NCBI RefSeq assembly: GCF_900109575.1
Contig: NZ_FOAF01000004.1
Location: 62,001 to 126,000 of the forward strand
DNA: 64,000 nt
Source: Olivibacter domesticus
Lineage (GTDB): Bacteria > Bacteroidota > Bacteroidia > Sphingobacteriales > Sphingobacteriaceae
Reading direction: 5' to 3'
How positions within the stretch are numbered: position 1 is the first letter of the stretch; each line of letters starts with the position of its first letter. The notes beneath the pieces were generated by a model that was not told the origin of the DNA, ran no database searches, and saw nothing but the letters and a program-made list of their open reading frames with translations. The position numbers and the translations under genes were made by a program. Positions 1 to 64,000 of the stretch are shown in pieces.

Positions 1-162
1 AGGCATATATGAATACGCTGCTATCACAAAACTTTCTATTTGAGCAGGGTCTTCTGCTTGGCTTTGAGATAAAACTGCTTTTGTATCTACCTCTAAAAAT
101 TTTTGACATCCTGCCAATATAGTAAGCAGAAATAATGCGATGTATAATTGAAGTGTTTTCAT
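1..162 (-). CDS. SusD/RagB-like outer-membrane lipoprotein, N-terminal part only (cut by window edge)
   Basis: Only the first 54 codons are inside the window. They encode a lipoprotein signal with a hydrophobic stretch at residues 4-17 and a lipobox LAGC (Cys19), followed by QKFLEVDTK, which is the usual start of mature SusD/RagB proteins. The ATG is 10 bp downstream of the SusC-like stop codon, the standard susC-susD order and spacing, so the two are almost certainly co-transcribed. By family knowledge the product would be the surface glycan-capturing lid of the SusCD transporter. The body of the protein is not visible, so nothing can be said about substrate. Confidence 0.8.
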   Translation of the reverse strand, partial: MKTLQLYIALFLLTILAGCQKFLEVDTKAVLSQSQAEDPAQIESFVIAAYSYMP

Positions 163-172
163 TATTAAAAAG

Positions 173-3100
173 CTAAAATGTTACATTTACCCCTACAAAT
201 AGTGTTCGTGGCATGGGATATCCAAAACCGGGATTTTCAGGATCTCCGCCCGTAAACTTATCGTCACCCCATGTTTTTTTCAACATAAACAGATTTTGAC
301 CGGATACATAAAACCGAAGCCTGGTTAAATGCCAATTATCCGCCAGTTTCTGAGGAAGGGTATAACCAATATCAAGTGTACGTAATTTAATGTAAGAGCC
401 ATTTTCTATGAAATACGTAGACATCCGCTTTTCTCCATTTGCGTCTCGTCTAGATAAAGCTGGAATATCGGAATTAGGGTTATTTGGTGTCCAAGCCTCC
501 AAGATCCTACCTGGATGATTGCGATCATTCTGCACACCGATATTCCAGAAATCGCTCAGCTCTTTCCATGAGTTGTAAACATCATTACCAAATACCCCTT
601 GAATAAAAAAGGTTAGATCAAAATTCTTGTAACGCGCTTCAAAATTTAAGCCTGCCATTAGATCCGGGTCGGTAACAGCAATCCAGGTGCGATCATAAAT
701 TTCATTGATTACCCCATCTCCATCCAAATCCTTATATCGAATTCTCCCTACACCTTTACCTTGTTGTTGTGGTGCGTTATCTACTTCTTCCTGTGTCTTA
801 AAGATGCCATCTGCGACTAACCCATATAATGAATTTAATGGCCTACCAGTAATATCATCTGTTAACCCATTACCACCATAGTTAAAACGTACATTTTCCG
901 GCACATCATGCACTTCATTTTTATAAGCGGAAAGATTTGTTGTAATGGTATAAGAAAAATCGTTCTTCGTGTCTCCCCAACTAAGTAAAAACTCAAAACC
1001 CTTATTGGTCATATTCGCTCCATTTACCCAGCGAAAGCCACCTTCACCCAGAGCCGCGATATAAGGTGGTTCAAAAAGCATATCGGTTGTCTTCTTATTA
1101 AACCAATCGAAAGAACCCGATAAGCGATTATCCAGAAAAGCATAATCTAGCCCTATATTGGTCTGTGTAGACGTTTCCCATTTCAAATCTGGATTTCCTA
1201 AACTGCTTCTTCGATATCCGGAAGGAATATTTCCTGAGGGATTCCCACCAATGGCATAAGAGGTGCCATTTACATCTGGCACATAAATGTCCGTATACCG
1301 GCCAGTTAACACAGGCTGCGAATTACCATTTTTACCCCAGCTGGCACGAAGCTTTAGATCAGACAAAAATGTCGCATCCCGAAGAAATGCTTCATCCTTT
1401 AACCGCCATCCTGCAGAAAAGGCTGGAAAATTGCCATAGCGATTATTTGCTCCGAAAACGGAAGCACCATCACGCCGGAACGTTGCCGATAATAGGTATT
1501 TAGATTTATAAGCATAATTAATCTTTCCAAAGAATGATAGAATACGACGTTCGTTACCACCACCTATTAACTCCCTTCGTTCGCCGGTAGCGGTAGATAA
1601 ATAAGCATAAGCACGGTCTTCCAACAGAATTCCTTCTCTATAAGCGTTCACACTTTCATTCGTGAATTTATACGTCTCAATACCACCCAATATATCGAAT
1701 CGGTTATTATTGAGCGCTAAATTATATACCAAAGTATTCGTCCAGGTTTGCCCGATATCGTGCCAGTTTTGCTGTCTAACACCATTCAGGCTACTACTTT
1801 TCCCTCCCGCTTCTTCCCATTTTCGCTGAATATTTCGGTCATACCACATACTATAATCGATGCCATACTGCGTCTTTAAATTCAGGTTATCCAGTATTTT
1901 CAGGTTAGCATAAGCAGTTCCTAAGACCTTCATGAAGTTGCCAATATTATCTTTGTTGAGCGTTAAATCGCGGATTGGATTATTGAAATCGTCCATCCCC
2001 AAGGGCATGGCCACACCGCCCCATCCTCCATTGTTATCATAAACAGGAATATTGGGAGGCATGACTAGAAATGCGTAAGCCGGATTCGCATCATTAGCAT
2101 ATACGTCTCTAAAACGTAGATGGGTTAGTGTTAAATTTTCACCTACCGTCAACCGCCCATTAAGCAATTGGTATTCATTATTGAAACGCCCTGCCAAACG
2201 CTTGAAATAAGAAGTGACAACCGTACCTTCATTATTATAATAGTTCAACGAAAATAGACTAGTAGATTTTTCGCCTCCACCGGTTATCGTTAATTGGTGG
2301 TTTGTTTGAATTCCCTCCCGCGTTCCCTCTTTAAACCAATTGGTATTGGAGGAAGGCATCGTTTGCGCTTCGTTCAGCCAAGGGATAGGTGTTACACTAT
2401 TTAATACAGGAATGCCATTCGCATCATATCCCCAATCATAATCATATATCCGAATGGCAGCAGAAGGATCGTCCCCATCGTTGACGGTCGCCTGCCACAA
2501 ACCTCTCCCGTATCCCACCGCATCCAGCATTTTTGGAACGCCGGTTATTTTTGAAGTACCAACATAACCCTCGTAAGTAACCTGCGTTCCCCCTTTCTGC
2601 CCCTTTCTGGTATTAACCAGAATGACACCACCAGCTGCCCGTGCACCATATATAGAGGCAGACGAAGCGTCTTTCAAGATTTGAATGGATTCGATATCAT
2701 TGGGATTGATATCCCGAAGATTGATATTAACAGGTTGACCATCTAATACGATCAAAGCCGGTGCAGAATTAAATGAGGTTATACCTCGCACTTGAATACC
2801 CACATTCTCTGCCGGATTACCATCCGTAGTAATACGCACGCCAGGTATTTTTCCCTGAAGTGATCGCATCACGTTGGCGCTTGGTGTTTTGGTAAAGTCT
2901 GCTCGCTTAATTAAGCTCACCGCTCCCGTTAAATCAGCTTTCTTTTGCATCATATAACCCGTAGACACTACTACTTCTTCTAGTGCGGTATTATCATTCA
3001 GTAGTTGAACATAATAATTAGTAGCAGCATTTAATACTATTTCTTTATTAGACTTGCCTACATACGAGAAAATCAGGCTTGTAGCCGAGGACGGAACATT

Positions 3101-3382
3101 GATAAGAAATTGTCCTAATGAATCTGTCTGCGTAGCGAGGGAACTATTCTTAACGCTAACGCTGACCCCACTAATTTTTTCCCCTAATTCGTCTGAAACT
3201 ACGCCAGTTATTTTCCGCGTTTGCTGCGTAGTTTGTGCGGATGCTGCTGGCACAAAGAATACACATGGACACGCAAACAGCAGGAACAATAGCAAGGAAA
3301 GTTTCTTCGGCTTATGATCCCACTCCCTTGTTAAGCGACTCTTTATTTTAAAATAAAGAATTTCTAAATGTTTTCTTTTCAT
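173..3382 (-). CDS. SusC/RagA-family TonB-dependent receptor (no STN domain)
   Basis: Protein of 1069 aa. An N-terminal hydrophobic signal ends near AASAQ (about residue 50). A CarboxypepD_reg-like beta-sandwich follows (about 57-140, KITGVVSDELGEKISGVSVS), then a TonB-box-like EEVVVSTGY, a plug domain (about 145-260, with ASIYGARAAGGVILVNTRKG) and a long beta-barrel ending in aromatic ...FVGVNVTF. Length and order are normal for the SusC outer-membrane importer. There is no N-terminal STN domain, in line with the absence of a sigma/anti-sigma pair beside it. Three LacI-type operators lie upstream, suggesting control by a cytoplasmic repressor. The partial SusD gene follows 10 bp later. The far-upstream ATG gives an unusually long basic N-terminus, so a start nearer the hydrophobic segment is possible. 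Confidence 0.95.
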   Translation of the reverse strand: MKRKHLEILYFKIKSRLTREWDHKPKKLSLLLFLLFACPCVFFVPAASAQTTQQTRKITGVVSDELGEKISGVSVSVKNSSLATQTDSLGQFLINVPSSATSLIFSYVGKSNKEIVLNAATNYYVQLLNDNTALEEVVVSTGYMMQKKADLTGAVSLIKRADFTKTPSANVMRSLQGKIPGVRITTDGNPAENVGIQVRGITSFNSAPALIVLDGQPVNINLRDINPNDIESIQILKDASSASIYGARAAGGVILVNTRKGQKGGTQVTYEGYVGTSKITGVPKMLDAVGYGRGLWQATVNDGDDPSAAIRIYDYDWGYDANGIPVLNSVTPIPWLNEAQTMPSSNTNWFKEGTREGIQTNHQLTITGGGEKSTSLFSLNYYNNEGTVVTSYFKRLAGRFNNEYQLLNGRLTVGENLTLTHLRFRDVYANDANPAYAFLVMPPNIPVYDNNGGWGGVAMPLGMDDFNNPIRDLTLNKDNIGNFMKVLGTAYANLKILDNLNLKTQYGIDYSMWYDRNIQRKWEEAGGKSSSLNGVRQQNWHDIGQTWTNTLVYNLALNNNRFDILGGIETYKFTNESVNAYREGILLEDRAYAYLSTATGERRELIGGGNERRILSFFGKINYAYKSKYLLSATFRRDGASVFGANNRYGNFPAFSAGWRLKDEAFLRDATFLSDLKLRASWGKNGNSQPVLTGRYTDIYVPDVNGTSYAIGGNPSGNIPSGYRRSSLGNPDLKWETSTQTNIGLDYAFLDNRLSGSFDWFNKKTTDMLFEPPYIAALGEGGFRWVNGANMTNKGFEFLLSWGDTKNDFSYTITTNLSAYKNEVHDVPENVRFNYGGNGLTDDITGRPLNSLYGLVADGIFKTQEEVDNAPQQQGKGVGRIRYKDLDGDGVINEIYDRTWIAVTDPDLMAGLNFEARYKNFDLTFFIQGVFGNDVYNSWKELSDFWNIGVQNDRNHPGRILEAWTPNNPNSDIPALSRRDANGEKRMSTYFIENGSYIKLRTLDIGYTLPQKLADNWHLTRLRFYVSGQNLFMLKKTWGDDKFTGGDPENPGFGYPMPRTLFVGVNVTF

Positions 3383-3445
3383 CTGTTTATTTTTTGGTTT
3401 TAGTGGTTAGGAATTATTGGTTCATTCAATTAACAATCGAGATTA

Positions 3446-3461
3446 GCTTAATCGTTTAAAC
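3446..3461. promoter_or_regulatory. LacI-type operator 1 upstream of susC (173-3382)
   Basis: The 16-mer GCTTAATCGTTTAAAC is a near palindrome around a central CG, the hallmark of LacI-family operators. It is the copy nearest the susC start codon (about 65 bp upstream) and the first of three matching copies. The cognate regulator is not identified. Confidence 0.55.
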
Positions 3462-3543
3462 AAACAGGTTAAAAAATTTTTTATGCAAACGAAACCTTAT
3501 TAACATTCAAACATCTCCATAGATCTCATATGAAACCGAAATA

Positions 3544-3559
3544 ACTTAATCGTTTAAGC
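3544..3559. promoter_or_regulatory. LacI-type operator 2 upstream of susC
   Basis: ACTTAATCGTTTAAGC has CTTAA/TTAAG arms around the central TCGT. Its centre is 98 bp from operator 1. It matches operator 1 at 14 of 16 positions. Confidence 0.55.
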
Positions 3560-3642
3560 AAATTGAGTATAAAAACTTTTTACTGTTAATTTTTGGCTAA
3601 AAAAATAATTTTGACTGATGGTTTATAATGAAACAATTATAA

Positions 3643-3658
3643 GCTTAATCGGTTAAGC
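3643..3658. promoter_or_regulatory. LacI-type operator 3 upstream of susC
   Basis: GCTTAATCGGTTAAGC has perfect GCTTAA/TTAAGC arms. Its centre is 99 bp from operator 2. It is the most symmetrical of the three copies and the farthest from susC. Confidence 0.6.
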
Positions 3659-3762
3659 AAGCAAATTTATCTTTCGATTTTTTGTCTTATTTTTTCAACA
3701 TAATGTATCATTAAATTGGGTACATAAAAAACAGGGGATTCCAAGACGGGCGTTAAAAAGAT

Positions 3763-3793
3763 AATGGTCGTAAAGCAAAGCTCTACGACCATT
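3763..3793 (-). terminator. Intrinsic terminator of the fucose operon
   Basis: The 10-bp perfect stem AATGGTCGTA/TACGACCATT has an 11-nt loop. On the minus strand it is followed by ATCTTTTT. It lies 25 bp past the stop codon of the last gene of the fucose operon, so it separates that operon from the susC promoter region. Confidence 0.7.
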
Positions 3794-3817
3794 TATTAAC
3801 CATTAATGATGTGCTAT

Positions 3818-4609
3818 TTATATCCCGGAACCAACGGCTCTATCCAAATGTACGTAACCACCATCTACGTGAATAAGTTGCCCCGTTGTATGGGAAGATT
3901 TCGGTGACAGTAAAAAAACAGCCATCGCCGCTATTTCTTCTGAAGTGGTCATTCTCTTTTCTAAGGGGATTCTATTCGTAATTTTCTCCAATGTCTCCAC
4001 TGGATTCTCTAATGTTTGTATCCAAGAATCGTATTGAGGGGTGGCACATTCGGCTACTACAATGGCATTCACCCTTATGCTATAAGGCAAAAGTTCAACT
4101 GCCCATTCTCGTGTCAAGGCATTTCGAGCTCCGTTAGAAGCTGCATATGCCGATGTTCCTCCTTGACCGGTTTCAGCCGTCTTTGAGCTAATATTTAAGA
4201 TGGTTCCTTTATGCAATTTCAAAGATGGCAAAGCAAAATGAGCCATTAAATAATAATGTATTAACGTATTATGTAATCCTTTTATAAAGGGCTCATAACC
4301 ACCATGCTCAAGGCTTACACCATCGTTTAGTCCTGCATTATTTACTAAACCATCGATTCGACCATATTTATCCAAAACTTTTTTTACCGCCATTTCGCAT
4401 TCTTCGGGCTTAGTCAGTTCGGCCTCAACAGCGAAGGCTTTACCCCCTTTGTCTGCTACTTCAGCCGTCACCTCGTGATTATCGGCTTGCTTTCTTCCAA
4501 CTACAATAGGAATGGCCCCTTCTTCTGCTAACGCCAGCACAATGCTCTTCCCAATCCCTTTGGCCCCTCCCGTCACAATAATTATTTTATCTTGAAGTAA
4601 TAAGTTCAT
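3818..4609 (-). CDS. SDR-family oxidoreductase, probable L-fucose dehydrogenase
   Basis: Short-chain dehydrogenase of 263 aa. It has the Rossmann motif TGGAKGIGKS (about 13-22), NNAG (about 90), ILNISS (catalytic Ser region) and YAASNGA (about 155). The last is odd: the usual active-site Tyr-xxx-Lys reads Tyr-Ala-Ala-Ser-Asn, and the codon is AAC, so the Lys is missing. It is the last gene of the operon, 27 bp after the lactonase gene. In the non-phosphorylating L-fucose pathway an SDR makes L-fucono-1,5-lactone from L-fucose, and another SDR oxidises 2-keto-3-deoxy-L-fuconate. Assignment of this copy to the first step rests on context only and the two SDRs could be swapped. Confidence 0.85.
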   Translation of the reverse strand: MNLLLQDKIIIVTGGAKGIGKSIVLALAEEGAIPIVVGRKQADNHEVTAEVADKGGKAFAVEAELTKPEECEMAVKKVLDKYGRIDGLVNNAGLNDGVSLEHGGYEPFIKGLHNTLIHYYLMAHFALPSLKLHKGTILNISSKTAETGQGGTSAYAASNGARNALTREWAVELLPYSIRVNAIVVAECATPQYDSWIQTLENPVETLEKITNRIPLEKRMTTSEEIAAMAVFLLSPKSSHTTGQLIHVDGGYVHLDRAVGSGI

Positions 4610-4636
4610 TTTGTTTTTGTTAGTTACTATTGTTAG

Positions 4637-5488
4637 TTATTGGTAATGGATAGCTAGTTTATAAAATCTTTCTGCATTTTTATACCAAATAAGCTCTTGT
4701 TCATCAACAGACAATTGACTGATATATTTATCCAGTATTTCAATAACTTGCTCATAATTTGCAGCGACTAAACAAACGGGCCAATCAGAACCAAACATTA
4801 AACGCGCTGGGCCAAACGTTTCTAATAGATGGTCTACATAAAAGCTAAAATCATCTTGTTTCCAATTTTTCCAATTGGCCTCGGTAACCATACCGGATAG
4901 TTTACAAAAAAGATTCGGATTATTAGTAGCAAGTATTTTCATTTCGGATGCCCAAGGCTCCATCTCTGCTGCCCCAATGAAGGGTTTAGCAAGATGATCA
5001 ATAACAAACCGCTGCTCATTGCTAAAATGGTCTAAAAATTTATTTGTCGCTTTTAATTGATGTGGTTTTATCAATATATCATAGCTAAAATCGAATTTAT
5101 GAAGTGCGGCAACTCCCCTTATGAAAGACCGGTTTAGCATAAATTGCGGATCCGTTTCCCCTTGGATAATGTGTCTAAATCCTTTCAGTTTTGAAAAAAG
5201 ACTGTAATGCGCTAGCTGTTCCTCAATGTGTACATCTTTTAAATCTATCCACCCAACCACTCCCTTTATAAATGAGAATTCTTTGGCTAAATTCAGCAAA
5301 AAGCTTGTTTCTTGTGTAGATTGATCAGCCTGAACCGCTACACATCCCTTTATGTTGTTACTCTTAAGAATCGGCTCCAAATCTTCGGGCAAAAAATCAC
5401 GTTGGATCACCGACATGTCATCTGTGATCCAAGCGTCTTTTTGAGCACTATATTTCCAAAAATGCTGATGCGAATCAATTCGATCCAT
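4637..5488 (-). CDS. Amidohydrolase-family lactonase, probable L-fuconolactonase
   Basis: Protein of 283 aa of the COG3618 type (Amidohydrolase_2). It has the N-terminal metal motif DSHQHFW (residues 5-11), HLAKPFIG in the middle and MFGSDWPVC near residue 240, where the Asp is a metal/catalytic residue. Family members hydrolyse sugar lactones, here L-fucono-lactone to L-fuconate, in the cytoplasm. Its start overlaps the 3' end of the FAH hydrolase gene by 14 bp, which indicates translational coupling. A rhamnono- or galactono-lactonase would look the same; FucP and three fucose-linked glycosidases in the window favour fucose. Confidence 0.88.
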   Translation of the reverse strand: MDRIDSHQHFWKYSAQKDAWITDDMSVIQRDFLPEDLEPILKSNNIKGCVAVQADQSTQETSFLLNLAKEFSFIKGVVGWIDLKDVHIEEQLAHYSLFSKLKGFRHIIQGETDPQFMLNRSFIRGVAALHKFDFSYDILIKPHQLKATNKFLDHFSNEQRFVIDHLAKPFIGAAEMEPWASEMKILATNNPNLFCKLSGMVTEANWKNWKQDDFSFYVDHLLETFGPARLMFGSDWPVCLVAANYEQVIEILDKYISQLSVDEQELIWYKNAERFYKLAIHYQ

Positions 5489-6332
5489 ATGCTTTCACTA
5501 CTTGTTTAGATGTGCCTAGACCATCAGCTCCTAACTCTATTATATCTCCTGGTTTTAGATATACCGGAGGAGTGAAGCCAAGCCCTACACCTGCCGGTGT
5601 ACCTGTTGAAATGATATCTCCAGGCAAAAGTGTCATAAATTGACTAATGTAGGAAACAATAAAAGGCACATTGAAAATTAGGTTTTTAGTATTACCGTCT
5701 TGCATCATCTTGCCATTTACACTTAACCATAATCGAACATTATTGATGTCGGCAATCTCATCTTTTGTTGCTAAAAAGGGACCGATTGGTGCGAAAGTAT
5801 CACAACCTTTACCTTTATCCCATGTTCCGCCACGCTCCAATTGATATTCACGTTCGGAAACATCATTATGTAATACATAGCCCGCAACATAGGCCAAGGC
5901 CTCCTGTTCGCTCACGTAACTTGCCTTCTTGCTAATCACGATACCGAACTCCACCTCCCAATCTGTTTTTGTTGATCCTTTAGGAATAATAATATTATCG
6001 TAAGGACCCGTCAGAGAAGTAGTGGACTTCATAAAGATAATAGGTTCAGCAGGTATTTTAGCATTGGTTTCTTCTGCGTGATCTTTATAATTTAAACCTA
6101 TACATACGATTTTTGATGGTCTTGCAATTGGGCTGCCAATACGACTATCAGAAGGAATCTCTACCAAGTTGCCCTCATTTGCTTTCACAAATTCTTCCAG
6201 TCTGGCAAGGCCATCGTTGGCAAAGAATTGCTCATTATAATCGCCTCCGAACGCTTCCACATCGTAGTACTTGTCTCCTAATTGTACACCTATTTTTTCT
6301 TGGTTAGGCTCACCGTATCTTATTAGTTTCAT
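5475..6332 (-). CDS. Fumarylacetoacetate-hydrolase-family protein, probable 2,4-diketo-3-deoxy-L-fuconate hydrolase
   Basis: Protein of 285 aa. The N-terminal cap domain (1-70) is followed by a catalytic FAH fold with IVCIGLNYKDHAEE (about 75-88), the metal-binding WEVEFGIVI (E-x-E, about 125-133) and TGTPAGVG (about 243). In the non-phosphorylating fucose pathway this family cleaves 2,4-diketo-3-deoxy-L-fuconate to pyruvate and L-lactate, the last step. It lies between the lactonase (14-bp overlap) and an SDR (84-bp gap containing GT-rich repeats). Length and metal ligands are normal. Confidence 0.88.
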   Translation of the reverse strand: MKLIRYGEPNQEKIGVQLGDKYYDVEAFGGDYNEQFFANDGLARLEEFVKANEGNLVEIPSDSRIGSPIARPSKIVCIGLNYKDHAEETNAKIPAEPIIFMKSTTSLTGPYDNIIIPKGSTKTDWEVEFGIVISKKASYVSEQEALAYVAGYVLHNDVSEREYQLERGGTWDKGKGCDTFAPIGPFLATKDEIADINNVRLWLSVNGKMMQDGNTKNLIFNVPFIVSYISQFMTLLPGDIISTGTPAGVGLGFTPPVYLKPGDIIELGADGLGTSKQVVKAYGSN

Positions 6333-6339
6333 ATTTTTT

Positions 6340-6412
6340 GAGTTGTGCGTTATGAGTTGTGTGTTGTGCGTGAAAAATAACTCTCACAACTGGCAACTAA
6401 CAACTCGCAACT
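6340..6412. repeat. GT-rich degenerate repeats with imperfect inverted symmetry
   Basis: The gap between the FAH and SDR genes holds repeated GAGTTGTG/GTTGTGCG units on the plus strand. They are followed by ACAACT/CAACTAACAACT units, so the two halves form an imperfect inverted repeat. Very similar words occur at 59330-59408. Confidence 0.6.
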
Positions 6413-6416
6413 TATA

Positions 6417-7181
6417 TTAATTATTCAATTTAATAAATCCTCCATCAATCGGGTAGTCGTTCCCTGTTACAAAACCTGCTTCATCAGCACATAGGTAAAG
6501 TGCAAGCGACGCGATTTCGTCGGGTTTAGCCATTCTACCGATCGGTTGACTTGCTGCTAATTTAGCAAACATTTCCTCTTCTTTTCCAGGATAATTCTTA
6601 GCAATAAAACCATCTACAAATGGTGTGTGCACCCTAGCAGGTGAGATACTATTGCAGCGAATGCCGTCGGCAATATAGTCGCGCGCAACAGATAATGTCA
6701 TTGCTGCAATTGCGCCTTTACTCATTGAATAAGCAAAGCGGTCTGTAATTCCCACTTGCGCTGCTATGGAAGCCATGTTTAAGATAGCTCCACCACCTTG
6801 CTTTTTCATTAAGGGAATAACGCTATATAGCGCATTATAAGCTCCTTTTACATTAACGTTATAAACACGTTCAAAGTCTTCCGCTTTGCAATTCTCAAGG
6901 TTACCAACGTGCGCAATGCCTGCATTGTTGACCAGTATGTCTACTTTCCCGATTCCATTTATAACATGCAGCATCTCTTCTTGCTTGCTTACATCTACAC
7001 CATGCGCATAAGCTTTGCCATTATTTACGTTAATTTCGTCTACAACCGCACTTGCAGCCTCTTGATTCAGTTCCAAAATATGAACTTCTGCACCACTTTG
7101 TGCGAACAGTAAACTTATTGCTTTTCCAATTCCGCTACCACCACCCGTAATAACGGCTATTTTCCCTGTTAATTTAAACAT
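6417..7181 (-). CDS. SDR-family oxidoreductase, probable 2-keto-3-deoxy-L-fuconate dehydrogenase
   Basis: Short-chain dehydrogenase of 254 aa with the full classical set: TGGGSGIGKA (about 12-21), NNAG (about 86), ILNMAS and the catalytic YSMSK (about 150), plus the C-terminal FVTGNDYPIDGGF. In the fucose pathway it would oxidise 2-keto-3-deoxy-L-fuconate to the 2,4-diketo acid with NAD+. Unlike the other SDR of the operon it keeps the active-site Lys. It sits between the FAH hydrolase and the dehydratase, matching the order of reactions. The alternative is L-fucose dehydrogenase, with the roles reversed. Confidence 0.9.
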   Translation of the reverse strand: MFKLTGKIAVITGGGSGIGKAISLLFAQSGAEVHILELNQEAASAVVDEINVNNGKAYAHGVDVSKQEEMLHVINGIGKVDILVNNAGIAHVGNLENCKAEDFERVYNVNVKGAYNALYSVIPLMKKQGGGAILNMASIAAQVGITDRFAYSMSKGAIAAMTLSVARDYIADGIRCNSISPARVHTPFVDGFIAKNYPGKEEEMFAKLAASQPIGRMAKPDEIASLALYLCADEAGFVTGNDYPIDGGFIKLNN

Positions 7182-7330
7182 TTATTAATTAAATTAGTTA
7201 TCAAGTATCAAGACATTGGTATCAAGATTTTCCCAGCATGCAATGTCCTATCAATTCTTTTCTCAATGGCAATTATTTATTCTTTGACTCGCTGATATAA
7301 AGCTACAAGCAAGCTATGAAAAACCAACAA

Positions 7331-8989
7331 CTACAAGGACACTCCCCTTCTCCAAGGTATAAAATCGTCTTGACCCAATGTTACCGCCTTTGGAACAATA
7401 TTACCACTAGCCACTTCGATGATATAATCCAATATACGCTCAGCGTTTTGAGAAATAGTCTCTGCACCTTCTATAATGGTCCCACAGTTAATGTCAATAA
7501 TATCTGGCATTTTCTCAAAAGTTTTCGTGTTTGTAGAGAGTTTAATGACAGGTGTGATAGGATTTCCTGTAGGGGTACCCAAGCCTGTGGTAAACAACAC
7601 AATGTTAGCTCCTGCTGCCACCTCCGCCGTTGTGCTTTCTACATCGTTTCCAGGTGTACACAATAGATTCAAGCCGGGCCTGTTTGCCAAGCCAGGATAA
7701 TCGACTACCGCCTTTACCGGAGATGTACCGCCCTTTTTTGCTGCTCCGGCTGATTTAATCGCATCTGTGATAAGTCCATCCCTTATGTTGCCGGGCGAGG
7801 GATTGGCATAAAAACCACTTCCATCTTGCTCTGCTTTAGCATTATATGTTTTCATCAACGCCATAAATCGTAAAGCAGTTTCTTCGTCTACACATCGATC
7901 ACTCAATTCTTGCTCCACACCACATAGCTCAGGGAATTCGGATAGTATTACAGAGCCTCCCATACCGACTAACATATCAGAAACGTAACCCAGTGCTGGA
8001 TTTGCAGATATCCCAGAAAATCCATCAGACCCTCCGCATTCTAATCCTACACATAATTTATCTAATGTTGCCGGTTGTCGTTCCTGCTGGTTTGCTTGTA
8101 TTAATCCTGCAAAAGTATGTTTAAGCGCTTCTTGTAATAATACATTTTCTGAACCTATTTTCTGTTGTTCAAAGATATAAAGTGGTTTATCAAAATTAGG
8201 GTCTCGCTTAGCAATCTCATCTTTTAAAATACTTGCCTGAGCATGCTGGCACCCCAAACTTAGTATAGTTGCCCCAGCTACATTTGGATGTGTAATATAG
8301 CCCGCCAGCAAACCACATAACGCATCTGAATCCATTCTTGTTCCGCCACACCCCATTTCATGATTTAAAAACTTAATACCATCTACATTAGAAAATAGCC
8401 TATTCTCCTCTCCATACAAAGTAGATGTCCGTAAATCTGTTGATATGATTTTTTCAACTGATGCACCCGTTTTATATAGAGCAATTAACTGCTCTACTTC
8501 AGGCTCGTAGCTTCTAGCTTTTTTAAAACCTAGCTTTTGTTCAAAGGCCTCCTTCATCACCAATACATTTCTGTTTTCGCAAAATACTAAGGGTATTACT
8601 AGCCAATAATTAGCTGTTCCTACACTTCCATTACTGCGATGATAGCCCATGAAAATCTTATTCTCGAAAGCGGACACATCCGGTTTATGCCAATCTAGCT
8701 TCCTCTTTCCCAGTTCGAAGTTATTGGCTGCATGGTATATATTTTCCGTTGTCAATGCAGCACCTTTTTCAAGCACTTGGTTTGTTTTACCAACAAGCAC
8801 TCCATACATATATATGGCCGACTCAGGCGCCAAATGCGCTGTTGCAAACTTATGTTTCGCGGCAACTGGCCCGGGCAATAAAAAGGTATCCCCTTGAAAT
8901 TTGATTTCTTCACCGGAAGGCAAATCCTGTAACGCAACCAATACATTATCGGCTGGATGGATCTGTAAATATTTTTTTATCTCTTTCAT
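7331..8989 (-). CDS. UxaA/altronate-dehydratase-family protein, probable L-fuconate dehydratase
   Basis: About 552 aa from the ATG at 8989 (an upstream ATG adds 5 aa). It has an N-terminal SAF-like domain (1-95) and a large C-terminal UxaA dehydratase domain with FLNHEMGCGG, CVGLECGGSDGFSGISANPALG and LLCTPGNDVEST. These Cys- and Gly-rich motifs are typical of the iron-dependent altronate/galactarate dehydratase family. In this operon the missing step is L-fuconate to 2-keto-3-deoxy-L-fuconate, which in Xanthomonas is done by an enolase-superfamily enzyme. No enolase homologue is present, so this protein most simply fills the role. It could instead act on altronate, but no uronate genes are nearby. 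Confidence 0.85.
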   Translation of the reverse strand: MKEIKKYLQIHPADNVLVALQDLPSGEEIKFQGDTFLLPGPVAAKHKFATAHLAPESAIYMYGVLVGKTNQVLEKGAALTTENIYHAANNFELGKRKLDWHKPDVSAFENKIFMGYHRSNGSVGTANYWLVIPLVFCENRNVLVMKEAFEQKLGFKKARSYEPEVEQLIALYKTGASVEKIISTDLRTSTLYGEENRLFSNVDGIKFLNHEMGCGGTRMDSDALCGLLAGYITHPNVAGATILSLGCQHAQASILKDEIAKRDPNFDKPLYIFEQQKIGSENVLLQEALKHTFAGLIQANQQERQPATLDKLCVGLECGGSDGFSGISANPALGYVSDMLVGMGGSVILSEFPELCGVEQELSDRCVDEETALRFMALMKTYNAKAEQDGSGFYANPSPGNIRDGLITDAIKSAGAAKKGGTSPVKAVVDYPGLANRPGLNLLCTPGNDVESTTAEVAAGANIVLFTTGLGTPTGNPITPVIKLSTNTKTFEKMPDIIDINCGTIIEGAETISQNAERILDYIIEVASGNIVPKAVTLGQDDFIPWRRGVSL

Positions 8990-9140
8990 TTTACTGTACA
9001 ACACCCCAAGTAAAAACGATTAATCTTATACTTAAAGTTACTTATTTTATTTTTCTAGATAAAACAGCAAAGGCATCATCAGCAAGGCTTCTAGGATTCT
9101 TGTGTTGAGATACTTAAGTTTTATCTTCCTACTTATTATC

Positions 9141-9473
9141 TTAATTTAGCTTAAATATTTCGCTCATTATTACCCATTTTTCACCGTCTCCAGCCTGGGG
9201 CAATGGCTGTTGATATTTCCACATTAATTCTTCCCATTTCTGCACTATTGGATTTGCAGCATCTGCCACCGCTTTTTTTTCAAAACTAAATTCATCGGTT
9301 ACTTCCATGAGCATAAATAAACGATTACCTAATCGATATATGCGCATGTCCGTAATACCTGCCGTTTGAATTGATTCTTTAATCTCGGGCCATATAGCCT
9401 GATGGAATTGCTCATATTCTTTGATCAATTGTTCGTTGTCCTTCAGATCAAGTGCTAATGCGTATGTTTTCAT
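9141..9473 (-). CDS. L-rhamnose-mutarotase-family protein, probable L-fucose mutarotase
   Basis: Protein of 110 aa of the RhaM/COG3254 family: MKTYALALDLKD at the N-terminus, YEQFHQAIWPEI (about 20-31, with the conserved His), ITDMRIYRLGNRLFM and a C-terminal MSEIFKLN. These dimeric ferredoxin-like enzymes interconvert sugar anomers. In a fucose operon the likely substrate is L-fucopyranose, supplying the anomer used by the dehydrogenase. It lies between the dehydratase and the fucose permease. Confidence 0.88.
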   Translation of the reverse strand: MKTYALALDLKDNEQLIKEYEQFHQAIWPEIKESIQTAGITDMRIYRLGNRLFMLMEVTDEFSFEKKAVADAANPIVQKWEELMWKYQQPLPQAGDGEKWVIMSEIFKLN

Positions 9474-9479
9474 TGGATA

Positions 9480-9694
9480 AATTCAAAAGTCAAAAGTCAA
9501 AACCCCAAAGGGCTCATTGATACCTTAAAAAGGTAAAAAAGTATTAATATTCAAAAGTAAAAAAGCTTCGGCGATTCATCACTCGCTTACAGTTAGCTGC
9601 AATCAGCTTCCAGTCGCGCTAGCCTTTCTCACAACTACCCCCTCTATCCCTACTACCATCAATCAACACTTCCCTGCTCACAGCTAGCATTCAT
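9480..9694. repeat. Low-complexity spacer between mutarotase and fucP
   Basis: Contains tandem-like TCAAAAG units near 9482-9500 and 9550, and ATTCATCATTCATC units near 9688-9713. The plus strand is strongly G-poor over the right half. No gene is seen. It resembles other skewed spacers in this window. Confidence 0.5.
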
Positions 9695-10993
9695 TCATCG
9701 TTCATCATTCATCACTTCTAAGATGCTTTTTGCTTTCGGCTTTATCACTACATACCCTTTCCAACCATAATAAAACACCACTAAAAAGCATAGTAAGGGG
9801 ACGAGATAAGCAATTTGAATGCTATGTGCGGCTACTGAAACCAATCCCATTAATAAAGGAACTACAGCACCCCCTATAATAGACATTACTAAAAATGAGG
9901 AACCTATTTTTGTCTCTTCATTCGTAAGACCTTGAATACCTAAGGAAAAAATGGTTGGATACATAATGGACATAAAAAATGGTACTGCCACCAATGCATA
10001 CAACGCAACATCTCCAGCCGTAAAAACGGCTATTATTAACAGCAACACACACAATAATCCATAAACCGCTAAAAGGCTGGCTGGTCTAATGTATTTCATC
10101 AAAAAAGTACCGCTAAACCGACCCAACATAAAGCCTACCATTGCAACAGAGCCGAATAGATAGGCTGCATTTTTTTCACCCATATTGGCAACATGGTTTG
10201 CATAACGAATAAAAAAACTTCCCACACCTACTTGGGCTCCAACGTAGAAAAATTGACTTATTACCGCCCATAAAAAGTGTTTATGCTTAAAAATTTTAAA
10301 GGAAAAATTAACGCCTACGGTATGTGTATCATCCACCTCCCGCTCGTCTCCTTCAGGCAGACGGGTAAAAACAAATAAGATCAATAAAACAACGACAACA
10401 CCGGCAATCACCAGGTAAGGGACTTTTACAGTATCGGCTTCCGATTGTAAATATGTATTCAGTGACGCTTGTCCCATTGCCGCTAATTCTTCAGGACTAT
10501 GTTCAATGCCCGACAGGATGAACTTCCCCCCTAGTATTGGCGCAACAACGGCTCCCAATCCATTAAAAGATTGTGCAAAATTTAGGCGTTGTGTGGCTGT
10601 TTCCTTATCCCCTAAAACAGATATATAAGGATTTGCAACAGTTTCCAAAAAAGTAGCTCCGGCGGCAATTACAAAAATCGCTGTTAAAAAAAAGAGATAA
10701 CTTCGCTCAGAAGCCGCGGGTATTACCAATAACGCACCCAGCGCATAAAGCACTAGTCCAACTAAAACGCCCTTCTTGTATCCAAACCGTTGCATATAGA
10801 GTCCTGCAGGAATAGCTACCACAAAATAACTTATATATGCAGACGTATCGATGAGTGAGGATTGTAAATCATCAAGTGCAAAGGCCTTTCGTAAATGAGG
10901 TATTAATATCGGATTTAGGTTATGAAGCAGGGCCCATAAAAAGAATAATGAAGTTACTAAAATAATGGGTATCAATGTGCTCTTTTTTGACAT
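9695..10993 (-). CDS. fucP: L-fucose:H+ symporter-family permease (MFS, FucP type)
   Basis: Integral membrane protein of 432 aa with about 12 hydrophobic segments. The first is at residues 8-28 (IPIILVTSLFFLWALLHNLN). The FucP/GluP-family signature ATFLETVANPYISVLG is in the fourth segment; its Glu corresponds to the proton/sugar-coupling Glu of E. coli FucP. It would import L-fucose across the inner membrane. It is the first gene of the fucose catabolic operon and faces the divergent araC-type gene across a 325-bp spacer holding a direct-repeat operator. Other sugars of this transporter family (glucose, galactose) cannot be ruled out, but every neighbour is fucose-linked. Confidence 0.92.
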   Translation of the reverse strand: MSKKSTLIPIILVTSLFFLWALLHNLNPILIPHLRKAFALDDLQSSLIDTSAYISYFVVAIPAGLYMQRFGYKKGVLVGLVLYALGALLVIPAASERSYLFFLTAIFVIAAGATFLETVANPYISVLGDKETATQRLNFAQSFNGLGAVVAPILGGKFILSGIEHSPEELAAMGQASLNTYLQSEADTVKVPYLVIAGVVVVLLILFVFTRLPEGDEREVDDTHTVGVNFSFKIFKHKHFLWAVISQFFYVGAQVGVGSFFIRYANHVANMGEKNAAYLFGSVAMVGFMLGRFSGTFLMKYIRPASLLAVYGLLCVLLLIIAVFTAGDVALYALVAVPFFMSIMYPTIFSLGIQGLTNEETKIGSSFLVMSIIGGAVVPLLMGLVSVAAHSIQIAYLVPLLCFLVVFYYGWKGYVVIKPKAKSILEVMNDER

Positions 10994-11318
10994 ATAATAA
11001 TATTAGGTTCAGTTTAAACGATAAAATTTATTCATTATTGGTAAAGCCAGATACAAAGTAAACTAATATAGCCATCAAATACCTTTCTCATTTTAGCAAA
11101 TGATTCAGTTATTTTAGCATATTTACGTTATATTTGTGGTAATAGTTGGCCATAAGACTTAATATAAAGCATCATAAATGCAACATATATCAGCTTAATT
11201 GAATGATTACCATAGCCCTTAATACGGCGAATAATCCTCAAAGGCTCTATTGGCAAAATAAGCTCACTTTGTGTGTTTATGAGTTCTATAGCCTATATAA
11301 ACGAATAAAAATAAACGG
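10994..11318. promoter_or_regulatory. Divergent promoter region fucP / araC-type regulator
   Basis: A 325-bp AT-rich spacer without a gene. It contains the 21-bp-spaced direct repeat at 11090-11127. It also contains TTTAAACGATAAAA at 11013-11026, which recurs at 17014-17027 upstream of the TlpA-like gene. Both fucP and the regulator must be transcribed from here. Confidence 0.7.
11090..11127 (-). promoter_or_regulatory. AraC-type direct-repeat operator upstream of fucP
   Basis: ATTTTAGCA occurs at 11090-11098 and again, identical, at 11111-11119. The 21-bp spacing is two helical turns, the arrangement bound by AraC-family dimers on one DNA face. The block between reads AATGATTCAGTT and the second half-site is followed by TATTTACG. 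The same arrangement is seen at 34913-34951 and 38544-38581, always in the same orientation and about 50-100 bp upstream of a minus-strand gene. Confidence 0.65.
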
Positions 11319-12191
11319 ATGAAGCCTCAATTATTGAAACTTAGTACAGCTCCAACACAGTCCTTTAGTGTTAGACAAGATTTCGTTCCATACATGAATA
11401 ATAAATGGCACTACCATGCTGAAGTGGAACTGATTCACTTTTTCAAAGGAAGAGGCACGCAATTTATTGGTGATCAAATAGACCATTTTAATTCGGGAGA
11501 TATCGTGCTCATAGGATCTCAACTTCCTCATTATTGGCGATTTGATGATTTGTATTTCGCCAATACGAACCAAGAGAAGGCAGATGTAAGAGTGGCTCAT
11601 TTTAATGAATGTTTTTGGGGAAAAGACTTTTTAGAACTGCCGGAAAATTTAAACATCAAACAACTGTTAGATAAGGCAAAAAGGGGCATCCAAATTATCG
11701 GACAAACCAAAAAAAAGATTGCTAATATTTTGCAGGAAATGCTTAGCAGTGAGGGAACAAAACGAATTCTTTTACTTATAGAAGCCCTTCATATTATTGC
11801 CTCAGATCAAAATTATCAACTCATCTCTTCTATGGGGTTTCATCCAAACCTTCAGGACGAAGAAAAATGTCGTATAAATGGTATCTTCGATTATACGCTC
11901 TCTAACTTCAGACAGAAGATAAGTTTAGAAGATATCTCCGTAATTGCCGGTATTAGCTCAAATTCTTTCTGCAGGTATTTCAAGTCTAAGACGGGAAAAA
12001 CCTATTCACGTTTTCTATTGGAAATCAGAGTTGGTCATGCCTGCAAACTGTTAATAGAAAATAAAATGAGCGTAAAACAGCTTTGTTATGAAAGTGGCTT
12101 CAATAATTTTGCAAGTTTCCATAAATATTTTAAACAGATTACAGGCAAAAGCCCTTTGTCGTACCAAAGGGCTTTTCTAGAGAAGGTATAA
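11319..12191 (+). CDS. AraC-family transcriptional regulator of the fucose genes
   Basis: Protein of 290 aa. The N-terminal cupin-like sensor domain (about 25-110, WHYHAEVELIHFFKGRGTQF, SGDIVLIGSQLPHYW) is followed by a C-terminal AraC DNA-binding domain (about 185-288) with two helix-turn-helices: ISLEDISVIAGISSNSFCRYFKS, in which the first helix is recognisable, and a second ending FNNFASFHKYFKQITGKSP. It is divergent from fucP, so the simplest inference is that it senses fucose or a pathway intermediate and activates the fucose genes. It is one of only three plus-strand genes in the window. Its last codons carry a strong hairpin. Confidence 0.9.
   Translation: MKPQLLKLSTAPTQSFSVRQDFVPYMNNKWHYHAEVELIHFFKGRGTQFIGDQIDHFNSGDIVLIGSQLPHYWRFDDLYFANTNQEKADVRVAHFNECFWGKDFLELPENLNIKQLLDKAKRGIQIIGQTKKKIANILQEMLSSEGTKRILLLIEALHIIASDQNYQLISSMGFHPNLQDEEKCRINGIFDYTLSNFRQKISLEDISVIAGISSNSFCRYFKSKTGKTYSRFLLEIRVGHACKLLIENKMSVKQLCYESGFNNFASFHKYFKQITGKSPLSYQRAFLEKV
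12147..12176 (+). terminator. Hairpin/terminator embedded in the 3' end of the araC-type gene
   Basis: The 12-bp perfect inverted repeat AAAAGCCCTTTG/CAAAGGGCTTTT has a 6-nt loop and ends in a T-run. It lies entirely inside the coding sequence, with the stop codon 15 bp later, so the codons for GKSPLSYQRAF double as the stem. A transcript ending exactly here would lose the stop codon, so read-through to the following T-rich stretch may be needed. Confidence 0.5.
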
Positions 12192-12541
12192 GTTATATTT
12201 GTTTCCTTTTTTCCTTGATGAAAAAAGAAAGAAAAAAATCAAGGCTTCATGATTTTCGCTAAAGATTCAGGTCGCACGCGCAATCCTGTGCAGCAACCCT
12301 CAACAAGTCCCCTGCTTCGCTTTTTCACATGATTTTTATGCCTCGCATTCTGAATATTCTTTACGCTCACTTCATGAGGCCAGCTCGGCCTAAGCATTGC
12401 CCCCTAGTACTGCTACTATTCACTTAGTTCAGTACTGAACCATCAACCCATTGGCTCATCATCACGTAAGCCAATTCATACTTTAACCATTTACCTACTT
12501 AACCACTCAACTATTTCCTATTCCACTATTCAACTTATTAA
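12192..12541. other. 350-bp spacer with possible dispersed repeat
   Basis: No gene is seen. The left part has a CCTTGAT/ATCAAGG inverted pair around an A/G-rich stretch (12215-12246), followed by a GC-richer segment. The right part (12440-12541) is a G-poor, C/T/A-only-like stretch made of repeated ACTATT, CCATTTACC and ACTTA words. A perfect 14-bp palindrome GTTCAGTACTGAAC is at 12427-12440. Confidence 0.5.
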
Positions 12542-13387
12542 CTAACGGGTTCCATCACAGACCCCCTTGAAATACCCCACCGATTCGGCAATACCTGCTA
12601 GGGGGTCTTTCATATCTTTTTCGTATTCTAAACTACATGAACCGGTATATTTTATTTTTCTTAGCATTTTTACATAGGCCGGAATATCAATAACTCCACG
12701 TCCAAGTTCACAAGTCTTGCCATCTTTAGTGGCAGCTGTTACGTTCTTTAAATGCATGTCGAATATTCGCTTCGCATACTTTTGCAAATCGGCCACTGAG
12801 TCGTGCCCATCTCTCTTGTTATGTCCCATATCAAAACAGATTCCCACTCTTGGATCTAAATCTTTAATGAGATCATAAATAACGGAAGCATTTGGATATA
12901 ATTTATCTTCCGGCCCATGATTGTGAATTGCGAAACGAATGTTGTATTCTTTTGCCTTTTCAGCAACATAAGGTAAATCCTCATGGTTGGGAATACCAAT
13001 AATAAGATCTACTCCTACTCGCTTAGCGTAGTCGAAAGCCTTATCAATCTCTTCTTTTGTTTTTGTATAGATCGGGCCTACACCGTAACCTGTCACATCA
13101 TATTGCTTCAATTTTGCATGAAAAGCTGCTATTTGCTCGGCAGAGCTATTGTAAGGTAGATGAAAGTCCTTGATACATAAATAATGTACATCTACTTTTT
13201 TCATCATCTCCAACGATTGATCAAGGTTGAAATTCACAAAACTATAACCTGCTATCCCCAATTTAAATGGTTCATTCTTGATTTCAGCTTTTTCCACCAA
13301 CACACCAGCCATACTTGGCATATCAACTATTGTAACGGCTGCTACTCCCAATAAACTCTTTTGTAAAAAATTTCTTCTACTATTCAT
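12542..13387 (-). CDS. Exported sugar isomerase/epimerase-family TIM-barrel protein
   Basis: Protein of 281 aa. It has a twin-arginine signal (SRRNFLQKSLLGVAAVT, residues 3-19) followed by an AP-endonuclease-2/xylose-isomerase-like TIM barrel with FKLGIAGYSF, IRFAIHNHGPED (metal-ligand His region), GICFDMGHNKRDG and a C-terminal LEYEKD. The metal ligands Glu, Asp and His are visible. It is likely periplasmic. Its start codon is 2 bp after the stop of the Gfo/Idh gene upstream, so the two form an operon. Such pairs act on oxidised sugars or 3-keto-glycosides in Bacteroidota; the actual substrate is unknown. Confidence 0.85.
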   Translation of the reverse strand: MNSRRNFLQKSLLGVAAVTIVDMPSMAGVLVEKAEIKNEPFKLGIAGYSFVNFNLDQSLEMMKKVDVHYLCIKDFHLPYNSSAEQIAAFHAKLKQYDVTGYGVGPIYTKTKEEIDKAFDYAKRVGVDLIIGIPNHEDLPYVAEKAKEYNIRFAIHNHGPEDKLYPNASVIYDLIKDLDPRVGICFDMGHNKRDGHDSVADLQKYAKRIFDMHLKNVTAATKDGKTCELGRGVIDIPAYVKMLRKIKYTGSCSLEYEKDMKDPLAGIAESVGYFKGVCDGTR

Positions 13388-13389
13388 AT

Positions 13390-14796
13390 CTATTTATTCT
13401 CTTTTTTTGCTAGTGCTAATGCTTGCGTCGTTATGTAGTATTTAGTAATCATATTAGGCACTTCCCAAGCTGGAAGTTCACCATTTTTAAGGTATGTTAA
13501 ATAGTTTTTTGTAACCTGCGCAAAATGTTCTTCATGACTTGTTTTAAATTCTTCAGGGATCACGACCTCATAAAATCCTTCCTTTAATTTTTTAACCGTC
13601 ACACCACTATATTTGCTGCTAAGCTGCTCAATAGCTTTCTTTACCTCCCCATCAAATACTTTTTTATCCCCCTCCGCTGATTCGATAAATAGTACGGGTT
13701 TATATCCTTCTTCTTTACCTTGCTTTATAATAAGATTTGCCTTAGTGCCGCGCATAATGGAGTAATGTGTATCGCCCGTACCTTCAGGCGCTTCAAAATT
13801 CCATTTCACTGATACTTTAGCGTGTACCCCTTTAATCGTATAATCAATTTCACCATTCGCATAAACCTCCAACTCATTTTTTGCATTTACGTTTGCACGC
13901 AAAAATGCAGGGTACTCTTCATTTGTTGCCTTTTTAAATTGTGCAGCACTTAATAAAGTTGGTGACCTTTTCGCACCTAGCAGCTTGATATCCTTCTTAT
14001 AGTCGATCACTTGATCTGGAAAGCCCTCCCATTGTACCAAGTCCACCAAATGCGTGGTCACATCAACAATCCCTTCTCCCTGTTGGCTAACATCAAAAAA
14101 CCAACTTGGTCGAATCAAGGGCTTACCCGATACATTTTTAAAGAAATGATGAACACTTTCCTTTGTTATACCAGGTTTGTCGGCAGTGCCTTTCTGTAAT
14201 TCGCCAAATAGCGCTTGCGTTTGAGAAAGCTCTTTTTGCAAGGTTGCAGTAATTTCGAATCTTTCGGTCATGATATCGTATAGCAACACGCCTTTCTCTT
14301 TTGCTTTTGCAAAGGCTCCTTCAAGCTTTTTAAAACCGTCTTCATTAATGGCCATCGGCTTATCCGCGAGTACATTGAAGCCCCCTTCAATAGACTGACT
14401 GATATAATCAATTTTACGTTTATTATTGCCTGCCAAGACTACTACATTGCCCTTCTTCTCCTGAAGCATTTTTTGCAAGAAATCTTCACCCGTGTAAATT
14501 TCTTCTTTCCAGTGAGTAGATACCGAAGCATTGGTATTATAGCCATTTACTAGATTTAAATGTGCTTGTAAATCTTTGCCATCTGTCGGGGCATACACAT
14601 GTACCGTACTATCTACTCCTGGGTACATCTCTTTCTGCACAAGGGCCGCATGAAAGTGCCCAGGATCTAATGTGATTAATCGGATATTACCGGCAGTCCC
14701 TTCTTCTTTCTCGCCGCCGGATTGGTTGTTGCAAGCAACCATTACACCTCCCAACAAAAGGAGACTTGCAGTTTGCATGATTTTTTTTTTAAGCAT
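13390..14796 (-). CDS. Gfo/Idh/MocA-like oxidoreductase, predicted lipoprotein
   Basis: Protein of 468 aa. It has a lipobox GGVMVAC (Cys about 22), then NAD(P)-binding Rossmann segments (NIRLITLDPGHFHAALVQ; NVVVLAGNNKRKIDYI; GGFNVLADKPMAI, the last matching the family EKP-like motif) and a long C-terminal alpha/beta domain. The usual GxGxxG loop is replaced by LDPGHFHA, which is seen in a subset of exported family members. It is probably anchored in the periplasm and works with the isomerase/epimerase gene 2 bp downstream. Substrate is unknown. A decayed relative lies 50 bp upstream. Confidence 0.85.
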   Translation of the reverse strand: MLKKKIMQTASLLLLGGVMVACNNQSGGEKEEGTAGNIRLITLDPGHFHAALVQKEMYPGVDSTVHVYAPTDGKDLQAHLNLVNGYNTNASVSTHWKEEIYTGEDFLQKMLQEKKGNVVVLAGNNKRKIDYISQSIEGGFNVLADKPMAINEDGFKKLEGAFAKAKEKGVLLYDIMTERFEITATLQKELSQTQALFGELQKGTADKPGITKESVHHFFKNVSGKPLIRPSWFFDVSQQGEGIVDVTTHLVDLVQWEGFPDQVIDYKKDIKLLGAKRSPTLLSAAQFKKATNEEYPAFLRANVNAKNELEVYANGEIDYTIKGVHAKVSVKWNFEAPEGTGDTHYSIMRGTKANLIIKQGKEEGYKPVLFIESAEGDKKVFDGEVKKAIEQLSSKYSGVTVKKLKEGFYEVVIPEEFKTSHEEHFAQVTKNYLTYLKNGELPAWEVPNMITKYYITTQALALAKKENK

Positions 14797-14843
14797 TTGT
14801 TTTAGTATTGAGAATTAACTATCTATATTTTGATCTTTCACGA

Positions 14844-15070
14844 TCACATTTTTGTTTTCCCATTGCTTTTTTCAATATATTCTAACCAATTGGCATGCTT
14901 CTTAGGCTTTCGATAAAGATGGATTTCATTGGTCCCACTTCCGAAGTTAAGACTTTTTTATCACTTGCGTGAAAGCTTTGTTGTCTTCATTTTTTGATCC
15001 GCCTGTCATTGGGCATACTAAAATCTTGATACAAATCTTCACTTGAAACGTACATAAAACCTGATGAAAT
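14844..15070 (-). pseudogene. Decayed C-terminal fragment of a Gfo/Idh oxidoreductase gene
   Basis: Reading the minus strand with two -1 frameshifts gives GFMYVSS..., ...NKAF, SDKKVLTSEVG, NEIHLYRKPKK and HANWLEYIEK, ending at TGA (14844-14846). This aligns block by block with GWIFVSR, NKAF, SDKKILTSEIK, NEIQLYASPEQ and HTNWLECIKN of the intact protein at 17059-18480. The similarity is also clear in DNA (ATTCTAACCAATTGG at both places). No N-terminal half is found, so the fossil has lost its Rossmann domain. Confidence 0.8.
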
Positions 15071-15257
15071 CCCTTAACATTTATTTAGTACAATATTTCA
15101 AAAATATGACGGTAAGAGCATATTTACATTATTAATATTGCTGCTATCTTTGTTTTTAATTAGTCAAGTATTGATTAGTTCTTTCTTACCTTTATAAGTC
15201 TACTTACAATATTAAGGATAGCCATAAATTTTACCTTACATTTAGGACTAAAAATTA

Positions 15258-15273
15258 ACGATAACGATATCGT
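15258..15273. promoter_or_regulatory. LacI-type operator upstream of the Gfo/Idh fossil
   Basis: ACGATAACGATATCGT is a 16-bp near-perfect palindrome (7 of 8 pairs) with a central CG. The preceding TAAAAATTA is shared with the site at 19890-19905 upstream of the LacI gene. Shared flanks and core suggest the same regulator. Confidence 0.5.
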
Positions 15274-15420
15274 AAAAAAGCAGTGACTAAATATTTCTGC
15301 TTATAAAGCATCACTCATCCTATTTTTAGTGCAGTTAACTTCTTTTATTCTGTCATTTTTTTGCCGCTATAAACACATCTGAAGCTTTTAAATAAACCCT
15401 GTCATTTGTACTTGCTTTAT

Positions 15421-16929
15421 TTACAGAGCCTTGTGGGGAGGTGGGGGCGGTGCATGACCTGTAGATTTTAAAAGGTTATCGAGTGCTATTTGTAATTGAT
15501 CGGAAGACGGTCTTGGTGCATTTACAAAAGCCACATTTCCCTTAGGCCCGATTAGTACATAATGAGGTATTCCTGTAAATTTGAATTCTTTTCGTAGTAT
15601 TTCGAAATCACCCGGATTTTCCAGCACATAATTTGTCTCCATATCCTGCAACTGTTCCTCATTAGAAGCTTTTTTCCAGCTTTCTTTATCTTGATCAATC
15701 GAAAGGTAAACAAAGCTTACTGGCTTGTCTTGGTAAGTTTTTCGGATATTTCTGGCGTAGGGCATTTCAGCTCTGCAAGGTTTGCACCAACTGGCCCAGA
15801 TATCGATATAAATAACATGGTGCAGATTCTTATCGATCATATCCCCAAGGGTTGTCTGCTTTCCCTGTTTATCTCGGAGTTGTATCGCTTTTAACGTTTT
15901 ACTTGCCCTGAAGATCGCTTCGTTGGGGTTGAATCCCAACTGGATGATATGTTGTTTGCTCACGCTATCAACAACAGTAGAAAGCATTTGATTATAGGCA
16001 GCCTCCATTTCACCAGCGAACTGCCAGTTCCTATTTTTGGTAAACCGGCGTACAGTAGTATAGAACAAAAAATCGCGATTGAACCCTTTTGAATGTTCTT
16101 TGATCAGTTCAAGAGTATGCTTAAAATGTGTCGGTGAATAAGGAGGGATAGCTGGCTTTATTTGCGAAAGCCCAAATAAAAATTGCTCCACACCCAAGCC
16201 ACCAGCGACCAATAGGAGGCTGTCTGACAAAACCTGGGGGTCTATACCATCAAAATAATCGTCAGGTATACCGCCTGGGGCGATCTTACCAAGCTCAATG
16301 GGCGTTACCAGATTCGCTAAATACATTCCAAATATTTTCTTTTTCAGATAATTTAATGCCTCTGTAGTAATATTTACATGTTTGTATTGCTGGTCCAGTG
16401 ACTGTATTATTTCAAGATACGCCTTTTCACAGTCCTTTTTCCAGTGGTCGATATCGTTTGAATAAGCGTTTTTTTTCTTTCCGAAAATAGAAGGGAATTC
16501 CATTCGAGCCCTTTTAATACTGTTCCAAAAAAAGTCATAATTAGCACTGTTCTTTCCGCTAGCATACAAGGTATCGATACGTTTGTATTTGGTGTTTTCT
16601 TTGACATCGTAAACAAGGTGGACAGAATCCCCCGAACTAACATATATGTTCTTAAACCACATCATCATCTCTGTGGGTCGATCCAGTTCAAAAGTCATAT
16701 AAAAACTATCTGCCTCCTGTATATATTGGTATTCCGTAGGTTTCAGGGTTATCAGATTCAAGTCGTAAGGATCGATTTGTTGAACGGCAATACCTTTTGG
16801 ATGATAATTAATCAGTTTTCCTGTAATAACAGTTTTTCGAGACTCATTTTTCTCCTTAGCCGATTGTTTTGAGTAATGACAACTCGACAAACAACTTAGA
16901 TAAAGTATACACAACATGTAAATTCTCAT
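15421..16929 (-). CDS. TlpA-like thioredoxin-fold lipoprotein with large N-terminal domain
   Basis: Protein of 502 aa. It has a lipoprotein-like signal (MLCILYLSCLSSC, Cys17), an N-terminal region of about 330 aa of the type found in Bacteroidota DUF4369/AhpC-TSA proteins, and a C-terminal thioredoxin-fold domain. The redox motif WCKPC has Cys382 and Cys385, and a cis-Pro occurs in FTGIPHY (about 455). The last residues are a Pro-rich tail (APPPPPHKAL). It is expected to be a periplasmic disulfide reductase. It lies between the Gfo/Idh fossil and the intact Gfo/Idh gene with no obvious metabolic link to either. Confidence 0.88.
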   Translation of the reverse strand: MRIYMLCILYLSCLSSCHYSKQSAKEKNESRKTVITGKLINYHPKGIAVQQIDPYDLNLITLKPTEYQYIQEADSFYMTFELDRPTEMMMWFKNIYVSSGDSVHLVYDVKENTKYKRIDTLYASGKNSANYDFFWNSIKRARMEFPSIFGKKKNAYSNDIDHWKKDCEKAYLEIIQSLDQQYKHVNITTEALNYLKKKIFGMYLANLVTPIELGKIAPGGIPDDYFDGIDPQVLSDSLLLVAGGLGVEQFLFGLSQIKPAIPPYSPTHFKHTLELIKEHSKGFNRDFLFYTTVRRFTKNRNWQFAGEMEAAYNQMLSTVVDSVSKQHIIQLGFNPNEAIFRASKTLKAIQLRDKQGKQTTLGDMIDKNLHHVIYIDIWASWCKPCRAEMPYARNIRKTYQDKPVSFVYLSIDQDKESWKKASNEEQLQDMETNYVLENPGDFEILRKEFKFTGIPHYVLIGPKGNVAFVNAPRPSSDQLQIALDNLLKSTGHAPPPPPHKAL

Positions 16930-17058
16930 AACATGAAATAATCGTGAAAAATCACTGCCACAAAACCCTTATTACAAGATATTTTGTGGTAGTGATATAG
17001 AACCGCTATTCATTTTAAACGATAAAAATCTTTCATTTTTAAGAATGATCATACCAAC

Positions 17059-18480
17059 TTACTTTCCCACATGTTCTGTACCATAAGGAAAACGCTGTGG
17101 TCTGGAGAGCGTTGCGTTGGCTTCATCATCGCCAATAAACTGCTCTTTCTCTATATCCCATTTTAACTTTTTCCCTAATTTCATTGCCGTGTAACCTATA
17201 ATACAGGCCGATCCCACTCGCTGCGCCACCTCAGCAGGGCTAATCGTTTCTTTACCATTTTTGATACATTCTAACCAATTGGTATGCTGTTCTGGACTTG
17301 CATAAAGTTGAATTTCATTCGGTTTAATTTCTGAAGTTAAGATTTTTTTGTCGCTCGCATAAAAAGCTTTATTTTCCTTTCCGTCTGCTCCCGCGGTAGG
17401 ATCTGAAGCCGTAACACCTACATTACCTCTGGATACAAAAATCCATCCTTCGGTACCTTCAAAACGCACACCATTCGGAAAAGTATCGCGGACTTCCATC
17501 GTCACATTATTGGGATACAGCGCATGGATTTCATATTTGCCATGTACGTCCCATAGCCCTGAAGTAGGATATTCTGCTTTCCCCTCAACCTCTAATGGCC
17601 CGCTTAACTCTACACCCATTCCCCAATGCGCAATATCGAAATGATGGACACCCCATCCTGTTATCATACCTGCACAAAACTGTTCGCAGCGTAACCAGCC
17701 TGGCCTTTCTCCATCTATTTCCGTTTGCGAGTGCACTCTATCTTTGGTATAATAAACTTTTGGAGTCGATCCCAGCCACATATCATAGTTCAAGTTAGGA
17801 GGAACAGGCATTTCAGTTGTGATCCCCCCTGCTGGGTCAATTGGGAGGCCAATTTTTATACTTTTAAGCTGTCCGATTCTTCCATTTCTAACTAATTCAC
17901 AGGTCCTTTTAAACTGTGGCCAAGGATGCATTGATCGCTGCTGTGTTCCCAGTTGAAAAACAACGCCAGATTTCTTAACCGCATCAGCCATTGTTCGTCC
18001 CTCCTGTATCGTCAATGCCGTAGGTTTTTGCAGATAGATATGCTTTCCTGCTAATGCCGCTTCCATGGCAGGTTGCGCATGCCAATGATCGGGCGTACTT
18101 ATTACTACTGCATCAATATCTTTATTAGCAATTAGATCGTGATAATCATCGTACATTTTTACTTGGATAGACTTACCGAAATTGTCCATATGCGTTTTTT
18201 CGATCCAGGCTTTACCTTGTTTCAAGCGATTGCTGTCTAAATCTGCAACACCCACCATCGTTACGTAATCATGTTTCATCACCTCGGGTAGATCATGTGT
18301 CATACCTATTCTACCAAACCCTATTTGTCCCACATGAATGCGATTACTTGGTGCATTTTTGCCAAAAACAGAAGAAGGCACGATAGTTGGAAACGCCGCA
18401 GTAGCAAGCAGTAATGCCGAACCTTTTGCAGATTTCTTGAGAAAGGTTCTACGATCTAATTGATTTATTTTTTTGTTCAT
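17059..18480 (-). CDS. Gfo/Idh/MocA-family oxidoreductase with TAT signal
   Basis: Protein of 473 aa. It has a twin-arginine signal (DRRTFLKKSAKGSALLLATAAF, cut at the residue limit), a Rossmann domain with VGQIGFGRIGMTHD (GxGxxG), ISTPDHWHAQPAMEAALAGKHI and the catalytic-type QKPTALT (EKP variant), then a C-terminal domain with GVHHFDIAHWG. The enzyme is probably folded with NAD(P) in the cytoplasm and exported to the periplasm. It is co-directional with, and 41 bp downstream of, a ThuA-domain protein. Gfo/Idh plus ThuA is a recurrent pairing in Bacteroidota, thought to act on sugars or their keto-derivatives; the substrate is not known. Confidence 0.9.
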   Translation of the reverse strand: MNKKINQLDRRTFLKKSAKGSALLLATAAFPTIVPSSVFGKNAPSNRIHVGQIGFGRIGMTHDLPEVMKHDYVTMVGVADLDSNRLKQGKAWIEKTHMDNFGKSIQVKMYDDYHDLIANKDIDAVVISTPDHWHAQPAMEAALAGKHIYLQKPTALTIQEGRTMADAVKKSGVVFQLGTQQRSMHPWPQFKRTCELVRNGRIGQLKSIKIGLPIDPAGGITTEMPVPPNLNYDMWLGSTPKVYYTKDRVHSQTEIDGERPGWLRCEQFCAGMITGWGVHHFDIAHWGMGVELSGPLEVEGKAEYPTSGLWDVHGKYEIHALYPNNVTMEVRDTFPNGVRFEGTEGWIFVSRGNVGVTASDPTAGADGKENKAFYASDKKILTSEIKPNEIQLYASPEQHTNWLECIKNGKETISPAEVAQRVGSACIIGYTAMKLGKKLKWDIEKEQFIGDDEANATLSRPQRFPYGTEHVGK

Positions 18481-18521
18481 AATTATAAGTATTTAATAGT
18501 TAGCGTGCAATTCTGCATCCG

Positions 18522-19331
18522 TTATTTATCCACTGACGTTGCATGGGATTTACTATAATCTCGACCATTCTGTTCCCCGATGGCCCACTGAATACCCCCT
18601 AAAATATGCTTTCGAAAAGCAGGATCGTTATAATCCTCTTTCTGATGACCAAGTGATGTATACCACGCTCGGCCTCCATCAAATTCATGGCACCACACCG
18701 ATGGAAATTTGTCGCCAAATGTAATAGGTCTCCTTTCTCTTACTTTATCAATTGTTGTTAAATCGTTTACTGCAATGACCTGTAAGTTAACCTCCATTTC
18801 TTTCAAGTAATAACATTCATCCTTTACACGCTTCCAAATTTGCGGTAAATGTGCAACTGACGGATGGCTTTTATCTATCATGTTTACCGAAAAAGACTGG
18901 CCGGGTTCATGCCAGTCAAAAGTCCCACCTAATAATTGTTTAAACCATTTCCATTGTCTCTCCGTACCCGAAGCGGAATGAATCCCAACAAAGCCTCCGC
19001 CTGCTTGTATATATTTCATAAAGGCTAAACGCTGCTCATCTGTATCAAAAACATCATTATTTGTATTCGAAAAAATTAGCACATCATATTGTTTTAAATT
19101 TTCGTCTGAGAAATCATGTGGATTACTACTTGTGTCAACAGAAAAACCGGTTGACTTTCCTATTTCCTGTATAGCTTTTACGGAGTTTGCAATATTATCA
19201 TGCACAAAACCTTTTCCATTTTTTGTATAAACAAGCACCTTTACCTTATTCCATCGAATCGTTTGCGCGCTCGAAATATTTCCCATTGCGATAAAGAAAA
19301 GGGCGCTCAAAAAGAAGATTTGTTTTTTCAT
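18522..19331 (-). CDS. ThuA-domain exported protein
   Basis: Protein of 269 aa with a Sec signal (MKKQIFFLSALFFIAMGNISSAQ) and a ThuA/trehalose-utilisation domain, a glutamine-amidotransferase-like fold: VKVLVYTKNGKGFVHDNIA, YDVLIFSNTNNDVF, GGGFVGIHSASGTE, and the C-terminal SVWCHEFDGGRAWYTSLGHQ. The family is linked to sugar catabolism and to Gfo/Idh partners; its reaction is not firmly established. It forms an operon with the Gfo/Idh gene. Confidence 0.9.
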   Translation of the reverse strand: MKKQIFFLSALFFIAMGNISSAQTIRWNKVKVLVYTKNGKGFVHDNIANSVKAIQEIGKSTGFSVDTSSNPHDFSDENLKQYDVLIFSNTNNDVFDTDEQRLAFMKYIQAGGGFVGIHSASGTERQWKWFKQLLGGTFDWHEPGQSFSVNMIDKSHPSVAHLPQIWKRVKDECYYLKEMEVNLQVIAVNDLTTIDKVRERRPITFGDKFPSVWCHEFDGGRAWYTSLGHQKEDYNDPAFRKHILGGIQWAIGEQNGRDYSKSHATSVDK

Positions 19332-19408
19332 CAGTTATAATTATTGATATATTGTTTATTTATAGCGGTATCAATGAGATCGCTTCGCTAAGTTTGGTTT
19401 TTTAATGG

Positions 19409-19472
19409 TGATGAAGCTACCATGAGCAATATTAATTGCTGTTTATGAGGTATGCTCATGATGGTTTCATCA
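19409..19472. repeat. Hairpin repeat element, copy 1
   Basis: The 20-nt arms TGATGAAGCTACCATGAGCA and TGCTCATGATGGTTTCATCA pair at 17 of 20 positions around a 24-nt loop. The outer parts (GGTGATGAAGCTA and CATGATGGTTTCAT) are repeated exactly at 41953-42016 with different inner arms and loop, so this is a repeat family rather than a chance hairpin. Confidence 0.7.
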
Positions 19473-19889
19473 GTATATAATTTGTTTTTAATTGGTAATA
19501 AAATGATCACGTGACGAAGATTCTTTTCTCATTGTTCATGATTACAAATATGCATTACTGTTTCGTTCGCTATAGTTGTACTGCCATTTCACCTATATAT
19601 GAACTCATCAGCATTTATTATATTTTACGTTTTTTTATTGCGATCAATCTTCCATTCGAAGAACACGATTTAATAATAATTTCAATCATTAACCGCACTT
19701 GTCGATGACTAGGATATTAACACAAAACAGTGATTTGAATATTCACAATTTATTTAATGGTCTATTATTTGATATCAATAAATAATATGACAAGTAATTA
19801 TAACTTTGCAAACCTTGAAATAATCATTGTCTTCATGCAATAATACTCAATGCGAAGAAGATTGACACAATGCTTAACCTTAAAAATTA

Positions 19890-19905
19890 ACGATAACGTT
19901 GTAGT
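19890..19905. promoter_or_regulatory. LacI-type operator upstream of the LacI gene (probable autoregulation)
   Basis: ACGATAACGTTGTAGT is a 16-bp dyad with a central CG (6 of 8 pairs). The shared stretch TAAAAATTAACGATAACG is identical to that at 15250-15265. It lies about 80 bp upstream of the regulator's ATG. Confidence 0.5.
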
Positions 19906-19985
19906 AAACAAGAGGCTACAAAAAACTAATAAGGTGTTTGCTATATCTATAAAAATTTGCGTTCAATTTATATTTGTTGGCTCCT

Positions 19986-21002
19986 ATGACTAACAAACCT
20001 GCTACTATTAAAGACATTGCTAAAGCACTTAATATTTCGGTGTCAACCGTATCAAAGGCACTGCACGATCACCCTAATATTGGCGCCATTACCAAAGAAC
20101 GCGTCAAGGCGGTAGCAGAGAAACTTAACTATAGCCCCAACATAACAGCGATACAGTTTAAACAGCAAAAAACATTCACTTTAGGTATTATCATTCCCAC
20201 ACTGCTTGATCATTTCTATACCATCGCGGTGAATGGATTTGAAAAAGTAGCTACTGCGGCGAAATACAATGTCTTAATAGGCCAGAATCAAGAAAGCTTA
20301 CAACGCGAGAAAGAACTGGTCAGCATTATGCAAAGCAATCGTATTGATGGTTTACTCATCGCTATCTCAAAAGAAACCAACAACATGGAGCATCTCCGAA
20401 AATTAGAAATGGCAGGAATCCCTGTTGTCTTTTTTGCGCGTAAACCCATCAATGAAACATTTAGCTGTGTCAGCAGCGATGTTTATCATGCCGCAGCAAA
20501 TGCAGTCGATCTCTTTGTATCCAGGGGCCATAAAAAAATAGCCTTTATCAATGGCCCTTCGCACTGGGCGACAAGTCGAGATCGGTTTCTTGGTTATCGG
20601 GATGGATTACTGAAACACAACATCGCTTTAGACAAACAATTAATCGAAGAAAGTGATTTGGATACTTCTAGCAATTACCAAGTCGTCCGAAGACTTATGC
20701 ATCTTTCTCCCGCACCAACAGCCATGCTTCTTTTTAAAGACTACCTCATGCTCGATGTTATGTCATGCCTTCGCAAAGAGTTCCCAACGGAATATCCTGC
20801 CATTGAACTGATAGGTTACGGCGCCTTACCCCTCTTCAGCCACTTTGAAAGGCCTCCCTTAGCATCGCTTAAAGAACAACCTTATGAAATTGGTGAGCAG
20901 GCAGGTACATTACTGCTGAATATGATTCAACATCCGGAAAGAGATCATAAGCCGCAACTGATTTCATTGCCGTGCACGTTACATTATTTTAAAGAACTAT
21001 AG
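19986..21002 (+). CDS. LacI-family transcriptional regulator
   Basis: About 338 aa from ATG 19986; a TTG four codons upstream is possible but less likely. The N-terminal helix-turn-helix and hinge helix read ATIKDIAKALNISVSTVSKA and VKAVAEKLNYSPN (residues 4-55), followed by a periplasmic-binding-protein-like sensor domain (LGIIIPTLLDHFYTIAVNGF onwards). It is the only LacI regulator in the window. Matching operators upstream of itself and of the Gfo/Idh fossil suggest it controls the neighbouring sugar-oxidoreductase genes. Its stop is 1 bp from that of the convergent DUF6807 gene. Confidence 0.92.
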   Translation: MTNKPATIKDIAKALNISVSTVSKALHDHPNIGAITKERVKAVAEKLNYSPNITAIQFKQQKTFTLGIIIPTLLDHFYTIAVNGFEKVATAAKYNVLIGQNQESLQREKELVSIMQSNRIDGLLIAISKETNNMEHLRKLEMAGIPVVFFARKPINETFSCVSSDVYHAAANAVDLFVSRGHKKIAFINGPSHWATSRDRFLGYRDGLLKHNIALDKQLIEESDLDTSSNYQVVRRLMHLSPAPTAMLLFKDYLMLDVMSCLRKEFPTEYPAIELIGYGALPLFSHFERPPLASLKEQPYEIGEQAGTLLLNMIQHPERDHKPQLISLPCTLHYFKEL

Positions 21003-21003
21003 A

Positions 21004-21960
21004 CTATTTACTAGCAGCGTATGCCTGCCAAAATTTTTCCGCTTCGTCTACGGTAAGCGTATCATCAAAAATTATTAATCGATATTTTAATTGGTACTCT
21101 TTGCCAGGTGCTAATGCCCAATCTTTATTCTTGGTTGGTGCAAAATTCACAAACACATCTCCTCGGCCTTTGTTCTCCAATGTGGGCCACACCCTAACAG
21201 GCTCGGGATGATTGAAATTATCCGGATACGATAAAAAAAGAATCCCCGCCTTTGCCCCATCAACCGTTCCCTCAACCAATATCCATCGTTCAAGAGATCC
21301 GTCTGCATTACTTCTGTCTTTACCACTTGCTGTTATAACCCTACTATTTTTGTTTGTCCACTGCTCCGTTGCCCTAAAACCCAGTCCACCATACCTATAT
21401 TCTTTTAAGGTCACACTATCTTTTCCAACCACCTCTAGGGTTGAGTTAATATCGCAACTGTATTTTTTATCATCTATGGGCAGTACTTTTACTTCCCAGT
21501 TTTCATTTAATATCGTGACTTCCTCCGTCGGCGTAGGATATATGATATGTGCATGTTGAGCATTAAAACCTACCACGCCCTTTTTATCATAAACTTTGTT
21601 GAATTTAACATGTTTAACGGCTCCCTGTTTATCCTTTAGATTCCATAAATCATAGACGTTGTTTTTATATTCCACTCGTGTCCAAGGATTCCAAACGCCA
21701 TAGTGATGATAATGATCTGGTGGTTGAATACGCGTTAATGTCTTACCTGACAATGTATTCAAAGGATGTATGAAACCTGCTCGACCAAATACGCTATCTA
21801 TGCCCGCGGGTGGGTATTTTACAGTATACTGATAGCCCAAAACGTAATGCCCTTTCTCATACAACTTGAGTACACCTTCTTCTTTCTTTACGTTCTCTTG
21901 TGCAAGTGAACCTATATAAGTCAACATAAGAAATAATAATATCGAGTTTTTCGTAATCAT
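21004..21960 (-). CDS. DUF6807 (PmoA-like) exported protein
   Basis: Protein of 318 aa with a Sec signal (MITKNSILLFLMLTYIGSLA). The body matches the family annotated as methane-oxygenase PmoA or DUF6807: FIHPLNTLSGKTLTRIQPPDHYHHYGVW (conserved DHxHH motif, given in part), TTEQW-type motif FRATEQWTNK, and FLSYPDNFNHPEPVRVWP. Despite the name there is no link to methane oxidation. The family is common beside Gfo/Idh genes and glycoside hydrolases and is likely carbohydrate-related. It stands alone at the end of the SusCD gene block (22022-27033) and may be its last gene (61-bp gap). Confidence 0.8.
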   Translation of the reverse strand: MITKNSILLFLMLTYIGSLAQENVKKEEGVLKLYEKGHYVLGYQYTVKYPPAGIDSVFGRAGFIHPLNTLSGKTLTRIQPPDHYHHYGVWNPWTRVEYKNNVYDLWNLKDKQGAVKHVKFNKVYDKKGVVGFNAQHAHIIYPTPTEEVTILNENWEVKVLPIDDKKYSCDINSTLEVVGKDSVTLKEYRYGGLGFRATEQWTNKNSRVITASGKDRSNADGSLERWILVEGTVDGAKAGILFLSYPDNFNHPEPVRVWPTLENKGRGDVFVNFAPTKNKDWALAPGKEYQLKYRLIIFDDTLTVDEAEKFWQAYAASK

Positions 21961-22021
21961 AATATAGTTTTTTAAGCGTTAAATATAGTTATTCCTTATT
22001 AACATGTAATCGTTCATCAAC

Positions 22022-23863
22022 TTATCCCGCTGGAATTTCTTCCAGAGGCGGCAAATTCGTTTCTGATCCGGCATATCCTTTATTTTGATTGATATGTCCT
22101 AGTGAATTTCCATTAATAGCGCTAATTGGGACAGGCCACAGTACATGGTAAGGGCTCATCGTATAGGTAACGCCGAAATTTGTTTTTACCCCTTTATTAT
22201 AGAAATCACTTTTAGCCATCACGCGATCATAAAAGTAATTGTTCTCAGAGAAGGCCTCAAGCGTATAAGACTTACCGTTTTCGGCCGTTTTTCCTGTCAT
22301 AGCAAAAATATACGCAATGCGGGTAAGCTCTGTCTTTCGTGGCTCTTCATAGTATAGTTCGCGCGCCCTTTCATCTAGAATAGTTCCTATGTTAACATCC
22401 GCAGCTGTAATAGGAGCAGCCAGCGCTCTTTCCCTGACCTTATTGATATCTGCTGCTGCCATGGCAATATCGCCTTTCCAGAAATAGGCTTCTGCTCTCA
22501 ATAAATAAGTTTCTGCCAAACGGAAAATATACCAGTCAGATTTTCCACCAGCAGGCTGCACACGTTGTGGATCTTCTACAAACAATTTATAATGCGGCCA
22601 CCCAAACCACTGTCGGATCGTGTCATTCGATAAGATCGTTCCCTGTGCATTGCGCAACTGTAAATGCTTACCATAATAGGGATCAGATCCTTTCAGCGAA
22701 GGCCGATTATATACCAGATCCTCCATATCCATCCAATTACCCGGAGCATGACGTAAATCGGTGGTGTCTTTCCACATCCCTTTCTGCGTATACCAAGTGG
22801 GTCTCACACGTCCAATACCACGACCATAGGTATTCACCTGATCAATCTCAATATTAGGCTGATCGGACATGCCTCCATTGCCTGCAGGAGTTAACAATCC
22901 CGTATTTCCCCAATAAGGAACCGCGTTTCGCATGGATTGCGTTCCACCTATGGTAGTACCATTATCGGTATTCCCATCAATATTTAATCTATCAATTACC
23001 AACAAAAGGCCTTCTGTATTCGAAGCAAGTGATTTATTTTCCGGCCGATGTAAATCCCAAACTACATTTCTTGTCGCATCGTTGGCATCCACGCCAAAGC
23101 GATTGGTCATCAATTTATACACCCCACCGTCAATGACATTGGAAGCCGATTGAATAGCCTCATCAAATAAGCCCAACGCTAAATTTATCTTCGTCAGTAA
23201 ATGACTCACTGCCCCTTTCGTAACCTGCCCCTTATTTACATTGTCGGGCACCCATTCTTGCGCAAATTCAAGATCCTCTTTCATACGACGCAAAATCACT
23301 TCTCGTTTTGTGGTATAATAATCCAACTTAGGCTCACTAATTTCTTCCAGCGTTAGGGGCACATCACCAAATTGTTGGGTTAATCGATAATACCTCAGTG
23401 CTCTATGAAAATACGCAGACCCCAACAACTGATTTCTTTCGGCTTCAGAGGAATAATCCTCTGGTGCATCAATATATTTGATTGCTGTATTTGCATAACG
23501 TATGCCGCGATATCCCTCATTCCAATACCAGCCTATCTTATTATAATCGGTATGGTTAAGTTGTGCATCCGGTGTGATGGCTTGATTCAGATCTTGCGCA
23601 GGACCCGGTTTGTCTGTTGTCCCTTCCACCGCAATATCAGAATAGATCGTTTCTGTTACGATAGGGGCAGCATCTCCATAATACTCGATGCGCATATTCC
23701 GTTCGCAGGCTACCAAAGTGGCCCATAAAGCGTCAGCCGATTTGAATGCCTCAGGCGTATAAAACGACAGATTATTCGGATCCAAGTATTCCTTTTTACA
23801 GCTGATGGCCATGCAGAGAAAGAATAGTATGGAAAATATTTTCTTATTTTTAATTAATTTCAT
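22022..23863 (-). CDS. SusD/RagB-family outer-membrane lipoprotein
   Basis: Protein of 613 aa with a lipobox MAISC (Cys about 22), an N-terminal SusD-like domain ([19 protein letters not shown]..., [25 protein letters not shown]) and a C-terminal RagB domain with [17 protein letters not shown] and INKVRERA. The TPR-like helices and domain order are normal for the glycan-capturing partner of SusC. It begins 32 bp after the SusC stop. Substrate cannot be read from sequence. Confidence 0.95.
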
Positions 23864-23895
23864 GATGTTACTAGTTTAATGGATTCTCTGCTTGA

Positions 23896-26800
23896 TTAAA
23901 TAGTTAAGTCAATACCGAATGTAAAATACCTAGGTGTCGGTCCAGGGCCTTCATCCGTGTTTGAATCATTCCATTCAGGATCCCAGATCTCCCAATCGGG
24001 CGCGTACATAGCGGCATTTCTGACATTCACATATAAACGAAGGTTTTGAATTTTATACTTGCTAATCACATCTCTCGGCAGACTATAAGCTAAGGAAACA
24101 TTATCTAAGCGTATGAAGGAGCGTTTACGATATACATTAAAACCGGTAGCACTACCCTCATTTGAATTGATTCTAGCCCATTCTGTTGATTGATTTTCAG
24201 GTGTCCAATAAGGAAATTGATAAGAGTTTTGTCGGTCGGGAAAACCATTTCTACTTTTTAACCAATTAAAGGGTTCCTGATGCCCCCATAAAGAATACAT
24301 CATGAAGGAAAAGCTGAAATTCTTATATAGCTGGAAGTCATTTCGCAGCGACCACCGAAAACGAGGTTCGGTATACCCCAGAAACTGCTTGTCGGCATTT
24401 GTGAACCGGCCATCGTTGTTCACATCTTCCAACTTATAGTCCCCTGGGCGTAACCCATACTTTGCCGCTGTTTCTTCTTCCCCTAACTGGTAAACACCTA
24501 AAGCTTTCCAATCCCAGATAGCATCGATCGCATGACCGATAAACCATTTGTTCTGCACATCATCCAACTCACGCCCGTTTGCATCTAAATTGCGGTATAC
24601 ATGTTGGATACTATTTCTATTGAGCTGAAACGTTGCACTGGTTCTCCAAGAGAAGTTTTCTCTTTGCATATTGTTCGAGTTCAGTGTAATCTCTAGACCT
24701 CTATTTCTTACTTCTCCCAGATTATCCATTACCCAGTCAAAACCCGTTACGGTTGGCAAACTCCGCTGTACTAAAAGATCGCTCGAATTCATCTGGTAAA
24801 CCTCCAGACTGCCATCTAACTTGTTATTAAACAAAGCGAAGTCCAAACCAAGATTGACCGACCGGTTGCGTTCCCACCGCAAGTTTGGATTTCCCAATCT
24901 ATTAACCCACAATTGGTTGACCTGGATAACCGTACCATCGGGCTGAACGTATAAATATTTCCCTGTGGTTAAATCAGCTAACGCTACATACATGGGCTCA
25001 TCGCCTCCCATATCTCTATTTCCATTGGTGCCCCAGGAAGCACGTAATTTACCGTAGTTGAACCATTTACTCTTAAAGAATGGTTCTTCGCTGAATACCC
25101 ATCCAAGGGCAGCGGAGCTGAAATTGGCCCGCGGATTACTTTGTCCGAAAGCAGAGTAACCATCTCTCCGATAAGTTCCCGTAAACATATAACGATCTTT
25201 ATAAGAATAGAACAGACGTGCCATCAACGCATCCCCTGTACTATATTGATCGTTACTGGAGACAATTGGGTTAATACCAGATCCTATACCATGGTAACCG
25301 AGGTCATCATTAGGGGCAAAATTATCATTGGTCATCGTATTGTTCCATCGTTGATACTTCTCTGCATTCGCTAATAATGTTACATCGAATCGATGTACCT
25401 CGTCGAACGTTTTATTCCATTTAAGGATATTATCCAATTGCCAATAATAGGTTTCGCGTTGTTGCCTAGAGGCTCTTCCGCCAAAAGCAGCCCATGATTC
25501 ATGACTGGAACGCTCATGGTTATATCTTTCATACAGTTCCAGTTGAGGAGTAAAGTTGGTCTGAAAGGTGATGCCAAAAGGTAAATTAACTTTCGCAAAA
25601 ACGGTGCTATTAAGCGTGGTAATACGTTGCAGACGATCTGTGTGAGAGGCGTCATAGCCAGGATTTACTCCACCTGAATTTTCAGTATTGGGCCGCCATA
25701 TTAAGTTTCCATTTTCATCATATTGACTTCCCCAAGGTGATAAACTCGTAATTTCTCCCCAGCTATAGGCGATGGCACTTTCATTCCTTGAGGTAAATTG
25801 TGTATTCATACCTACAGACAAAAAGCTGGTAATATTCGCCTCAATATTTGCCCTTGTTCGTAGGGTTTTAAACTGGTCATCTTTAATGATACCTTCATTA
25901 TTTAAATAACCAGCACCCAGATAGTATCCCACATCCTTGTTTCTACCCGAGACACTGATATTATGATCCTGTCGCAGTCCTTTTTGAAATACTTCATCAT
26001 ACCAGTCGACCGATTTTCCAGCAATATAATTATCTATCTCAACAGGTTGCATATTCAGTCTACGTAACCATGTTCGCACAGGATCACCTGTTGATCCATC
26101 ATATCCCATCCAAGTATCCACACTGATATCCGACGGTAATGTTCTAGGATCGTCAAAACGATAGGCTTGTGCATTTGGGTTTATGCTTTTAAAAACGTCT
26201 GTCCGCCAAGAAGTAAAGGTGTTTGCATCATGCACCCTCTCATTAACAGCCATGGTTGCCAAACCAATATTCGCATTATAGTTTATAACAGGCTTGCCAT
26301 CCTTCCCCTTTTTCGTCGTAACGATAACGACTCCGGTAGCCGATTTCGCACCAAAAACGGCGGCAGAACTGGCGTCTTTTAACACATCTACTGTTTCTAT
26401 ATCGTTGGGATTAATATCTTCCCAGGCGCCATAATAAATGGCACCATCTAAAACGATGAGTGGGCTTGTGCTGGCATTAAATGAGGTTCTCCCTCTCACT
26501 TGGAGACTTCCTCCTCCTTTAGCACTTCGATTGTAGCCAACGTTCACTCCTGCCACATTTCCTCTTAATACGTCCGAAAGTTGCCCGGGTGCTTCATTTT
26601 GAATTTTCTCAGCATTTACCTGAGAAACCGCCCCAGTAAGGTCTCGTTTGCGCGTAGTTCCATAACCTACTACTACAACTTCATCCAGGTTAGCAATGTC
26701 TGCTATCAAGACGATGTTTAAGGGGCTTTGTGCCTGCGCCGCTTTCTCCTGTGTGCTAAATCCTATAAAAGAAAAAGTCAATGTCGCATTGGGTTTCACA

Positions 26801-27033
26801 TTCCGTAACACAAAATGTCCTTTGTCGTTTGTACTAACACCATTTGTTGTGCCCTTCTCTTTTACTGCAACACCAGATAAAGGAGTATTATCTCCTTGAG
26901 ACACAACTGTTCCGCTCACAGTAATCGTTTGTTGTGCAAACATTGCCATAGGGAAAAACAGGAGCATTGCAACTATCTGCCATTGAAAAAAATAAAAGGT
27001 GCATAAAACGTTTCGTAGAAAAGTTTTCATCAT
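23896..27033 (-). CDS. SusC/RagA-family TonB-dependent receptor (no STN domain)
   Basis: Protein of 1045 aa: signal (to about residue 34, FPMAMFAQ), CarboxypepD_reg-like domain (about 38-115, ITVSGTVVSQGDNTPLSGVA), EVVVVGYGTTRKRDLTGAV TonB box and plug (about 117-235), then a 22-strand-type barrel ending ...RYFTFGIDLTI. It is paired with the SusD gene 32 bp downstream. A CTAATCGGTTAT dyad 38 bp upstream of the start resembles the GCTTAATCGGTTAAGC operator found at 3643. Confidence 0.95.
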   Translation of the reverse strand: MMKTFLRNVLCTFYFFQWQIVAMLLFFPMAMFAQQTITVSGTVVSQGDNTPLSGVAVKEKGTTNGVSTNDKGHFVLRNVKPNATLTFSFIGFSTQEKAAQAQSPLNIVLIADIANLDEVVVVGYGTTRKRDLTGAVSQVNAEKIQNEAPGQLSDVLRGNVAGVNVGYNRSAKGGGSLQVRGRTSFNASTSPLIVLDGAIYYGAWEDINPNDIETVDVLKDASSAAVFGAKSATGVVIVTTKKGKDGKPVINYNANIGLATMAVNERVHDANTFTSWRTDVFKSINPNAQAYRFDDPRTLPSDISVDTWMGYDGSTGDPVRTWLRRLNMQPVEIDNYIAGKSVDWYDEVFQKGLRQDHNISVSGRNKDVGYYLGAGYLNNEGIIKDDQFKTLRTRANIEANITSFLSVGMNTQFTSRNESAIAYSWGEITSLSPWGSQYDENGNLIWRPNTENSGGVNPGYDASHTDRLQRITTLNSTVFAKVNLPFGITFQTNFTPQLELYERYNHERSSHESWAAFGGRASRQQRETYYWQLDNILKWNKTFDEVHRFDVTLLANAEKYQRWNNTMTNDNFAPNDDLGYHGIGSGINPIVSSNDQYSTGDALMARLFYSYKDRYMFTGTYRRDGYSAFGQSNPRANFSSAALGWVFSEEPFFKSKWFNYGKLRASWGTNGNRDMGGDEPMYVALADLTTGKYLYVQPDGTVIQVNQLWVNRLGNPNLRWERNRSVNLGLDFALFNNKLDGSLEVYQMNSSDLLVQRSLPTVTGFDWVMDNLGEVRNRGLEITLNSNNMQRENFSWRTSATFQLNRNSIQHVYRNLDANGRELDDVQNKWFIGHAIDAIWDWKALGVYQLGEEETAAKYGLRPGDYKLEDVNNDGRFTNADKQFLGYTEPRFRWSLRNDFQLYKNFSFSFMMYSLWGHQEPFNWLKSRNGFPDRQNSYQFPYWTPENQSTEWARINSNEGSATGFNVYRKRSFIRLDNVSLAYSLPRDVISKYKIQNLRLYVNVRNAAMYAPDWEIWDPEWNDSNTDEGPGPTPRYFTFGIDLTI

Positions 27034-27373
27034 AATTTAGCCTCCTTGGTTTTTATGAGCGCAAAACGCTCTAATCGGTTATTAAAATTTAGATTTACTG
27101 GTTAATCAGCAGGTATAAAATTAGGAAGGCGTATATCGTTTTGAATATTTTACAAGCTTCCTCTGAGACAGAATACCTGAAAATAGTGCTTTACGGGCTT
27201 GTTCAAACGTTGTACTTATTTTAACAAAGCTGTCACTATCACATTCAAAAACATAAAAAGAAGCTAATAAGCGAATTCAGGTTTATAATTCAGCTGGTAG
27301 TTGACAGGAGAATAAATGACAATAAAAAAGGGCAATCTAAATAGAATGCCCTTTTGTTCTCAGCAGAAGGATT
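27034..27373. other. 340-bp spacer between two SusCD operons
   Basis: No gene. It contains a possible operator (TAATCGGTTA, 27072-27081) near the start of the downstream susC and an intrinsic terminator (27326-27355) for the upstream SusCD operon. The middle is AT-rich with no recognised feature. Confidence 0.6.
27326..27355 (-). terminator. Intrinsic terminator after susD (27374-29011)
   Basis: AAAAGGGCA and TGCCCTTTT form a 9-bp perfect stem with a 12-nt loop. On the minus strand the right arm ends TTTTTATTG, a usable T-tract. It is 18 bp past the susD stop. Confidence 0.75.
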
Positions 27374-29011
27374 TTACGGATTCTGTTTTAATCCATCCTG
27401 CAATAATATTTGTGCTTCAGGGATGTATTCTACAACTGCCTTATCTTCATAGCTTACTTCTTTAATCGGATTGCTACCTAAAAGATGTGCACCTGGAAAA
27501 TGCCGATCCATATTTTGCTTATTTCTAAATACATCTAATTTACGGTGTCCTTCATAGGCCAATTCCAATCGGCGTTCTTCTAACACAACGTCGATAACCG
27601 ATTTTCCATTAAGATTACTAGATGTATACAGTCCGGCGGTTGGAATGCCAGCCCTTGTTCGGATGAGGTTGACATCCTCCAATGCCTTTGCTTCATTACC
27701 TGTTTTAGCATAAGCTTCTGCTCTATTTAAGTACATCTCAGCAAGACGCGATACCACGGGCGACCATAATTGTGCTTGCCCTTCCTGTCCCGAACACTTT
27801 AATACATAATATTTAGGGAAGCCATTCCGTACCGCTAACTTTTTATCAATTAGCGCACGCTTCTTACCTTCGGCAGTTTGTATAAAATAGTGGTATCCGC
27901 CGTGGCCATCTGCTTCTTTTTCCAATTTCGTTGCAGCGCCATTTTCAGTGTAGGTATAGTCATCACCACTCTTAGTGACCTCTTTCCATTTATAGGTCGA
28001 TGAATTATCTGCATAAGTAGCCCATAAAACATTTTCATCGAGGACAACAGGCTCTATGAAATTGTTGCGTACATCCTCAGGAAACTCCCGTACCAACTCC
28101 AAATAGCTTCTAGAAGCATACATTTCTCCCCAGCCAGAGCCTAAAATACTCGCATAAAAAGAACCCACTGTGTACCAACCATTATCAGGGTAGTCAATAT
28201 TTGGCTTCAATTTTACGGCAAAAATAGTCTCACTGTTATCCTCTGGTTTTATCGTTGGATACGTAGCTAGTTTATCCGTAGGGAGTAAACTAAACTTACC
28301 CGCATTGATCACTTTATCCGCGTACTCGATAGTTTTGGCATAATCTTCTTTGTAAAGGTACAAGCGCGATAATAGTGCCCAGCAAGCTTCTTTAGAAGCA
28401 AACGTATTATCCTTATCAGCCGTAAAAAGAGCAGCCGATTTTTGTAAATCTGCCTCTACTTGATCATACACTTCTCCAACGCTAGCTCTATTGGGGTGGT
28501 TAAGCGGGTTGGCATCCAGCTTTAAAGGAATCCCCAAGTTGGCGGCACCTTGGTTATAAGGTCTTCCAAAGATATCCAACAATTGAAAATGCATCAATGC
28601 TCTCAAATAGTAATTTTCGGCCAGAAATTGATCATTTGTGGTCGATTCTCCTTCCGTTATTGCTTCAATCACTTTATTAGCGCCTACAATTACCTCATAC
28701 GATTTTGTCCAATAAGTTGCTGTTCTCGAACTATTTGCAACACGCTGGTAATTGTAAGAAAAAAACAAGGGATCAGTAGTGGTACCACTTACCGACATAT
28801 TGTCTCCCGGAAATTCATGTAGAATATGCCATTCCGTTGCCCAAAGTTTCATCCGATGATAATTTCCTAAGGTAGCTGCTTCCAAACCTGTTTCAGAACC
28901 ACTAAGGTCTTCTCCTTTAACAGAATCATAAGGAGATTTATCTACGCTACATGCGGTAGCAATTAGTAAACCTGTAAAGGCAACCGCTATATTTTTTATA
29001 TGTATATTCAT
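27374..29011 (-). CDS. SusD/RagB-family outer-membrane lipoprotein
   Basis: Start chosen at ATG 29011 (MNIHIKNIAVAFTGLLIATAC), giving 545 aa. It has a lipobox LIATAC and lies 40 bp after the SusC stop. The open frame extends 62 codons further but only by running into susC. SusD-like N-terminal (ALMHFQLLDIFGRPYNQG) and RagB C-terminal (LAEMYLNRAEAYAKTGNE; VNLIRTRAGIP; VLEERRLELAYEGHRKLDVFR, given in part) segments are visible. Paired with SusC 29052-32030. Confidence 0.95.
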   Translation of the reverse strand: MNIHIKNIAVAFTGLLIATACSVDKSPYDSVKGEDLSGSETGLEAATLGNYHRMKLWATEWHILHEFPGDNMSVSGTTTDPLFFSYNYQRVANSSRTATYWTKSYEVIVGANKVIEAITEGESTTNDQFLAENYYLRALMHFQLLDIFGRPYNQGAANLGIPLKLDANPLNHPNRASVGEVYDQVEADLQKSAALFTADKDNTFASKEACWALLSRLYLYKEDYAKTIEYADKVINAGKFSLLPTDKLATYPTIKPEDNSETIFAVKLKPNIDYPDNGWYTVGSFYASILGSGWGEMYASRSYLELVREFPEDVRNNFIEPVVLDENVLWATYADNSSTYKWKEVTKSGDDYTYTENGAATKLEKEADGHGGYHYFIQTAEGKKRALIDKKLAVRNGFPKYYVLKCSGQEGQAQLWSPVVSRLAEMYLNRAEAYAKTGNEAKALEDVNLIRTRAGIPTAGLYTSSNLNGKSVIDVVLEERRLELAYEGHRKLDVFRNKQNMDRHFPGAHLLGSNPIKEVSYEDKAVVEYIPEAQILLQDGLKQNP

Positions 29012-29051
29012 ATTATTTATCTTCAATTTTTTTCGAAATTCACTGCCTTGC

Positions 29052-32030
29052 TTACAAGGAAACATTGATACCAAAAGTAAACCTCCGTGGTAATGGATAG
29101 GGCGACATATTATCACTTTCGCCACTAAAATCTGTTGTATTTTCCGGATTATCTGGTGGGAACAACATGGAGCCATTGATAGCAGCTTCCGGATCAATTC
29201 CAGAATAATTCGTTATTGTGAAAAGATTATCCACGGATGCAAAAGCGCTTAGACCTTTTAGACCTAAACGTTTTGTAAGTTTTTCGGAGAAGCGATAGCC
29301 AGCCGTAATATTCCGCAAGCGTAAATAACTAGCTTCTTCTACATATCTTGAAGACACTTTGTTAGCATTCAAATTTCCACCGTAAATGAGCTGTGGATGT
29401 GTGGCATTCGTGTTCTCGGGAGTCCATCTAGACCACCCATCCTTCAAAATCATTTGATTATAGGTAGGATATGCGCCGTCGGCGTCAAAGAGTTCGCGCC
29501 CCCCATTGTAAGCCATTGCTCCTTTAGAGAAAGAAAAATTAGCATTTAAAAATATATTTTTGTAGGTAAGCGCTGTACCAAAACCTCCGTAAAAATCAGG
29601 GGTAGAATTACCCACTTTTTGTAAGGTGGCATCGTTATAATTGCTGGTCATCGTTGTTTCACCGGTCTCTGGGTTTACCTGTTCCCATTGTGGAGCGCCG
29701 TTCTCTGTATTCACCCCAGCCCATTTACGCATATACCAAGTATCCACGTCCTGTCCTACTTCTATAATACGCATACCAGAAATTTGTCGACCTCCATACA
29801 GTTCCGTAATTCTATTCACGTTTCGACCGATGTTCATATCCACATGCCAATTGAAATCTTTCCCTTTAAAGATGTCGGCGCCTAACGTAAATTCAATACC
29901 GCGGTTACGTACAGCACCTATATTGTCCCAATAACCACTAAAGCCTGAAACTGCCGGCAGTGGTACAAAGTGTAATAAGCCACTGGTACTTTTATTATAC
30001 ACCTCAAGTGTTCCCTCTAACCTTTCAAATAAACCAAATTCAAGCCCTACGTTGGTATCATACGTACGTTCCCAAGTTAAGTCTTCATTACCTATCTGGT
30101 TTGGAAATGCAGCTGGCAAACCATTATATTGTGCAGCTAGTGAATACAATTCATACTGTGGATAAAAGGAAAGCGGTGTGTTTCCTACACTTCCATGTGC
30201 TACTTTTAATCGTAAATAATCAATTTTTTCTATGTCAAAGAAGCTTTCATTGTGGATGTTCCACGAACCACTAATAGCATAAAAATTTCCATATTTATGC
30301 TTCTCACCAAAACGAGAAGCCCCATCTCTTCTGAAAGACACCTGCAAATTATAACGATTATCATAACCATAGTTTGCATTAAACAATACAGACTGGAAGG
30401 CATAATCAAACTTTGTTCCTTCCATTTTTAATGGTTCTGAGGCAGCATTAATCGTGGAAGCACCGGCAACAATCCCTATACCGGTAGCATCTACGTCGTT
30501 ATATTGATAATCACTGTATTCATAGGCGGCTAACGCATTGATGGTATGCTTACCAAAAGAATTCTGGTAATTCAGCATCTGATTTGTAAAACGCGTAGTC
30601 CGTTTTGAGATGATATTATTTATTTGTCCCTTCGTTCCGAGCCCTGCATTTGAACGTGGATCTGTATAACCTAAGGATTCGGCGTTGGTATAGGTAATAT
30701 TGTTGGTTGACACAAAGGAGAAATGATCGCTGATATCATATTGAAAATCAGCATTTGCTATAGTATTAACATTAGAACCCTTCGTATAGTTCCACTGAAG
30801 ATCGTACAAATAATTTTGCGCATCTCGCCCATACCAATTAACACCGCTAACTTGGGGGTTTACCACCGTTCCATCGGCATTGTAAGGTTTATCCCAAGGT
30901 AGATAACGGAACATATCGTATAATGAATGCTGTCTATCATCTGTAGCCGTATAAGTAGCTGAAATTTTCGGTTTAAACGTTAAGCGTTTACTTATCTTGT
31001 AGTCCACATTCATCCGTCCGGAGAATCTTTCATAGCCATATCCTTTAACAGAGCCCTCTTCTTTAAAATAATTTCCTCCGGCATAAATCTTAGCTTTTTC
31101 AGTAGCGCCCATATATGACACACTATAATCTTGTGTGACGCCGTTTTGTGAACTTAAATCAAGCCAGTCTGTATTGGTATTTAATAAATCCGGCGTGTAA
31201 TAATCAGGGATAGATCCGGGGTTAGCAAATTGGCCATAATAGTCATACAATTGCTGGGAATTCATCAGCTTAAAATTACCCGTATTCAATACAGAGACGC
31301 CCCCTTTAGCACTGGCACTAATGGTACTTGTCCCCTCCCCTTTAGCAGATTTGGTTGTTACTACCATTACGCCGTTTGCACCCCTCGAACCGTACAAAGC
31401 TGCAGCCGCAGCATCTTTCAACACGGTCATGCTTTCCACATCTTGTGGGTTTAAGTTCGGTACTCCTTGCCAGATCACACCATCCACTACCCAAAGCGGG
31501 TCGACCGACGAGCGGATAGAGCTTTTTCCTCTGATTCGCAACGTAGGTTGCGCACCGGGTCTGCCAGTATTGGCAGAAACATCTACCCCTGCCACCTTTC
31601 CTTGCATCATATTTGCAATATTAGGAGAGGTCACATCTTTTAATTTTTCACTGCTAACTGTTGCAATCGAACCGGTAAGGTTTTGTCTTTTTTGCGTACC
31701 GTAGCCGGTTACTATTACCTCCTCTAGCGCCGAGACGTCCTCTTTTAATGTCACCGTTATGGCAGCATCTCCATTCACCGCAACTTCTTGCTTTATAAAG
31801 CCAATATAGGTCACAATCAATGTTTTACTACTTCCTGATAAAGCAATCGAAAATGCTCCTTCCGCATTGGTTTGTGTGCCATTGGCCGGTGTTCCTTTTT
31901 CAATGACCGACACACCGGGCAGCGGAGATCCTTGGCTATCTACCACCTTCCCTGTAATTTTTTCTTGTTGTGCCATTGCCTGCGTGAAGCCAAAAAAGCA
32001 TATCCACAACAATAATAATAGTTTGTTCAT
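29052..32030 (-). CDS. SusC/RagA-family TonB-dependent receptor (no STN domain)
   Basis: Protein of 992 aa: short signal (MNKLLLLLWICFFGFTQAMA), CarboxypepD_reg-like domain (about 24-100, KITGKVVDSQGSPLPGVSVI), EEVIVTGYGTQKRQNLTGSI TonB box/plug, AAALYGSRGANGVMVVTTK and a beta-barrel ending RRFTFGINVSL. Two strong GCAATCGATTGC-type operators lie 190-240 bp upstream, the same type found before the 724-aa hydrolase, the sulfatase and an ECF sigma gene. This is consistent with joint control, though the matching regulator is not identified. Confidence 0.95.
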   Translation of the reverse strand: MNKLLLLLWICFFGFTQAMAQQEKITGKVVDSQGSPLPGVSVIEKGTPANGTQTNAEGAFSIALSGSSKTLIVTYIGFIKQEVAVNGDAAITVTLKEDVSALEEVIVTGYGTQKRQNLTGSIATVSSEKLKDVTSPNIANMMQGKVAGVDVSANTGRPGAQPTLRIRGKSSIRSSVDPLWVVDGVIWQGVPNLNPQDVESMTVLKDAAAAALYGSRGANGVMVVTTKSAKGEGTSTISASAKGGVSVLNTGNFKLMNSQQLYDYYGQFANPGSIPDYYTPDLLNTNTDWLDLSSQNGVTQDYSVSYMGATEKAKIYAGGNYFKEEGSVKGYGYERFSGRMNVDYKISKRLTFKPKISATYTATDDRQHSLYDMFRYLPWDKPYNADGTVVNPQVSGVNWYGRDAQNYLYDLQWNYTKGSNVNTIANADFQYDISDHFSFVSTNNITYTNAESLGYTDPRSNAGLGTKGQINNIISKRTTRFTNQMLNYQNSFGKHTINALAAYEYSDYQYNDVDATGIGIVAGASTINAASEPLKMEGTKFDYAFQSVLFNANYGYDNRYNLQVSFRRDGASRFGEKHKYGNFYAISGSWNIHNESFFDIEKIDYLRLKVAHGSVGNTPLSFYPQYELYSLAAQYNGLPAAFPNQIGNEDLTWERTYDTNVGLEFGLFERLEGTLEVYNKSTSGLLHFVPLPAVSGFSGYWDNIGAVRNRGIEFTLGADIFKGKDFNWHVDMNIGRNVNRITELYGGRQISGMRIIEVGQDVDTWYMRKWAGVNTENGAPQWEQVNPETGETTMTSNYNDATLQKVGNSTPDFYGGFGTALTYKNIFLNANFSFSKGAMAYNGGRELFDADGAYPTYNQMILKDGWSRWTPENTNATHPQLIYGGNLNANKVSSRYVEEASYLRLRNITAGYRFSEKLTKRLGLKGLSAFASVDNLFTITNYSGIDPEAAINGSMLFPPDNPENTTDFSGESDNMSPYPLPRRFTFGINVSL

Positions 32031-32221
32031 ACGTTGTTTACGTTTTGTTTATGTGTATTTATTAAGTTTGTATATGTTATGGATATTTCGCACGAAGAAA
32101 TACCATTTTTTTACATAATAAGAGGTGATCTAACGCCTATCAGCAGTATCTCTAACCCTTATCCGCCATTTAGATAGAACAATTATATTGTTCCTACAAC
32201 GGTTATACAAATTCAAACACA

Positions 32222-32237
32222 ACGAAATCGATTGCGT
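32222..32237. promoter_or_regulatory. LacI-type operator A upstream of susC (29052-32030)
   Basis: ACGAAATCGATTGCGT has a central AATCGATT palindrome. Its centre is 33 bp (about three helical turns) from operator B, so two dimers or a tetramer could bind on the same face. Confidence 0.55.
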
Positions 32238-32254
32238 AATTTTACGGTTGCAGC

Positions 32255-32270
32255 ACGCAATCGATTGCTT
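32255..32270. promoter_or_regulatory. LacI-type operator B upstream of susC (29052-32030)
   Basis: ACGCAATCGATTGCTT contains the 12-bp perfect palindrome GCAATCGATTGC, identical to the core at 49860-49871. Confidence 0.6.
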
Positions 32271-32400
32271 AGAAATTAAAAATCAGTAACGGTACTGTTT
32301 TTTGTCTTTGCAGTTCCGGCCTTTCATATTGGACTATTTTGTATTTATTTAGATAAAAAAATAAGCGCTGAAATCTTAGCTATTGACCTTGCTAAATATA

Positions 32401-32430
32401 AGATGCCCGAAGATAAATCTCCGGGCATCT
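32401..32430 (-). terminator. Intrinsic terminator of the GH95 gene
   Basis: AGATGCCCG and CGGGCATCT form a 9-bp perfect stem with a 12-nt loop. It is 43 bp past the GH95 stop codon and separates that gene from the susC promoter. It has T-runs on the plus side (TTTAAGTTT) and could work in both directions. Confidence 0.7.
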
Positions 32431-32472
32431 TTAAGTTTAAATAATTACAACTTTCTTTTTCGCATTTCTGAT

Positions 32473-34860
32473 TTAACCGAAATCTTTTATATCCAGTGTA
32501 TATAATTTCCCCTTTACAAAGGGTATCGTTTTGGCCTTGCCCTTATATACAATCGTTTTCAGCCCTGCTTGATCCGCAACTATAGCTGCTTTTGTTAGTT
32601 CGCCTTTTTTCCAGATGAGACTCACAGTAAAACCGCCACGTGCGCGCAATCCATTTATCTCACCACTTTCCCAAGCTTTAGGCAATGCAGGAAGCAATGC
32701 AATTTCTCCTGTCTGCGACTGCATCAACATTTCTGCTACACCTGCTGTAGCCCCCATATTTCCGTCTAGCTGAAAAGGAGGATGCGCATCCAATAAATTA
32801 GCATAAGAACCTGCTCCATCACCATCATAGCTCATTTCACCCGAAGATTTCTTATTGGCGCCCGCTGGCTTTATCACCATCTTATATAACTTCAGCGCTC
32901 TATTACCATCTTTTAAACGCGACCAAAAATTCACTTTCCATCCAAGCGACCATCCTGTTGCCTCGTCTCCCCGCGCTTCTAAACTTATTTGCGCTGCTTT
33001 CGCTAAAGCCGGCGTTTTGAGCGGCGAAATCTGCCTGCCAGGATGCAGTGCAAAAAGATGAGAAACGTGCCGATGTTTATTATTTGGATCATCAACATCT
33101 TCTTTCCACTCCTGCAATTGACCCCACTTACCAATCATTGGGGGTAATATTTTATCTCTTATATTTCTCGCACTATCAGCGAAAGCCTGATCTCCTAAAA
33201 TATTACTCGCTTCCACGCAGTTATTTAATATATCCCAGGCTATTTGATGATCCATAGATGCGCCCCCAGAAATCCCCCCATGCTCAGGCGAATAAGATGG
33301 AGAAGAAACTAAGTACCCCTTTTCATCGGGTGTTAGGTAATCCATCCAAAATAAGGCTGCTTCCTTCATAATCGGATAGGCTTTATTACGGAGGTAATCG
33401 ATGTTTTGATTATAGGCATAATGCTCCCATACGTGCTGCGTTAACCAAGCAGCGCCTCCCGGAAAGAAACCCCAGGGCAATCCACTATTGATGGCGGTAT
33501 ACCCAAAAGCATTATTCATCGTATTCACCATCCAACCGCGTGTATGAAAAAAATCATATGCACTTTTTTTACCCGGTTCAACCAAGCTTTCGATATAGTT
33601 AATCAGCGGTTCATGGCATTCAGCAAGATTCGTTACTTCTGCTGGCCAATATAACATTTGCTCATTGATGTTAGTATGGTAATCTGCGGCCCAAGGTGGA
33701 TTGACGCTATTATTCCATTTTCCCTGTAAATGCATAGGCATAGCTCCAGGACGCGAAGCGGCAATCATTAAGTAGCGTCCATACTGAAAATACAGCTCCT
33801 CCAATCCCACATCTTCTTTTCCTTCAAAGAAATCCTTCTGCCGTTCATTGGTAGGGATTGATGCATTTGAAGGTCCTTCAAGCTTAAATGCTACCCGATT
33901 AAATAATTGGGAATAGTCTGCCACATGTTCTTTCAATAACTTATCATAAGTCTCTCCTTTTACTGCATTTAATCGTGTACGCACGGTTTTTTCATAATCA
34001 TTACCTTTATATGTTGGGTATTGCATAGTATATTCCGTAGCAGCAGTGTGCAAAATAACGAGGCTTTTTGCCTGTTCTACCTTGACTTTCCCCTCTTTAT
34101 AACTTACTTTTCCATCACTTACAATACTGTAGGCTGTTTCAAATGCTTGTTTATTATTAGGTACTTGTCCAAAGAAGGAATACACATCGTCTTGAAAAGT
34201 CTCTTTATTTTTTTGTTGCGGCGTCGAATAGTTTATTTCATAGCTTTCGGGAGTGGTCGACTCAAATTTGTAAACCATCACCCCTTTTGGGTAGTTACCA
34301 AAAAAGGTACGTCTATATTGGTTTTTCCCAATAGTGTAACTTACTGTTCCAATGGCCTTTGTGATATCTAACGCTCGCCGATAGTTCTCCACCTTTGCCG
34401 CTCCATGACCAACACGCACAAATAAATCACCCATTGTTTGTTGCGAGCCAAAATCACCCCAGTCTGTATGATCGCCTGCCTGCTTCTTAGGAGGAAGACC
34501 TGTCATCCGTTGAGCTACCAACTCATTTGCCTCCTTTAAGTTTCCCTTTTTGATTAGCTCCCGTACCTGATTAAGGTATTTCCATGCATCGGGTTTATTC
34601 CCATAATTATAAGCGGGATTAGCTCCCGGCCCACCCGACCAAAGCGAGCCTTCCGAAAATTGGATTTGCTCTTCGTCTATGCCGCCAAAAAACATCACTC
34701 CTATATACCCATTCCCTATAGGTAAAGCCTCACGCATCCAATCCTTCGCTGGTTCATTATACCATAGTGTAAGATCTTCCTCTTGAGCGCTGGTGTTTTT
34801 TAAAAAAAAGCATACATATAGGATGATAAAGAGAGGTATTCTAAGTTTTACTGGCATCAT
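32473..34860 (-). CDS. GH95-family alpha-L-fucosidase, exported
   Basis: Protein of 795 aa, full length for GH95. It has a Sec signal (to about residue 25, FFLKNTSAQ), an N-terminal beta domain ([20 protein letters not shown]) and an (alpha/alpha)6 barrel. The active-site residues known from the family are visible: the Asn pair in [18 protein letters not shown] (Asn397, Asn399), the acid Glu in SYSPEHGG (Glu526) and QLDGNMG (Asp699). GH95 inverting enzymes remove alpha-1,2-linked L-fucose; some members act on L-galactose. The fucP-type direct-repeat operator is located 53 bp upstream, supporting the fucose role. It has its own terminator, so it is a single-gene unit or follows the Gfo/Idh gene (145-bp gap). 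Confidence 0.93.
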
Positions 34861-34912
34861 TAATTAAGTTTAATTGCATAGATAATGCATTATGTTTTTA
34901 TTTCAAACAATA

Positions 34913-34951
34913 ATGTGAGCGAAGTATTCAGCTATTTTAGCATGTTAAACG
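34913..34951 (-). promoter_or_regulatory. AraC-type direct-repeat operator upstream of GH95
   Basis: Half-sites ATGTGAGCG (34913-34921) and ATTTTAGCA (34934-34942) are 21 bp apart, with AAGTATTCAGCT between them. Aligned without gaps to the fucP operator, 23 of the first 30 positions match, including ATTCAG and the whole second half-site. Confidence 0.65.
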
Positions 34952-35005
34952 AAGCATTACAAAATTGTTTTGTCACGGCTTTCAAAACACATGCTTGTTC
35001 TGACT

Positions 35006-35989
35006 TTATTGCTTTCCAGTTAGTGTGTCCAGCACTTTCATTACTTCCAGTCCTTCCTCTACACTACAGGGATTACTTCCTTCCCCCTTGAAATATGCCA
35101 CCACTGCCTCAATCATTGGCTGCTGCACGTGCGTTAATGGCTCAAAAGAAAAGGACGCGGTACCATCTTGATTAATAAGCTCGATGGGCTGTTTATTAAA
35201 AATGGAAAAGCTCAGTTTACCTTCAGATCCTAAAATCTGACAATTGTCTATCTCTTCAAAAGCATTAAAATTCCATGTACCATTAAAAAGGAGGTCGTTT
35301 TGAAATAAAATTTGACCGGCAACGACATCATCTGCTTGGTATAAGCCTGTTTGATTATGAGATATTCCACATACTTCTTTTATGGCACCAAAAAAATAAT
35401 ACATTAAATCAACTTGGTGCGGTGCAAGATCATGAAAAAGTCCGCCGCCCGATTGACCTGGATCTAAACGCCATTTAATTTTTGGATCCTGTAACGCCGT
35501 TCCGGTTAAGGGCTTGTTCGCCAATTGCAGTAAAACCATTTGTGGCTTACCAATAGTGTTTTCTTCTAGAAGCGTCTTAATTTTTTTAAAATAGGGCTGT
35601 TCTCTTCGATAATGTGCGACACTAAGTTTGTTCTTGTTGTTATGCACAGCTGCTACCAGTTTTTTTGCCCGTTCAACACTCAATACCATTGGTTTCTCCA
35701 CATATACATCTTTTCCTGCTTCTAATGCAGCGATTGCGTAGGTATCATGCGTATCTGGCGGAGTAGCAATATAAATAGCGTTAATTTCAGGATCTTCAAT
35801 AAGTTTTTGAGCATCCGTAAACCATTTTTGTATACCATGCCGTAAGGCATAATCCCTCACTTTCTCTTCATCCCTACGCATTACCGCTACTAGACGCGAA
35901 TCTTTTACCTTTTGGAAAGCAGGGCCACTTTTCACTTCCGTCACATCACCGGCCCCTATCATTCCCCAGTTTATTGTTTTTGTTTTCAT
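35006..35989 (-). CDS. Gfo/Idh/MocA-family oxidoreductase, cytoplasmic
   Basis: Protein of 327 aa without a signal peptide, unlike the other Gfo/Idh proteins here. The Rossmann motif is NWGMIGAGDVTEVKSGPAF (residues 6-24), followed by IYIATPPDTHDTYAIAAL, the catalytic VYVEKPMVLS (EKP, about 95) and a C-terminal substrate domain with GGGLFHDLAPHQVDLMYYFFG (conserved Asp/His, given in part). A typical NAD(P)-dependent sugar or inositol dehydrogenase. It lies between the GH95 gene and the 724-aa hydrolase, so its substrate may be a sugar released by them; not determinable. Confidence 0.92.
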   Translation of the reverse strand: MKTKTINWGMIGAGDVTEVKSGPAFQKVKDSRLVAVMRRDEEKVRDYALRHGIQKWFTDAQKLIEDPEINAIYIATPPDTHDTYAIAALEAGKDVYVEKPMVLSVERAKKLVAAVHNNKNKLSVAHYRREQPYFKKIKTLLEENTIGKPQMVLLQLANKPLTGTALQDPKIKWRLDPGQSGGGLFHDLAPHQVDLMYYFFGAIKEVCGISHNQTGLYQADDVVAGQILFQNDLLFNGTWNFNAFEEIDNCQILGSEGKLSFSIFNKQPIELINQDGTASFSFEPLTHVQQPMIEAVVAYFKGEGSNPCSVEEGLEVMKVLDTLTGKQ

Positions 35990-36270
35990 CCTATTATTTT
36001 GCTTTAATTACTGATGAGCGCTCGAGTAAATAACCGAAGCGACAGCGAAGCTCATTGACACCTGAAAATTTAAATATTTGTCAATAATAATTGCTCTGTG
36101 TGTCAATATTATTTACATCTCGGTTCCTTCTTTAAATAGTTAATTCGTTATTACACGTATGCGCCATTGATGGTTTAACCTATCGGGGTCCTACCTTGTT
36201 CAGAGCGATTAAAATAAAAAATATGCACGGTTCCTATAAATTGCTTTTACAAACGTCGACATTTTCCTTA

Positions 36271-38445
36271 TTATTTCACCACTAACCAAGTGTATCCTTC
36301 TGCGGGAATTTCCACTTCCAATTCAACTTTGTAGTTTCTATTCAATTTGTAGCTCGTTGGAGTTCCCTCTTCAACACTAACCGAAACCTTTTCATCTTTA
36401 CCTGTATAATAAAGAGGCAGTTCAATTTTTCTTCTTATGTTTTCTTTCAACGGATTGTATAACATCGCAAGCCCCTTTATTTCTCCTTCAAGGCTAATGT
36501 GTAAAATTCCATCCCAATCTCTTCCGTCGGCCCGTCGGAGATGTACAATATCTGCATTTAAAATGTCTCGATATTTCTTATACCAATTTATTACCTCTTT
36601 AACGGTTTCTTTTGTCTCTTCCGTATCATATAACCTTGGCCCACGATAACAAGCCTGAACACCTGCCCCATAATACTGCATCATTAGCTGTTTATAATCC
36701 TTTAAATGATCATGTAGCGGCTCCAGCACAGCGGCTGCTCCCCCACCTTGATAAGCCGTTAAAGGAACAAAACCCCAGCTCATGGAAGGTGTTTGTTCCC
36801 AAGTGCCATCATATATATTTTGCCGGTTTAATATCTTTTGATTTTCCCTGGGAAGTGAAAAATTCACCTCCCTATAGCCTAATCCAATTTTATGAGTACC
36901 GTCCAAAAAATACCAATCGGGTGCATTAATATAAACACCTCTTTTGTTTAGCCAGTGATATAATTCCTTTTGCATGGCAAACTGTTTCCATTGGCTATCG
37001 TCTAAGCCTTTATGCCCTGGGTGCGAAGTTGAAGCACATTGATCGCCCGGATAAGGGCCATCATTTTCCCAGATATCAAAGCCTGTTTTGGAAAAAAACA
37101 CCTTAATTTTCTGACTATAGGCTATTCCCCACTCACTCCCAAAACAAGGCGCATTACCAAAGAAAGCACCTCCTGTTTTACCGGTCTTAGGATTAATTAC
37201 ATCATCTTTCTCACTTATTTTTCTCGAGCTGAATAACGAATAACCGCCAATCTTTATATTATTTTGATGCGCATAGTCGGCAAGTTTCTTCCATTTTGCT
37301 AGGTTATTGGCAGATGTATCTTCCATATTAATATGACTTCCAAAACTTAAAATTAGTGCTTCATAACCCGTAGCAACACATTGGTCAATAGCATGCTTCA
37401 CCTGTTCATCATCTTTGCTGACTAGATGCATAAAGATAGGATTTGCTGTTACCCATGGTGCAATAGTACGATACATTTTGCGAATCGCCATACCACGTCT
37501 TTCTCTGTCATAACTATCCATTAGTAATTCCCAGGTCCGTATAGAGGTTAACTGCTCAGCTGTTGCCAAATTAACGCCAACGCCTTTTTCCGGATAAATT
37601 TCTAGCAGCGCTGGTGTATTTAAATCATAGTTTACCTGAGAAGTATAAGTAGTATCTCGTTTCCAGTGCGTAGTTTGATCACTTAAATGATAACGCATAG
37701 CGTTATTAAAGGCAAAATTGCTTTCGACATATATTCCATGTTGCTTATGCATTTCTGCTACCTTACCCACCACGGCACTCTCTTCTTCTACTACGGCCAG
37801 CTGTTCATGGATTATCTGATTTATTTTTATAGGTGCAGCTGTTTGGTTGTCTATTGTTACCCATTTTGAGATAAGCGGCAAATTATCATATATGGCATAG
37901 TGAACAGCAATCATCAATCCTTTCAATGCCGGTATGGATGAGTCGTATTCAAAAACAATTTCCTTGCCTGTTGCAGCCTGTTTGTTTGTTGCCCACCATT
38001 TGCCTGCTTCCCAAGGGAGTAAAGGCTGAAGATTTGAAATTTTATGGCCCTTATACTTAAAATCTTGCGTACCTTCTCTCAGATTATCCAGCCATGCCGG
38101 TAAGAAATAAGCACGCTCGTCTTGGCCATATAAGCCTCCGATGTTATACCATTTTCCGTTTAGTTGAATTTGCGCTTCCGGTTTTACCGCTCTGATGAGT
38201 TGTTGTCCCGTAACGAGGTTTGTATAGTCATAGCACACCACATTCGGATCCAAGCGAAAAATTCTCTTTACCAAACCATTTTGTATTATCAACTCTTTGT
38301 GATCCGGACTTGAAGTAATGCTCGATTGATATTTAGACGACAATAGCCAATCCGTTTTGCTTGTATCTTTTCCTTGCCCAAAAGCGATTTGAACAAATAA
38401 AAGTGTATACCAAAAAATTATTTTCGTGTTAATTATTCTTCTCAT
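36271..38445 (-). CDS. Unassigned exported glycoside hydrolase, alpha-galactosidase-like (clan GH-D type) TIM barrel
   Basis: Protein of 724 aa. Signal peptide (MRRIINTKIIFWYTLLFVQIAFG). The N-terminal beta-sandwich region (about 30-290) is followed by a TIM barrel (about 310-590) with YEALILSFGSHIN, NIKIGGYSLFSS, FDIWENDGPYPGDQCAS (candidate catalytic Asp in the DG motif), GVYINAPDWYFLDG and SMSWGFVPLTAYQGGG, and then a C-terminal beta domain. The layout resembles GH36/GH27-like alpha-galactosidase homologues of Bacteroidota, but I cannot place it in a characterised family. A fucP-type operator lies about 100 bp upstream, immediately followed by a LacI-type site, so it probably takes part in fucose-glycan use. 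It is not necessarily a galactosidase. Confidence 0.75.
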   Translation of the reverse strand: MRRIINTKIIFWYTLLFVQIAFGQGKDTSKTDWLLSSKYQSSITSSPDHKELIIQNGLVKRIFRLDPNVVCYDYTNLVTGQQLIRAVKPEAQIQLNGKWYNIGGLYGQDERAYFLPAWLDNLREGTQDFKYKGHKISNLQPLLPWEAGKWWATNKQAATGKEIVFEYDSSIPALKGLMIAVHYAIYDNLPLISKWVTIDNQTAAPIKINQIIHEQLAVVEEESAVVGKVAEMHKQHGIYVESNFAFNNAMRYHLSDQTTHWKRDTTYTSQVNYDLNTPALLEIYPEKGVGVNLATAEQLTSIRTWELLMDSYDRERRGMAIRKMYRTIAPWVTANPIFMHLVSKDDEQVKHAIDQCVATGYEALILSFGSHINMEDTSANNLAKWKKLADYAHQNNIKIGGYSLFSSRKISEKDDVINPKTGKTGGAFFGNAPCFGSEWGIAYSQKIKVFFSKTGFDIWENDGPYPGDQCASTSHPGHKGLDDSQWKQFAMQKELYHWLNKRGVYINAPDWYFLDGTHKIGLGYREVNFSLPRENQKILNRQNIYDGTWEQTPSMSWGFVPLTAYQGGGAAAVLEPLHDHLKDYKQLMMQYYGAGVQACYRGPRLYDTEETKETVKEVINWYKKYRDILNADIVHLRRADGRDWDGILHISLEGEIKGLAMLYNPLKENIRRKIELPLYYTGKDEKVSVSVEEGTPTSYKLNRNYKVELEVEIPAEGYTWLVVK

Positions 38446-38543
38446 ACATCAATGCTGTTATCAAATTTGTTTCAATCTATTAGGTAAATGGTAAATAATC
38501 AATTAAGCATAGTTACAATAAAAAAACCAGATCAAATTAATAT

Positions 38544-38581
38544 TTATAAGCCAACAAGTATACTATTTTAGCTTACTTACG
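38544..38581 (-). promoter_or_regulatory. AraC-type operator upstream of the 724-aa hydrolase
   Basis: The second half-site and its flank, TATTTTAGC-TA-TTACG, match the fucP operator (TATTTTAGCTTACTTACG here, TATTTTAGCATATTTACG there). The first half-site, 21 bp away, is degenerate (TTATAAGCC). Same orientation and distance to the gene as at fucP. Confidence 0.55.
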
Positions 38582-38594
38582 CAACCGATTGCCC
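38579..38594. promoter_or_regulatory. LacI-type operator upstream of the 724-aa hydrolase
   Basis: ACGCAACCGATTGCCC is a GCAA-YCGR-TTGC dyad with one mismatch from the GCAATCGATTGC core. It directly abuts the AraC-type site, so the two regulators could compete or cooperate. Confidence 0.5.
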
Positions 38595-38754
38595 TATTCA
38601 ATTTAAAATCAGACCTATCCCTCACAACTTGTCAGTGTAATACCTGTTGAGAAAATAAAAAACATTATCATGTGAAATATTGTTATAGCATCGTGATAAT
38701 GTGTATATTTATGGAAAAAAATGATAATTTGCCAATAACAGCATCACATTTCAA

Positions 38755-39171
38755 ATGGTACTTTATGATCGTATAGATATCGCCATCCTGGACGATGACC
38801 CATTACATCGTACACTTCTTCGAAAATTACTCGAAGCAGATGGCTATGCGATATCCATAGAAGAGAAAACAGGTGAGGACTTTCTTGAAAGAATGAAAAG
38901 TATCATTCCTTTACCGCACGTTTGTATTGTGGATATTTTTCTACCGGGAATGGATGGATTCGAGACCATCAAGCAAGTTAAGGATGGTTGGCCAACGGTA
39001 AAAGTAATTGCCTATACGGGGTTGGTGGAACCGACTACGTTTGAGAAGGCGATTGACGCGGGCGCAGATCTGCTAATGCTAAAAGGAGAGCATCCAAAAA
39101 AAATGATCAGAACCATTGAAGGATTGATTGAAGACTGGAAGGAATCTGACGATAGAAGTTATTTACTTTAG
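38755..39171 (+). CDS. Stand-alone response-regulator receiver-domain protein
   Basis: Protein of 138 aa, essentially one receiver domain with no output domain. It has the acidic cluster ILDDDPLH (Asp13-15), the phospho-acceptor Asp60 in VCIVDIFLPGMDG, Thr88 (YTG) and Lys110 (LKG), so it should be phosphorylatable. No histidine kinase is present nearby. A dyad symmetry lies upstream. It is one of three plus-strand genes, wedged between hydrolase and sulfatase. Single-domain receivers act as shuttles or by protein-protein contact; the partner is unknown. Confidence 0.88.
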   Translation: MVLYDRIDIAILDDDPLHRTLLRKLLEADGYAISIEEKTGEDFLERMKSIIPLPHVCIVDIFLPGMDGFETIKQVKDGWPTVKVIAYTGLVEPTTFEKAIDAGADLLMLKGEHPKKMIRTIEGLIEDWKESDDRSYLL

Positions 39172-39250
39172 CGCTACGAAAGTAAACAAGCCACGTAAGG
39201 GCTACAAAACTGCCGAAAAGCGCATTGCTATACTGTACAGGAGTTGTTGT

Positions 39251-40795
39251 CTATAATGTTACATCAGGCATTGCAGCAGCTTGTCCGCTACTTTTCAAGA
39301 TAGGCATGGGTGCATTCCAATCTCGAAGTTGCTTACTCAACTGTCGAGCTAGCTCCTTAACTTTTTCAGTTTTCTGCTCTGCCAGGTTATACTGCTCTCC
39401 TATATCATTTTTTAAGTTATATAGCTCGTAGCTACCATCTCGCATATTATAAAGCAGTTTCCAGTCCCCCTTCCTGATTGCACTTTTGTAATTTATTCCC
39501 GGTCCATCCTGATTCGTCCATTTATTGGGTGAATGCCATATCAGCGTCCGTGAGGAGTCTATCGATGCTGGATTCTTCAAAAGAGGGGCAAAGCTCATCC
39601 CGTCGATTTTTTGCATTACATTTTGCTGTTGAACCCCAGCTATTTCTAAAATCGTCGGAAAATAGTCTTCGATCATTACATATTGTTCCGTAACTGTGCC
39701 AGCCTTTACCTTTCCCTTCCACTTCACGATCATAGGCTCCCTAATACCTCCTTCATATAAAGAGCCCTTTCCAGCCCTTAATGGTAAATTCTGCGTATGT
39801 GCCTTGCCGCTCCTTGGTGGTGCCAAACTCAGGCCACCATTATCACTCATGAAAATAATGACGGTATTTTCATCCACTTTTTTTTCTTTTAAATAGTCCA
39901 TTAAATCTCCTAGACTTTTATCCATTCCTTCCAACAAGGCCGCATACTGCGCTTCTGTTTCGTCTAGGCCGGTGTCTACATATTTTCGGTAGAAACGTTC
40001 ATCTTTATTAAAAGGTACATGTACAGCATAATGTGCTATATTTAGATAAAATGGTTGCCTATCTTTAATGGGCTGTTCGATGGCCTTGATAGCTTCCAAA
40101 GTAAGGGCTTCCGTAAGAAAAGTGTCTCGCCCATGATATTCTTCTAAATCAGGTACCGCTTGCCAGGTTGATTTACCTGGGATATTTCCGTAATTTTCCT
40201 GACCTAGATAGCTTTGCGGATGCCCTGCCGCATGACCCGAAATATTTACTATAAATCCTAAATTATAAGGATTTGCCCCTGGTGTGCCTGCCGACCCCCA
40301 ATGAGCTTTGCCCACATGTACCGTAAAATAACCGGCATTTTTTAACAGTTGCGGAAAAGGTGTTGCATAAACGGTATGCGGAACCCCGGCAACAGGGCTC
40401 AGTCCATTATAATTCCAATTACCCGGTAAAAACTGATCATCGGGATTATCGGTATTGTTATTAGCTTTCGGAGATGTCCAGTTTGTTACACCATGATGGG
40501 CAGCGTTCATTCCCGTTAGCATACTCACTCTTGACGGTGTACATACAGGCGTAGCATATGCATTGGTGAATTTCATCCCCTCCCTTGCTAAACGTTCCAT
40601 ATTCGGGGTATGATACTTCTTATTCAACGGGGTTTTCTCTGTCCAAAAAGGTTCAGAGGTATCTTGCCAACCCATATCGTCTACCAAAAAGACAATAATA
40701 TTAGGGCGCTTTTCTTCGTGTTGCTGTGCATAGGATAAAGTAGGACCAAGGACACACAAAATGCCATATATTAGTTGTTTTGCGTTTATCATCAT
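39251..40795 (-). CDS. Sulfatase (formylglycine-dependent, type I arylsulfatase-like), exported
   Basis: Protein of 514 aa. It has a Sec signal (to about residue 24, TLSYAQ), the N-terminal metal motif PNIIVFLVDDMGWQD (Asp39, Asp40) and the sulfatase signature CTPSR (Cys85), which must be converted to formylglycine by a maturase not present in this window. SDNGG (about 318-322) is the second metal site. It would remove sulfate esters from glycans in the periplasm or at the surface. It follows the SusCD/FAS1/DUF5007-like operon and has a palindromic LacI-type element about 100 bp upstream. It points to a sulfated glycan such as sulfated fucan or mucin; the exact target is unknown. Confidence 0.93.
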   Translation of the reverse strand: MMINAKQLIYGILCVLGPTLSYAQQHEEKRPNIIVFLVDDMGWQDTSEPFWTEKTPLNKKYHTPNMERLAREGMKFTNAYATPVCTPSRVSMLTGMNAAHHGVTNWTSPKANNNTDNPDDQFLPGNWNYNGLSPVAGVPHTVYATPFPQLLKNAGYFTVHVGKAHWGSAGTPGANPYNLGFIVNISGHAAGHPQSYLGQENYGNIPGKSTWQAVPDLEEYHGRDTFLTEALTLEAIKAIEQPIKDRQPFYLNIAHYAVHVPFNKDERFYRKYVDTGLDETEAQYAALLEGMDKSLGDLMDYLKEKKVDENTVIIFMSDNGGLSLAPPRSGKAHTQNLPLRAGKGSLYEGGIREPMIVKWKGKVKAGTVTEQYVMIEDYFPTILEIAGVQQQNVMQKIDGMSFAPLLKNPASIDSSRTLIWHSPNKWTNQDGPGINYKSAIRKGDWKLLYNMRDGSYELYNLKNDIGEQYNLAEQKTEKVKELARQLSKQLRDWNAPMPILKSSGQAAAMPDVTL

Positions 40796-40828
40796 GCCTT
40801 AGTGATTAGCCGTTTTAGTGTATATATA

Positions 40829-40917
40829 ATTGATTATAAAACCAATGTTAAAAGATTAAATCGACAATAACAAATTGGCCATTAACGCAATCGATTGTGC
40901 TTATGGCCAATTTGTTA
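40829..40917 (-). promoter_or_regulatory. Duplicated palindromic regulatory element, copy 1 (upstream of sulfatase)
   Basis: A 50-bp imperfect palindrome (40868-40917; 22 of 25 pairs match) is centred exactly on the LacI-type operator ACGCAATCGATTGTGC (40885-40900). The 40 bp toward the sulfatase (ATAAAA-CAATGTTAA-GATTAAAT) are about 80% identical to the same side of copy 2. It starts 18 bp past the stop codon of the upstream gene, so it could also act as an RNA hairpin between the two genes. Confidence 0.65.
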
Positions 40918-40934
40918 GGTAATTCGTTCAGGGC

Positions 40935-41930
40935 TTAACGATGCGTTACGCCTAAAACCGTTACCAAAACTTCATAGGTACCTGGTTGATGTGCACGAAA
41001 CGAAAATCGTGCATTACAAGAATAGGTATCATCTGGAATTTCAAGCTCCTCGTCAAAGTGCACAAATTGAGTTGGAATGCGGTAGTAATAATTAAAACCA
41101 TTACCCAACGAAGCTAAAGGAAACGGAACAACAGCATAAGTAAATTCCATCTGGTTGTTGACAGCCTGATAGTCTAGTGCGTAATCCTGCATAGTCTGAA
41201 GCCAACCTCCAGCAGTACCCGACTGTGGCCTTCGCGCAATTTCTCCGGTTTCGGGATTAAAGGGCACACCGTTCTTGTCAACAATTTGTACAATTACCTT
41301 ATTTCCTTCTTCGCTAATTCTTTTGACGCTAATTAAACCCGCCGGCAGGGTCTTGGTGGTAGATTCAGCCCCTACCTTCATAGCAACCGTACTTCTGCCT
41401 GCTGGGACCTCAAAACTTGGTGTATCTAAAATGTTAAATTCTCCAATACCTTCATATATTTTATTTCCAGACTCGTTGGAGATTTCAAGATCGAGGATAT
41501 AGCTACCAGAAGGGACATTAATGGTATTGTAATTAGCTTCTAACTGACCGCTTGATTCATTAATACTAACCGGCGCTACCATTTTTTGCTCCCGTTTTGC
41601 ATCTATCATCTCGAGTGTTGTATCAAGTTTTGGATCATAATAACCTTTCCAAACTAACAACGGATACTCCTTTAAAAAAACATCATCCAAAATTTCGCCA
41701 GTAACTTTATCTCGTATATGCACCAATTTAACTTTGACGGGTTTCTGCGAACCATCTAAATTAAGTGCTGAACTAACATAGGCCCTTCCCTTAGGTACAT
41801 TGATTGGCACTTCCTCATATCTTACCAGCGCGCTTAAAAATCCATCTGGAACTTTTTTGCACGCAGAAAGAACAATCATAAAAAGACCAACGACAAATAC
41901 CAAATTGATTTTATTATTAACTTTTTTCAT
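40935..41930 (-). CDS. Exported lipoprotein, DUF5007-like, candidate surface glycan-binding protein
   Basis: Protein of 331 aa with a lipobox MIVLSAC (Cys24). The mature part is rich in beta-strands (VRYEEVPINVPKGRAYVSS; VPSGSYILDLEISNESGN; FEVPAGRSTVAMKVG). The length and SusCD/FAS1 neighbourhood fit the Bacteroidota DUF5007 family, but I rely on recollection of the family and not on a search. It follows the FAS1 gene with a 110-bp gap that holds a hairpin repeat. Likely role: accessory surface protein of the SusCD complex. Confidence 0.7.
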   Translation of the reverse strand: MKKVNNKINLVFVVGLFMIVLSACKKVPDGFLSALVRYEEVPINVPKGRAYVSSALNLDGSQKPVKVKLVHIRDKVTGEILDDVFLKEYPLLVWKGYYDPKLDTTLEMIDAKREQKMVAPVSINESSGQLEANYNTINVPSGSYILDLEISNESGNKIYEGIGEFNILDTPSFEVPAGRSTVAMKVGAESTTKTLPAGLISVKRISEEGNKVIVQIVDKNGVPFNPETGEIARRPQSGTAGGWLQTMQDYALDYQAVNNQMEFTYAVVPFPLASLGNGFNYYYRIPTQFVHFDEELEIPDDTYSCNARFSFRAHQPGTYEVLVTVLGVTHR

Positions 41931-41954
41931 CGATTTAAATTTGTTTTTTAGCGG

Positions 41955-42016
41955 TGATGAAGCTATCAGATTTATTCATTCCCCTGTGTGGTTTGAATAA
42001 ATCATGATGGTTTCAT
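41955..42016. repeat. Hairpin repeat element, copy 2
   Basis: Left arm TGATGAAGCTATCAGATTTATTCA pairs, with one bulge and two mismatches, with the right arm TGAATAAATCATGATGGTTTCAT (arms given in full only as 24- and 23-mers in position: 41955-41978 and 41994-42016). The outer sequences match copy 1 at 19409-19472; inner arm and loop differ. Confidence 0.7.
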
Positions 42017-42040
42017 TTTTTCCATCAATTTAATTCCTGT

Positions 42041-42742
42041 TTATCTAGCAAAAAACAGCGTATGCTGGTTTGTCAACACATTTACACGACCTGTTAAACT
42101 CTCCACACCTGAAGTCTGAACAATCGTACGAGCACCAACAGAAGTTGGGATCTCTTCCGCTACAAAAGGTTCAGAAATAGGTTGGAAGAGATACGTAAAT
42201 ATGACCACTTGTGGCCAGTTTGAACTGCCTGGATTATACCCCAAAGCCGGATCATTTGTCCGCTCATACGAAACTACAGCTTCAGCATCGTGCCTAGCTG
42301 TACTATACAGTTTGCCATTCTGGGTTAGATCACCATAATCCAATGTTTGTGGTATTCTATAAATATCCAGTGAGTCTGCAAATCTTGTCAATTCATATTT
42401 AATGATGGAATCTACCGTCCATTTTTTAGTTGGATCAATCTCTTGCTCCTTTAATGTCCGAAATTCTACATAATTGTTTATCGCGTAATCCGTAGGTGCA
42501 AAAAAGGTAGTATTAGAGGCATTGATTTTTTCTTTAATCCCTGCTTTGTCTATTAACATAATCAATGTATCAAACAAACCGCGATCATTATTTTTAAGAA
42601 AATCATAGGTCGTTAAATTTACTTTTGCGTCGTGCAGTGTACCGCCCACAAAATAGCCATCCTTTTTACAACCTGTAATAAAACAAGTTACTATAACCAT
42701 TATGCAAATAATGCTATTTAATACTTTCATTTTCTTTCTCAT
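42041..42742 (-). CDS. FAS1 (fasciclin)-domain lipoprotein
   Basis: Protein of 233 aa with a lipoprotein signal (IICIMVIVTCFITGC, Cys about 25) and one fasciclin domain (about 38-230): TYDFLKNNDRGLFDTLIMLI (H1-like region) and TTFFAPTDYAINNYV (FAS1 'FAPTN' motif variant). FAS1 domains mediate adhesion or carbohydrate/protein binding. It is 15 bp downstream of the SusD gene and so in the same operon, probably as an accessory protein of the outer-membrane complex. A shorter start (MKVLNSI) 4 codons in is equally possible. Confidence 0.85.
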   Translation of the reverse strand: MRKKMKVLNSIICIMVIVTCFITGCKKDGYFVGGTLHDAKVNLTTYDFLKNNDRGLFDTLIMLIDKAGIKEKINASNTTFFAPTDYAINNYVEFRTLKEQEIDPTKKWTVDSIIKYELTRFADSLDIYRIPQTLDYGDLTQNGKLYSTARHDAEAVVSYERTNDPALGYNPGSSNWPQVVIFTYLFQPISEPFVAEEIPTSVGARTIVQTSGVESLTGRVNVLTNQHTLFFAR

Positions 42743-42757
42743 CTTTAAGCCATTTAA

Positions 42758-44206
42758 TTAATTCGATTTCCACCACTCGTTTTGTGTTAACAATTCATTT
42801 TGCGGCAATAGATTTCGCATATCCAAGGGCCAGTAGTATCCCTTCTTAGCCATTCGGTCATTTGAATATTCTCCAGAGAATAGGCGCTGCAATTGCTCCA
42901 TACGAATCATATCAAACATTGCCTGCCCCTCTCCCAAGAGCTCCCTGCGACGCTCATCAAAGATTTCATTGAAAAGGTTTTCTCCTATGCCATTATAAAG
43001 TCCCAGCCCGGCACGCGCTCTGATCAAGTTTAAATCATCTTGCGCACCAGTTATATTTCCATTTTTATACCGTGCTTCAGCTCTCAATAGGTAAATATCT
43101 GCCAAACGAATCAGCACCAAATTATTACTCACTACATAGTTTGACGTATTGTTTGGATCATAATAATTTACTCCATCATATTTTGTCAAGATATACTTAT
43201 TATTCCCTCCAGACGATAAGGTCATAATGGTATCAACACGTTTGTCATCTTCTTCAAACGTATTTTTCATTGCTTCTCCAACTGGCCAGGCGTCGTTGAT
43301 CGCTTTATTTTTTATATAGGGATCTGTCAAGAAAATATTAAAAAAACCAGCTGTAGCTTCATTGCTTACCGCGTCAAACAGCATATTCAACTCAAAAATG
43401 CTTTCTTTAGAATTCCCTTTCCAGATTTTTTTATAATCGGCTAAATTTTCGAGACTGTATCCTTTGTCTATCACCTCGTTGCAGTATCTCTCTGCATTCA
43501 CATAATCATGTCTCCAGGCATATATTTCGGCCAGTAGGGCAAGTGCTGCACCTTGATTAGCGACAATCTTCTCTCCAGCGTTATCCAATAAACCAATTGC
43601 TGCCTCTAAATCTGTTATACAATAGGTTAATACTTCTTCTTCTGAACTGCGAGGGATAGGTTGTATAGCATCGGGATCTTTGAATGATTCCTTCGTCATC
43701 ACTACATCTCCCCAAACACGCTGCATATAAAAATAAGTATAGGCTCTTAGAAATCTAGCCTCTCCTTCTAATCGTTTCTTTTGAATTTCCCCATCAGCAA
43801 ATTTGCTTACATCAATCTTTGGGGTATTCTCAATGATAAGATGGCATTGGTTAATTACGCTATAAAATCGCGTCCAATTTTTCAAGGAGGCCTCTAAATA
43901 GGGAACATAGCTAAACTTAAAACCGCCGCTTTGTACAATGGCAGTATAATTCCAGAAACCGCTAACATCAAAATTATCAGCCGCGACGTCACCAAAAATG
44001 AAATAGCTTCTATCGCTCAAAAAGCTACCTCTTAATAGACCGTATGCCCCTGACATGGCCTTCTGTACATTAGCGCCGCTTACCCAGAAAACTTCGTCGT
44101 AGGTCGCATTTTGAGGTTCTAAATCGATGTACTTACTACAACCGGGCAACAAAAAAACGAAGGCTGTGAGTAAGGCTTTAAACGTTAAACTTTTATATCT
44201 TTTCAT
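42758..44206 (-). CDS. SusD/RagB-family outer-membrane lipoprotein
   Basis: Start chosen at ATG 44206 (MKRYKSLTFKALLTAF), because it directly precedes the signal peptide and lipobox LLPGC; 482 aa. SusD N-terminal domain (GEARFLRAYTYFYMQRVWGD) and RagB C-terminal (LADIYLLRAEARYKNGN, LNLIRARAGL, FDERRRELLGEGQAMFDMIR) are normal. It lies 76 bp after the SusC gene and is followed by FAS1 and DUF5007-like genes. Confidence 0.95.
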   Translation of the reverse strand: MKRYKSLTFKALLTAFVFLLPGCSKYIDLEPQNATYDEVFWVSGANVQKAMSGAYGLLRGSFLSDRSYFIFGDVAADNFDVSGFWNYTAIVQSGGFKFSYVPYLEASLKNWTRFYSVINQCHLIIENTPKIDVSKFADGEIQKKRLEGEARFLRAYTYFYMQRVWGDVVMTKESFKDPDAIQPIPRSSEEEVLTYCITDLEAAIGLLDNAGEKIVANQGAALALLAEIYAWRHDYVNAERYCNEVIDKGYSLENLADYKKIWKGNSKESIFELNMLFDAVSNEATAGFFNIFLTDPYIKNKAINDAWPVGEAMKNTFEEDDKRVDTIMTLSSGGNNKYILTKYDGVNYYDPNNTSNYVVSNNLVLIRLADIYLLRAEARYKNGNITGAQDDLNLIRARAGLGLYNGIGENLFNEIFDERRRELLGEGQAMFDMIRMEQLQRLFSGEYSNDRMAKKGYYWPLDMRNLLPQNELLTQNEWWKSN

Positions 44207-44282
44207 CTTAACAATTTTAAATAACAATGAACCATTGTACTTCATATGTGCAGCGGTTCATTTTATTGCCATAAACATTTCT

Positions 44283-47200
44283 TTATAAGGTTAATTCGAC
44301 TCCAAATGTAAATTTCCGCGGCAGTGGGTAGGCTCCTCCATCATATTCGCCTTGTGGGCTAATCGCTTCTGCATCTGGAATATTTGCGGATTGAAACGTA
44401 TAAATATTATCGAACATAGCATATACCCTCGCTCCTTTTATACCTATTCTATCAACTAATTTATCCGCTAGGCGATATCCTATTGTAACTGTTTTGATCT
44501 TAAAAAAATCACCCTTTTCATTCCATAAAGTGCTAAAGGGAAAAAACTGATAGAAGTTAGGACCATAAGGACTGATAGATGGAAAGTTAGCTTCGTAATT
44601 GGGATCCTCTGCCTTCGATGGTGTCCAATAGTTGATTTCGCTCATGTCTGGCAAGCGTTGATTACCAAAATTATTAATGCTCCCATAATTCCATATATTG
44701 GAAAACTGATTAGACATCAGTGTATTAATAATATCGCGTTTGAAGGTAAAGGTTCCCAAAACTCCTAGGGAGAAATTTTTCCATGTAAATTCGTTGTACA
44801 AACCACCTACAAATTTTGGATTTGGATCACCCGTTTGTACTAAATCGCCATCAGCGTTCCCCCTATCTTCGTCACTCCATACATCCCAATCGTTATTGAC
44901 ATCCAACCAATTTGGAAAACCGGGTTGTACAGGGTAATTACCTTTAAAATAGGTCAGTCGCTGACCAGTGATAGGGTTCACTGGAATATCTCCCTGCTGG
45001 TTATAAACTCCTTGATAGATCATTTGCGCCCATCCATAAATAGGCCCTCCTACTGAAAAAAGAAGTTGCTGATTATATCCTCTGGAATCCATATAAAAGG
45101 TGCGGTCATTATTGGGCAAAGACGCCAGCCTGTTCTTATTGTAACTTAAATTAAGGTTGGTTGTCCATTGTAGTTTGCTATCAGCACCTAAATTTCGGGA
45201 AGTTATGGTAAGATCAATCCCTTCATTGAGAATATTCATAGGTACGTTATAGGAGATCTTCGTATAGCCTGTGTAAAACGGAACAGCAAATGCGAATATC
45301 GGACTAATGGTTTCCTTTCTATAGGCATCGGCCGTAATATTTAATCTGCTTTTAAAGAGATAAAGATCTAAACCAAGATTGGTTTGCTTGGACTTATTCC
45401 AGGTAAGATTAGGTTGTGTGAGTGAGTTTCTATTAGGGTCATAGTAGTAAATAGGTGTTGACATGCCGCCTCCACCATAGGTTGCAGTAGCGATATCCCA
45501 AACATTATAAGGTGCATAGAATTTTCCTGGTAAGGTTCCTGAATGCCCATAACTTGCTCTAAATTTCAACAGCTCCAGCCAATCTATGTCTTTCAAAAAA
45601 TACTCATCAGATGCTACCCAAGCAGCTGAGAATGCGGGGAAATAACCCCACTTCGTGTTTCGACCGAAGCGAGAAGAAGCATCTGCACGCCATGATGCGT
45701 TGATGATATATTTTCCTTTATAATCATAGGAAAACTGCCCTAAATAAGATAATAAACCGGCTTCCTCTAAATCAGACTTTCCAGTCAAATCGCGTTGAGC
45801 AATACCTTGCACTACCTTGATATCGTCTGTAGGTAAATTTAACCCTTGTAGTTGCGTCTTTTTTCGATTTTTATATTCGAAAGACTGCATAGCGGTAAGG
45901 TTTAGGTTATGTGTTTCCTGTATACTGTGTGTCCAATTCAAGATATTGGCTAAATTATAAGTATAGTCTTCAAACCGGTTCGCTGAAGCAAAAGAGATTC
46001 CATTCGGTGCAATTTCCGTGGGCATAAATCGATCTCTCCTATCTATATTTGCCTGCCCAGATGCTTGTAAAGAATATCTTAACCCCTTTATAAGGTCAAC
46101 ATCCGTTTGAGAAAATATACTGATGGCATCCGTTTGGTTATTATCACGTAATTTATCATATTGTCCATAATAGTATTCATAATCAACATCGTTCAATTTA
46201 ACGAAAGAAGAAGGCATCGACCCTTTGTCAACGGGTAAAGGGTCACCTTCATTTGCACTTCTCCCTAAACCTCTTTTACGATCCATTCTCGAGGCAGAGA
46301 TAATCAAACTGGTTTTAGCAATCGGAAAAAGCCGAAAATCAAAATTTCCGCGTAATGAATAGCGTTTAAAACCGGTATTCCGCATAATTCCGTCTTCATT
46401 ATAGTGGTTTAAAGACAATCTATAGTTTAGCACATCATTCCCGGCGGATATATTGACATCATAATTACTTATACGACCTGTTGAATAGAAAAGGTCTTGC
46501 CAATCTGTCGCATTATTATAACTAGGGTTTAAACTGTCTGTCAAGATTTGTGGAATAATTCCTAATTGCGCGTGCGATCCATATTCCTTCAATATGTCCA
46601 TTTTTTGACGTCTTTCCTCTGCACCTGCATATGTACGCTGGAGCTCTGGACGCTGCGAAGCACCTGTATAATACGATAAACGAACTGTTGGCCTACCGGT
46701 TGATCCTTGTTTTGTTTTTATAATGATAACGCCGTTCGCTCCTCTCGATCCCCAAACGGCTGTAGCAGCGGCATCTTTCTGTACTACAATGCTTTCAATA
46801 TCGTTCACATTTATACCGGCTATATAGTTTGTACCCGTCGCCCCACCTGATAAATCTGTACTGGAAATAGGCATTCCATCGATTACAAATAAGGGGGAAC
46901 TCATTGTATTCGCTAGATCTACTTCATCATTTAATCCACCCGAAATAGTGGTATTTCCACGTACTGTAAATGTATTTCGTACACCCGGTTCACCCGTGAA
47001 ATTTTGAATATTAATCCCCGACACACGTCCCTGCAGCAGTGTTTCAAAACTTGGAGCAGGAAGGTTTTCTATCTGTTTTCCCGAAACTACCTGGACAGCA
47101 CTCGTGGTTTTCCGTAACGATTGTTGTTGGTATCCAATCACAACCACCTCATCCAAGCCTTGTCCCTCGTCTAACTGCAATGATAAAATCAATGCACCCC

Positions 47201-47780
47201 CCTTAACAGCGAGTGTTTTTGTTTTATAACCTACGAAAGTGAATCGAAGGCTATCACCAATAGAAGCTTGGATTTCATAAGCGCCACGGCTATCTGTTAC
47301 AGCCGTGATATTCTTTCCAGCAACCCTCACCGAAACACCTGCGAAAGGTTGATTTCGCTCATCTTTCACAACCCCATGTATCTTATTCTGTATAAAAGAT
47401 TCGATTGTTACCGACTTTTTTTTAACGATCACCGTTCCATCGTAAATCTGATAGGATAAGGGCTGATGCTTAAACGCTTTTTGTAAAACTGCCTCGAGTG
47501 ATGCATCTTTTAGGTCTAAGGAGATTTGTTGACTATGATCCAAAAGTCCTTCTTCAAACATAAAACGATAGCTCGTTTGCTTTTTTATTTCTTTAAAAAG
47601 CTCCTCCAGAGAGATACTTTTACTGGAGAGTGTTACCTTCTGGGCCAAGGCTCGTGCGTGCACCCCCAAGCCAAAAGCTAACATAAGCGCAAATGTTAAC
47701 TTCATGATTATAAGAATTTTTCTGTGGGTTGATTTATAACCATACCACTTCCGGTATTGGTCAATACGGAATTTATCCAT
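44283..47780 (-). CDS. SusC/RagA-family TonB-dependent receptor with STN signalling domain
   Basis: Protein of 1165 aa. An N-terminal cytoplasmic-type extension and signal (MKLTFALMLAFGLGVHARA from residue 26) are followed by an STN domain (about 50-125, EELFKEIKKQTSYRFMFEEG), a CarboxypepD_reg-like domain (about 133-210), DEVVVIGYQQQSLRKTTSAV box and plug, and a beta-barrel ending RKFTFGVELTL. The STN domain is what contacts a FecR anti-sigma factor, and a FecR gene and ECF sigma gene lie directly upstream. So this transporter is probably also the sensor for its own operon. A predicted antisense RNA starts opposite its ATG. Confidence 0.95.
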   Translation of the reverse strand: MDKFRIDQYRKWYGYKSTHRKILIIMKLTFALMLAFGLGVHARALAQKVTLSSKSISLEELFKEIKKQTSYRFMFEEGLLDHSQQISLDLKDASLEAVLQKAFKHQPLSYQIYDGTVIVKKKSVTIESFIQNKIHGVVKDERNQPFAGVSVRVAGKNITAVTDSRGAYEIQASIGDSLRFTFVGYKTKTLAVKGGALILSLQLDEGQGLDEVVVIGYQQQSLRKTTSAVQVVSGKQIENLPAPSFETLLQGRVSGINIQNFTGEPGVRNTFTVRGNTTISGGLNDEVDLANTMSSPLFVIDGMPISSTDLSGGATGTNYIAGINVNDIESIVVQKDAAATAVWGSRGANGVIIIKTKQGSTGRPTVRLSYYTGASQRPELQRTYAGAEERRQKMDILKEYGSHAQLGIIPQILTDSLNPSYNNATDWQDLFYSTGRISNYDVNISAGNDVLNYRLSLNHYNEDGIMRNTGFKRYSLRGNFDFRLFPIAKTSLIISASRMDRKRGLGRSANEGDPLPVDKGSMPSSFVKLNDVDYEYYYGQYDKLRDNNQTDAISIFSQTDVDLIKGLRYSLQASGQANIDRRDRFMPTEIAPNGISFASANRFEDYTYNLANILNWTHSIQETHNLNLTAMQSFEYKNRKKTQLQGLNLPTDDIKVVQGIAQRDLTGKSDLEEAGLLSYLGQFSYDYKGKYIINASWRADASSRFGRNTKWGYFPAFSAAWVASDEYFLKDIDWLELLKFRASYGHSGTLPGKFYAPYNVWDIATATYGGGGMSTPIYYYDPNRNSLTQPNLTWNKSKQTNLGLDLYLFKSRLNITADAYRKETISPIFAFAVPFYTGYTKISYNVPMNILNEGIDLTITSRNLGADSKLQWTTNLNLSYNKNRLASLPNNDRTFYMDSRGYNQQLLFSVGGPIYGWAQMIYQGVYNQQGDIPVNPITGQRLTYFKGNYPVQPGFPNWLDVNNDWDVWSDEDRGNADGDLVQTGDPNPKFVGGLYNEFTWKNFSLGVLGTFTFKRDIINTLMSNQFSNIWNYGSINNFGNQRLPDMSEINYWTPSKAEDPNYEANFPSISPYGPNFYQFFPFSTLWNEKGDFFKIKTVTIGYRLADKLVDRIGIKGARVYAMFDNIYTFQSANIPDAEAISPQGEYDGGAYPLPRKFTFGVELTL

Positions 47781-47792
47781 AAATTTGATTGA

Positions 47793-47876
47793 TTAAGGTT
47801 ATCGAATAATTATTTACATCATTATATGTATACCTTGTCACTTTCCGGAGGTATGCCAGTACTTCCGGATTTTTTA
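47793..47876 (+). ncRNA. Predicted cis-antisense sRNA opposite the 5' end of susC (44283-47780)
   Basis: On the plus strand a Bacteroidota-type promoter is present: TTG at 47757-47759, a 20-bp spacer, and TAAATTTG (perfect TAnnTTTG) at 47780-47787. About 50 bp after the inferred start comes an intrinsic terminator with a T-run. The RNA of about 84 nt would lie between the anti-sigma and susC genes, antisense to the susC leader. This position and size match the cis-encoded PUL sRNAs (DonS type) described in Bacteroides. Start and end are inferred. Confidence 0.5.
47844..47875 (+). terminator. Plus-strand intrinsic terminator between fecR and susC
   Basis: TCCGGAGGTA and TACTTCCGGA (9 of 10 pairs, one G-T) form a stem with a 6-nt loop followed by TTTTTT on the plus strand. 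There is no plus-strand gene here, and the minus strand has no T-tract after the stem, so it fits an antisense transcript better than the fecR mRNA. Confidence 0.75.
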
Positions 47877-47925
47877 TACATATGTTGGTTCAGTCAATTT
47901 AGTTCATACACACTCCTTTCTTATT

Positions 47926-49080
47926 TTAGATAACAGTTAGAATTTTTTCGTCAATAGAAAATTGATGGCCGCTTAAATCTGTCAACATTTGGCACACACC
48001 GCCTAGTGTTACGCTACGTTTGATTCCACCACGGTACCGCTCTTTACTTATTTCCGTATTATATTTAACATCGACATTATACCAACGCGCTACTTCCTCC
48101 AATATTTGATATAGATTTTTCCCATCAAAATAGAAATAACCTTCTTTCCAAGAGAGCGCCTCCTCTATGTCTGCCTTGTGGACTGATAACCTATCGGCAT
48201 AAGATGACACCGCATATCCGGGTGTAATGATCCTCTGATCTTGTTGATTGCTTACCTTTACTTTTCCTTCGGTAAGAATTGTTTTTGTTTGGTCGTTAGT
48301 ATAAGTATTGATATTGAATGCGGTTCCGAGCGCTTCTACATGAATTTGATTGGTATATACAATAAAGGGGGAATTAGTCTTTGGAACCACTTCAAAATAG
48401 GCTTCCCCAGCTAACAACTTAACCACACGTTCTTTTTCCGTGAAGTCTGCAGGAAATTCCAAGATAGATGCTGCATTTAGCCACACGTTAGAGCCATCAG
48501 GTAGTTTTAATTGATAGTTTCCACCCTTCGGTACACTAATTTGATTAAGGAGATCAGTGGATTTTTGCCGGTCTTGATCAATTGATTTACTAACCGACAG
48601 TGCACTGTCTTCTTTAAACTCCAGCGAATCCCCCTCCAAAACTATTTTTTTCCCGCTGGGTAACGTTAGTATTGCTTTATTAACTGCAGGCAATACATCA
48701 TTCTGATAGCCATATTGATGATCGACGATTATGCCGTTTTCACGCTCATTAGGCAACTCCCACCATGTTATTCCACACAAAAGCAGAAACACTGCAGCGA
48801 TACTCAACCATTTCCACTTAAACCAATTATGTTGCTTTCGTTTAGTGCCTGGTTGTCTATATTTTTGAAGAACAAGATTCCAATCTTCTTCTTTGTCAAT
48901 ATTTTCAAAGAGAATAAGGTCATCAGCAAGGATGGAGGTATCGGCATATCGTTCTAATAACTGACGTAATTGTTCATCTTGTTCTGCACGCTTTAATAAA
49001 TCGGTTTCTTCTTCGGCGTTTAAGGCTCCTCGCAGGTATTGGGAAATGAGTTTTGCTAACTCAAATTGTTCCTTGTCCAT
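47926..49080 (-). CDS. FecR-family anti-sigma factor
   Basis: Start chosen at ATG 49080 (MDKEQFELAKLISQYLRG), 384 aa. The N-terminal cytoplasmic anti-sigma part (1-80) is followed by a membrane segment (about 88-105, KWLSIAAVFLLLCGITWWEL) and the periplasmic FecR domain (about 180-290: LKLPDGSNVWLNAASILEFP; GEAYFEVVPKTNSPFIVYT), with a C-terminal STN-like DUF4974 region (YFYFDGKNLYQILEEVARWY). It would hold the sigma factor until SusC signals. It lies 106 bp downstream of the sigma gene. Confidence 0.93.
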   Translation of the reverse strand: MDKEQFELAKLISQYLRGALNAEEETDLLKRAEQDEQLRQLLERYADTSILADDLILFENIDKEEDWNLVLQKYRQPGTKRKQHNWFKWKWLSIAAVFLLLCGITWWELPNERENGIIVDHQYGYQNDVLPAVNKAILTLPSGKKIVLEGDSLEFKEDSALSVSKSIDQDRQKSTDLLNQISVPKGGNYQLKLPDGSNVWLNAASILEFPADFTEKERVVKLLAGEAYFEVVPKTNSPFIVYTNQIHVEALGTAFNINTYTNDQTKTILTEGKVKVSNQQDQRIITPGYAVSSYADRLSVHKADIEEALSWKEGYFYFDGKNLYQILEEVARWYNVDVKYNTEISKERYRGGIKRSVTLGGVCQMLTDLSGHQFSIDEKILTVI

Positions 49081-49186
49081 AAAAGATTTATCTTCTTTTA
49101 TCCTAAGGAACATGAATCTTAAAAAGGGGTGAAAAGATTTTTAATATTTTCGGAAAAAGAATACAATCAACTGATAGTCAACAAAA

Positions 49187-49717
49187 TTATTTTAATAAAA
49201 AATAAATTAAGAGAGATAGCGCTTGTGGTGATAGACGATTTCTCAATAACATCAAGGCACGTTGCTTTTGGGTTTTTACGGTGTTGATGCTTACATTCAG
49301 GGCCTCTGCAATCTCGAAATTTTTCATCCCCTCAAGATACCCCATTTTACAAATCTGACTGCAGCCTGAAGGAAGGGATTCGAGTGCTGCATGTAACTCG
49401 CCCATCACCTCCGCATGCATCATGGCCTGAAGCACTTTTGCATCCTCTACAAAATCTTGTTCATGGATACGACTGGCGATTTGTTTATGCCTAATTCTGT
49501 TGAGCGCTGCATGCTTAACAGTACTATATAAATAACTCTTAATGGCACTTGGGTCATCCACACTTTTCAACGTGCCTTCCATTAAAACAACAAAAGCATC
49601 CTGTGCTAAATCACGCGCAGTTTCCTGGCAATTTACTAAACGAAACGCAAAGGTGCACAATCTAGTGTAATATAGATCAAACCATCCTTTTACTTCGTCA
49701 GGTGATAACATATTCAT
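49187..49717 (-). CDS. ECF-type RNA polymerase sigma factor
   Basis: Protein of 176 aa. Sigma-70 region 2 (about 12-80, YYTRLCTFAFRLVNCQETARDLAQDAFVVL) and region 4 (about 110-165, LPSGCSQICKMGYLEGMKNFEIAEALNVSINTVKTQKQRA, given as ranges) are both present. It is the first gene of the sigma/fecR/susC/susD chain. The duplicated palindromic element sits about 120-175 bp upstream, so production of the sigma factor itself may be under a LacI-type repressor. That would add a layer above the usual sensor loop. Confidence 0.93.
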   Translation of the reverse strand: MNMLSPDEVKGWFDLYYTRLCTFAFRLVNCQETARDLAQDAFVVLMEGTLKSVDDPSAIKSYLYSTVKHAALNRIRHKQIASRIHEQDFVEDAKVLQAMMHAEVMGELHAALESLPSGCSQICKMGYLEGMKNFEIAEALNVSINTVKTQKQRALMLLRNRLSPQALSLLIYFLLK

Positions 49718-49800
49718 AGTATACCCGTTTAAAAAGTACCTCTCTTTACTACGTAAATTGTCCCTTAGTTTGGCCTATTGGTTAGCTTTTTTTCTTTACA

Positions 49801-49892
49801 AACTAATTATAAAATCAATGTTAAGTGATTAAATTGATATTAACAAATCGGCTATAAACGCAATCGATTGCGTTTATAGCCGATTTGTTAAT
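49801..49892 (-). promoter_or_regulatory. Duplicated palindromic regulatory element, copy 2 (upstream of ECF sigma gene)
   Basis: 49839-49892 is a 54-bp perfect palindrome (27-bp arms with no loop), centred on ACGCAATCGATTGCGT. With copy 1 it shares the arm pattern AACAAAT-GGC-AT-AACGCAATC; differences at two arm positions are compensated in the other arm (T-A to C-G, C-G to T-A). The side nearer the sigma gene carries ATAAAATCAATGTTAA, also in copy 1. It starts 17 bp past the PHP-protein stop. Confidence 0.7.
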
Positions 49893-49908
49893 CCTATAAA
49901 TAGAACAT

Positions 49909-51117
49909 CTAACGATTAAAAATCACTGGTATTTGGAACTGCAATTCTTCGTTTACCCCTGTGATAATATTCTCCACGTTCACCGATAGGTCAATGGATT
50001 GCACCTCTTCCCAAACAGCTTTTAAAACAACAGTTTTTTGTTCCTTTCCCGCTAACCTTAGCCTGCCAAGAGGGAAATCTTCCACTTGATAGGCAGAAGC
50101 AAGCTTTAAACAAAAAGGAATATCGCTCACGTTTTGCAAAGCAATTTCCACAATAGGTTCTCCATTTCGTAGTTTAAAAGTAGAATGGATACTAACGGCT
50201 TTCTTAAAAAAGGGCTCCATGAGGGCTTTCCGGCCAATCAATATATCATCCATCAGTACTGCTGTTCTACCTGCAATCAAGGCTTCCTTAATTGATTCCT
50301 CATCCCTATGCTTGGCGAAAACCAATGTCATGGGTCTACGGCGCCCTCGATACTGATTAGCAATATCATAGTGTTCATCTGAGCTTCCCAACATCGTCAG
50401 GTTATACCGCATCGCTAGTTCATGCGCAATAACATTGTATCGCCCGGAATTCACAACCTCTACACCACCCAATATTCCTTTTTCCAACAGTTCTTTATGA
50501 AAAGCCGTAAATATATTTCGATCTTTCTTATCCCACCAGGCATAACCTGGATGATTATAAAAGACAAAAGCGCCCTGTCTCTGTACTTCTAAAAAGGGAG
50601 CCATTAATTCTTCTTTCGTTATGGAATCTTTCATTATAAATTTCTTATGTGTCTCCTTCATGTAGGCATAAGGGATCTTATTTGCGTCTTTTACGAAAAG
50701 GGCATTACAATGATACGGAGGAACTCTTGGGGAAATTTCGACCCCTTTTATAACCATTAGCGTAGAACCGGCCGCACGTGCTTTACCTATTTCATAGGAA
50801 CGGTTGGCATCATGTTTCACTTCTTCCGGATACCCCTCGTAATCGATATGTTCGGTCATTGAAATGGCATCCAGTTCATCTCTTTGTGCTTCATAAACAC
50901 GAAAGCTTGGCCATACATGGCCATCCGAAAAGACGGTATGCATATGAAAATCGCACTTCAAGGTAACATAGCCTGGTATATCTACCAATTGAAGACTATC
51001 TATCGGTTTCTTTTGCGCATAGAGCAATGAGCTGCTCGTACTAAAGAGCACAAGACAACATATCATGCCTAAACAGTTGATACTTTTATATGCCTTTTTT
51101 TTCTTGTTATATATCAT
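49909..51117 (-). CDS. PHP-domain phosphoesterase-like exported protein
   Basis: Start chosen at ATG 51117 (MIYNKKKKAYKSINCL), giving 402 aa; the open frame beyond it runs into a repeat. Signal peptide segment (LGMICCLVLFSTSSSLLYAQ), then a PHP domain with the metal motif DFHMHTVFSDGH, MTEHIDYEG, GVEISPRVPPYH, YNHPGYAWW and SSDEHYD: the His and Asp metal ligands are intact. The C-terminal about 110 aa form a beta-rich domain of the type attached to secreted PHP proteins. It hydrolyses phosphoesters in known relatives; the substrate here is unknown. It follows SusD (51308-53074) and may belong to that operon. Confidence 0.85.
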   Translation of the reverse strand: MIYNKKKKAYKSINCLGMICCLVLFSTSSSLLYAQKKPIDSLQLVDIPGYVTLKCDFHMHTVFSDGHVWPSFRVYEAQRDELDAISMTEHIDYEGYPEEVKHDANRSYEIGKARAAGSTLMVIKGVEISPRVPPYHCNALFVKDANKIPYAYMKETHKKFIMKDSITKEELMAPFLEVQRQGAFVFYNHPGYAWWDKKDRNIFTAFHKELLEKGILGGVEVVNSGRYNVIAHELAMRYNLTMLGSSDEHYDIANQYRGRRRPMTLVFAKHRDEESIKEALIAGRTAVLMDDILIGRKALMEPFFKKAVSIHSTFKLRNGEPIVEIALQNVSDIPFCLKLASAYQVEDFPLGRLRLAGKEQKTVVLKAVWEEVQSIDLSVNVENIITGVNEELQFQIPVIFNR

Positions 51118-51148
51118 TTTTAAAAATTTAGAACGGCTGTTTAAAAAA

Positions 51149-51266
51149 CCGCCATTTCGAGCGAAACGTTTGAAGTCGAAAATCCGAAGGCTCAACGATT
51201 TAATCTTTATTTAATTACCTCTTTATCAGATTTCTCCATTGCGCTTTGCTCCAGTCGAAATGACGG
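51149..51266. repeat. Miniature inverted-repeat-like element
   Basis: The gap upstream of the PHP gene starts with CCGCCATTTCGA and ends with TCGAAATGACGG: 12-bp termini, inverted, with 11 of 12 matches. The inside carries GATTTCTCCATTGCGCTTTGCTCC. This resembles a widely repeated intergenic element of Bacteroidota (my recollection; no search done). No coding potential. Confidence 0.6.
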
Positions 51267-51307
51267 CTACAAGTTTTTAACCCACAATTAGCATATTTTA
51301 TAATTCA

Positions 51308-53074
51308 TTACTTCCATCCGGGATTCTGACTTAAGTTCGGGTTTAAGACAATATCGGCATTGGAAATAGGCTTGAAGTACTTTTTATCATCAAAAACTCG
51401 ATTTTCGTCATCTCGCCAGACTAAATGCCCCTTATTACCCTCTGATAATTTCGACGCAGTACCATCGATAATATAATAAGTAACACCATTAACTTTTGTA
51501 TCTGGTAAGGTCTTTACAAAAGCGACATCAGGCGTACCGTTTCCATCTAAATCCATCGGACTGTCCATTGCTGGCACATAAATTCCACGCCATTGCATTT
51601 CAAGTAGATGCCCTTTCTTCCACCGTAGCAAATCGTCATAGCGGAAACCTTCATACACCAGTTCGATTCCTCTTTCACGACGCACTTCCAAAAGATATTT
51701 ATCAGATATTTCGGGAAAGTAAACCGTTTGCAAGTAGGAATCAGCCTGCGCCGGCTCAGCAGTATTAACACCTGCTCGCGCACGAAGTAATGCGATCGTT
51801 TGTGCCCATACCCCAGCATCCATTTGGCCTAGCTCCGCTTTTGCCTCCGCATAGTTCAATAGAATCTCTGCATAACGCATCATCGTGATGGAGTTGTTCG
51901 ACTCGGCCACGCCATCTAACCTTTTATCGTCCAAACTAAACTTTAAAATATGGTATCCTGTGAATGTATAACCGAAATTAGGTGGTGCTGCCGAACCATC
52001 TGAACGTTTATAGCCTAAAGAGCGGATAGTCTGTCCCAAACGCGGGTCGCGATCCGCCATTTCGTGTACAAACTGGATGGTATCATAGCCAGGAATATCT
52101 GTAAAGCGACTTCCATCTTGCTTCAAGTAGGTATTCACAAATTGCTTATTGAGTCCCCATCGAGCACCATAGGTGGCCGAATTAAACTTCCACGTAATTT
52201 CATGCCATCTCTTTAAGCCATCGTTAAAGATGTTCGCCCACATGATTTCCACCGATTTTGGGTCTTGACTAATAAAGAGATCCCGATAATCAGTTACCGT
52301 ATTTCCGGTGGCGTACAAACTATACTGTTTTGAATCAATCACTTGCTGCGCAGCATCAACAGCCTGTGTTAGCCAAGTATCCGCTGTATTGCTTAAGCTC
52401 AGCTCTGTATGATACTTCCGAAAAGTCCCTTCGAACAAGCATATTCGCGATTTCAAGCCTAGCGCAACCCACTTGGTCACAGCAGAAGCGGTATTATCTT
52501 TTGTTGCCCTAATATTTTCTACCGCATAATTTAGATCGGCCAGTACCGAATCCATTACTACTGTCCGAGCATCACGTCCCTTATACAAATCTGGATCATC
52601 GATTGCCAACGTTTTACCATACCAAGGTACATCCCCAAATTTTTTAACCATATCGAAATAAAACAGTGCTCTAAAAAAGCGGGCCAAACCGGCATGGTGA
52701 CTTCTCGCCTCTTGAGGAATCGCTGGATTATTATATTGCTCCAAGAAGTAATTGATATTCCTTAAATCAGCCCAGTTCCATGCTCCTTGATCAACCGAAG
52801 AATAGTTCCCTGCAATAAAGGTGGGTGAATTATTCTTTGAGGTATATTCGCCCATTTCATCTGCCTGTACAATAGCAAGACCTGTTGGGATAAAACGTTG
52901 ATAAAAAGAAGTGGTATATAAATTTAGATCTGCTTCCGTTTTAAAAAAGCTACTCGGCACTAACTTATCGAAAGGCTCTTTCTCTAAGAAGTTACTACAA
53001 GCGCTGGTCACTACAAGGCAAATAACTATCGCCCCAAAGCGGCAAATGATTGCCCATATTTCTTTTTTTTGCAT
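51308..53074 (-). CDS. SusD/RagB-family outer-membrane lipoprotein
   Basis: Start chosen at ATG 53074 (MQKKEIWAIICRFGAIVICL), 588 aa, so that it starts 10 bp after the susC stop; an upstream ATG would overlap susC. Lipobox VTSAC. The SusD domain (LARFFRALFYFDMVKKFGDVPW) and C-terminal RagB features (RYAEILLNYAEAKAELGQMD; EVRRERGIELVYEGFRYDDL) are normal. It is the partner of SusC 53085-56603. Confidence 0.95.
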   Translation of the reverse strand: MQKKEIWAIICRFGAIVICLVVTSACSNFLEKEPFDKLVPSSFFKTEADLNLYTTSFYQRFIPTGLAIVQADEMGEYTSKNNSPTFIAGNYSSVDQGAWNWADLRNINYFLEQYNNPAIPQEARSHHAGLARFFRALFYFDMVKKFGDVPWYGKTLAIDDPDLYKGRDARTVVMDSVLADLNYAVENIRATKDNTASAVTKWVALGLKSRICLFEGTFRKYHTELSLSNTADTWLTQAVDAAQQVIDSKQYSLYATGNTVTDYRDLFISQDPKSVEIMWANIFNDGLKRWHEITWKFNSATYGARWGLNKQFVNTYLKQDGSRFTDIPGYDTIQFVHEMADRDPRLGQTIRSLGYKRSDGSAAPPNFGYTFTGYHILKFSLDDKRLDGVAESNNSITMMRYAEILLNYAEAKAELGQMDAGVWAQTIALLRARAGVNTAEPAQADSYLQTVYFPEISDKYLLEVRRERGIELVYEGFRYDDLLRWKKGHLLEMQWRGIYVPAMDSPMDLDGNGTPDVAFVKTLPDTKVNGVTYYIIDGTASKLSEGNKGHLVWRDDENRVFDDKKYFKPISNADIVLNPNLSQNPGWK

Positions 53075-53084
53075 TGTTTTATTA

Positions 53085-56000
53085 TTAAAATGAAACATTC
53101 AGTCCTACGGTTGTTGTTTTCAACATAGGGTACGCATACCCCTGTCCTGAACCATTGGTTAGTTCACCTATTGGTTTCTCCATTACTTCTGGATCAAAAT
53201 TGTCGGTATGTTTAAATAAACCCGATAGGGTAAATAAATTCTGTGCGGTTACAAAAAGATTAATCCTAGACACCTTCAATTTTTGGATCCATGATTCGGG
53301 TAAATTATAATCCACGGTCAAGGACTTCAACCTTAAGTAACTCACATCCTGCAAATAGCGGGTTTGCGGTGCCCCTAAAGATCGATCCGTTCCCAATGCT
53401 GTATAACCTCTATATCGAGGAAAATAAGCATCTGGGTCTTCTTCGGTCCAATGATCTTCCATCAATTTTACCGGTTGGTATCCATAGGGACGATTATAAG
53501 GGCCCCAAAAGAGTCCTGCCTCCGGTGCAAAATACCAATCTCGTTTTCCTATACCTTGGAAAAAGGCACTAAGCCCAAAACCATTCCAACGGCCTGATAG
53601 GGTAAAACCGAACTGGTATCGCGGCGCATCGTTTCCTATGATGCGACGGTCACCTGGATTATCTACCGTATTGTCTCCTTGATTAATTACCCCATCGCCA
53701 TTTAGGTCTGCAAACTTCAAATCACCTGGGAGCCATTCTTTATTGTTGGAATTTGTGAGAAAGCTTTGATCGGCATGATTCGCAATATCCTCATCAGAAG
53801 TAAAGAATCCTAAGGTTTCATAACCCCAGATCTCACCGATCTCATGTCCAACATAATAAGTGGAAGACAAGAGGTTATTCGGGTTATTAAAACGTTCGAT
53901 ATGGGATTTGCTATCCCAAAGAGATCCTGATATTCCCCATGTAAAAGGTTTTGAAAACAAGGTAGAAGAGCCATTATAAGCAAGCGTTAGTTCCCACCCT
54001 TTAGTCGATAAATCTGCATAATTGCCAGAAGGTACCGCTGCTCCAAAAACGTTGGGTAAAGGTTGACCCACTGTAAACATATCACTTGTTTTTCTGTTGT
54101 ACCAGTCGAACGTAACATTCAACTTATCTTTGAATAAAGCCAGATCCAGTCCAACATCAAAGGTAGTTGATCTCTCCCATGTTAGGCCGTCAGGAATCAC
54201 CGCAGGTAATTGCGTATAATTAGGTTGTAACCCTTGTAGAATGACACTGGCTTTACTTACACTCATCTGTTCCATATAGCGATAAGGGTCTACATTCCCA
54301 TTGCCCAATGAACCGTATGAGGCCCTTACTTTTAGGTTACTCAACCACGATTTAGCATCTTTCATGAATGATTCGTTTGACAAGACCCACCCTGCGGATA
54401 CGGAAGGGAAGAAGCCATAACGTTGGTTTTCGGGAAATTTGGAAGAGCCATCATATCTTCCGTTCAGTTCTAGCAAATATTTACCCGCATAAGCATAATT
54501 CAACCGATAAAACAAGCCTAAATAGGCCCATTCGTGTCCACCTCCAACAATATTATAATTTGTCCCGTCCATTAGGTTGAAATCCGGTTTGGTAGGATCT
54601 AAAATTCCGTCTCGTTGCACATCTAAATTTTCGAAACGCGAATTTTCAATATTAAAGCCTACTAAAGCACTAAAATCATGTTTGGCAGCAAAAGTTTGGG
54701 CATAGGTAGCAGTTGCATTGCCCGCTAAATAACGCGTATCTTCATTAAATTGCCTCAACAAACTCCTTCCAAAGCGCGAGGTGCTCCCCGGCGCATTGCT
54801 GTAATACATATAATTATTGGCCCTCGTATCTTTCCCAATGGTCTTAGCATAAGTAAAGTCCGTTTTTAAGGTCAGCCCGTCCAATGGTTTAGCAACCAGT
54901 CCCGCAGTATTTCGAAAATAGGTATTCGACTGGTCAGAGCCGTTATTTCCGTCCATGAAAGAGGCAATACCTGTATACACGGCCGAATGCGTATAACTGC
55001 CGTCGGGATTATATAATACCGCCATAGGATAGCCTTGGTGTTCAAATTGCCTCCAAATATTACCGTCGCCATCTGCAAACATTGGGTAGTGATAATCATA
55101 AATACTTAGCTCCGTGTTGTTCTGCAGTTCGAGCCATTTATTGATTTTGATATTACCTTTCCCTCGAAGATTATAGCGATTAAACTTATCGGAGTTATAT
55201 TTAAAAATACCATCTTGGTAATAATATCGGCCTGAGAGATAATAATCAATTTTTTCCGACCCACCGGAAACACTCAATGCCTGCTCGGTCGCTGGCATAT
55301 TATCCTTGTAAATAAAATTATTCCAATCATTATTGCCAAAGTATTCATATCGCCCCAAAGATTCATTGTACACTACTTCTGGTAAAGCTGGATTTTCCGA
55401 ATGCTCTTTTAACCTTTCTAAATAATCCAAAGAAAAAGGAAAAATATTGTTTACAGATATTGGATTCGATTTGTAATCATACCAAGCGTTAAAGGCATCA
55501 TTGAAGTTTTTAGCCCACTCATAGCCATTGGTAATTAATTTAGGTTCCACTGTGCGCTGATTGAGTGAATAGTTCGAGCTGAAATTCACTTTCACCTGCC
55601 CTTTTATCGGATTTTTCGTAGTGATCAATACAACTCCAAAAGCTGCTCTGGAACCATAGACTGCTGCCGACGATGCGTCTTTTAAGACAGTTACACTCTC
55701 AATATCATTGGGATTAATCTTGTTTGGGTCGCCCTCAACTCCATCAATGAGCACCAATGCGCTACCCTCTGCTCCAATAGAAGTTGTTCCACGTACATTA
55801 TAGGTTGCTCCACGCGTTGGACTACCATCTACCATTTTGATATTAAGGTTTGGAAGCGTTCCTTGGAGCATTCGTGTCAAATTGGGAGATGGACGGTTTT
55901 CCAAGGTACTTGCGCTGATCTGTGAGACCGCGCCTGTTAAATTTGCTTTCTTTTGGGTACCATAACCAACCACTACAACCTCATTTAAGCTTCCTTGTGT

Positions 56001-56603
56001 CTCTACCAAACTAAAATCAACCGAAACTGATTTACCTTCTTCCACTAAGATCCCCGCTCGTTGCTCGCTCTCATAGGAAATATAGCTGACCACTAAGGAG
56101 TAAGTTCCTGGCTTTAATGACACGGAAAAATGACCGTCAGTATCTGTGCTTACGGTACGGTTAAGTTCTACAACTTTAACGGTTGAACCCGCTAAAGGGC
56201 GACCTTCCCTGTCTTTCACGATGCCGGTTATATGGCCAGCTTGTTGTTTTTTATACAGCAAAACTGTATTGGCACCCTTTCCTGTATAATCAACAGGCAC
56301 CTTTTCAAATAACCTTGACAATACCTCGTCAAGAGAAACATCTTCAAGCTTAAGCGATTGGATACGTCTATTTTCGAGCTTCAGTTCCCCGGCGTCAAAA
56401 ATAAATTCCAGCTGTTCTTCTTCCTGCAATAGTTGAAGGGCCTGGTATAGATTAACATCCGATAAAGATACATCTACAGTTTTGTTCAAGACTTGACCTT
56501 CTGATGGCATCGCTTGCAATAATTGCGAAAGTGCAATCAATACAGTATAAATTAAAATAGTTGTACGCATGACTTTTCGTATGAACAATGCGGTTTTCTT
56601 CAT
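53085..56603 (-). CDS. SusC/RagA-family TonB-dependent receptor with STN signalling domain
   Basis: Start chosen at ATG 56603 (MKKTALFIRKVMRTTILIYT), 1172 aa; an upstream ATG adds 23 residues of non-signal type. Signal to about residue 35, STN domain (about 42-115, LYQALQLLQEEEQLEFIFDA), CarboxypepD_reg-like domain (about 125-200), LNEVVVVGYGTQKKANLTGA box/plug, and a barrel ending KTTTVGLNVSF. With the ECF sigma and FecR genes upstream this is a second self-sensing SusC system. The -7 box of a predicted antisense RNA overlaps its start codon. Confidence 0.95.
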   Translation of the reverse strand: MKKTALFIRKVMRTTILIYTVLIALSQLLQAMPSEGQVLNKTVDVSLSDVNLYQALQLLQEEEQLEFIFDAGELKLENRRIQSLKLEDVSLDEVLSRLFEKVPVDYTGKGANTVLLYKKQQAGHITGIVKDREGRPLAGSTVKVVELNRTVSTDTDGHFSVSLKPGTYSLVVSYISYESEQRAGILVEEGKSVSVDFSLVETQGSLNEVVVVGYGTQKKANLTGAVSQISASTLENRPSPNLTRMLQGTLPNLNIKMVDGSPTRGATYNVRGTTSIGAEGSALVLIDGVEGDPNKINPNDIESVTVLKDASSAAVYGSRAAFGVVLITTKNPIKGQVKVNFSSNYSLNQRTVEPKLITNGYEWAKNFNDAFNAWYDYKSNPISVNNIFPFSLDYLERLKEHSENPALPEVVYNESLGRYEYFGNNDWNNFIYKDNMPATEQALSVSGGSEKIDYYLSGRYYYQDGIFKYNSDKFNRYNLRGKGNIKINKWLELQNNTELSIYDYHYPMFADGDGNIWRQFEHQGYPMAVLYNPDGSYTHSAVYTGIASFMDGNNGSDQSNTYFRNTAGLVAKPLDGLTLKTDFTYAKTIGKDTRANNYMYYSNAPGSTSRFGRSLLRQFNEDTRYLAGNATATYAQTFAAKHDFSALVGFNIENSRFENLDVQRDGILDPTKPDFNLMDGTNYNIVGGGHEWAYLGLFYRLNYAYAGKYLLELNGRYDGSSKFPENQRYGFFPSVSAGWVLSNESFMKDAKSWLSNLKVRASYGSLGNGNVDPYRYMEQMSVSKASVILQGLQPNYTQLPAVIPDGLTWERSTTFDVGLDLALFKDKLNVTFDWYNRKTSDMFTVGQPLPNVFGAAVPSGNYADLSTKGWELTLAYNGSSTLFSKPFTWGISGSLWDSKSHIERFNNPNNLLSSTYYVGHEIGEIWGYETLGFFTSDEDIANHADQSFLTNSNNKEWLPGDLKFADLNGDGVINQGDNTVDNPGDRRIIGNDAPRYQFGFTLSGRWNGFGLSAFFQGIGKRDWYFAPEAGLFWGPYNRPYGYQPVKLMEDHWTEEDPDAYFPRYRGYTALGTDRSLGAPQTRYLQDVSYLRLKSLTVDYNLPESWIQKLKVSRINLFVTAQNLFTLSGLFKHTDNFDPEVMEKPIGELTNGSGQGYAYPMLKTTTVGLNVSF

Positions 56604-56615
56604 AAGTTTGTATAT

Positions 56616-56728
56616 ACTTAGTAGATTATTGGATAAATGAATTACTGAGTGGCTATGTCTCAAGGGTCTCAAGCTTCGACATAGTCCGATACAGGCAAGT
56701 ACCCATTGGGTATTTGCTTGTTCTTTTT
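56616..56728 (+). ncRNA. Predicted cis-antisense sRNA opposite the 5' end of susC (53085-56603)
   Basis: TAAGTTTG at 56603-56610 is a perfect TAnnTTTG -7 box on the plus strand; the -33 region is weak. The transcript of about 113 nt would fold into a hairpin (GGCTATGTC/GACATAGTC, 56651-56684) and end in an intrinsic terminator overlapping the fecR stop codon. The position, between anti-sigma gene and susC and antisense to the susC leader, is the same as that of the RNA predicted at 47793-47876. Confidence 0.45.
56695..56728 (+). terminator. Plus-strand intrinsic terminator between fecR and susC
   Basis: GCAAGTACCC and GGGTATTTGC (one G-T pair) form a 10-bp stem with a 3-nt loop, followed by TTGTTCTTTTT on the plus strand. 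It overlaps the end of the fecR gene on the other strand. Confidence 0.7.
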
Positions 56729-57719
56729 ATGGGTAAATAACTAGATCATCTCCTTCCCTCCTATATTGATTTTGATGAATTGAACAAATTAACTCCATTG
56801 TTTTTTCTAGGCTTCTATCCGTACGGATCATTAAATTGTATTGGTAATTGAGTGTTCTGACATCGCGACTTTTTAGGGTAATGCCATACAGGTTATGCAT
56901 CGCCAATGCTAGCTCTTCAAAGCTTGCCCTTTCTAGATACAACCGCCCTTTAATCCAAGTATTTAAATATCGTATATTGAACGTCGCATAATCAACCGCT
57001 CTATCTTTCTTACGGTAATGTATTCGCTCATTTTTGCTTAGTTCTCGAAGCGGACCACGGTCATCAGACACACGCACCCTCCCATCTTGTACAGCGACTG
57101 AAATATTGGGTAGTTGCGAGTAGGCACTTACATTAAAAGAGGTACCCAATACCTGAACTTGAAGCGTTTTCGTATGTACCACAAAAGGCCTTTTCTCGTC
57201 TTTTGCCACTTCAAAAAAAGCCTCACCCTCATCAAGGAAAATCTGTCGATCTAGTTTAGAAAATTTTTCGGGAATGCGTACACTGGAATGAGCGTTGACA
57301 TACATTGTGGATCCGTCGGGAAGCGTCAGTTTTTTCACCTGCCGTGTTCCAGTATGAATCTCTCTCATAGCTACAACAGCCTCAGACTTCACACTCTTCG
57401 CCGCATTTGGTGACTTCATTATAAACCACCAAGCTATCATGGTTCCTACCACACCAAAAGCCAATACCGCAGCTGCCATTTGCCACTTTATAAAAGACCT
57501 TGTTTTCCTTTTTAAGGGATCTTCCCATAAAGAAGTCCGGATGCGCTCGTCTAGCTCTTGTTCAATTCGTTGTTTGGCAGTTTCATCGTCTAAACTTGGT
57601 ACCCCTTGTTTATCATCTCCAAAAGAATCATACCATCTTTGCATGAAAGCTTGATCTTCTGTACTTAATTTATTTTCATGAAAGGCCTCTATCAGGGCCT
57701 TGAACTGTTTTTTATCCAT
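56727..57719 (-). CDS. FecR-family anti-sigma factor
   Basis: Protein of 330 aa. N-terminal cytoplasmic segment (1-75, MDKKQFKALIEAFHENKLST), transmembrane helix (about 80-98, MAAAVLAFGVVGTMIAWWFI), FecR domain (about 115-225: KLTLPDGSTMYVNAHSSVRI; GEAFFEVAKDEKRPFVVHTK) and a C-terminal DUF4974 part (GRLYLERASFEELALAMHNL). It works with the sigma factor encoded 184 bp upstream and with the STN domain of the downstream SusC. Confidence 0.93.
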   Translation of the reverse strand: MDKKQFKALIEAFHENKLSTEDQAFMQRWYDSFGDDKQGVPSLDDETAKQRIEQELDERIRTSLWEDPLKRKTRSFIKWQMAAAVLAFGVVGTMIAWWFIMKSPNAAKSVKSEAVVAMREIHTGTRQVKKLTLPDGSTMYVNAHSSVRIPEKFSKLDRQIFLDEGEAFFEVAKDEKRPFVVHTKTLQVQVLGTSFNVSAYSQLPNISVAVQDGRVRVSDDRGPLRELSKNERIHYRKKDRAVDYATFNIRYLNTWIKGRLYLERASFEELALAMHNLYGITLKSRDVRTLNYQYNLMIRTDRSLEKTMELICSIHQNQYRREGDDLVIYP

Positions 57720-57903
57720 AAATAAAGCTATGACACCTCATTTTCCAAGAGGGCACGAAAAATAAACAATCAAATAGGCATCCCTTCGAATCGTTGTATT
57801 TATCGTTACGATCAGAAGTAGCATATGCCCAGGATTTGTCCCGAAAAAAATGATTATATTATTATTAAGATTAGGTTAATTAATCATAAATGCCGGTAAG
57901 CAC

Positions 57904-58491
57904 TTATAATAATAGGCTGGATAGCACTATGGCAATAATTATATGATCCTCCGGAAAACGTTTCATCAACGCTTTACGAAGACGGTGGGTACCAAGTGTA
58001 ATATTGTTCTTTACGGTTTTCTGAGCGAGGTTAAGCGAGTCGGCTATTTCATCAACACTGTAGTCTTGGATACGTAATTGAAATACCTCCTGCATCGTTT
58101 TTGGCATTTGCTCTAGTTCACCTTGTAAGGTTTGGCTTAAGGCCTTTTCTGTAAGTAAATCTCGCATCTCCGTATTCACATCGATCATGCGCTCGTACAG
58201 ATGAGAAAAGGCTTTACTTTGAATTTTCTCTTTCCGAAAATGTGCTATAATCTGATATTGGAGGGCAGTACGAAGATAAGCCTCTAAAGATTCTTTTATC
58301 AGGATCACGTCCTTTTGTTTCCAGCAATAAACAAAGACTTCCTGCACTATATCTTTTGCCAAGTCTTCGTCTCGCAATCGTCTATAGGCTAAAACATAGA
58401 GATCTTCCCAATACTGTTTGAAGATAGTAGGGTAATTCTCTCTGGTGAAGCGTATATACTCTCCTGCTTGATTAATTAGAGGTTGATCCAT
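57904..58491 (-). CDS. ECF-type RNA polymerase sigma factor
   Basis: Start chosen at ATG 58491 (MDQPLINQAGEYIRFTRE), 195 aa; a start 13 codons upstream exists. Sigma-70 region 2 (FKQYWEDLYVLAYRRLRDED, LAKDIVQEVFVYCWKQKD) and region 4 (LEQMPKTMQEVFQLRIQDYS; VDEIADSLNLAQKTVKNNIT) are clear. It heads the second sigma/fecR/susC/susD chain. The C-terminus ends in a short hydrophobic stretch (IIIAIVLSSLLL), as in many Bacteroidota PUL sigma factors. Confidence 0.93.
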   Translation of the reverse strand: MDQPLINQAGEYIRFTRENYPTIFKQYWEDLYVLAYRRLRDEDLAKDIVQEVFVYCWKQKDVILIKESLEAYLRTALQYQIIAHFRKEKIQSKAFSHLYERMIDVNTEMRDLLTEKALSQTLQGELEQMPKTMQEVFQLRIQDYSVDEIADSLNLAQKTVKNNITLGTHRLRKALMKRFPEDHIIIAIVLSSLLL

Positions 58492-58612
58492 GGATAAAAA
58501 CCCGGTTCTTAAGTGCGTCTGCGAGAGCAAAACTATGAATTATCTGCCAAGCTTAAGGTTAAGTTATCGTTAATTTTATGTTTTATAATTGGTTAAAAAA
58601 GGGGTTTTACTA

Positions 58613-58650
58613 AAGACGCGTGCAATTTATTAAATACTTGCACGCGTCTT
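58613..58650 (-). terminator. Intrinsic terminator after the MhqD-like gene
   Basis: AAGACGCGTGCAA and TTGCACGCGTCTT form a 13-bp perfect stem with a 12-nt loop. It is 44 bp past the stop of the alpha/beta-hydrolase gene. The T-tract on the minus strand is weak (TTTAGT), but no other purpose is evident. Confidence 0.65.
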
Positions 58651-58693
58651 GTATCCTGCTTCATAAACCATATGAAGTATCGTTTCGTGGTAT

Positions 58694-59320
58694 TTACGCG
58701 TGAACTAAAAGTTTGTTAGCTAACTCCAGTTCTTCTTTCGAAATACTATGCGACTTATTTTTATATAACTGTAAAGTAATTTCTCCACCAAACGTTTTTA
58801 ATACTTCGACCGTCTCCATTACACGGGAAACCGGCACATGCGGATCGGGGTCACTACTGGATATTAAAATTCGGCTACCCTGAAAATCGCCTCGATAACG
58901 ATCGTTTATCAGCTGCTTTCCTATTAGTCCACCAGTAAAAGCAATAACGCCTCCATATTTCTTAGCATTGCGTGCGACATATTCTAATGTCAGACAGGCA
59001 CCTTGTGAAAAGCCCAAAAAATAGATATCTTCTTCCTTGATGCCGTTCGCCTTGATCTCTTCAACCGCTTCGCCGATGGTCACGATAGCGGAGTCTAACG
59101 CAGGCTGATTATCCTGCTCAGAAGCCATAAAACTATAAGGATACCAACTGTTATTGGTAGCTTGTGGCGCATAGATAGCCATATCCTCAATGCTCAAGAA
59201 ACGCTGAAGCGATATAATATCCTCAGCACTACCACCTCGGCCATGAATCATGACAATTGCTTTGTCCGTCTCTGTAAAGGGCTTCCCACCCTTTATAAAT
59301 TGTTTACGATGTGTATACAT
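58694..59320 (-). CDS. Alpha/beta hydrolase of the carboxylesterase/phospholipase family (MhqD-like)
   Basis: Protein of 208 aa, cytoplasmic. Oxyanion-hole region HGRGGSAEDI (26-35), nucleophile GFSQG (Ser105), acidic residue in SSDPDPHVP (about 157-159) and His191 in KSHSISKEE complete a catalytic triad. The gene directly follows the ring-cleaving dioxygenase gene. In Bacillus the equivalents MhqD and MhqO act together in quinone/hydroquinone detoxification, so a similar role is inferred. It is unrelated to the glycan genes around it. Confidence 0.85.
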   Translation of the reverse strand: MYTHRKQFIKGGKPFTETDKAIVMIHGRGGSAEDIISLQRFLSIEDMAIYAPQATNNSWYPYSFMASEQDNQPALDSAIVTIGEAVEEIKANGIKEEDIYFLGFSQGACLTLEYVARNAKKYGGVIAFTGGLIGKQLINDRYRGDFQGSRILISSSDPDPHVPVSRVMETVEVLKTFGGEITLQLYKNKSHSISKEELELANKLLVHA

Positions 59321-59355
59321 ATTTAGTTGTGAGTTGTGAGTTGCGAGTTATTGGT

Positions 59356-59408
59356 AGTTGTTAGTAGCAATGCGCAGAGCAAGACCTGCGCGACTGCTAC
59401 TAACAACT
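59356..59408. repeat. Long hairpin in the MhqO/MhqD-like gene gap
   Basis: AGTTGTTAGTAGCA (59356-59369) and TGCTACTAACAACT (59395-59408) are a perfect 14-bp inverted repeat, extended by an inner CGCAG/CTGCG pair. Left of it are GTGAGTTGTGAGTTGCGAGTT units like those at 6340-6412. It may be a processing or attenuation hairpin between the two genes. Confidence 0.6.
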
Positions 59409-59543
59409 TTTCCTAACCTGCTTCTATCTTGTACCTTAAACATATTGTCGGTTATTCATGCATCTTAAGCCTCACGTCCATTCCCACTTCTAAGACTTAA
59501 TACACTTATAACATACAACTTAGAACTTAAAACTAGCTGTTGC

Positions 59544-60479
59544 TTATCCCAAGGAAGGAAGCACTTGTTCCAACCGTTCCCGGTAGGACTCATACTGTGC
59601 GGGTAGCTTCAAGCCACTCCCTAATTGCTCCACCGTTTCATCGGTGGCAAAACCAGGATTATCCGTTGCGATTTCAAAAAGTACGCCACCTGGCTCACGG
59701 AAATACAAGGAATAAAAATAATTCCTATCTATCTTTTCTGTTATCTGCAATCCGGCTTCCAGCACTTTCTGGCGATAGTACATAAGTATTTCTTCATTCT
59801 CTACTCTAAAGGCTACGTGATGTACAGAGCCTCCTGCCACATGCCCAGCACTTTCGCCGGGTGCTTCCACAAGATCAACCAAATTTGCCTGTTCGGCGTG
59901 ATCGGTGATAAAACGAAAACGGTTGACGTGTTGTTCTGCTAAGCGATAACCTAAAATATCTGTCAATACTTTTGCCGTAGCCTCTGCCTTATTTGTAGTA
60001 ATGGTAATATGATGGAATCCCCTTGTAGCCACTAATTCACTAACTTCCCCTGTGGTCCAAGGTTGACGCATATCCTCATTTTTAGGAACGGTTAACTCAA
60101 ACTTTAATCCATCAGGGTCTAAAAAGGTTAGGTACTGCTCACCAAATTTCTCAGCTACCTTATTATAGGTTACATTATTTGCTTCAAAGCGTTTCATCCA
60201 AAAATCCAAACTGCCTTCGGGTACTGCATAACCGATTTCGGTTACCTGCCGTGTTCCACGCCTGCCCGCTGAAATTCCTCCCCAAGGGAAAAAAGTTAAA
60301 ATGGCTCCCGGTGTACCCACTTTATCTCCATAATAAAAATGATAGGTTTCAGGATCGTCGAAATTAACTGTTTTCTTTACAAGGCGTAAGCCCAAAACAC
60401 GTGTGTAGAAGTCATAATTTTTTTTCGCGTCACCAGCTATAGCCGTTATGTGATGGATTCCTTTTATCTTATTTTCCAT
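59544..60479 (-). CDS. Ring-cleaving dioxygenase of the glyoxalase/VOC family (MhqO/LinE-like)
   Basis: Start chosen at ATG 60479 (MENKIKGIHHITAIAGDAKK), 311 aa. It has two VOC repeats with metal-ligand His in GIHHITAIAG, GFHHITITT and VHHVAFRVE and the C-terminal Glu in GGVLFEIATDNPG. Family members open hydroquinone or chlorohydroquinone rings using Fe(II). Followed by the MhqD-like esterase gene. Probable role: detoxification of quinone-type compounds. Confidence 0.85.
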   Translation of the reverse strand: MENKIKGIHHITAIAGDAKKNYDFYTRVLGLRLVKKTVNFDDPETYHFYYGDKVGTPGAILTFFPWGGISAGRRGTRQVTEIGYAVPEGSLDFWMKRFEANNVTYNKVAEKFGEQYLTFLDPDGLKFELTVPKNEDMRQPWTTGEVSELVATRGFHHITITTNKAEATAKVLTDILGYRLAEQHVNRFRFITDHAEQANLVDLVEAPGESAGHVAGGSVHHVAFRVENEEILMYYRQKVLEAGLQITEKIDRNYFYSLYFREPGGVLFEIATDNPGFATDETVEQLGSGLKLPAQYESYRERLEQVLPSLG

Positions 60480-60871
60480 GATTAGTCCTTTTTCTTTTTG
60501 TTTATGATACAAATGTCGGCATCCATTTGTTCCAAAAAATTAATCTAGGATAAGAAATAATTTATTCAATTTTTGCTTGATCAAAAGTTGAGCAAAACCG
60601 AAGAGCGGAGCGATGAGCTCATGAACGCCTTTGAAAATAAACAAAGTGAATAAATCAAGTCTGTGGATGCTACGCTGTATCTGATTGCAAAGCATAGATA
60701 GCGCGTATTGCAGCCGCTTCGCTTTCCCAATCCGCTTGGTTACTACAAAATGAACAATTCTGCTTATGCTTTACTGCTCGCTGCAACCGTATCCTCCAAG
60801 GCCGTTCTACTTAAAATTCGCCTTAGACAGTTGCTGCTTGAAGCAATACCGCTGTAGACAATCTTCTCTAC
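60480..60871. other. 392-bp spacer upstream of the MhqO-like gene
   Basis: No gene is recognised. Part of it (60590-60640) has AACCGAAG, AGCGA and GAGCTCAT words similar to those at 36013-36060, perhaps a degraded dispersed repeat. The rest is of mixed composition with short GC-richer segments. No promoter or terminator is clear enough to call. Confidence 0.4.
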
Positions 60872-62332
60872 TTAGGTTTTCGCCCTCTCATAAAGCACCT
60901 CACTGTCCTTCTCTTTTTCCGTACTTTCCAACACGATTACTTTCGGCTCCAAAGGTTTATCTTTTAAATGAATAAAGTACTCATTGCCCTCCGTTTTGCT
61001 TCGATGAATTTCCTCTGCATTGTATACCGTCTTCGGTTCAACTAAATCATAGAGCTTTTTGATACCCGAACCAGGAGACACTTTAATTCGTAGGTCACCA
61101 GACACAGGCAAATTGAAGACGATAAGATAGTATTTCCCTGTCTTCCTGCTTTTAGTGATATATCCCCAATCTTGTTTTTCCAGACCGGCATAACCGCAAT
61201 CATAGATGGCTTCGTTATTCACTTTCATCCACTCACCAATTTCTTTGGCTATTTTTGTTTCTTCGGGACGAATATTCCCTTGTCCATCAGGACCAAAGTT
61301 AAGTACAAAATTTCCATCGAGGGCTACCGATTTGGCCATCATTTCAATGAGCTCCACGCTGGTTTTCACATGACCGCGCCATTCGGAATGGTAGCCCCAT
61401 TGATTTTCAGGCACCGTCATCACACAATCCCAATCGTTACCATGTACATCTTCGATAGTGTTAGGTAATTTACGTTCCCAACCCTGTTCGTAGTCACCCA
61501 TCAAATCACCGTTACTATCAAAATGCCTTCTGCCAAATTCATCAGCCCTGAAGCGGCTTCCAATAATCAAACCTGGTCGTATCGCTCGAAGTTCAGTTTC
61601 CAAACTATCAGCAAAGGCTGTCTGCTCTATCCAAGCTTTATCCCAAGTCCCATCAAACCATAATCCTTTCGCGCTAGGATAATTGACCAACAATTCCTTC
61701 AGTTGATTGGCGGTAAATTTCTTAAATTCCTCATATGACCGCTTCTCTTCAATCGTTTGCGGTGAGGCCGAACGATAGCCCTTATGATTCCAATCAATAA
61801 TGGAAAAGTAAAGGTAAACATCAATACCCTCAGCATCATAAGCATCCACAATTTCTTTGAGAGCATCTTTTCTATAAGGCGAATTGGCAATTGTATAGCT
61901 GGTGTATTTGCTTGGCCATATACAAAAGCCATCATGATGTTTGGTTGTGATGATGACGTAACGCGCACCCATTTGTTTAGCTTGTGCAGCCCAGGCTTTA
62001 GCATCGAACTGTTTTGGATTAAATTCCTTATACAAGTTATCATAATCGCCTTTTGGCATGCCCTCCCACGAACGGATCCATTCGGCGGCACCCGCATAAT
62101 ATTTTCCATTCCAATGTCCTCCGGGAATAGCGTAAAGCCCCCAATGTATAAATTGACCCAGACCATAATTTCGCCAAGTCTCCATGGCTGCATCGGTTCG
62201 TTTACCTAAACGATGCGAACCATGTTTTAGCGTTATCGAGGATCTTTTTTCAACTGCACCCGGAAATTGCGCCATTAAAGGCTGATATATTTCTAGACAA
62301 AGGAATAATGTTAAATATGCTAGTTTTTTCAT
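60872..62332 (-). CDS. GH29-family alpha-L-fucosidase, exported
   Basis: Start chosen at ATG 62332 (MKKLAYLTLFLCLEIYQPLM), 486 aa; 15 further codons upstream are not signal-like. Sec signal to about residue 22. The GH29 TIM barrel has WRNYGLGQFIHWGLYAIPGG (53-72), the HHDGF motif (132-136) and the nucleophile Asp227 in GLWFDGTW. A likely general acid region is around WDCVMTVPENQWGYH, followed by a C-terminal beta-sandwich. Retaining alpha-fucosidases of this family remove terminal fucose (alpha-1,3/1,4/1,2/1,6). It is next to a GH20 hexosaminidase, suggesting trimming of fucosylated N-acetylhexosamine-containing glycans. Confidence 0.94.
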   Translation of the reverse strand: MKKLAYLTLFLCLEIYQPLMAQFPGAVEKRSSITLKHGSHRLGKRTDAAMETWRNYGLGQFIHWGLYAIPGGHWNGKYYAGAAEWIRSWEGMPKGDYDNLYKEFNPKQFDAKAWAAQAKQMGARYVIITTKHHDGFCIWPSKYTSYTIANSPYRKDALKEIVDAYDAEGIDVYLYFSIIDWNHKGYRSASPQTIEEKRSYEEFKKFTANQLKELLVNYPSAKGLWFDGTWDKAWIEQTAFADSLETELRAIRPGLIIGSRFRADEFGRRHFDSNGDLMGDYEQGWERKLPNTIEDVHGNDWDCVMTVPENQWGYHSEWRGHVKTSVELIEMMAKSVALDGNFVLNFGPDGQGNIRPEETKIAKEIGEWMKVNNEAIYDCGYAGLEKQDWGYITKSRKTGKYYLIVFNLPVSGDLRIKVSPGSGIKKLYDLVEPKTVYNAEEIHRSKTEGNEYFIHLKDKPLEPKVIVLESTEKEKDSEVLYERAKT

Positions 62333-62451
62333 GTTTTCATTTTTTTCGCAGCAAGGTGGTCGCATGAGAACTTGCAATTAATTAGAGTATATAAGACTTC
62401 CACATTTAAGGAGAGTCTTGATACTTGTGTCTCTTATCTTGATACTAATTG

Positions 62452-64000
62452 TTAATTCTCCTCCGCATTTAAATCCTTCCGATCTTTCTTAAAATAAACC
62501 GGTTCCGGAATCTCGTTTGGTTGAAAAGGATTATAGAAATAGATGTTTTGCGTTCGATATAGCTGTAGATGTCCTTTTAAGCGTTCCTCAAAAGATGCAT
62601 AGCTTTTTACTTTCTTATCGCTCCAAGCAGCTTCCGCTAAGCCTGCCAATCGAGGGAAAAGCAAATAATCAACTCGACTTAGATTGGTTACGGTTTCCGT
62701 CCAAAGATTCGCTTGCAAACCTAACACCAAATTCTTTTGATCCACATTTCCAAGGAGGCTGTCTACCGAAAAGCTATATACTTCCCGTAGGGGATTGTAC
62801 CGCTTCCCCCATTTTCTTCCGGCACGATGGGTGCTATCCTGTACAAAATCGAAATAGTAGGGTAGTCGCGGACAAATAACGGTTTGATACCCCTTATCCA
62901 ATGATTTTTGCAATTGCTCCGGCTTATCATGTCGCCACCAAAATATAATGGTGCTGTCCTTCGGCAAATTAATATCAGCCATCTCGTCCCATACCAGCAG
63001 TTTGGAGTTTAGCTGATATACAGAGTCAGCCATGCGTTCCATAAAATAACGCTCGATATCCTTTAGCCCCTTCAATTCATGCTTTTGCATGAGCTTTTTT
63101 ATACCTTCATTTTGCATCCATTTATCCGAACCGAAGCTTACTTCATCGCCCCCCAAATGCATCATACCTCCCGGGAATAACGCATTTGCTTCACTTACTA
63201 TATTTGACAGAAAAGTATAGGTCTCTTCTTTACCAGGATCAAATGTAAAGTCCGGATGCTGTTTACTTCCACCACCATTATATTGTGGATATGCCCTATT
63301 GGCAGCTGTAGCATGCCCGGGCATATCAATTTCCGGAATTACACTGATATTTCTTTTAGCGGCATAACTTACTATTTCTGCAATCTCCCGTTGTGTGTAG
63401 AAAGCAGCAGGTTTTGTAGGATTATTGTGATCGCCTACGCCACCGATTAATGCCAATTTAGGATACTTTTTGATTTCCAAACGCCAAGCAGGTTCGTCGG
63501 TCAAATGCCAATGCAACTTATTTAATTTGTAGAAGGCCATCCAATCGATTAAATCCATGACCTTCTCTTTTCCAATGAAAAAGCGCGATTCATCCAGCAT
63601 CAATCCCCGCCAAGGGTAAGCAGGTTCATCCTCAATTTGCCAGGCAGGAATTAAAATTTTATCATTACTTGCATCAATACCACTAATCAGTTGAACCAAG
63701 CTAGAAGCCCCATTAAAAATACCCGCAGTCGAACCGGCCTCAATCACAATCTCCTGTTCTTTAATCATTAAATGATAGGCTTCGTTATCCATATTCTTTT
63801 TTCCTCCTAACCTTAAATGAATAGCAGAGGCAGTCGACCTCTTATTATTGCTTTGCGCCAGGGGTAAAGACTTCAAACGCAGCAATTCATATTGCAGGTA
63901 CGAGGCTACATCTTGTAAGGCGGAATCCTCCGCCAGCAAAAACGTATGTTTATCCAAGATAAATACGCCATCGCCACGGCTCGCTTTCAATGGGGCCGGG
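62452..64000 (-). CDS. GH20-family beta-N-acetylhexosaminidase, N-terminus cut by window edge
   Basis: The frame stays open to the right edge. The residues just before the first candidate start read PAPL, matching the usual opening of the GH20b domain, so the real start with its signal peptide is outside the window; 516 aa are visible. GH20b domain (about 1-125), then a TIM barrel with MLDESRFFIG, HWHLTDEPAWR and the catalytic pair in HLGGDEVSFG (Asp-Glu, about 282-283). It removes terminal N-acetylglucosamine or -galactosamine by substrate-assisted catalysis. It ends 120 bp before the GH29 gene, and the two are probably co-transcribed. Confidence 0.94.
   Translation of the reverse strand, partial: PAPLKASRGDGVFILDKHTFLLAEDSALQDVASYLQYELLRLKSLPLAQSNNKRSTASAIHLRLGGKKNMDNEAYHLMIKEQEIVIEAGSTAGIFNGASSLVQLISGIDASNDKILIPAWQIEDEPAYPWRGLMLDESRFFIGKEKVMDLIDWMAFYKLNKLHWHLTDEPAWRLEIKKYPKLALIGGVGDHNNPTKPAAFYTQREIAEIVSYAAKRNISVIPEIDMPGHATAANRAYPQYNGGGSKQHPDFTFDPGKEETYTFLSNIVSEANALFPGGMMHLGGDEVSFGSDKWMQNEGIKKLMQKHELKGLKDIERYFMERMADSVYQLNSKLLVWDEMADINLPKDSTIIFWWRHDKPEQLQKSLDKGYQTVICPRLPYYFDFVQDSTHRAGRKWGKRYNPLREVYSFSVDSLLGNVDQKNLVLGLQANLWTETVTNLSRVDYLLFPRLAGLAEAAWSDKKVKSYASFEERLKGHLQLYRTQNIYFYNPFQPNEIPEPVYFKKDRKDLNAEEN

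Follow-up and report, generated by a model that had tools for sequence, protein, structure and literature searches.

Work on DonS and on other cis-antisense RNAs associated with PULs in Bacteroides reportedly goes back to a founding paper by Cao et al. from 2016. DonS is described as one of a family of antisense RNAs of 78-128 nt that lie opposite susC and lower its expression, and that are seen as discrete transcripts on northern blots; the housekeeping promoter motif of these bacteria is given as TTTG or TAnnTTTG (PMC7366714). In B. thetaiotaomicron there are 32 PUL-associated antisense RNAs, whose correlation with the PUL is negative or positive (PMC10994844), and the mechanism of DonS is described as unknown (PMC11697453). 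The transcriptome of Flavobacterium psychrophilum contains 287 transcribed regions antisense to genes, and the passages of the paper's text that deal with PUL antisense RNAs name them for B. fragilis alone (PMC9723704). In the part of the literature surveyed, including passages of PMC12565237, such RNAs are not reported outside Bacteroides, and the F. psychrophilum tables might contain susC cases. In another system of B. thetaiotaomicron, the control of Roc, silencing is mediated by a short mRNA leader of a PUL gene, for which the authors' hypothesis is an sRNA or an RNA-binding protein (PMC10294740). This system shares with the locus described here the short leader of a PUL gene, but the word "antisense" is absent from the main text of that paper.

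The stretch of Olivibacter domesticus DNA analysed here, 64,000 nucleotides in length and referred to as the window, contains a gap between fecR and susC (copy 1) that quite probably encodes, on the plus strand, a cis-antisense RNA of the DonS kind of about 85 nt, predicted from its sequence, which would limit susC. As in the published descriptions of DonS-type RNAs, the predicted element lies opposite the 5' end of a susC homologue and recurs in many copies in the genome, and copy 1 has the same antisense position between an anti-sigma gene and susC. Its predicted length falls within the 78-128 nt of the known family, and over 91 gaps with the same elements the predicted length has a median of 93 nt and a 5-95% range of 68-125 nt if the RNA starts 7 nt past the box. 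The TAnnTTTG motif of the housekeeping promoter is present, although the -33 part is weak, and an intrinsic terminator that would give a discrete RNA can be read in the sequence only. The difference from DonS lies in the host family, Sphingobacteriaceae, and the likeness is one of layout, known here from sequence alone.

Layout of the two fecR-susC gaps

According to the ORF list and Pfam, the genes on the minus strand follow the order ECF sigma factor, fecR, susC with an STN domain, and susD. The features of copy 1 are as follows.

49187-49717, minus strand: ECF sigma factor (Pfam Sigma70_r2 and r4_2)
47926-49113, minus strand: fecR, anti-sigma factor with FecR and FecR_C domains (Pfam PF04773 and PF16344)
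44283-47780, minus strand: susC, TonB-dependent receptor with STN, carboxypeptidase-regulatory and plug domains (Pfam), the predicted antisense target
42758-44245, minus strand: susD (Pfam)
47757-47759, plus strand: TTG, -33-like element of the predicted antisense promoter, within susC codons (sequence)
47780-47787, plus strand: TAAATTTG, -7 box of the predicted antisense promoter, across the susC start codon (sequence)
47792-47876, plus strand: predicted cis-antisense RNA of about 85 nt, its start placed from a box at -12 to -5
47844-47875, plus strand: predicted intrinsic terminator, hairpin TCCGGAGGTATGCCAGTACTTCCGGA at 47844-47869 followed by TTTTTT at 47870-47875 (sequence)

The gap between fecR and susC is 145 nt long. 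The spacer between the TTG and TAAATTTG measures 20 bp, and the first T of the box is the T of CAT, which corresponds to the A of the susC ATG at 47780. The stem begins 56 nt and the T run ends 88 nt from the end of the -7 box. The position of the box at -12 to -5 relative to the RNA start is that reported for F. psychrophilum (PMC9723704). The first-pass annotation had named a TTG, a 20-bp spacer and a box sharing its first T with the susC ATG, followed by a hairpin with a six-T tail, and all of these are read directly on the plus strand. Its statement that no protein gene uses this strand agrees with the lack of any listed ORF of at least 100 aa on the plus strand at the gap, and the sigma/anti-sigma control that it ascribed to susC agrees with the Pfam matches to an ECF sigma factor, FecR and an STN-type SusC. 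The predicted RNA (47792-47876) folds with -22.7 kcal/mol and a z-score of -3.73 against shuffles (-4.35 in another folding run of the predicted plus-strand RNA), compared with -15.9 kcal/mol for the opposite strand. A search of 47000-48600 against Rfam gave zero matches at E up to 5. The downstream genes, which were looked at with Pfam for a PUL directed at host or mucosal glycans, encode SusD, a fasciclin-domain protein and a sulfatase. Within susC, the minus-strand segment 46515-46544 matches the sigma-70 consensus TTGACA-18-TATAAT in 12 of 12 positions, which is probably meaningless in this phylum.

A second fecR-susC pair of the window, with the susC ATG at 56603, carries copy 2.

56603-56610, plus strand: -7 box TAAGTTTG on the susC start codon (sequence)
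56615-56727, plus strand: predicted antisense RNA of about 113 nt, with a terminator hairpin at 56691-56721 (sequence, fold)
56727-57719, minus strand: fecR of copy 2, its stop codon 5 nt from the hairpin (Pfam)

The layout of copy 2 (56603-56727) matches that of copy 1 apart from the TTG, which is absent at spacers 18-21. Its predicted RNA folds with -44.7 kcal/mol (z -6.96) and the opposite strand with -25.8 kcal/mol.

Recurrence of box and terminator

The O. domesticus genome (6.78 Mb) has 50 FecR matches and at least 150 plug-domain matches; one genome of the family (G022) has 80 FecR. Every region around the 50 FecR matches was examined, and 48 had a start codon within 420 nt, L039 and L048 being left out since their next start lies more than 420 nt away. 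A strong terminator, defined as a hairpin with a T tail of -14 kcal/mol or better, was present on the antisense strand in 33 of the 48 gaps, as opposed to 2/48 on the sense strand, 1/48 in antisense orientation at fecR starts, 0/48 inside susC and 1/240 in shuffled gaps. Among 20 SusC genes without a nearby FecR match, hand-chosen from the at least 150 plug-domain matches, an antisense terminator was found in none at -12 kcal/mol and in one at -10 kcal/mol. The perfect TAnnTTTG box (six of six bases, three offsets counted, first ATG only) lay on the start codon of susC in 23/48 cases, compared with 0/50 fecR starts, 1/20 fecR-less susC and 2/39 ORF starts of the window, both of the latter being the two fecR-susC genes. 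With five of six bases, again on the first ATG only, the counts were 31/48 for fecR-susC, 4/50 for fecR, 3/20 for fecR-less susC and 4/39 for the window. The recurring SusC N-terminus MYK arises because the box contains the entire ATG in some genes. Box and terminator occur together in 32/48 gaps, so that the antisense element is not an isolated case; 13/48 have no terminator. In L011 a perfect -7 box stands at an alternative start and a terminator was not found, possibly a decayed or differently ended copy.

Terminator-like sites alone are not rare (19 in 13.8 kb vs 10.3 expected), and TAnnTTTG occurs 73 times on both strands of the window. A strong terminator follows TAnnTTTG five times, twice in the fecR-susC gaps and three times elsewhere, vs 0, 1, 0 and 0 times in four shuffled windows. 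A single site is therefore insufficient, and the significance comes from position together with recurrence; on these grounds the promoter-terminator layout is beyond chance. The -33 element of the antisense promoter is weak: TTG at a spacer of 19 or 20 was present in 20/91 gaps with box and terminator vs 1/40 gaps with neither, and a -33 logo, tried as a promoter signature, gave just a weak TTG signal. The word AACC, 26-9 nt before the susC start, was considered as a promoter or RNA 5'-end motif (47/83 antisense-positive and 10/24 antisense-negative susC, 6/20 fecR-less susC, 5/50 fecR) and was dropped as not specific, because it also precedes fecR-less and antisense-negative susC. The paralogues are alike mainly in box and hairpin, and the stretch between the two shows little conserved sequence.

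FecR served to select loci of relatives at the levels of genus, family, order and class, the "order" draws all belonging to the same family. L162 is counted under order and L180, a class draw, under the family to which its genome belongs; six re-fetched loci of the own genome and L113, L115 and L163, which have no downstream ORF, are outside these counts. For the relatives, as for the 147-gap, FecR-similarity and presumed Bacteroides counts below, the start taken was the ATG with the best box among those up to 140 nt from the first, a choice that favours boxes. Both elements were present in 13/23 gaps of the genus, 18/26 of the family, 21/23 of the order and 4/24 of the class, as well as in 3/3 named loci with fecR (Terrimonas, a Chitinophagaceae MAG and Flavivirga), 10 of the 13 named loci having been dropped for lack of FecR. 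The first-pass annotation had proposed a check on whether related fecR-susC gaps keep the -7 box and the terminator; it was run, and the prediction held: across 147 gaps, including those of the own genome, 91 have both elements, 5 the terminator alone, 11 the box alone and 40 neither. Co-occurrence has a p-value of about 2e-20 with relatedness ignored, and since the compared genomes are related and the genes paralogous, the p-values given here do not refer to independent events. Further loci selected by similarity to the FecR of the window had both elements in 24/29 cases. The closest of them, L190, whose SusC is 69% identical, retains the box, leader words and hairpin, and copy 1 is conserved in L190-L193. 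The closest named SusC relative among the matches listed is from Olivibacter, consistent with the Sphingobacteriaceae genome that had been surmised from the DNA alone.

The layout is not universal, because the FecR match search found no FecR in 43 of 60 class-level genomes and only 4/24 class gaps have both elements. In all but one of the 91 antisense-positive loci the protein encoded downstream bears STN according to a permissive home-made profile, the exception being the class-level locus L171; as 46/56 antisense-negative loci also bear STN, the link between the antisense RNA and the signalling receptor is loose. For ten SusC relatives from named genomes (L051-L055 and L057-L061; 56-69% identity), FecR is absent from the DNA examined, and their match to the query begins only at residue 84-134; the STN extension and ECF/FecR control may be gained or lost jointly.

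Two further sets come from a genus that we take to be Bacteroides, since a 16S probe matched 7/396 genomes, six of them in the family of that genus. Both elements were found in 15/23 and 5/16 gaps of the two sets, the latter representing one genome, and in 19/38 distinct gaps, after L223, L230, L231 and L241 of the 27 loci of genus g57 and four of the 20 loci of genome G554, none of them with a usable downstream start, as well as L246-L247, had been left out. The -7 box likewise lies on the susC start codon, and the terminator stem begins about 50-80 nt further. The anatomy of the DonS type is thus present in presumed Bacteroides itself, and as the layout is the same, the O. domesticus copy is classed, by its sequence layout, with the DonS kind in another family.

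Strand of the hairpin, proposed action and rivals

The strand that carries the structure was addressed by a strand-neutral stem search, which used Watson-Crick pairs, permitted at most two mispairs and required no T run. It gave 121 distinct stems in 146 box-bearing gaps, whose mispairs, read on the antisense strand, comprise 97 G.T, 5 A.C and 15 others. A T run (at least five in eight) lies downstream of 104/121 stems and an A run upstream of one. In a subset of 99 gaps the stem was found in 82, with 66 G.T vs 2 A.C; the same search gave 10 stems in 495 shuffles and 6 in 99 regions inside susC. Because G.T pairs hold solely in antisense RNA, the selection would act on the RNA of the antisense strand, and this pattern, judged by the mispairs, shows that the hairpin is kept as an RNA structure of that strand. 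In eight related hairpins of equal length, which were hand-picked for the covariation count, 6/10 pairs changed on both sides and 98.8% are paired. The interpretation as a DonS-type antisense RNA, given initially for copy 1, is supported on this sequence level by the conserved layout, the excess of G.T over A.C, and the same layout in presumed Bacteroides.

In the proposed mechanism, the housekeeping sigma factor would start the antisense RNA from the promoter with its -7 box in the susC start codon, and the intrinsic terminator would end it before fecR. The complementarity of this RNA to the susC leader would extend from the hairpin to a point about 12 nt short of the start codon, and pairing with the leader may block ribosome loading and/or mark the susC mRNA for decay. 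As long as FecR retains the ECF sigma factor, leaky susC-susD expression would thereby stay low. In FecR-type systems SusC itself is the receptor that frees the sigma factor, and for this reason control of the leak would be valuable. Substrate bound by the STN-type SusC would free sigma, and strong sense transcription over the antisense promoter would then turn the antisense RNA off; with this promoter off, the loop would lock on, so that the RNA may set a threshold on an auto-amplifying circuit. If this holds, a regulatory principle of gut Bacteroides extends to environmental Bacteroidota, and the 32 probable copies in one genome could represent a large regulator class there. The sequence rule of a start-codon box, a terminator stem about 40-95 nt on and a G.T-tolerant stem would allow such RNAs to be proposed from genomes alone.

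The main rival holds that antisense transcription itself matters and the RNA is incidental: a polymerase passing over the susC start would hinder sense polymerase or ribosomes, and the terminator would guard fecR from read-through. The overlap of the -7 box with the start codon, the best place for such interference, and the little conserved stretch between box and hairpin speak for it, and the kept stem, which requires a terminator only, is compatible with it; the known DonS-type RNAs, on the other hand, are discrete on northern blots (PMC7366714), and we regard this alternative as possible but distinctly the less likely one. Inverted repeats can also act as DNA operators, and the sense strand folds as well (-11.1 vs -17.0 kcal/mol), so that the hairpin might be an operator or a sense-strand RNA element such as an attenuator or the 3' end of the fecR mRNA. 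However, G.T and A.C mispairs, counted on the antisense strand, should be equally frequent in a DNA palindrome, and in a sense RNA the 97 and 5 observed should be reversed; of the 121 stems, 104 vs one have their T run on the antisense side. These counts make such an element very improbable.

It is somewhat less improbable, though still a poor candidate, that CAAAnnTATG before susC is an element of sense translation or an ECF promoter that resembles TAnnTTTG when the opposite strand is read. In most genes with a box the motif reaches the start codon, but it was found at only 1/20 fecR-less susC and 0/50 fecR starts, occurs at several offsets to the ATG and tracks the antisense terminator. Chance matches to promoter and terminator in AT-rich DNA, for which the 73 boxes of the window and the three box-terminator pairs outside the fecR-susC gaps could be cited, are refuted for the class by the genome, shuffle and stem controls and for copy 1 by the conservation in L190-L193, and their probability is close to negligible.

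A sense-strand mini-ORF beside the hairpin

Two further features of copy 1 lie on the sense strand between fecR and the hairpin.

47899-47907, minus strand: mini-ORF ATG AAC TAA, ATGAACTAA (47907-47899), its stop 29 nt before the hairpin (sequence)
47913-47919, minus strand: AAAGGAG, a Shine-Dalgarno-like word upstream of the mini-ORF (sequence)

In 39 of 134 distinct antisense-positive loci the fecR stop lies 0-29 nt from the hairpin. The other 95 loci have long gaps, and 82 of them contain, on the sense strand upstream of the hairpin, an ATG with a stop no more than nine codons further on, vs 36.9 +- 4.3 in shuffles bounded in the same way (36.6 in another run). In this region an in-frame stop follows 128/151 ATGs vs 142/302 in the other two frames (p 8e-10), and neither the stretch from hairpin to box nor antisense-negative gaps nor the DNA preceding fecR-less susC showed this frame effect. 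The own genome alone has the mini-ORF in 19/21 loci vs 7.6 in shuffles (frame p 0.013) and presumed Bacteroides in 18/18 vs 9.0 (frame p 0.0006). The ATG density of 20.2 per kb is not above all controls, four control regions ranging from 14.8 to 23.2. More tiny ORFs of at most three codons than in shuffles were likewise counted in antisense-negative gaps (14 vs 8.9 +- 2.1) and within 80 nt upstream of fecR-less susC (11 vs 4.6 +- 1.7). The excess of mini-ORFs over shuffles is thus partly general, and only the bias towards in-frame stops is specific. In short gaps, such as the 5 nt of copy 2, the fecR stop takes the place of the mini-ORF before the hairpin.

The position of the mini-ORF points to translated sense RNA that extends as far as the border of the antisense target. 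The mini-ORF next to the antisense RNA is a new observation; in the literature surveyed, part of it in the form of passages, no such rule is reported, and for B. thetaiotaomicron short ORFs in long 5' leaders are described in general (PMC7366714). If functional, the mini-ORF rule bears on how DonS-type RNAs work.

We tentatively propose, as an idea that may well prove wrong, a composite switch from presumed Bacteroides to Sphingobacteriaceae, in which an antisense promoter fused to the start codon is combined with a sense mini-ORF whose translation would decide on the action of the antisense RNA. The mini-ORF would have one to about ten codons, sometimes being a start-stop and sometimes preceded by a Shine-Dalgarno-like sequence. 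The recurring trait would be a translation stop shortly before the target of the antisense RNA, a separate mini-ORF being usually absent where fecR stops there. A ribosome ending before the target may compete with the 3' end of the antisense RNA; alternatively, the terminating ribosome may link sense transcription across the leader to translation. In the CopA/CopT-tap-repA system of plasmid R1, an antisense RNA with a terminator hairpin acts against an mRNA leader in which a short ORF precedes the regulated gene. All three components, antisense RNA, terminator hairpin and short leader ORF, have a counterpart here, which is a resemblance only, and unlike in that system the mini-ORF of O. domesticus ends before the antisense target.

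To our knowledge, Bacteroidota generally do not use Shine-Dalgarno sites. AAAGGAG or AAGGAGG after the fecR stop is retained in the relatives L190-L193. AGGAG or GGAGG precedes the mini-ORFs of copy 1, L006, L028, L034, L040, L190, L191, L195 and L206, and in L192 and L193 it follows the fecR stop with no close mini-ORF. Overall, a Shine-Dalgarno-like word near an ATG is a minority trait (13/78 vs 2.1 in shuffles), and AGGAG is found no more than 60 nt from the fecR stop in 10/91 gaps vs 3.75, antisense-negative gaps being raised as well (3/25 vs 0.8).
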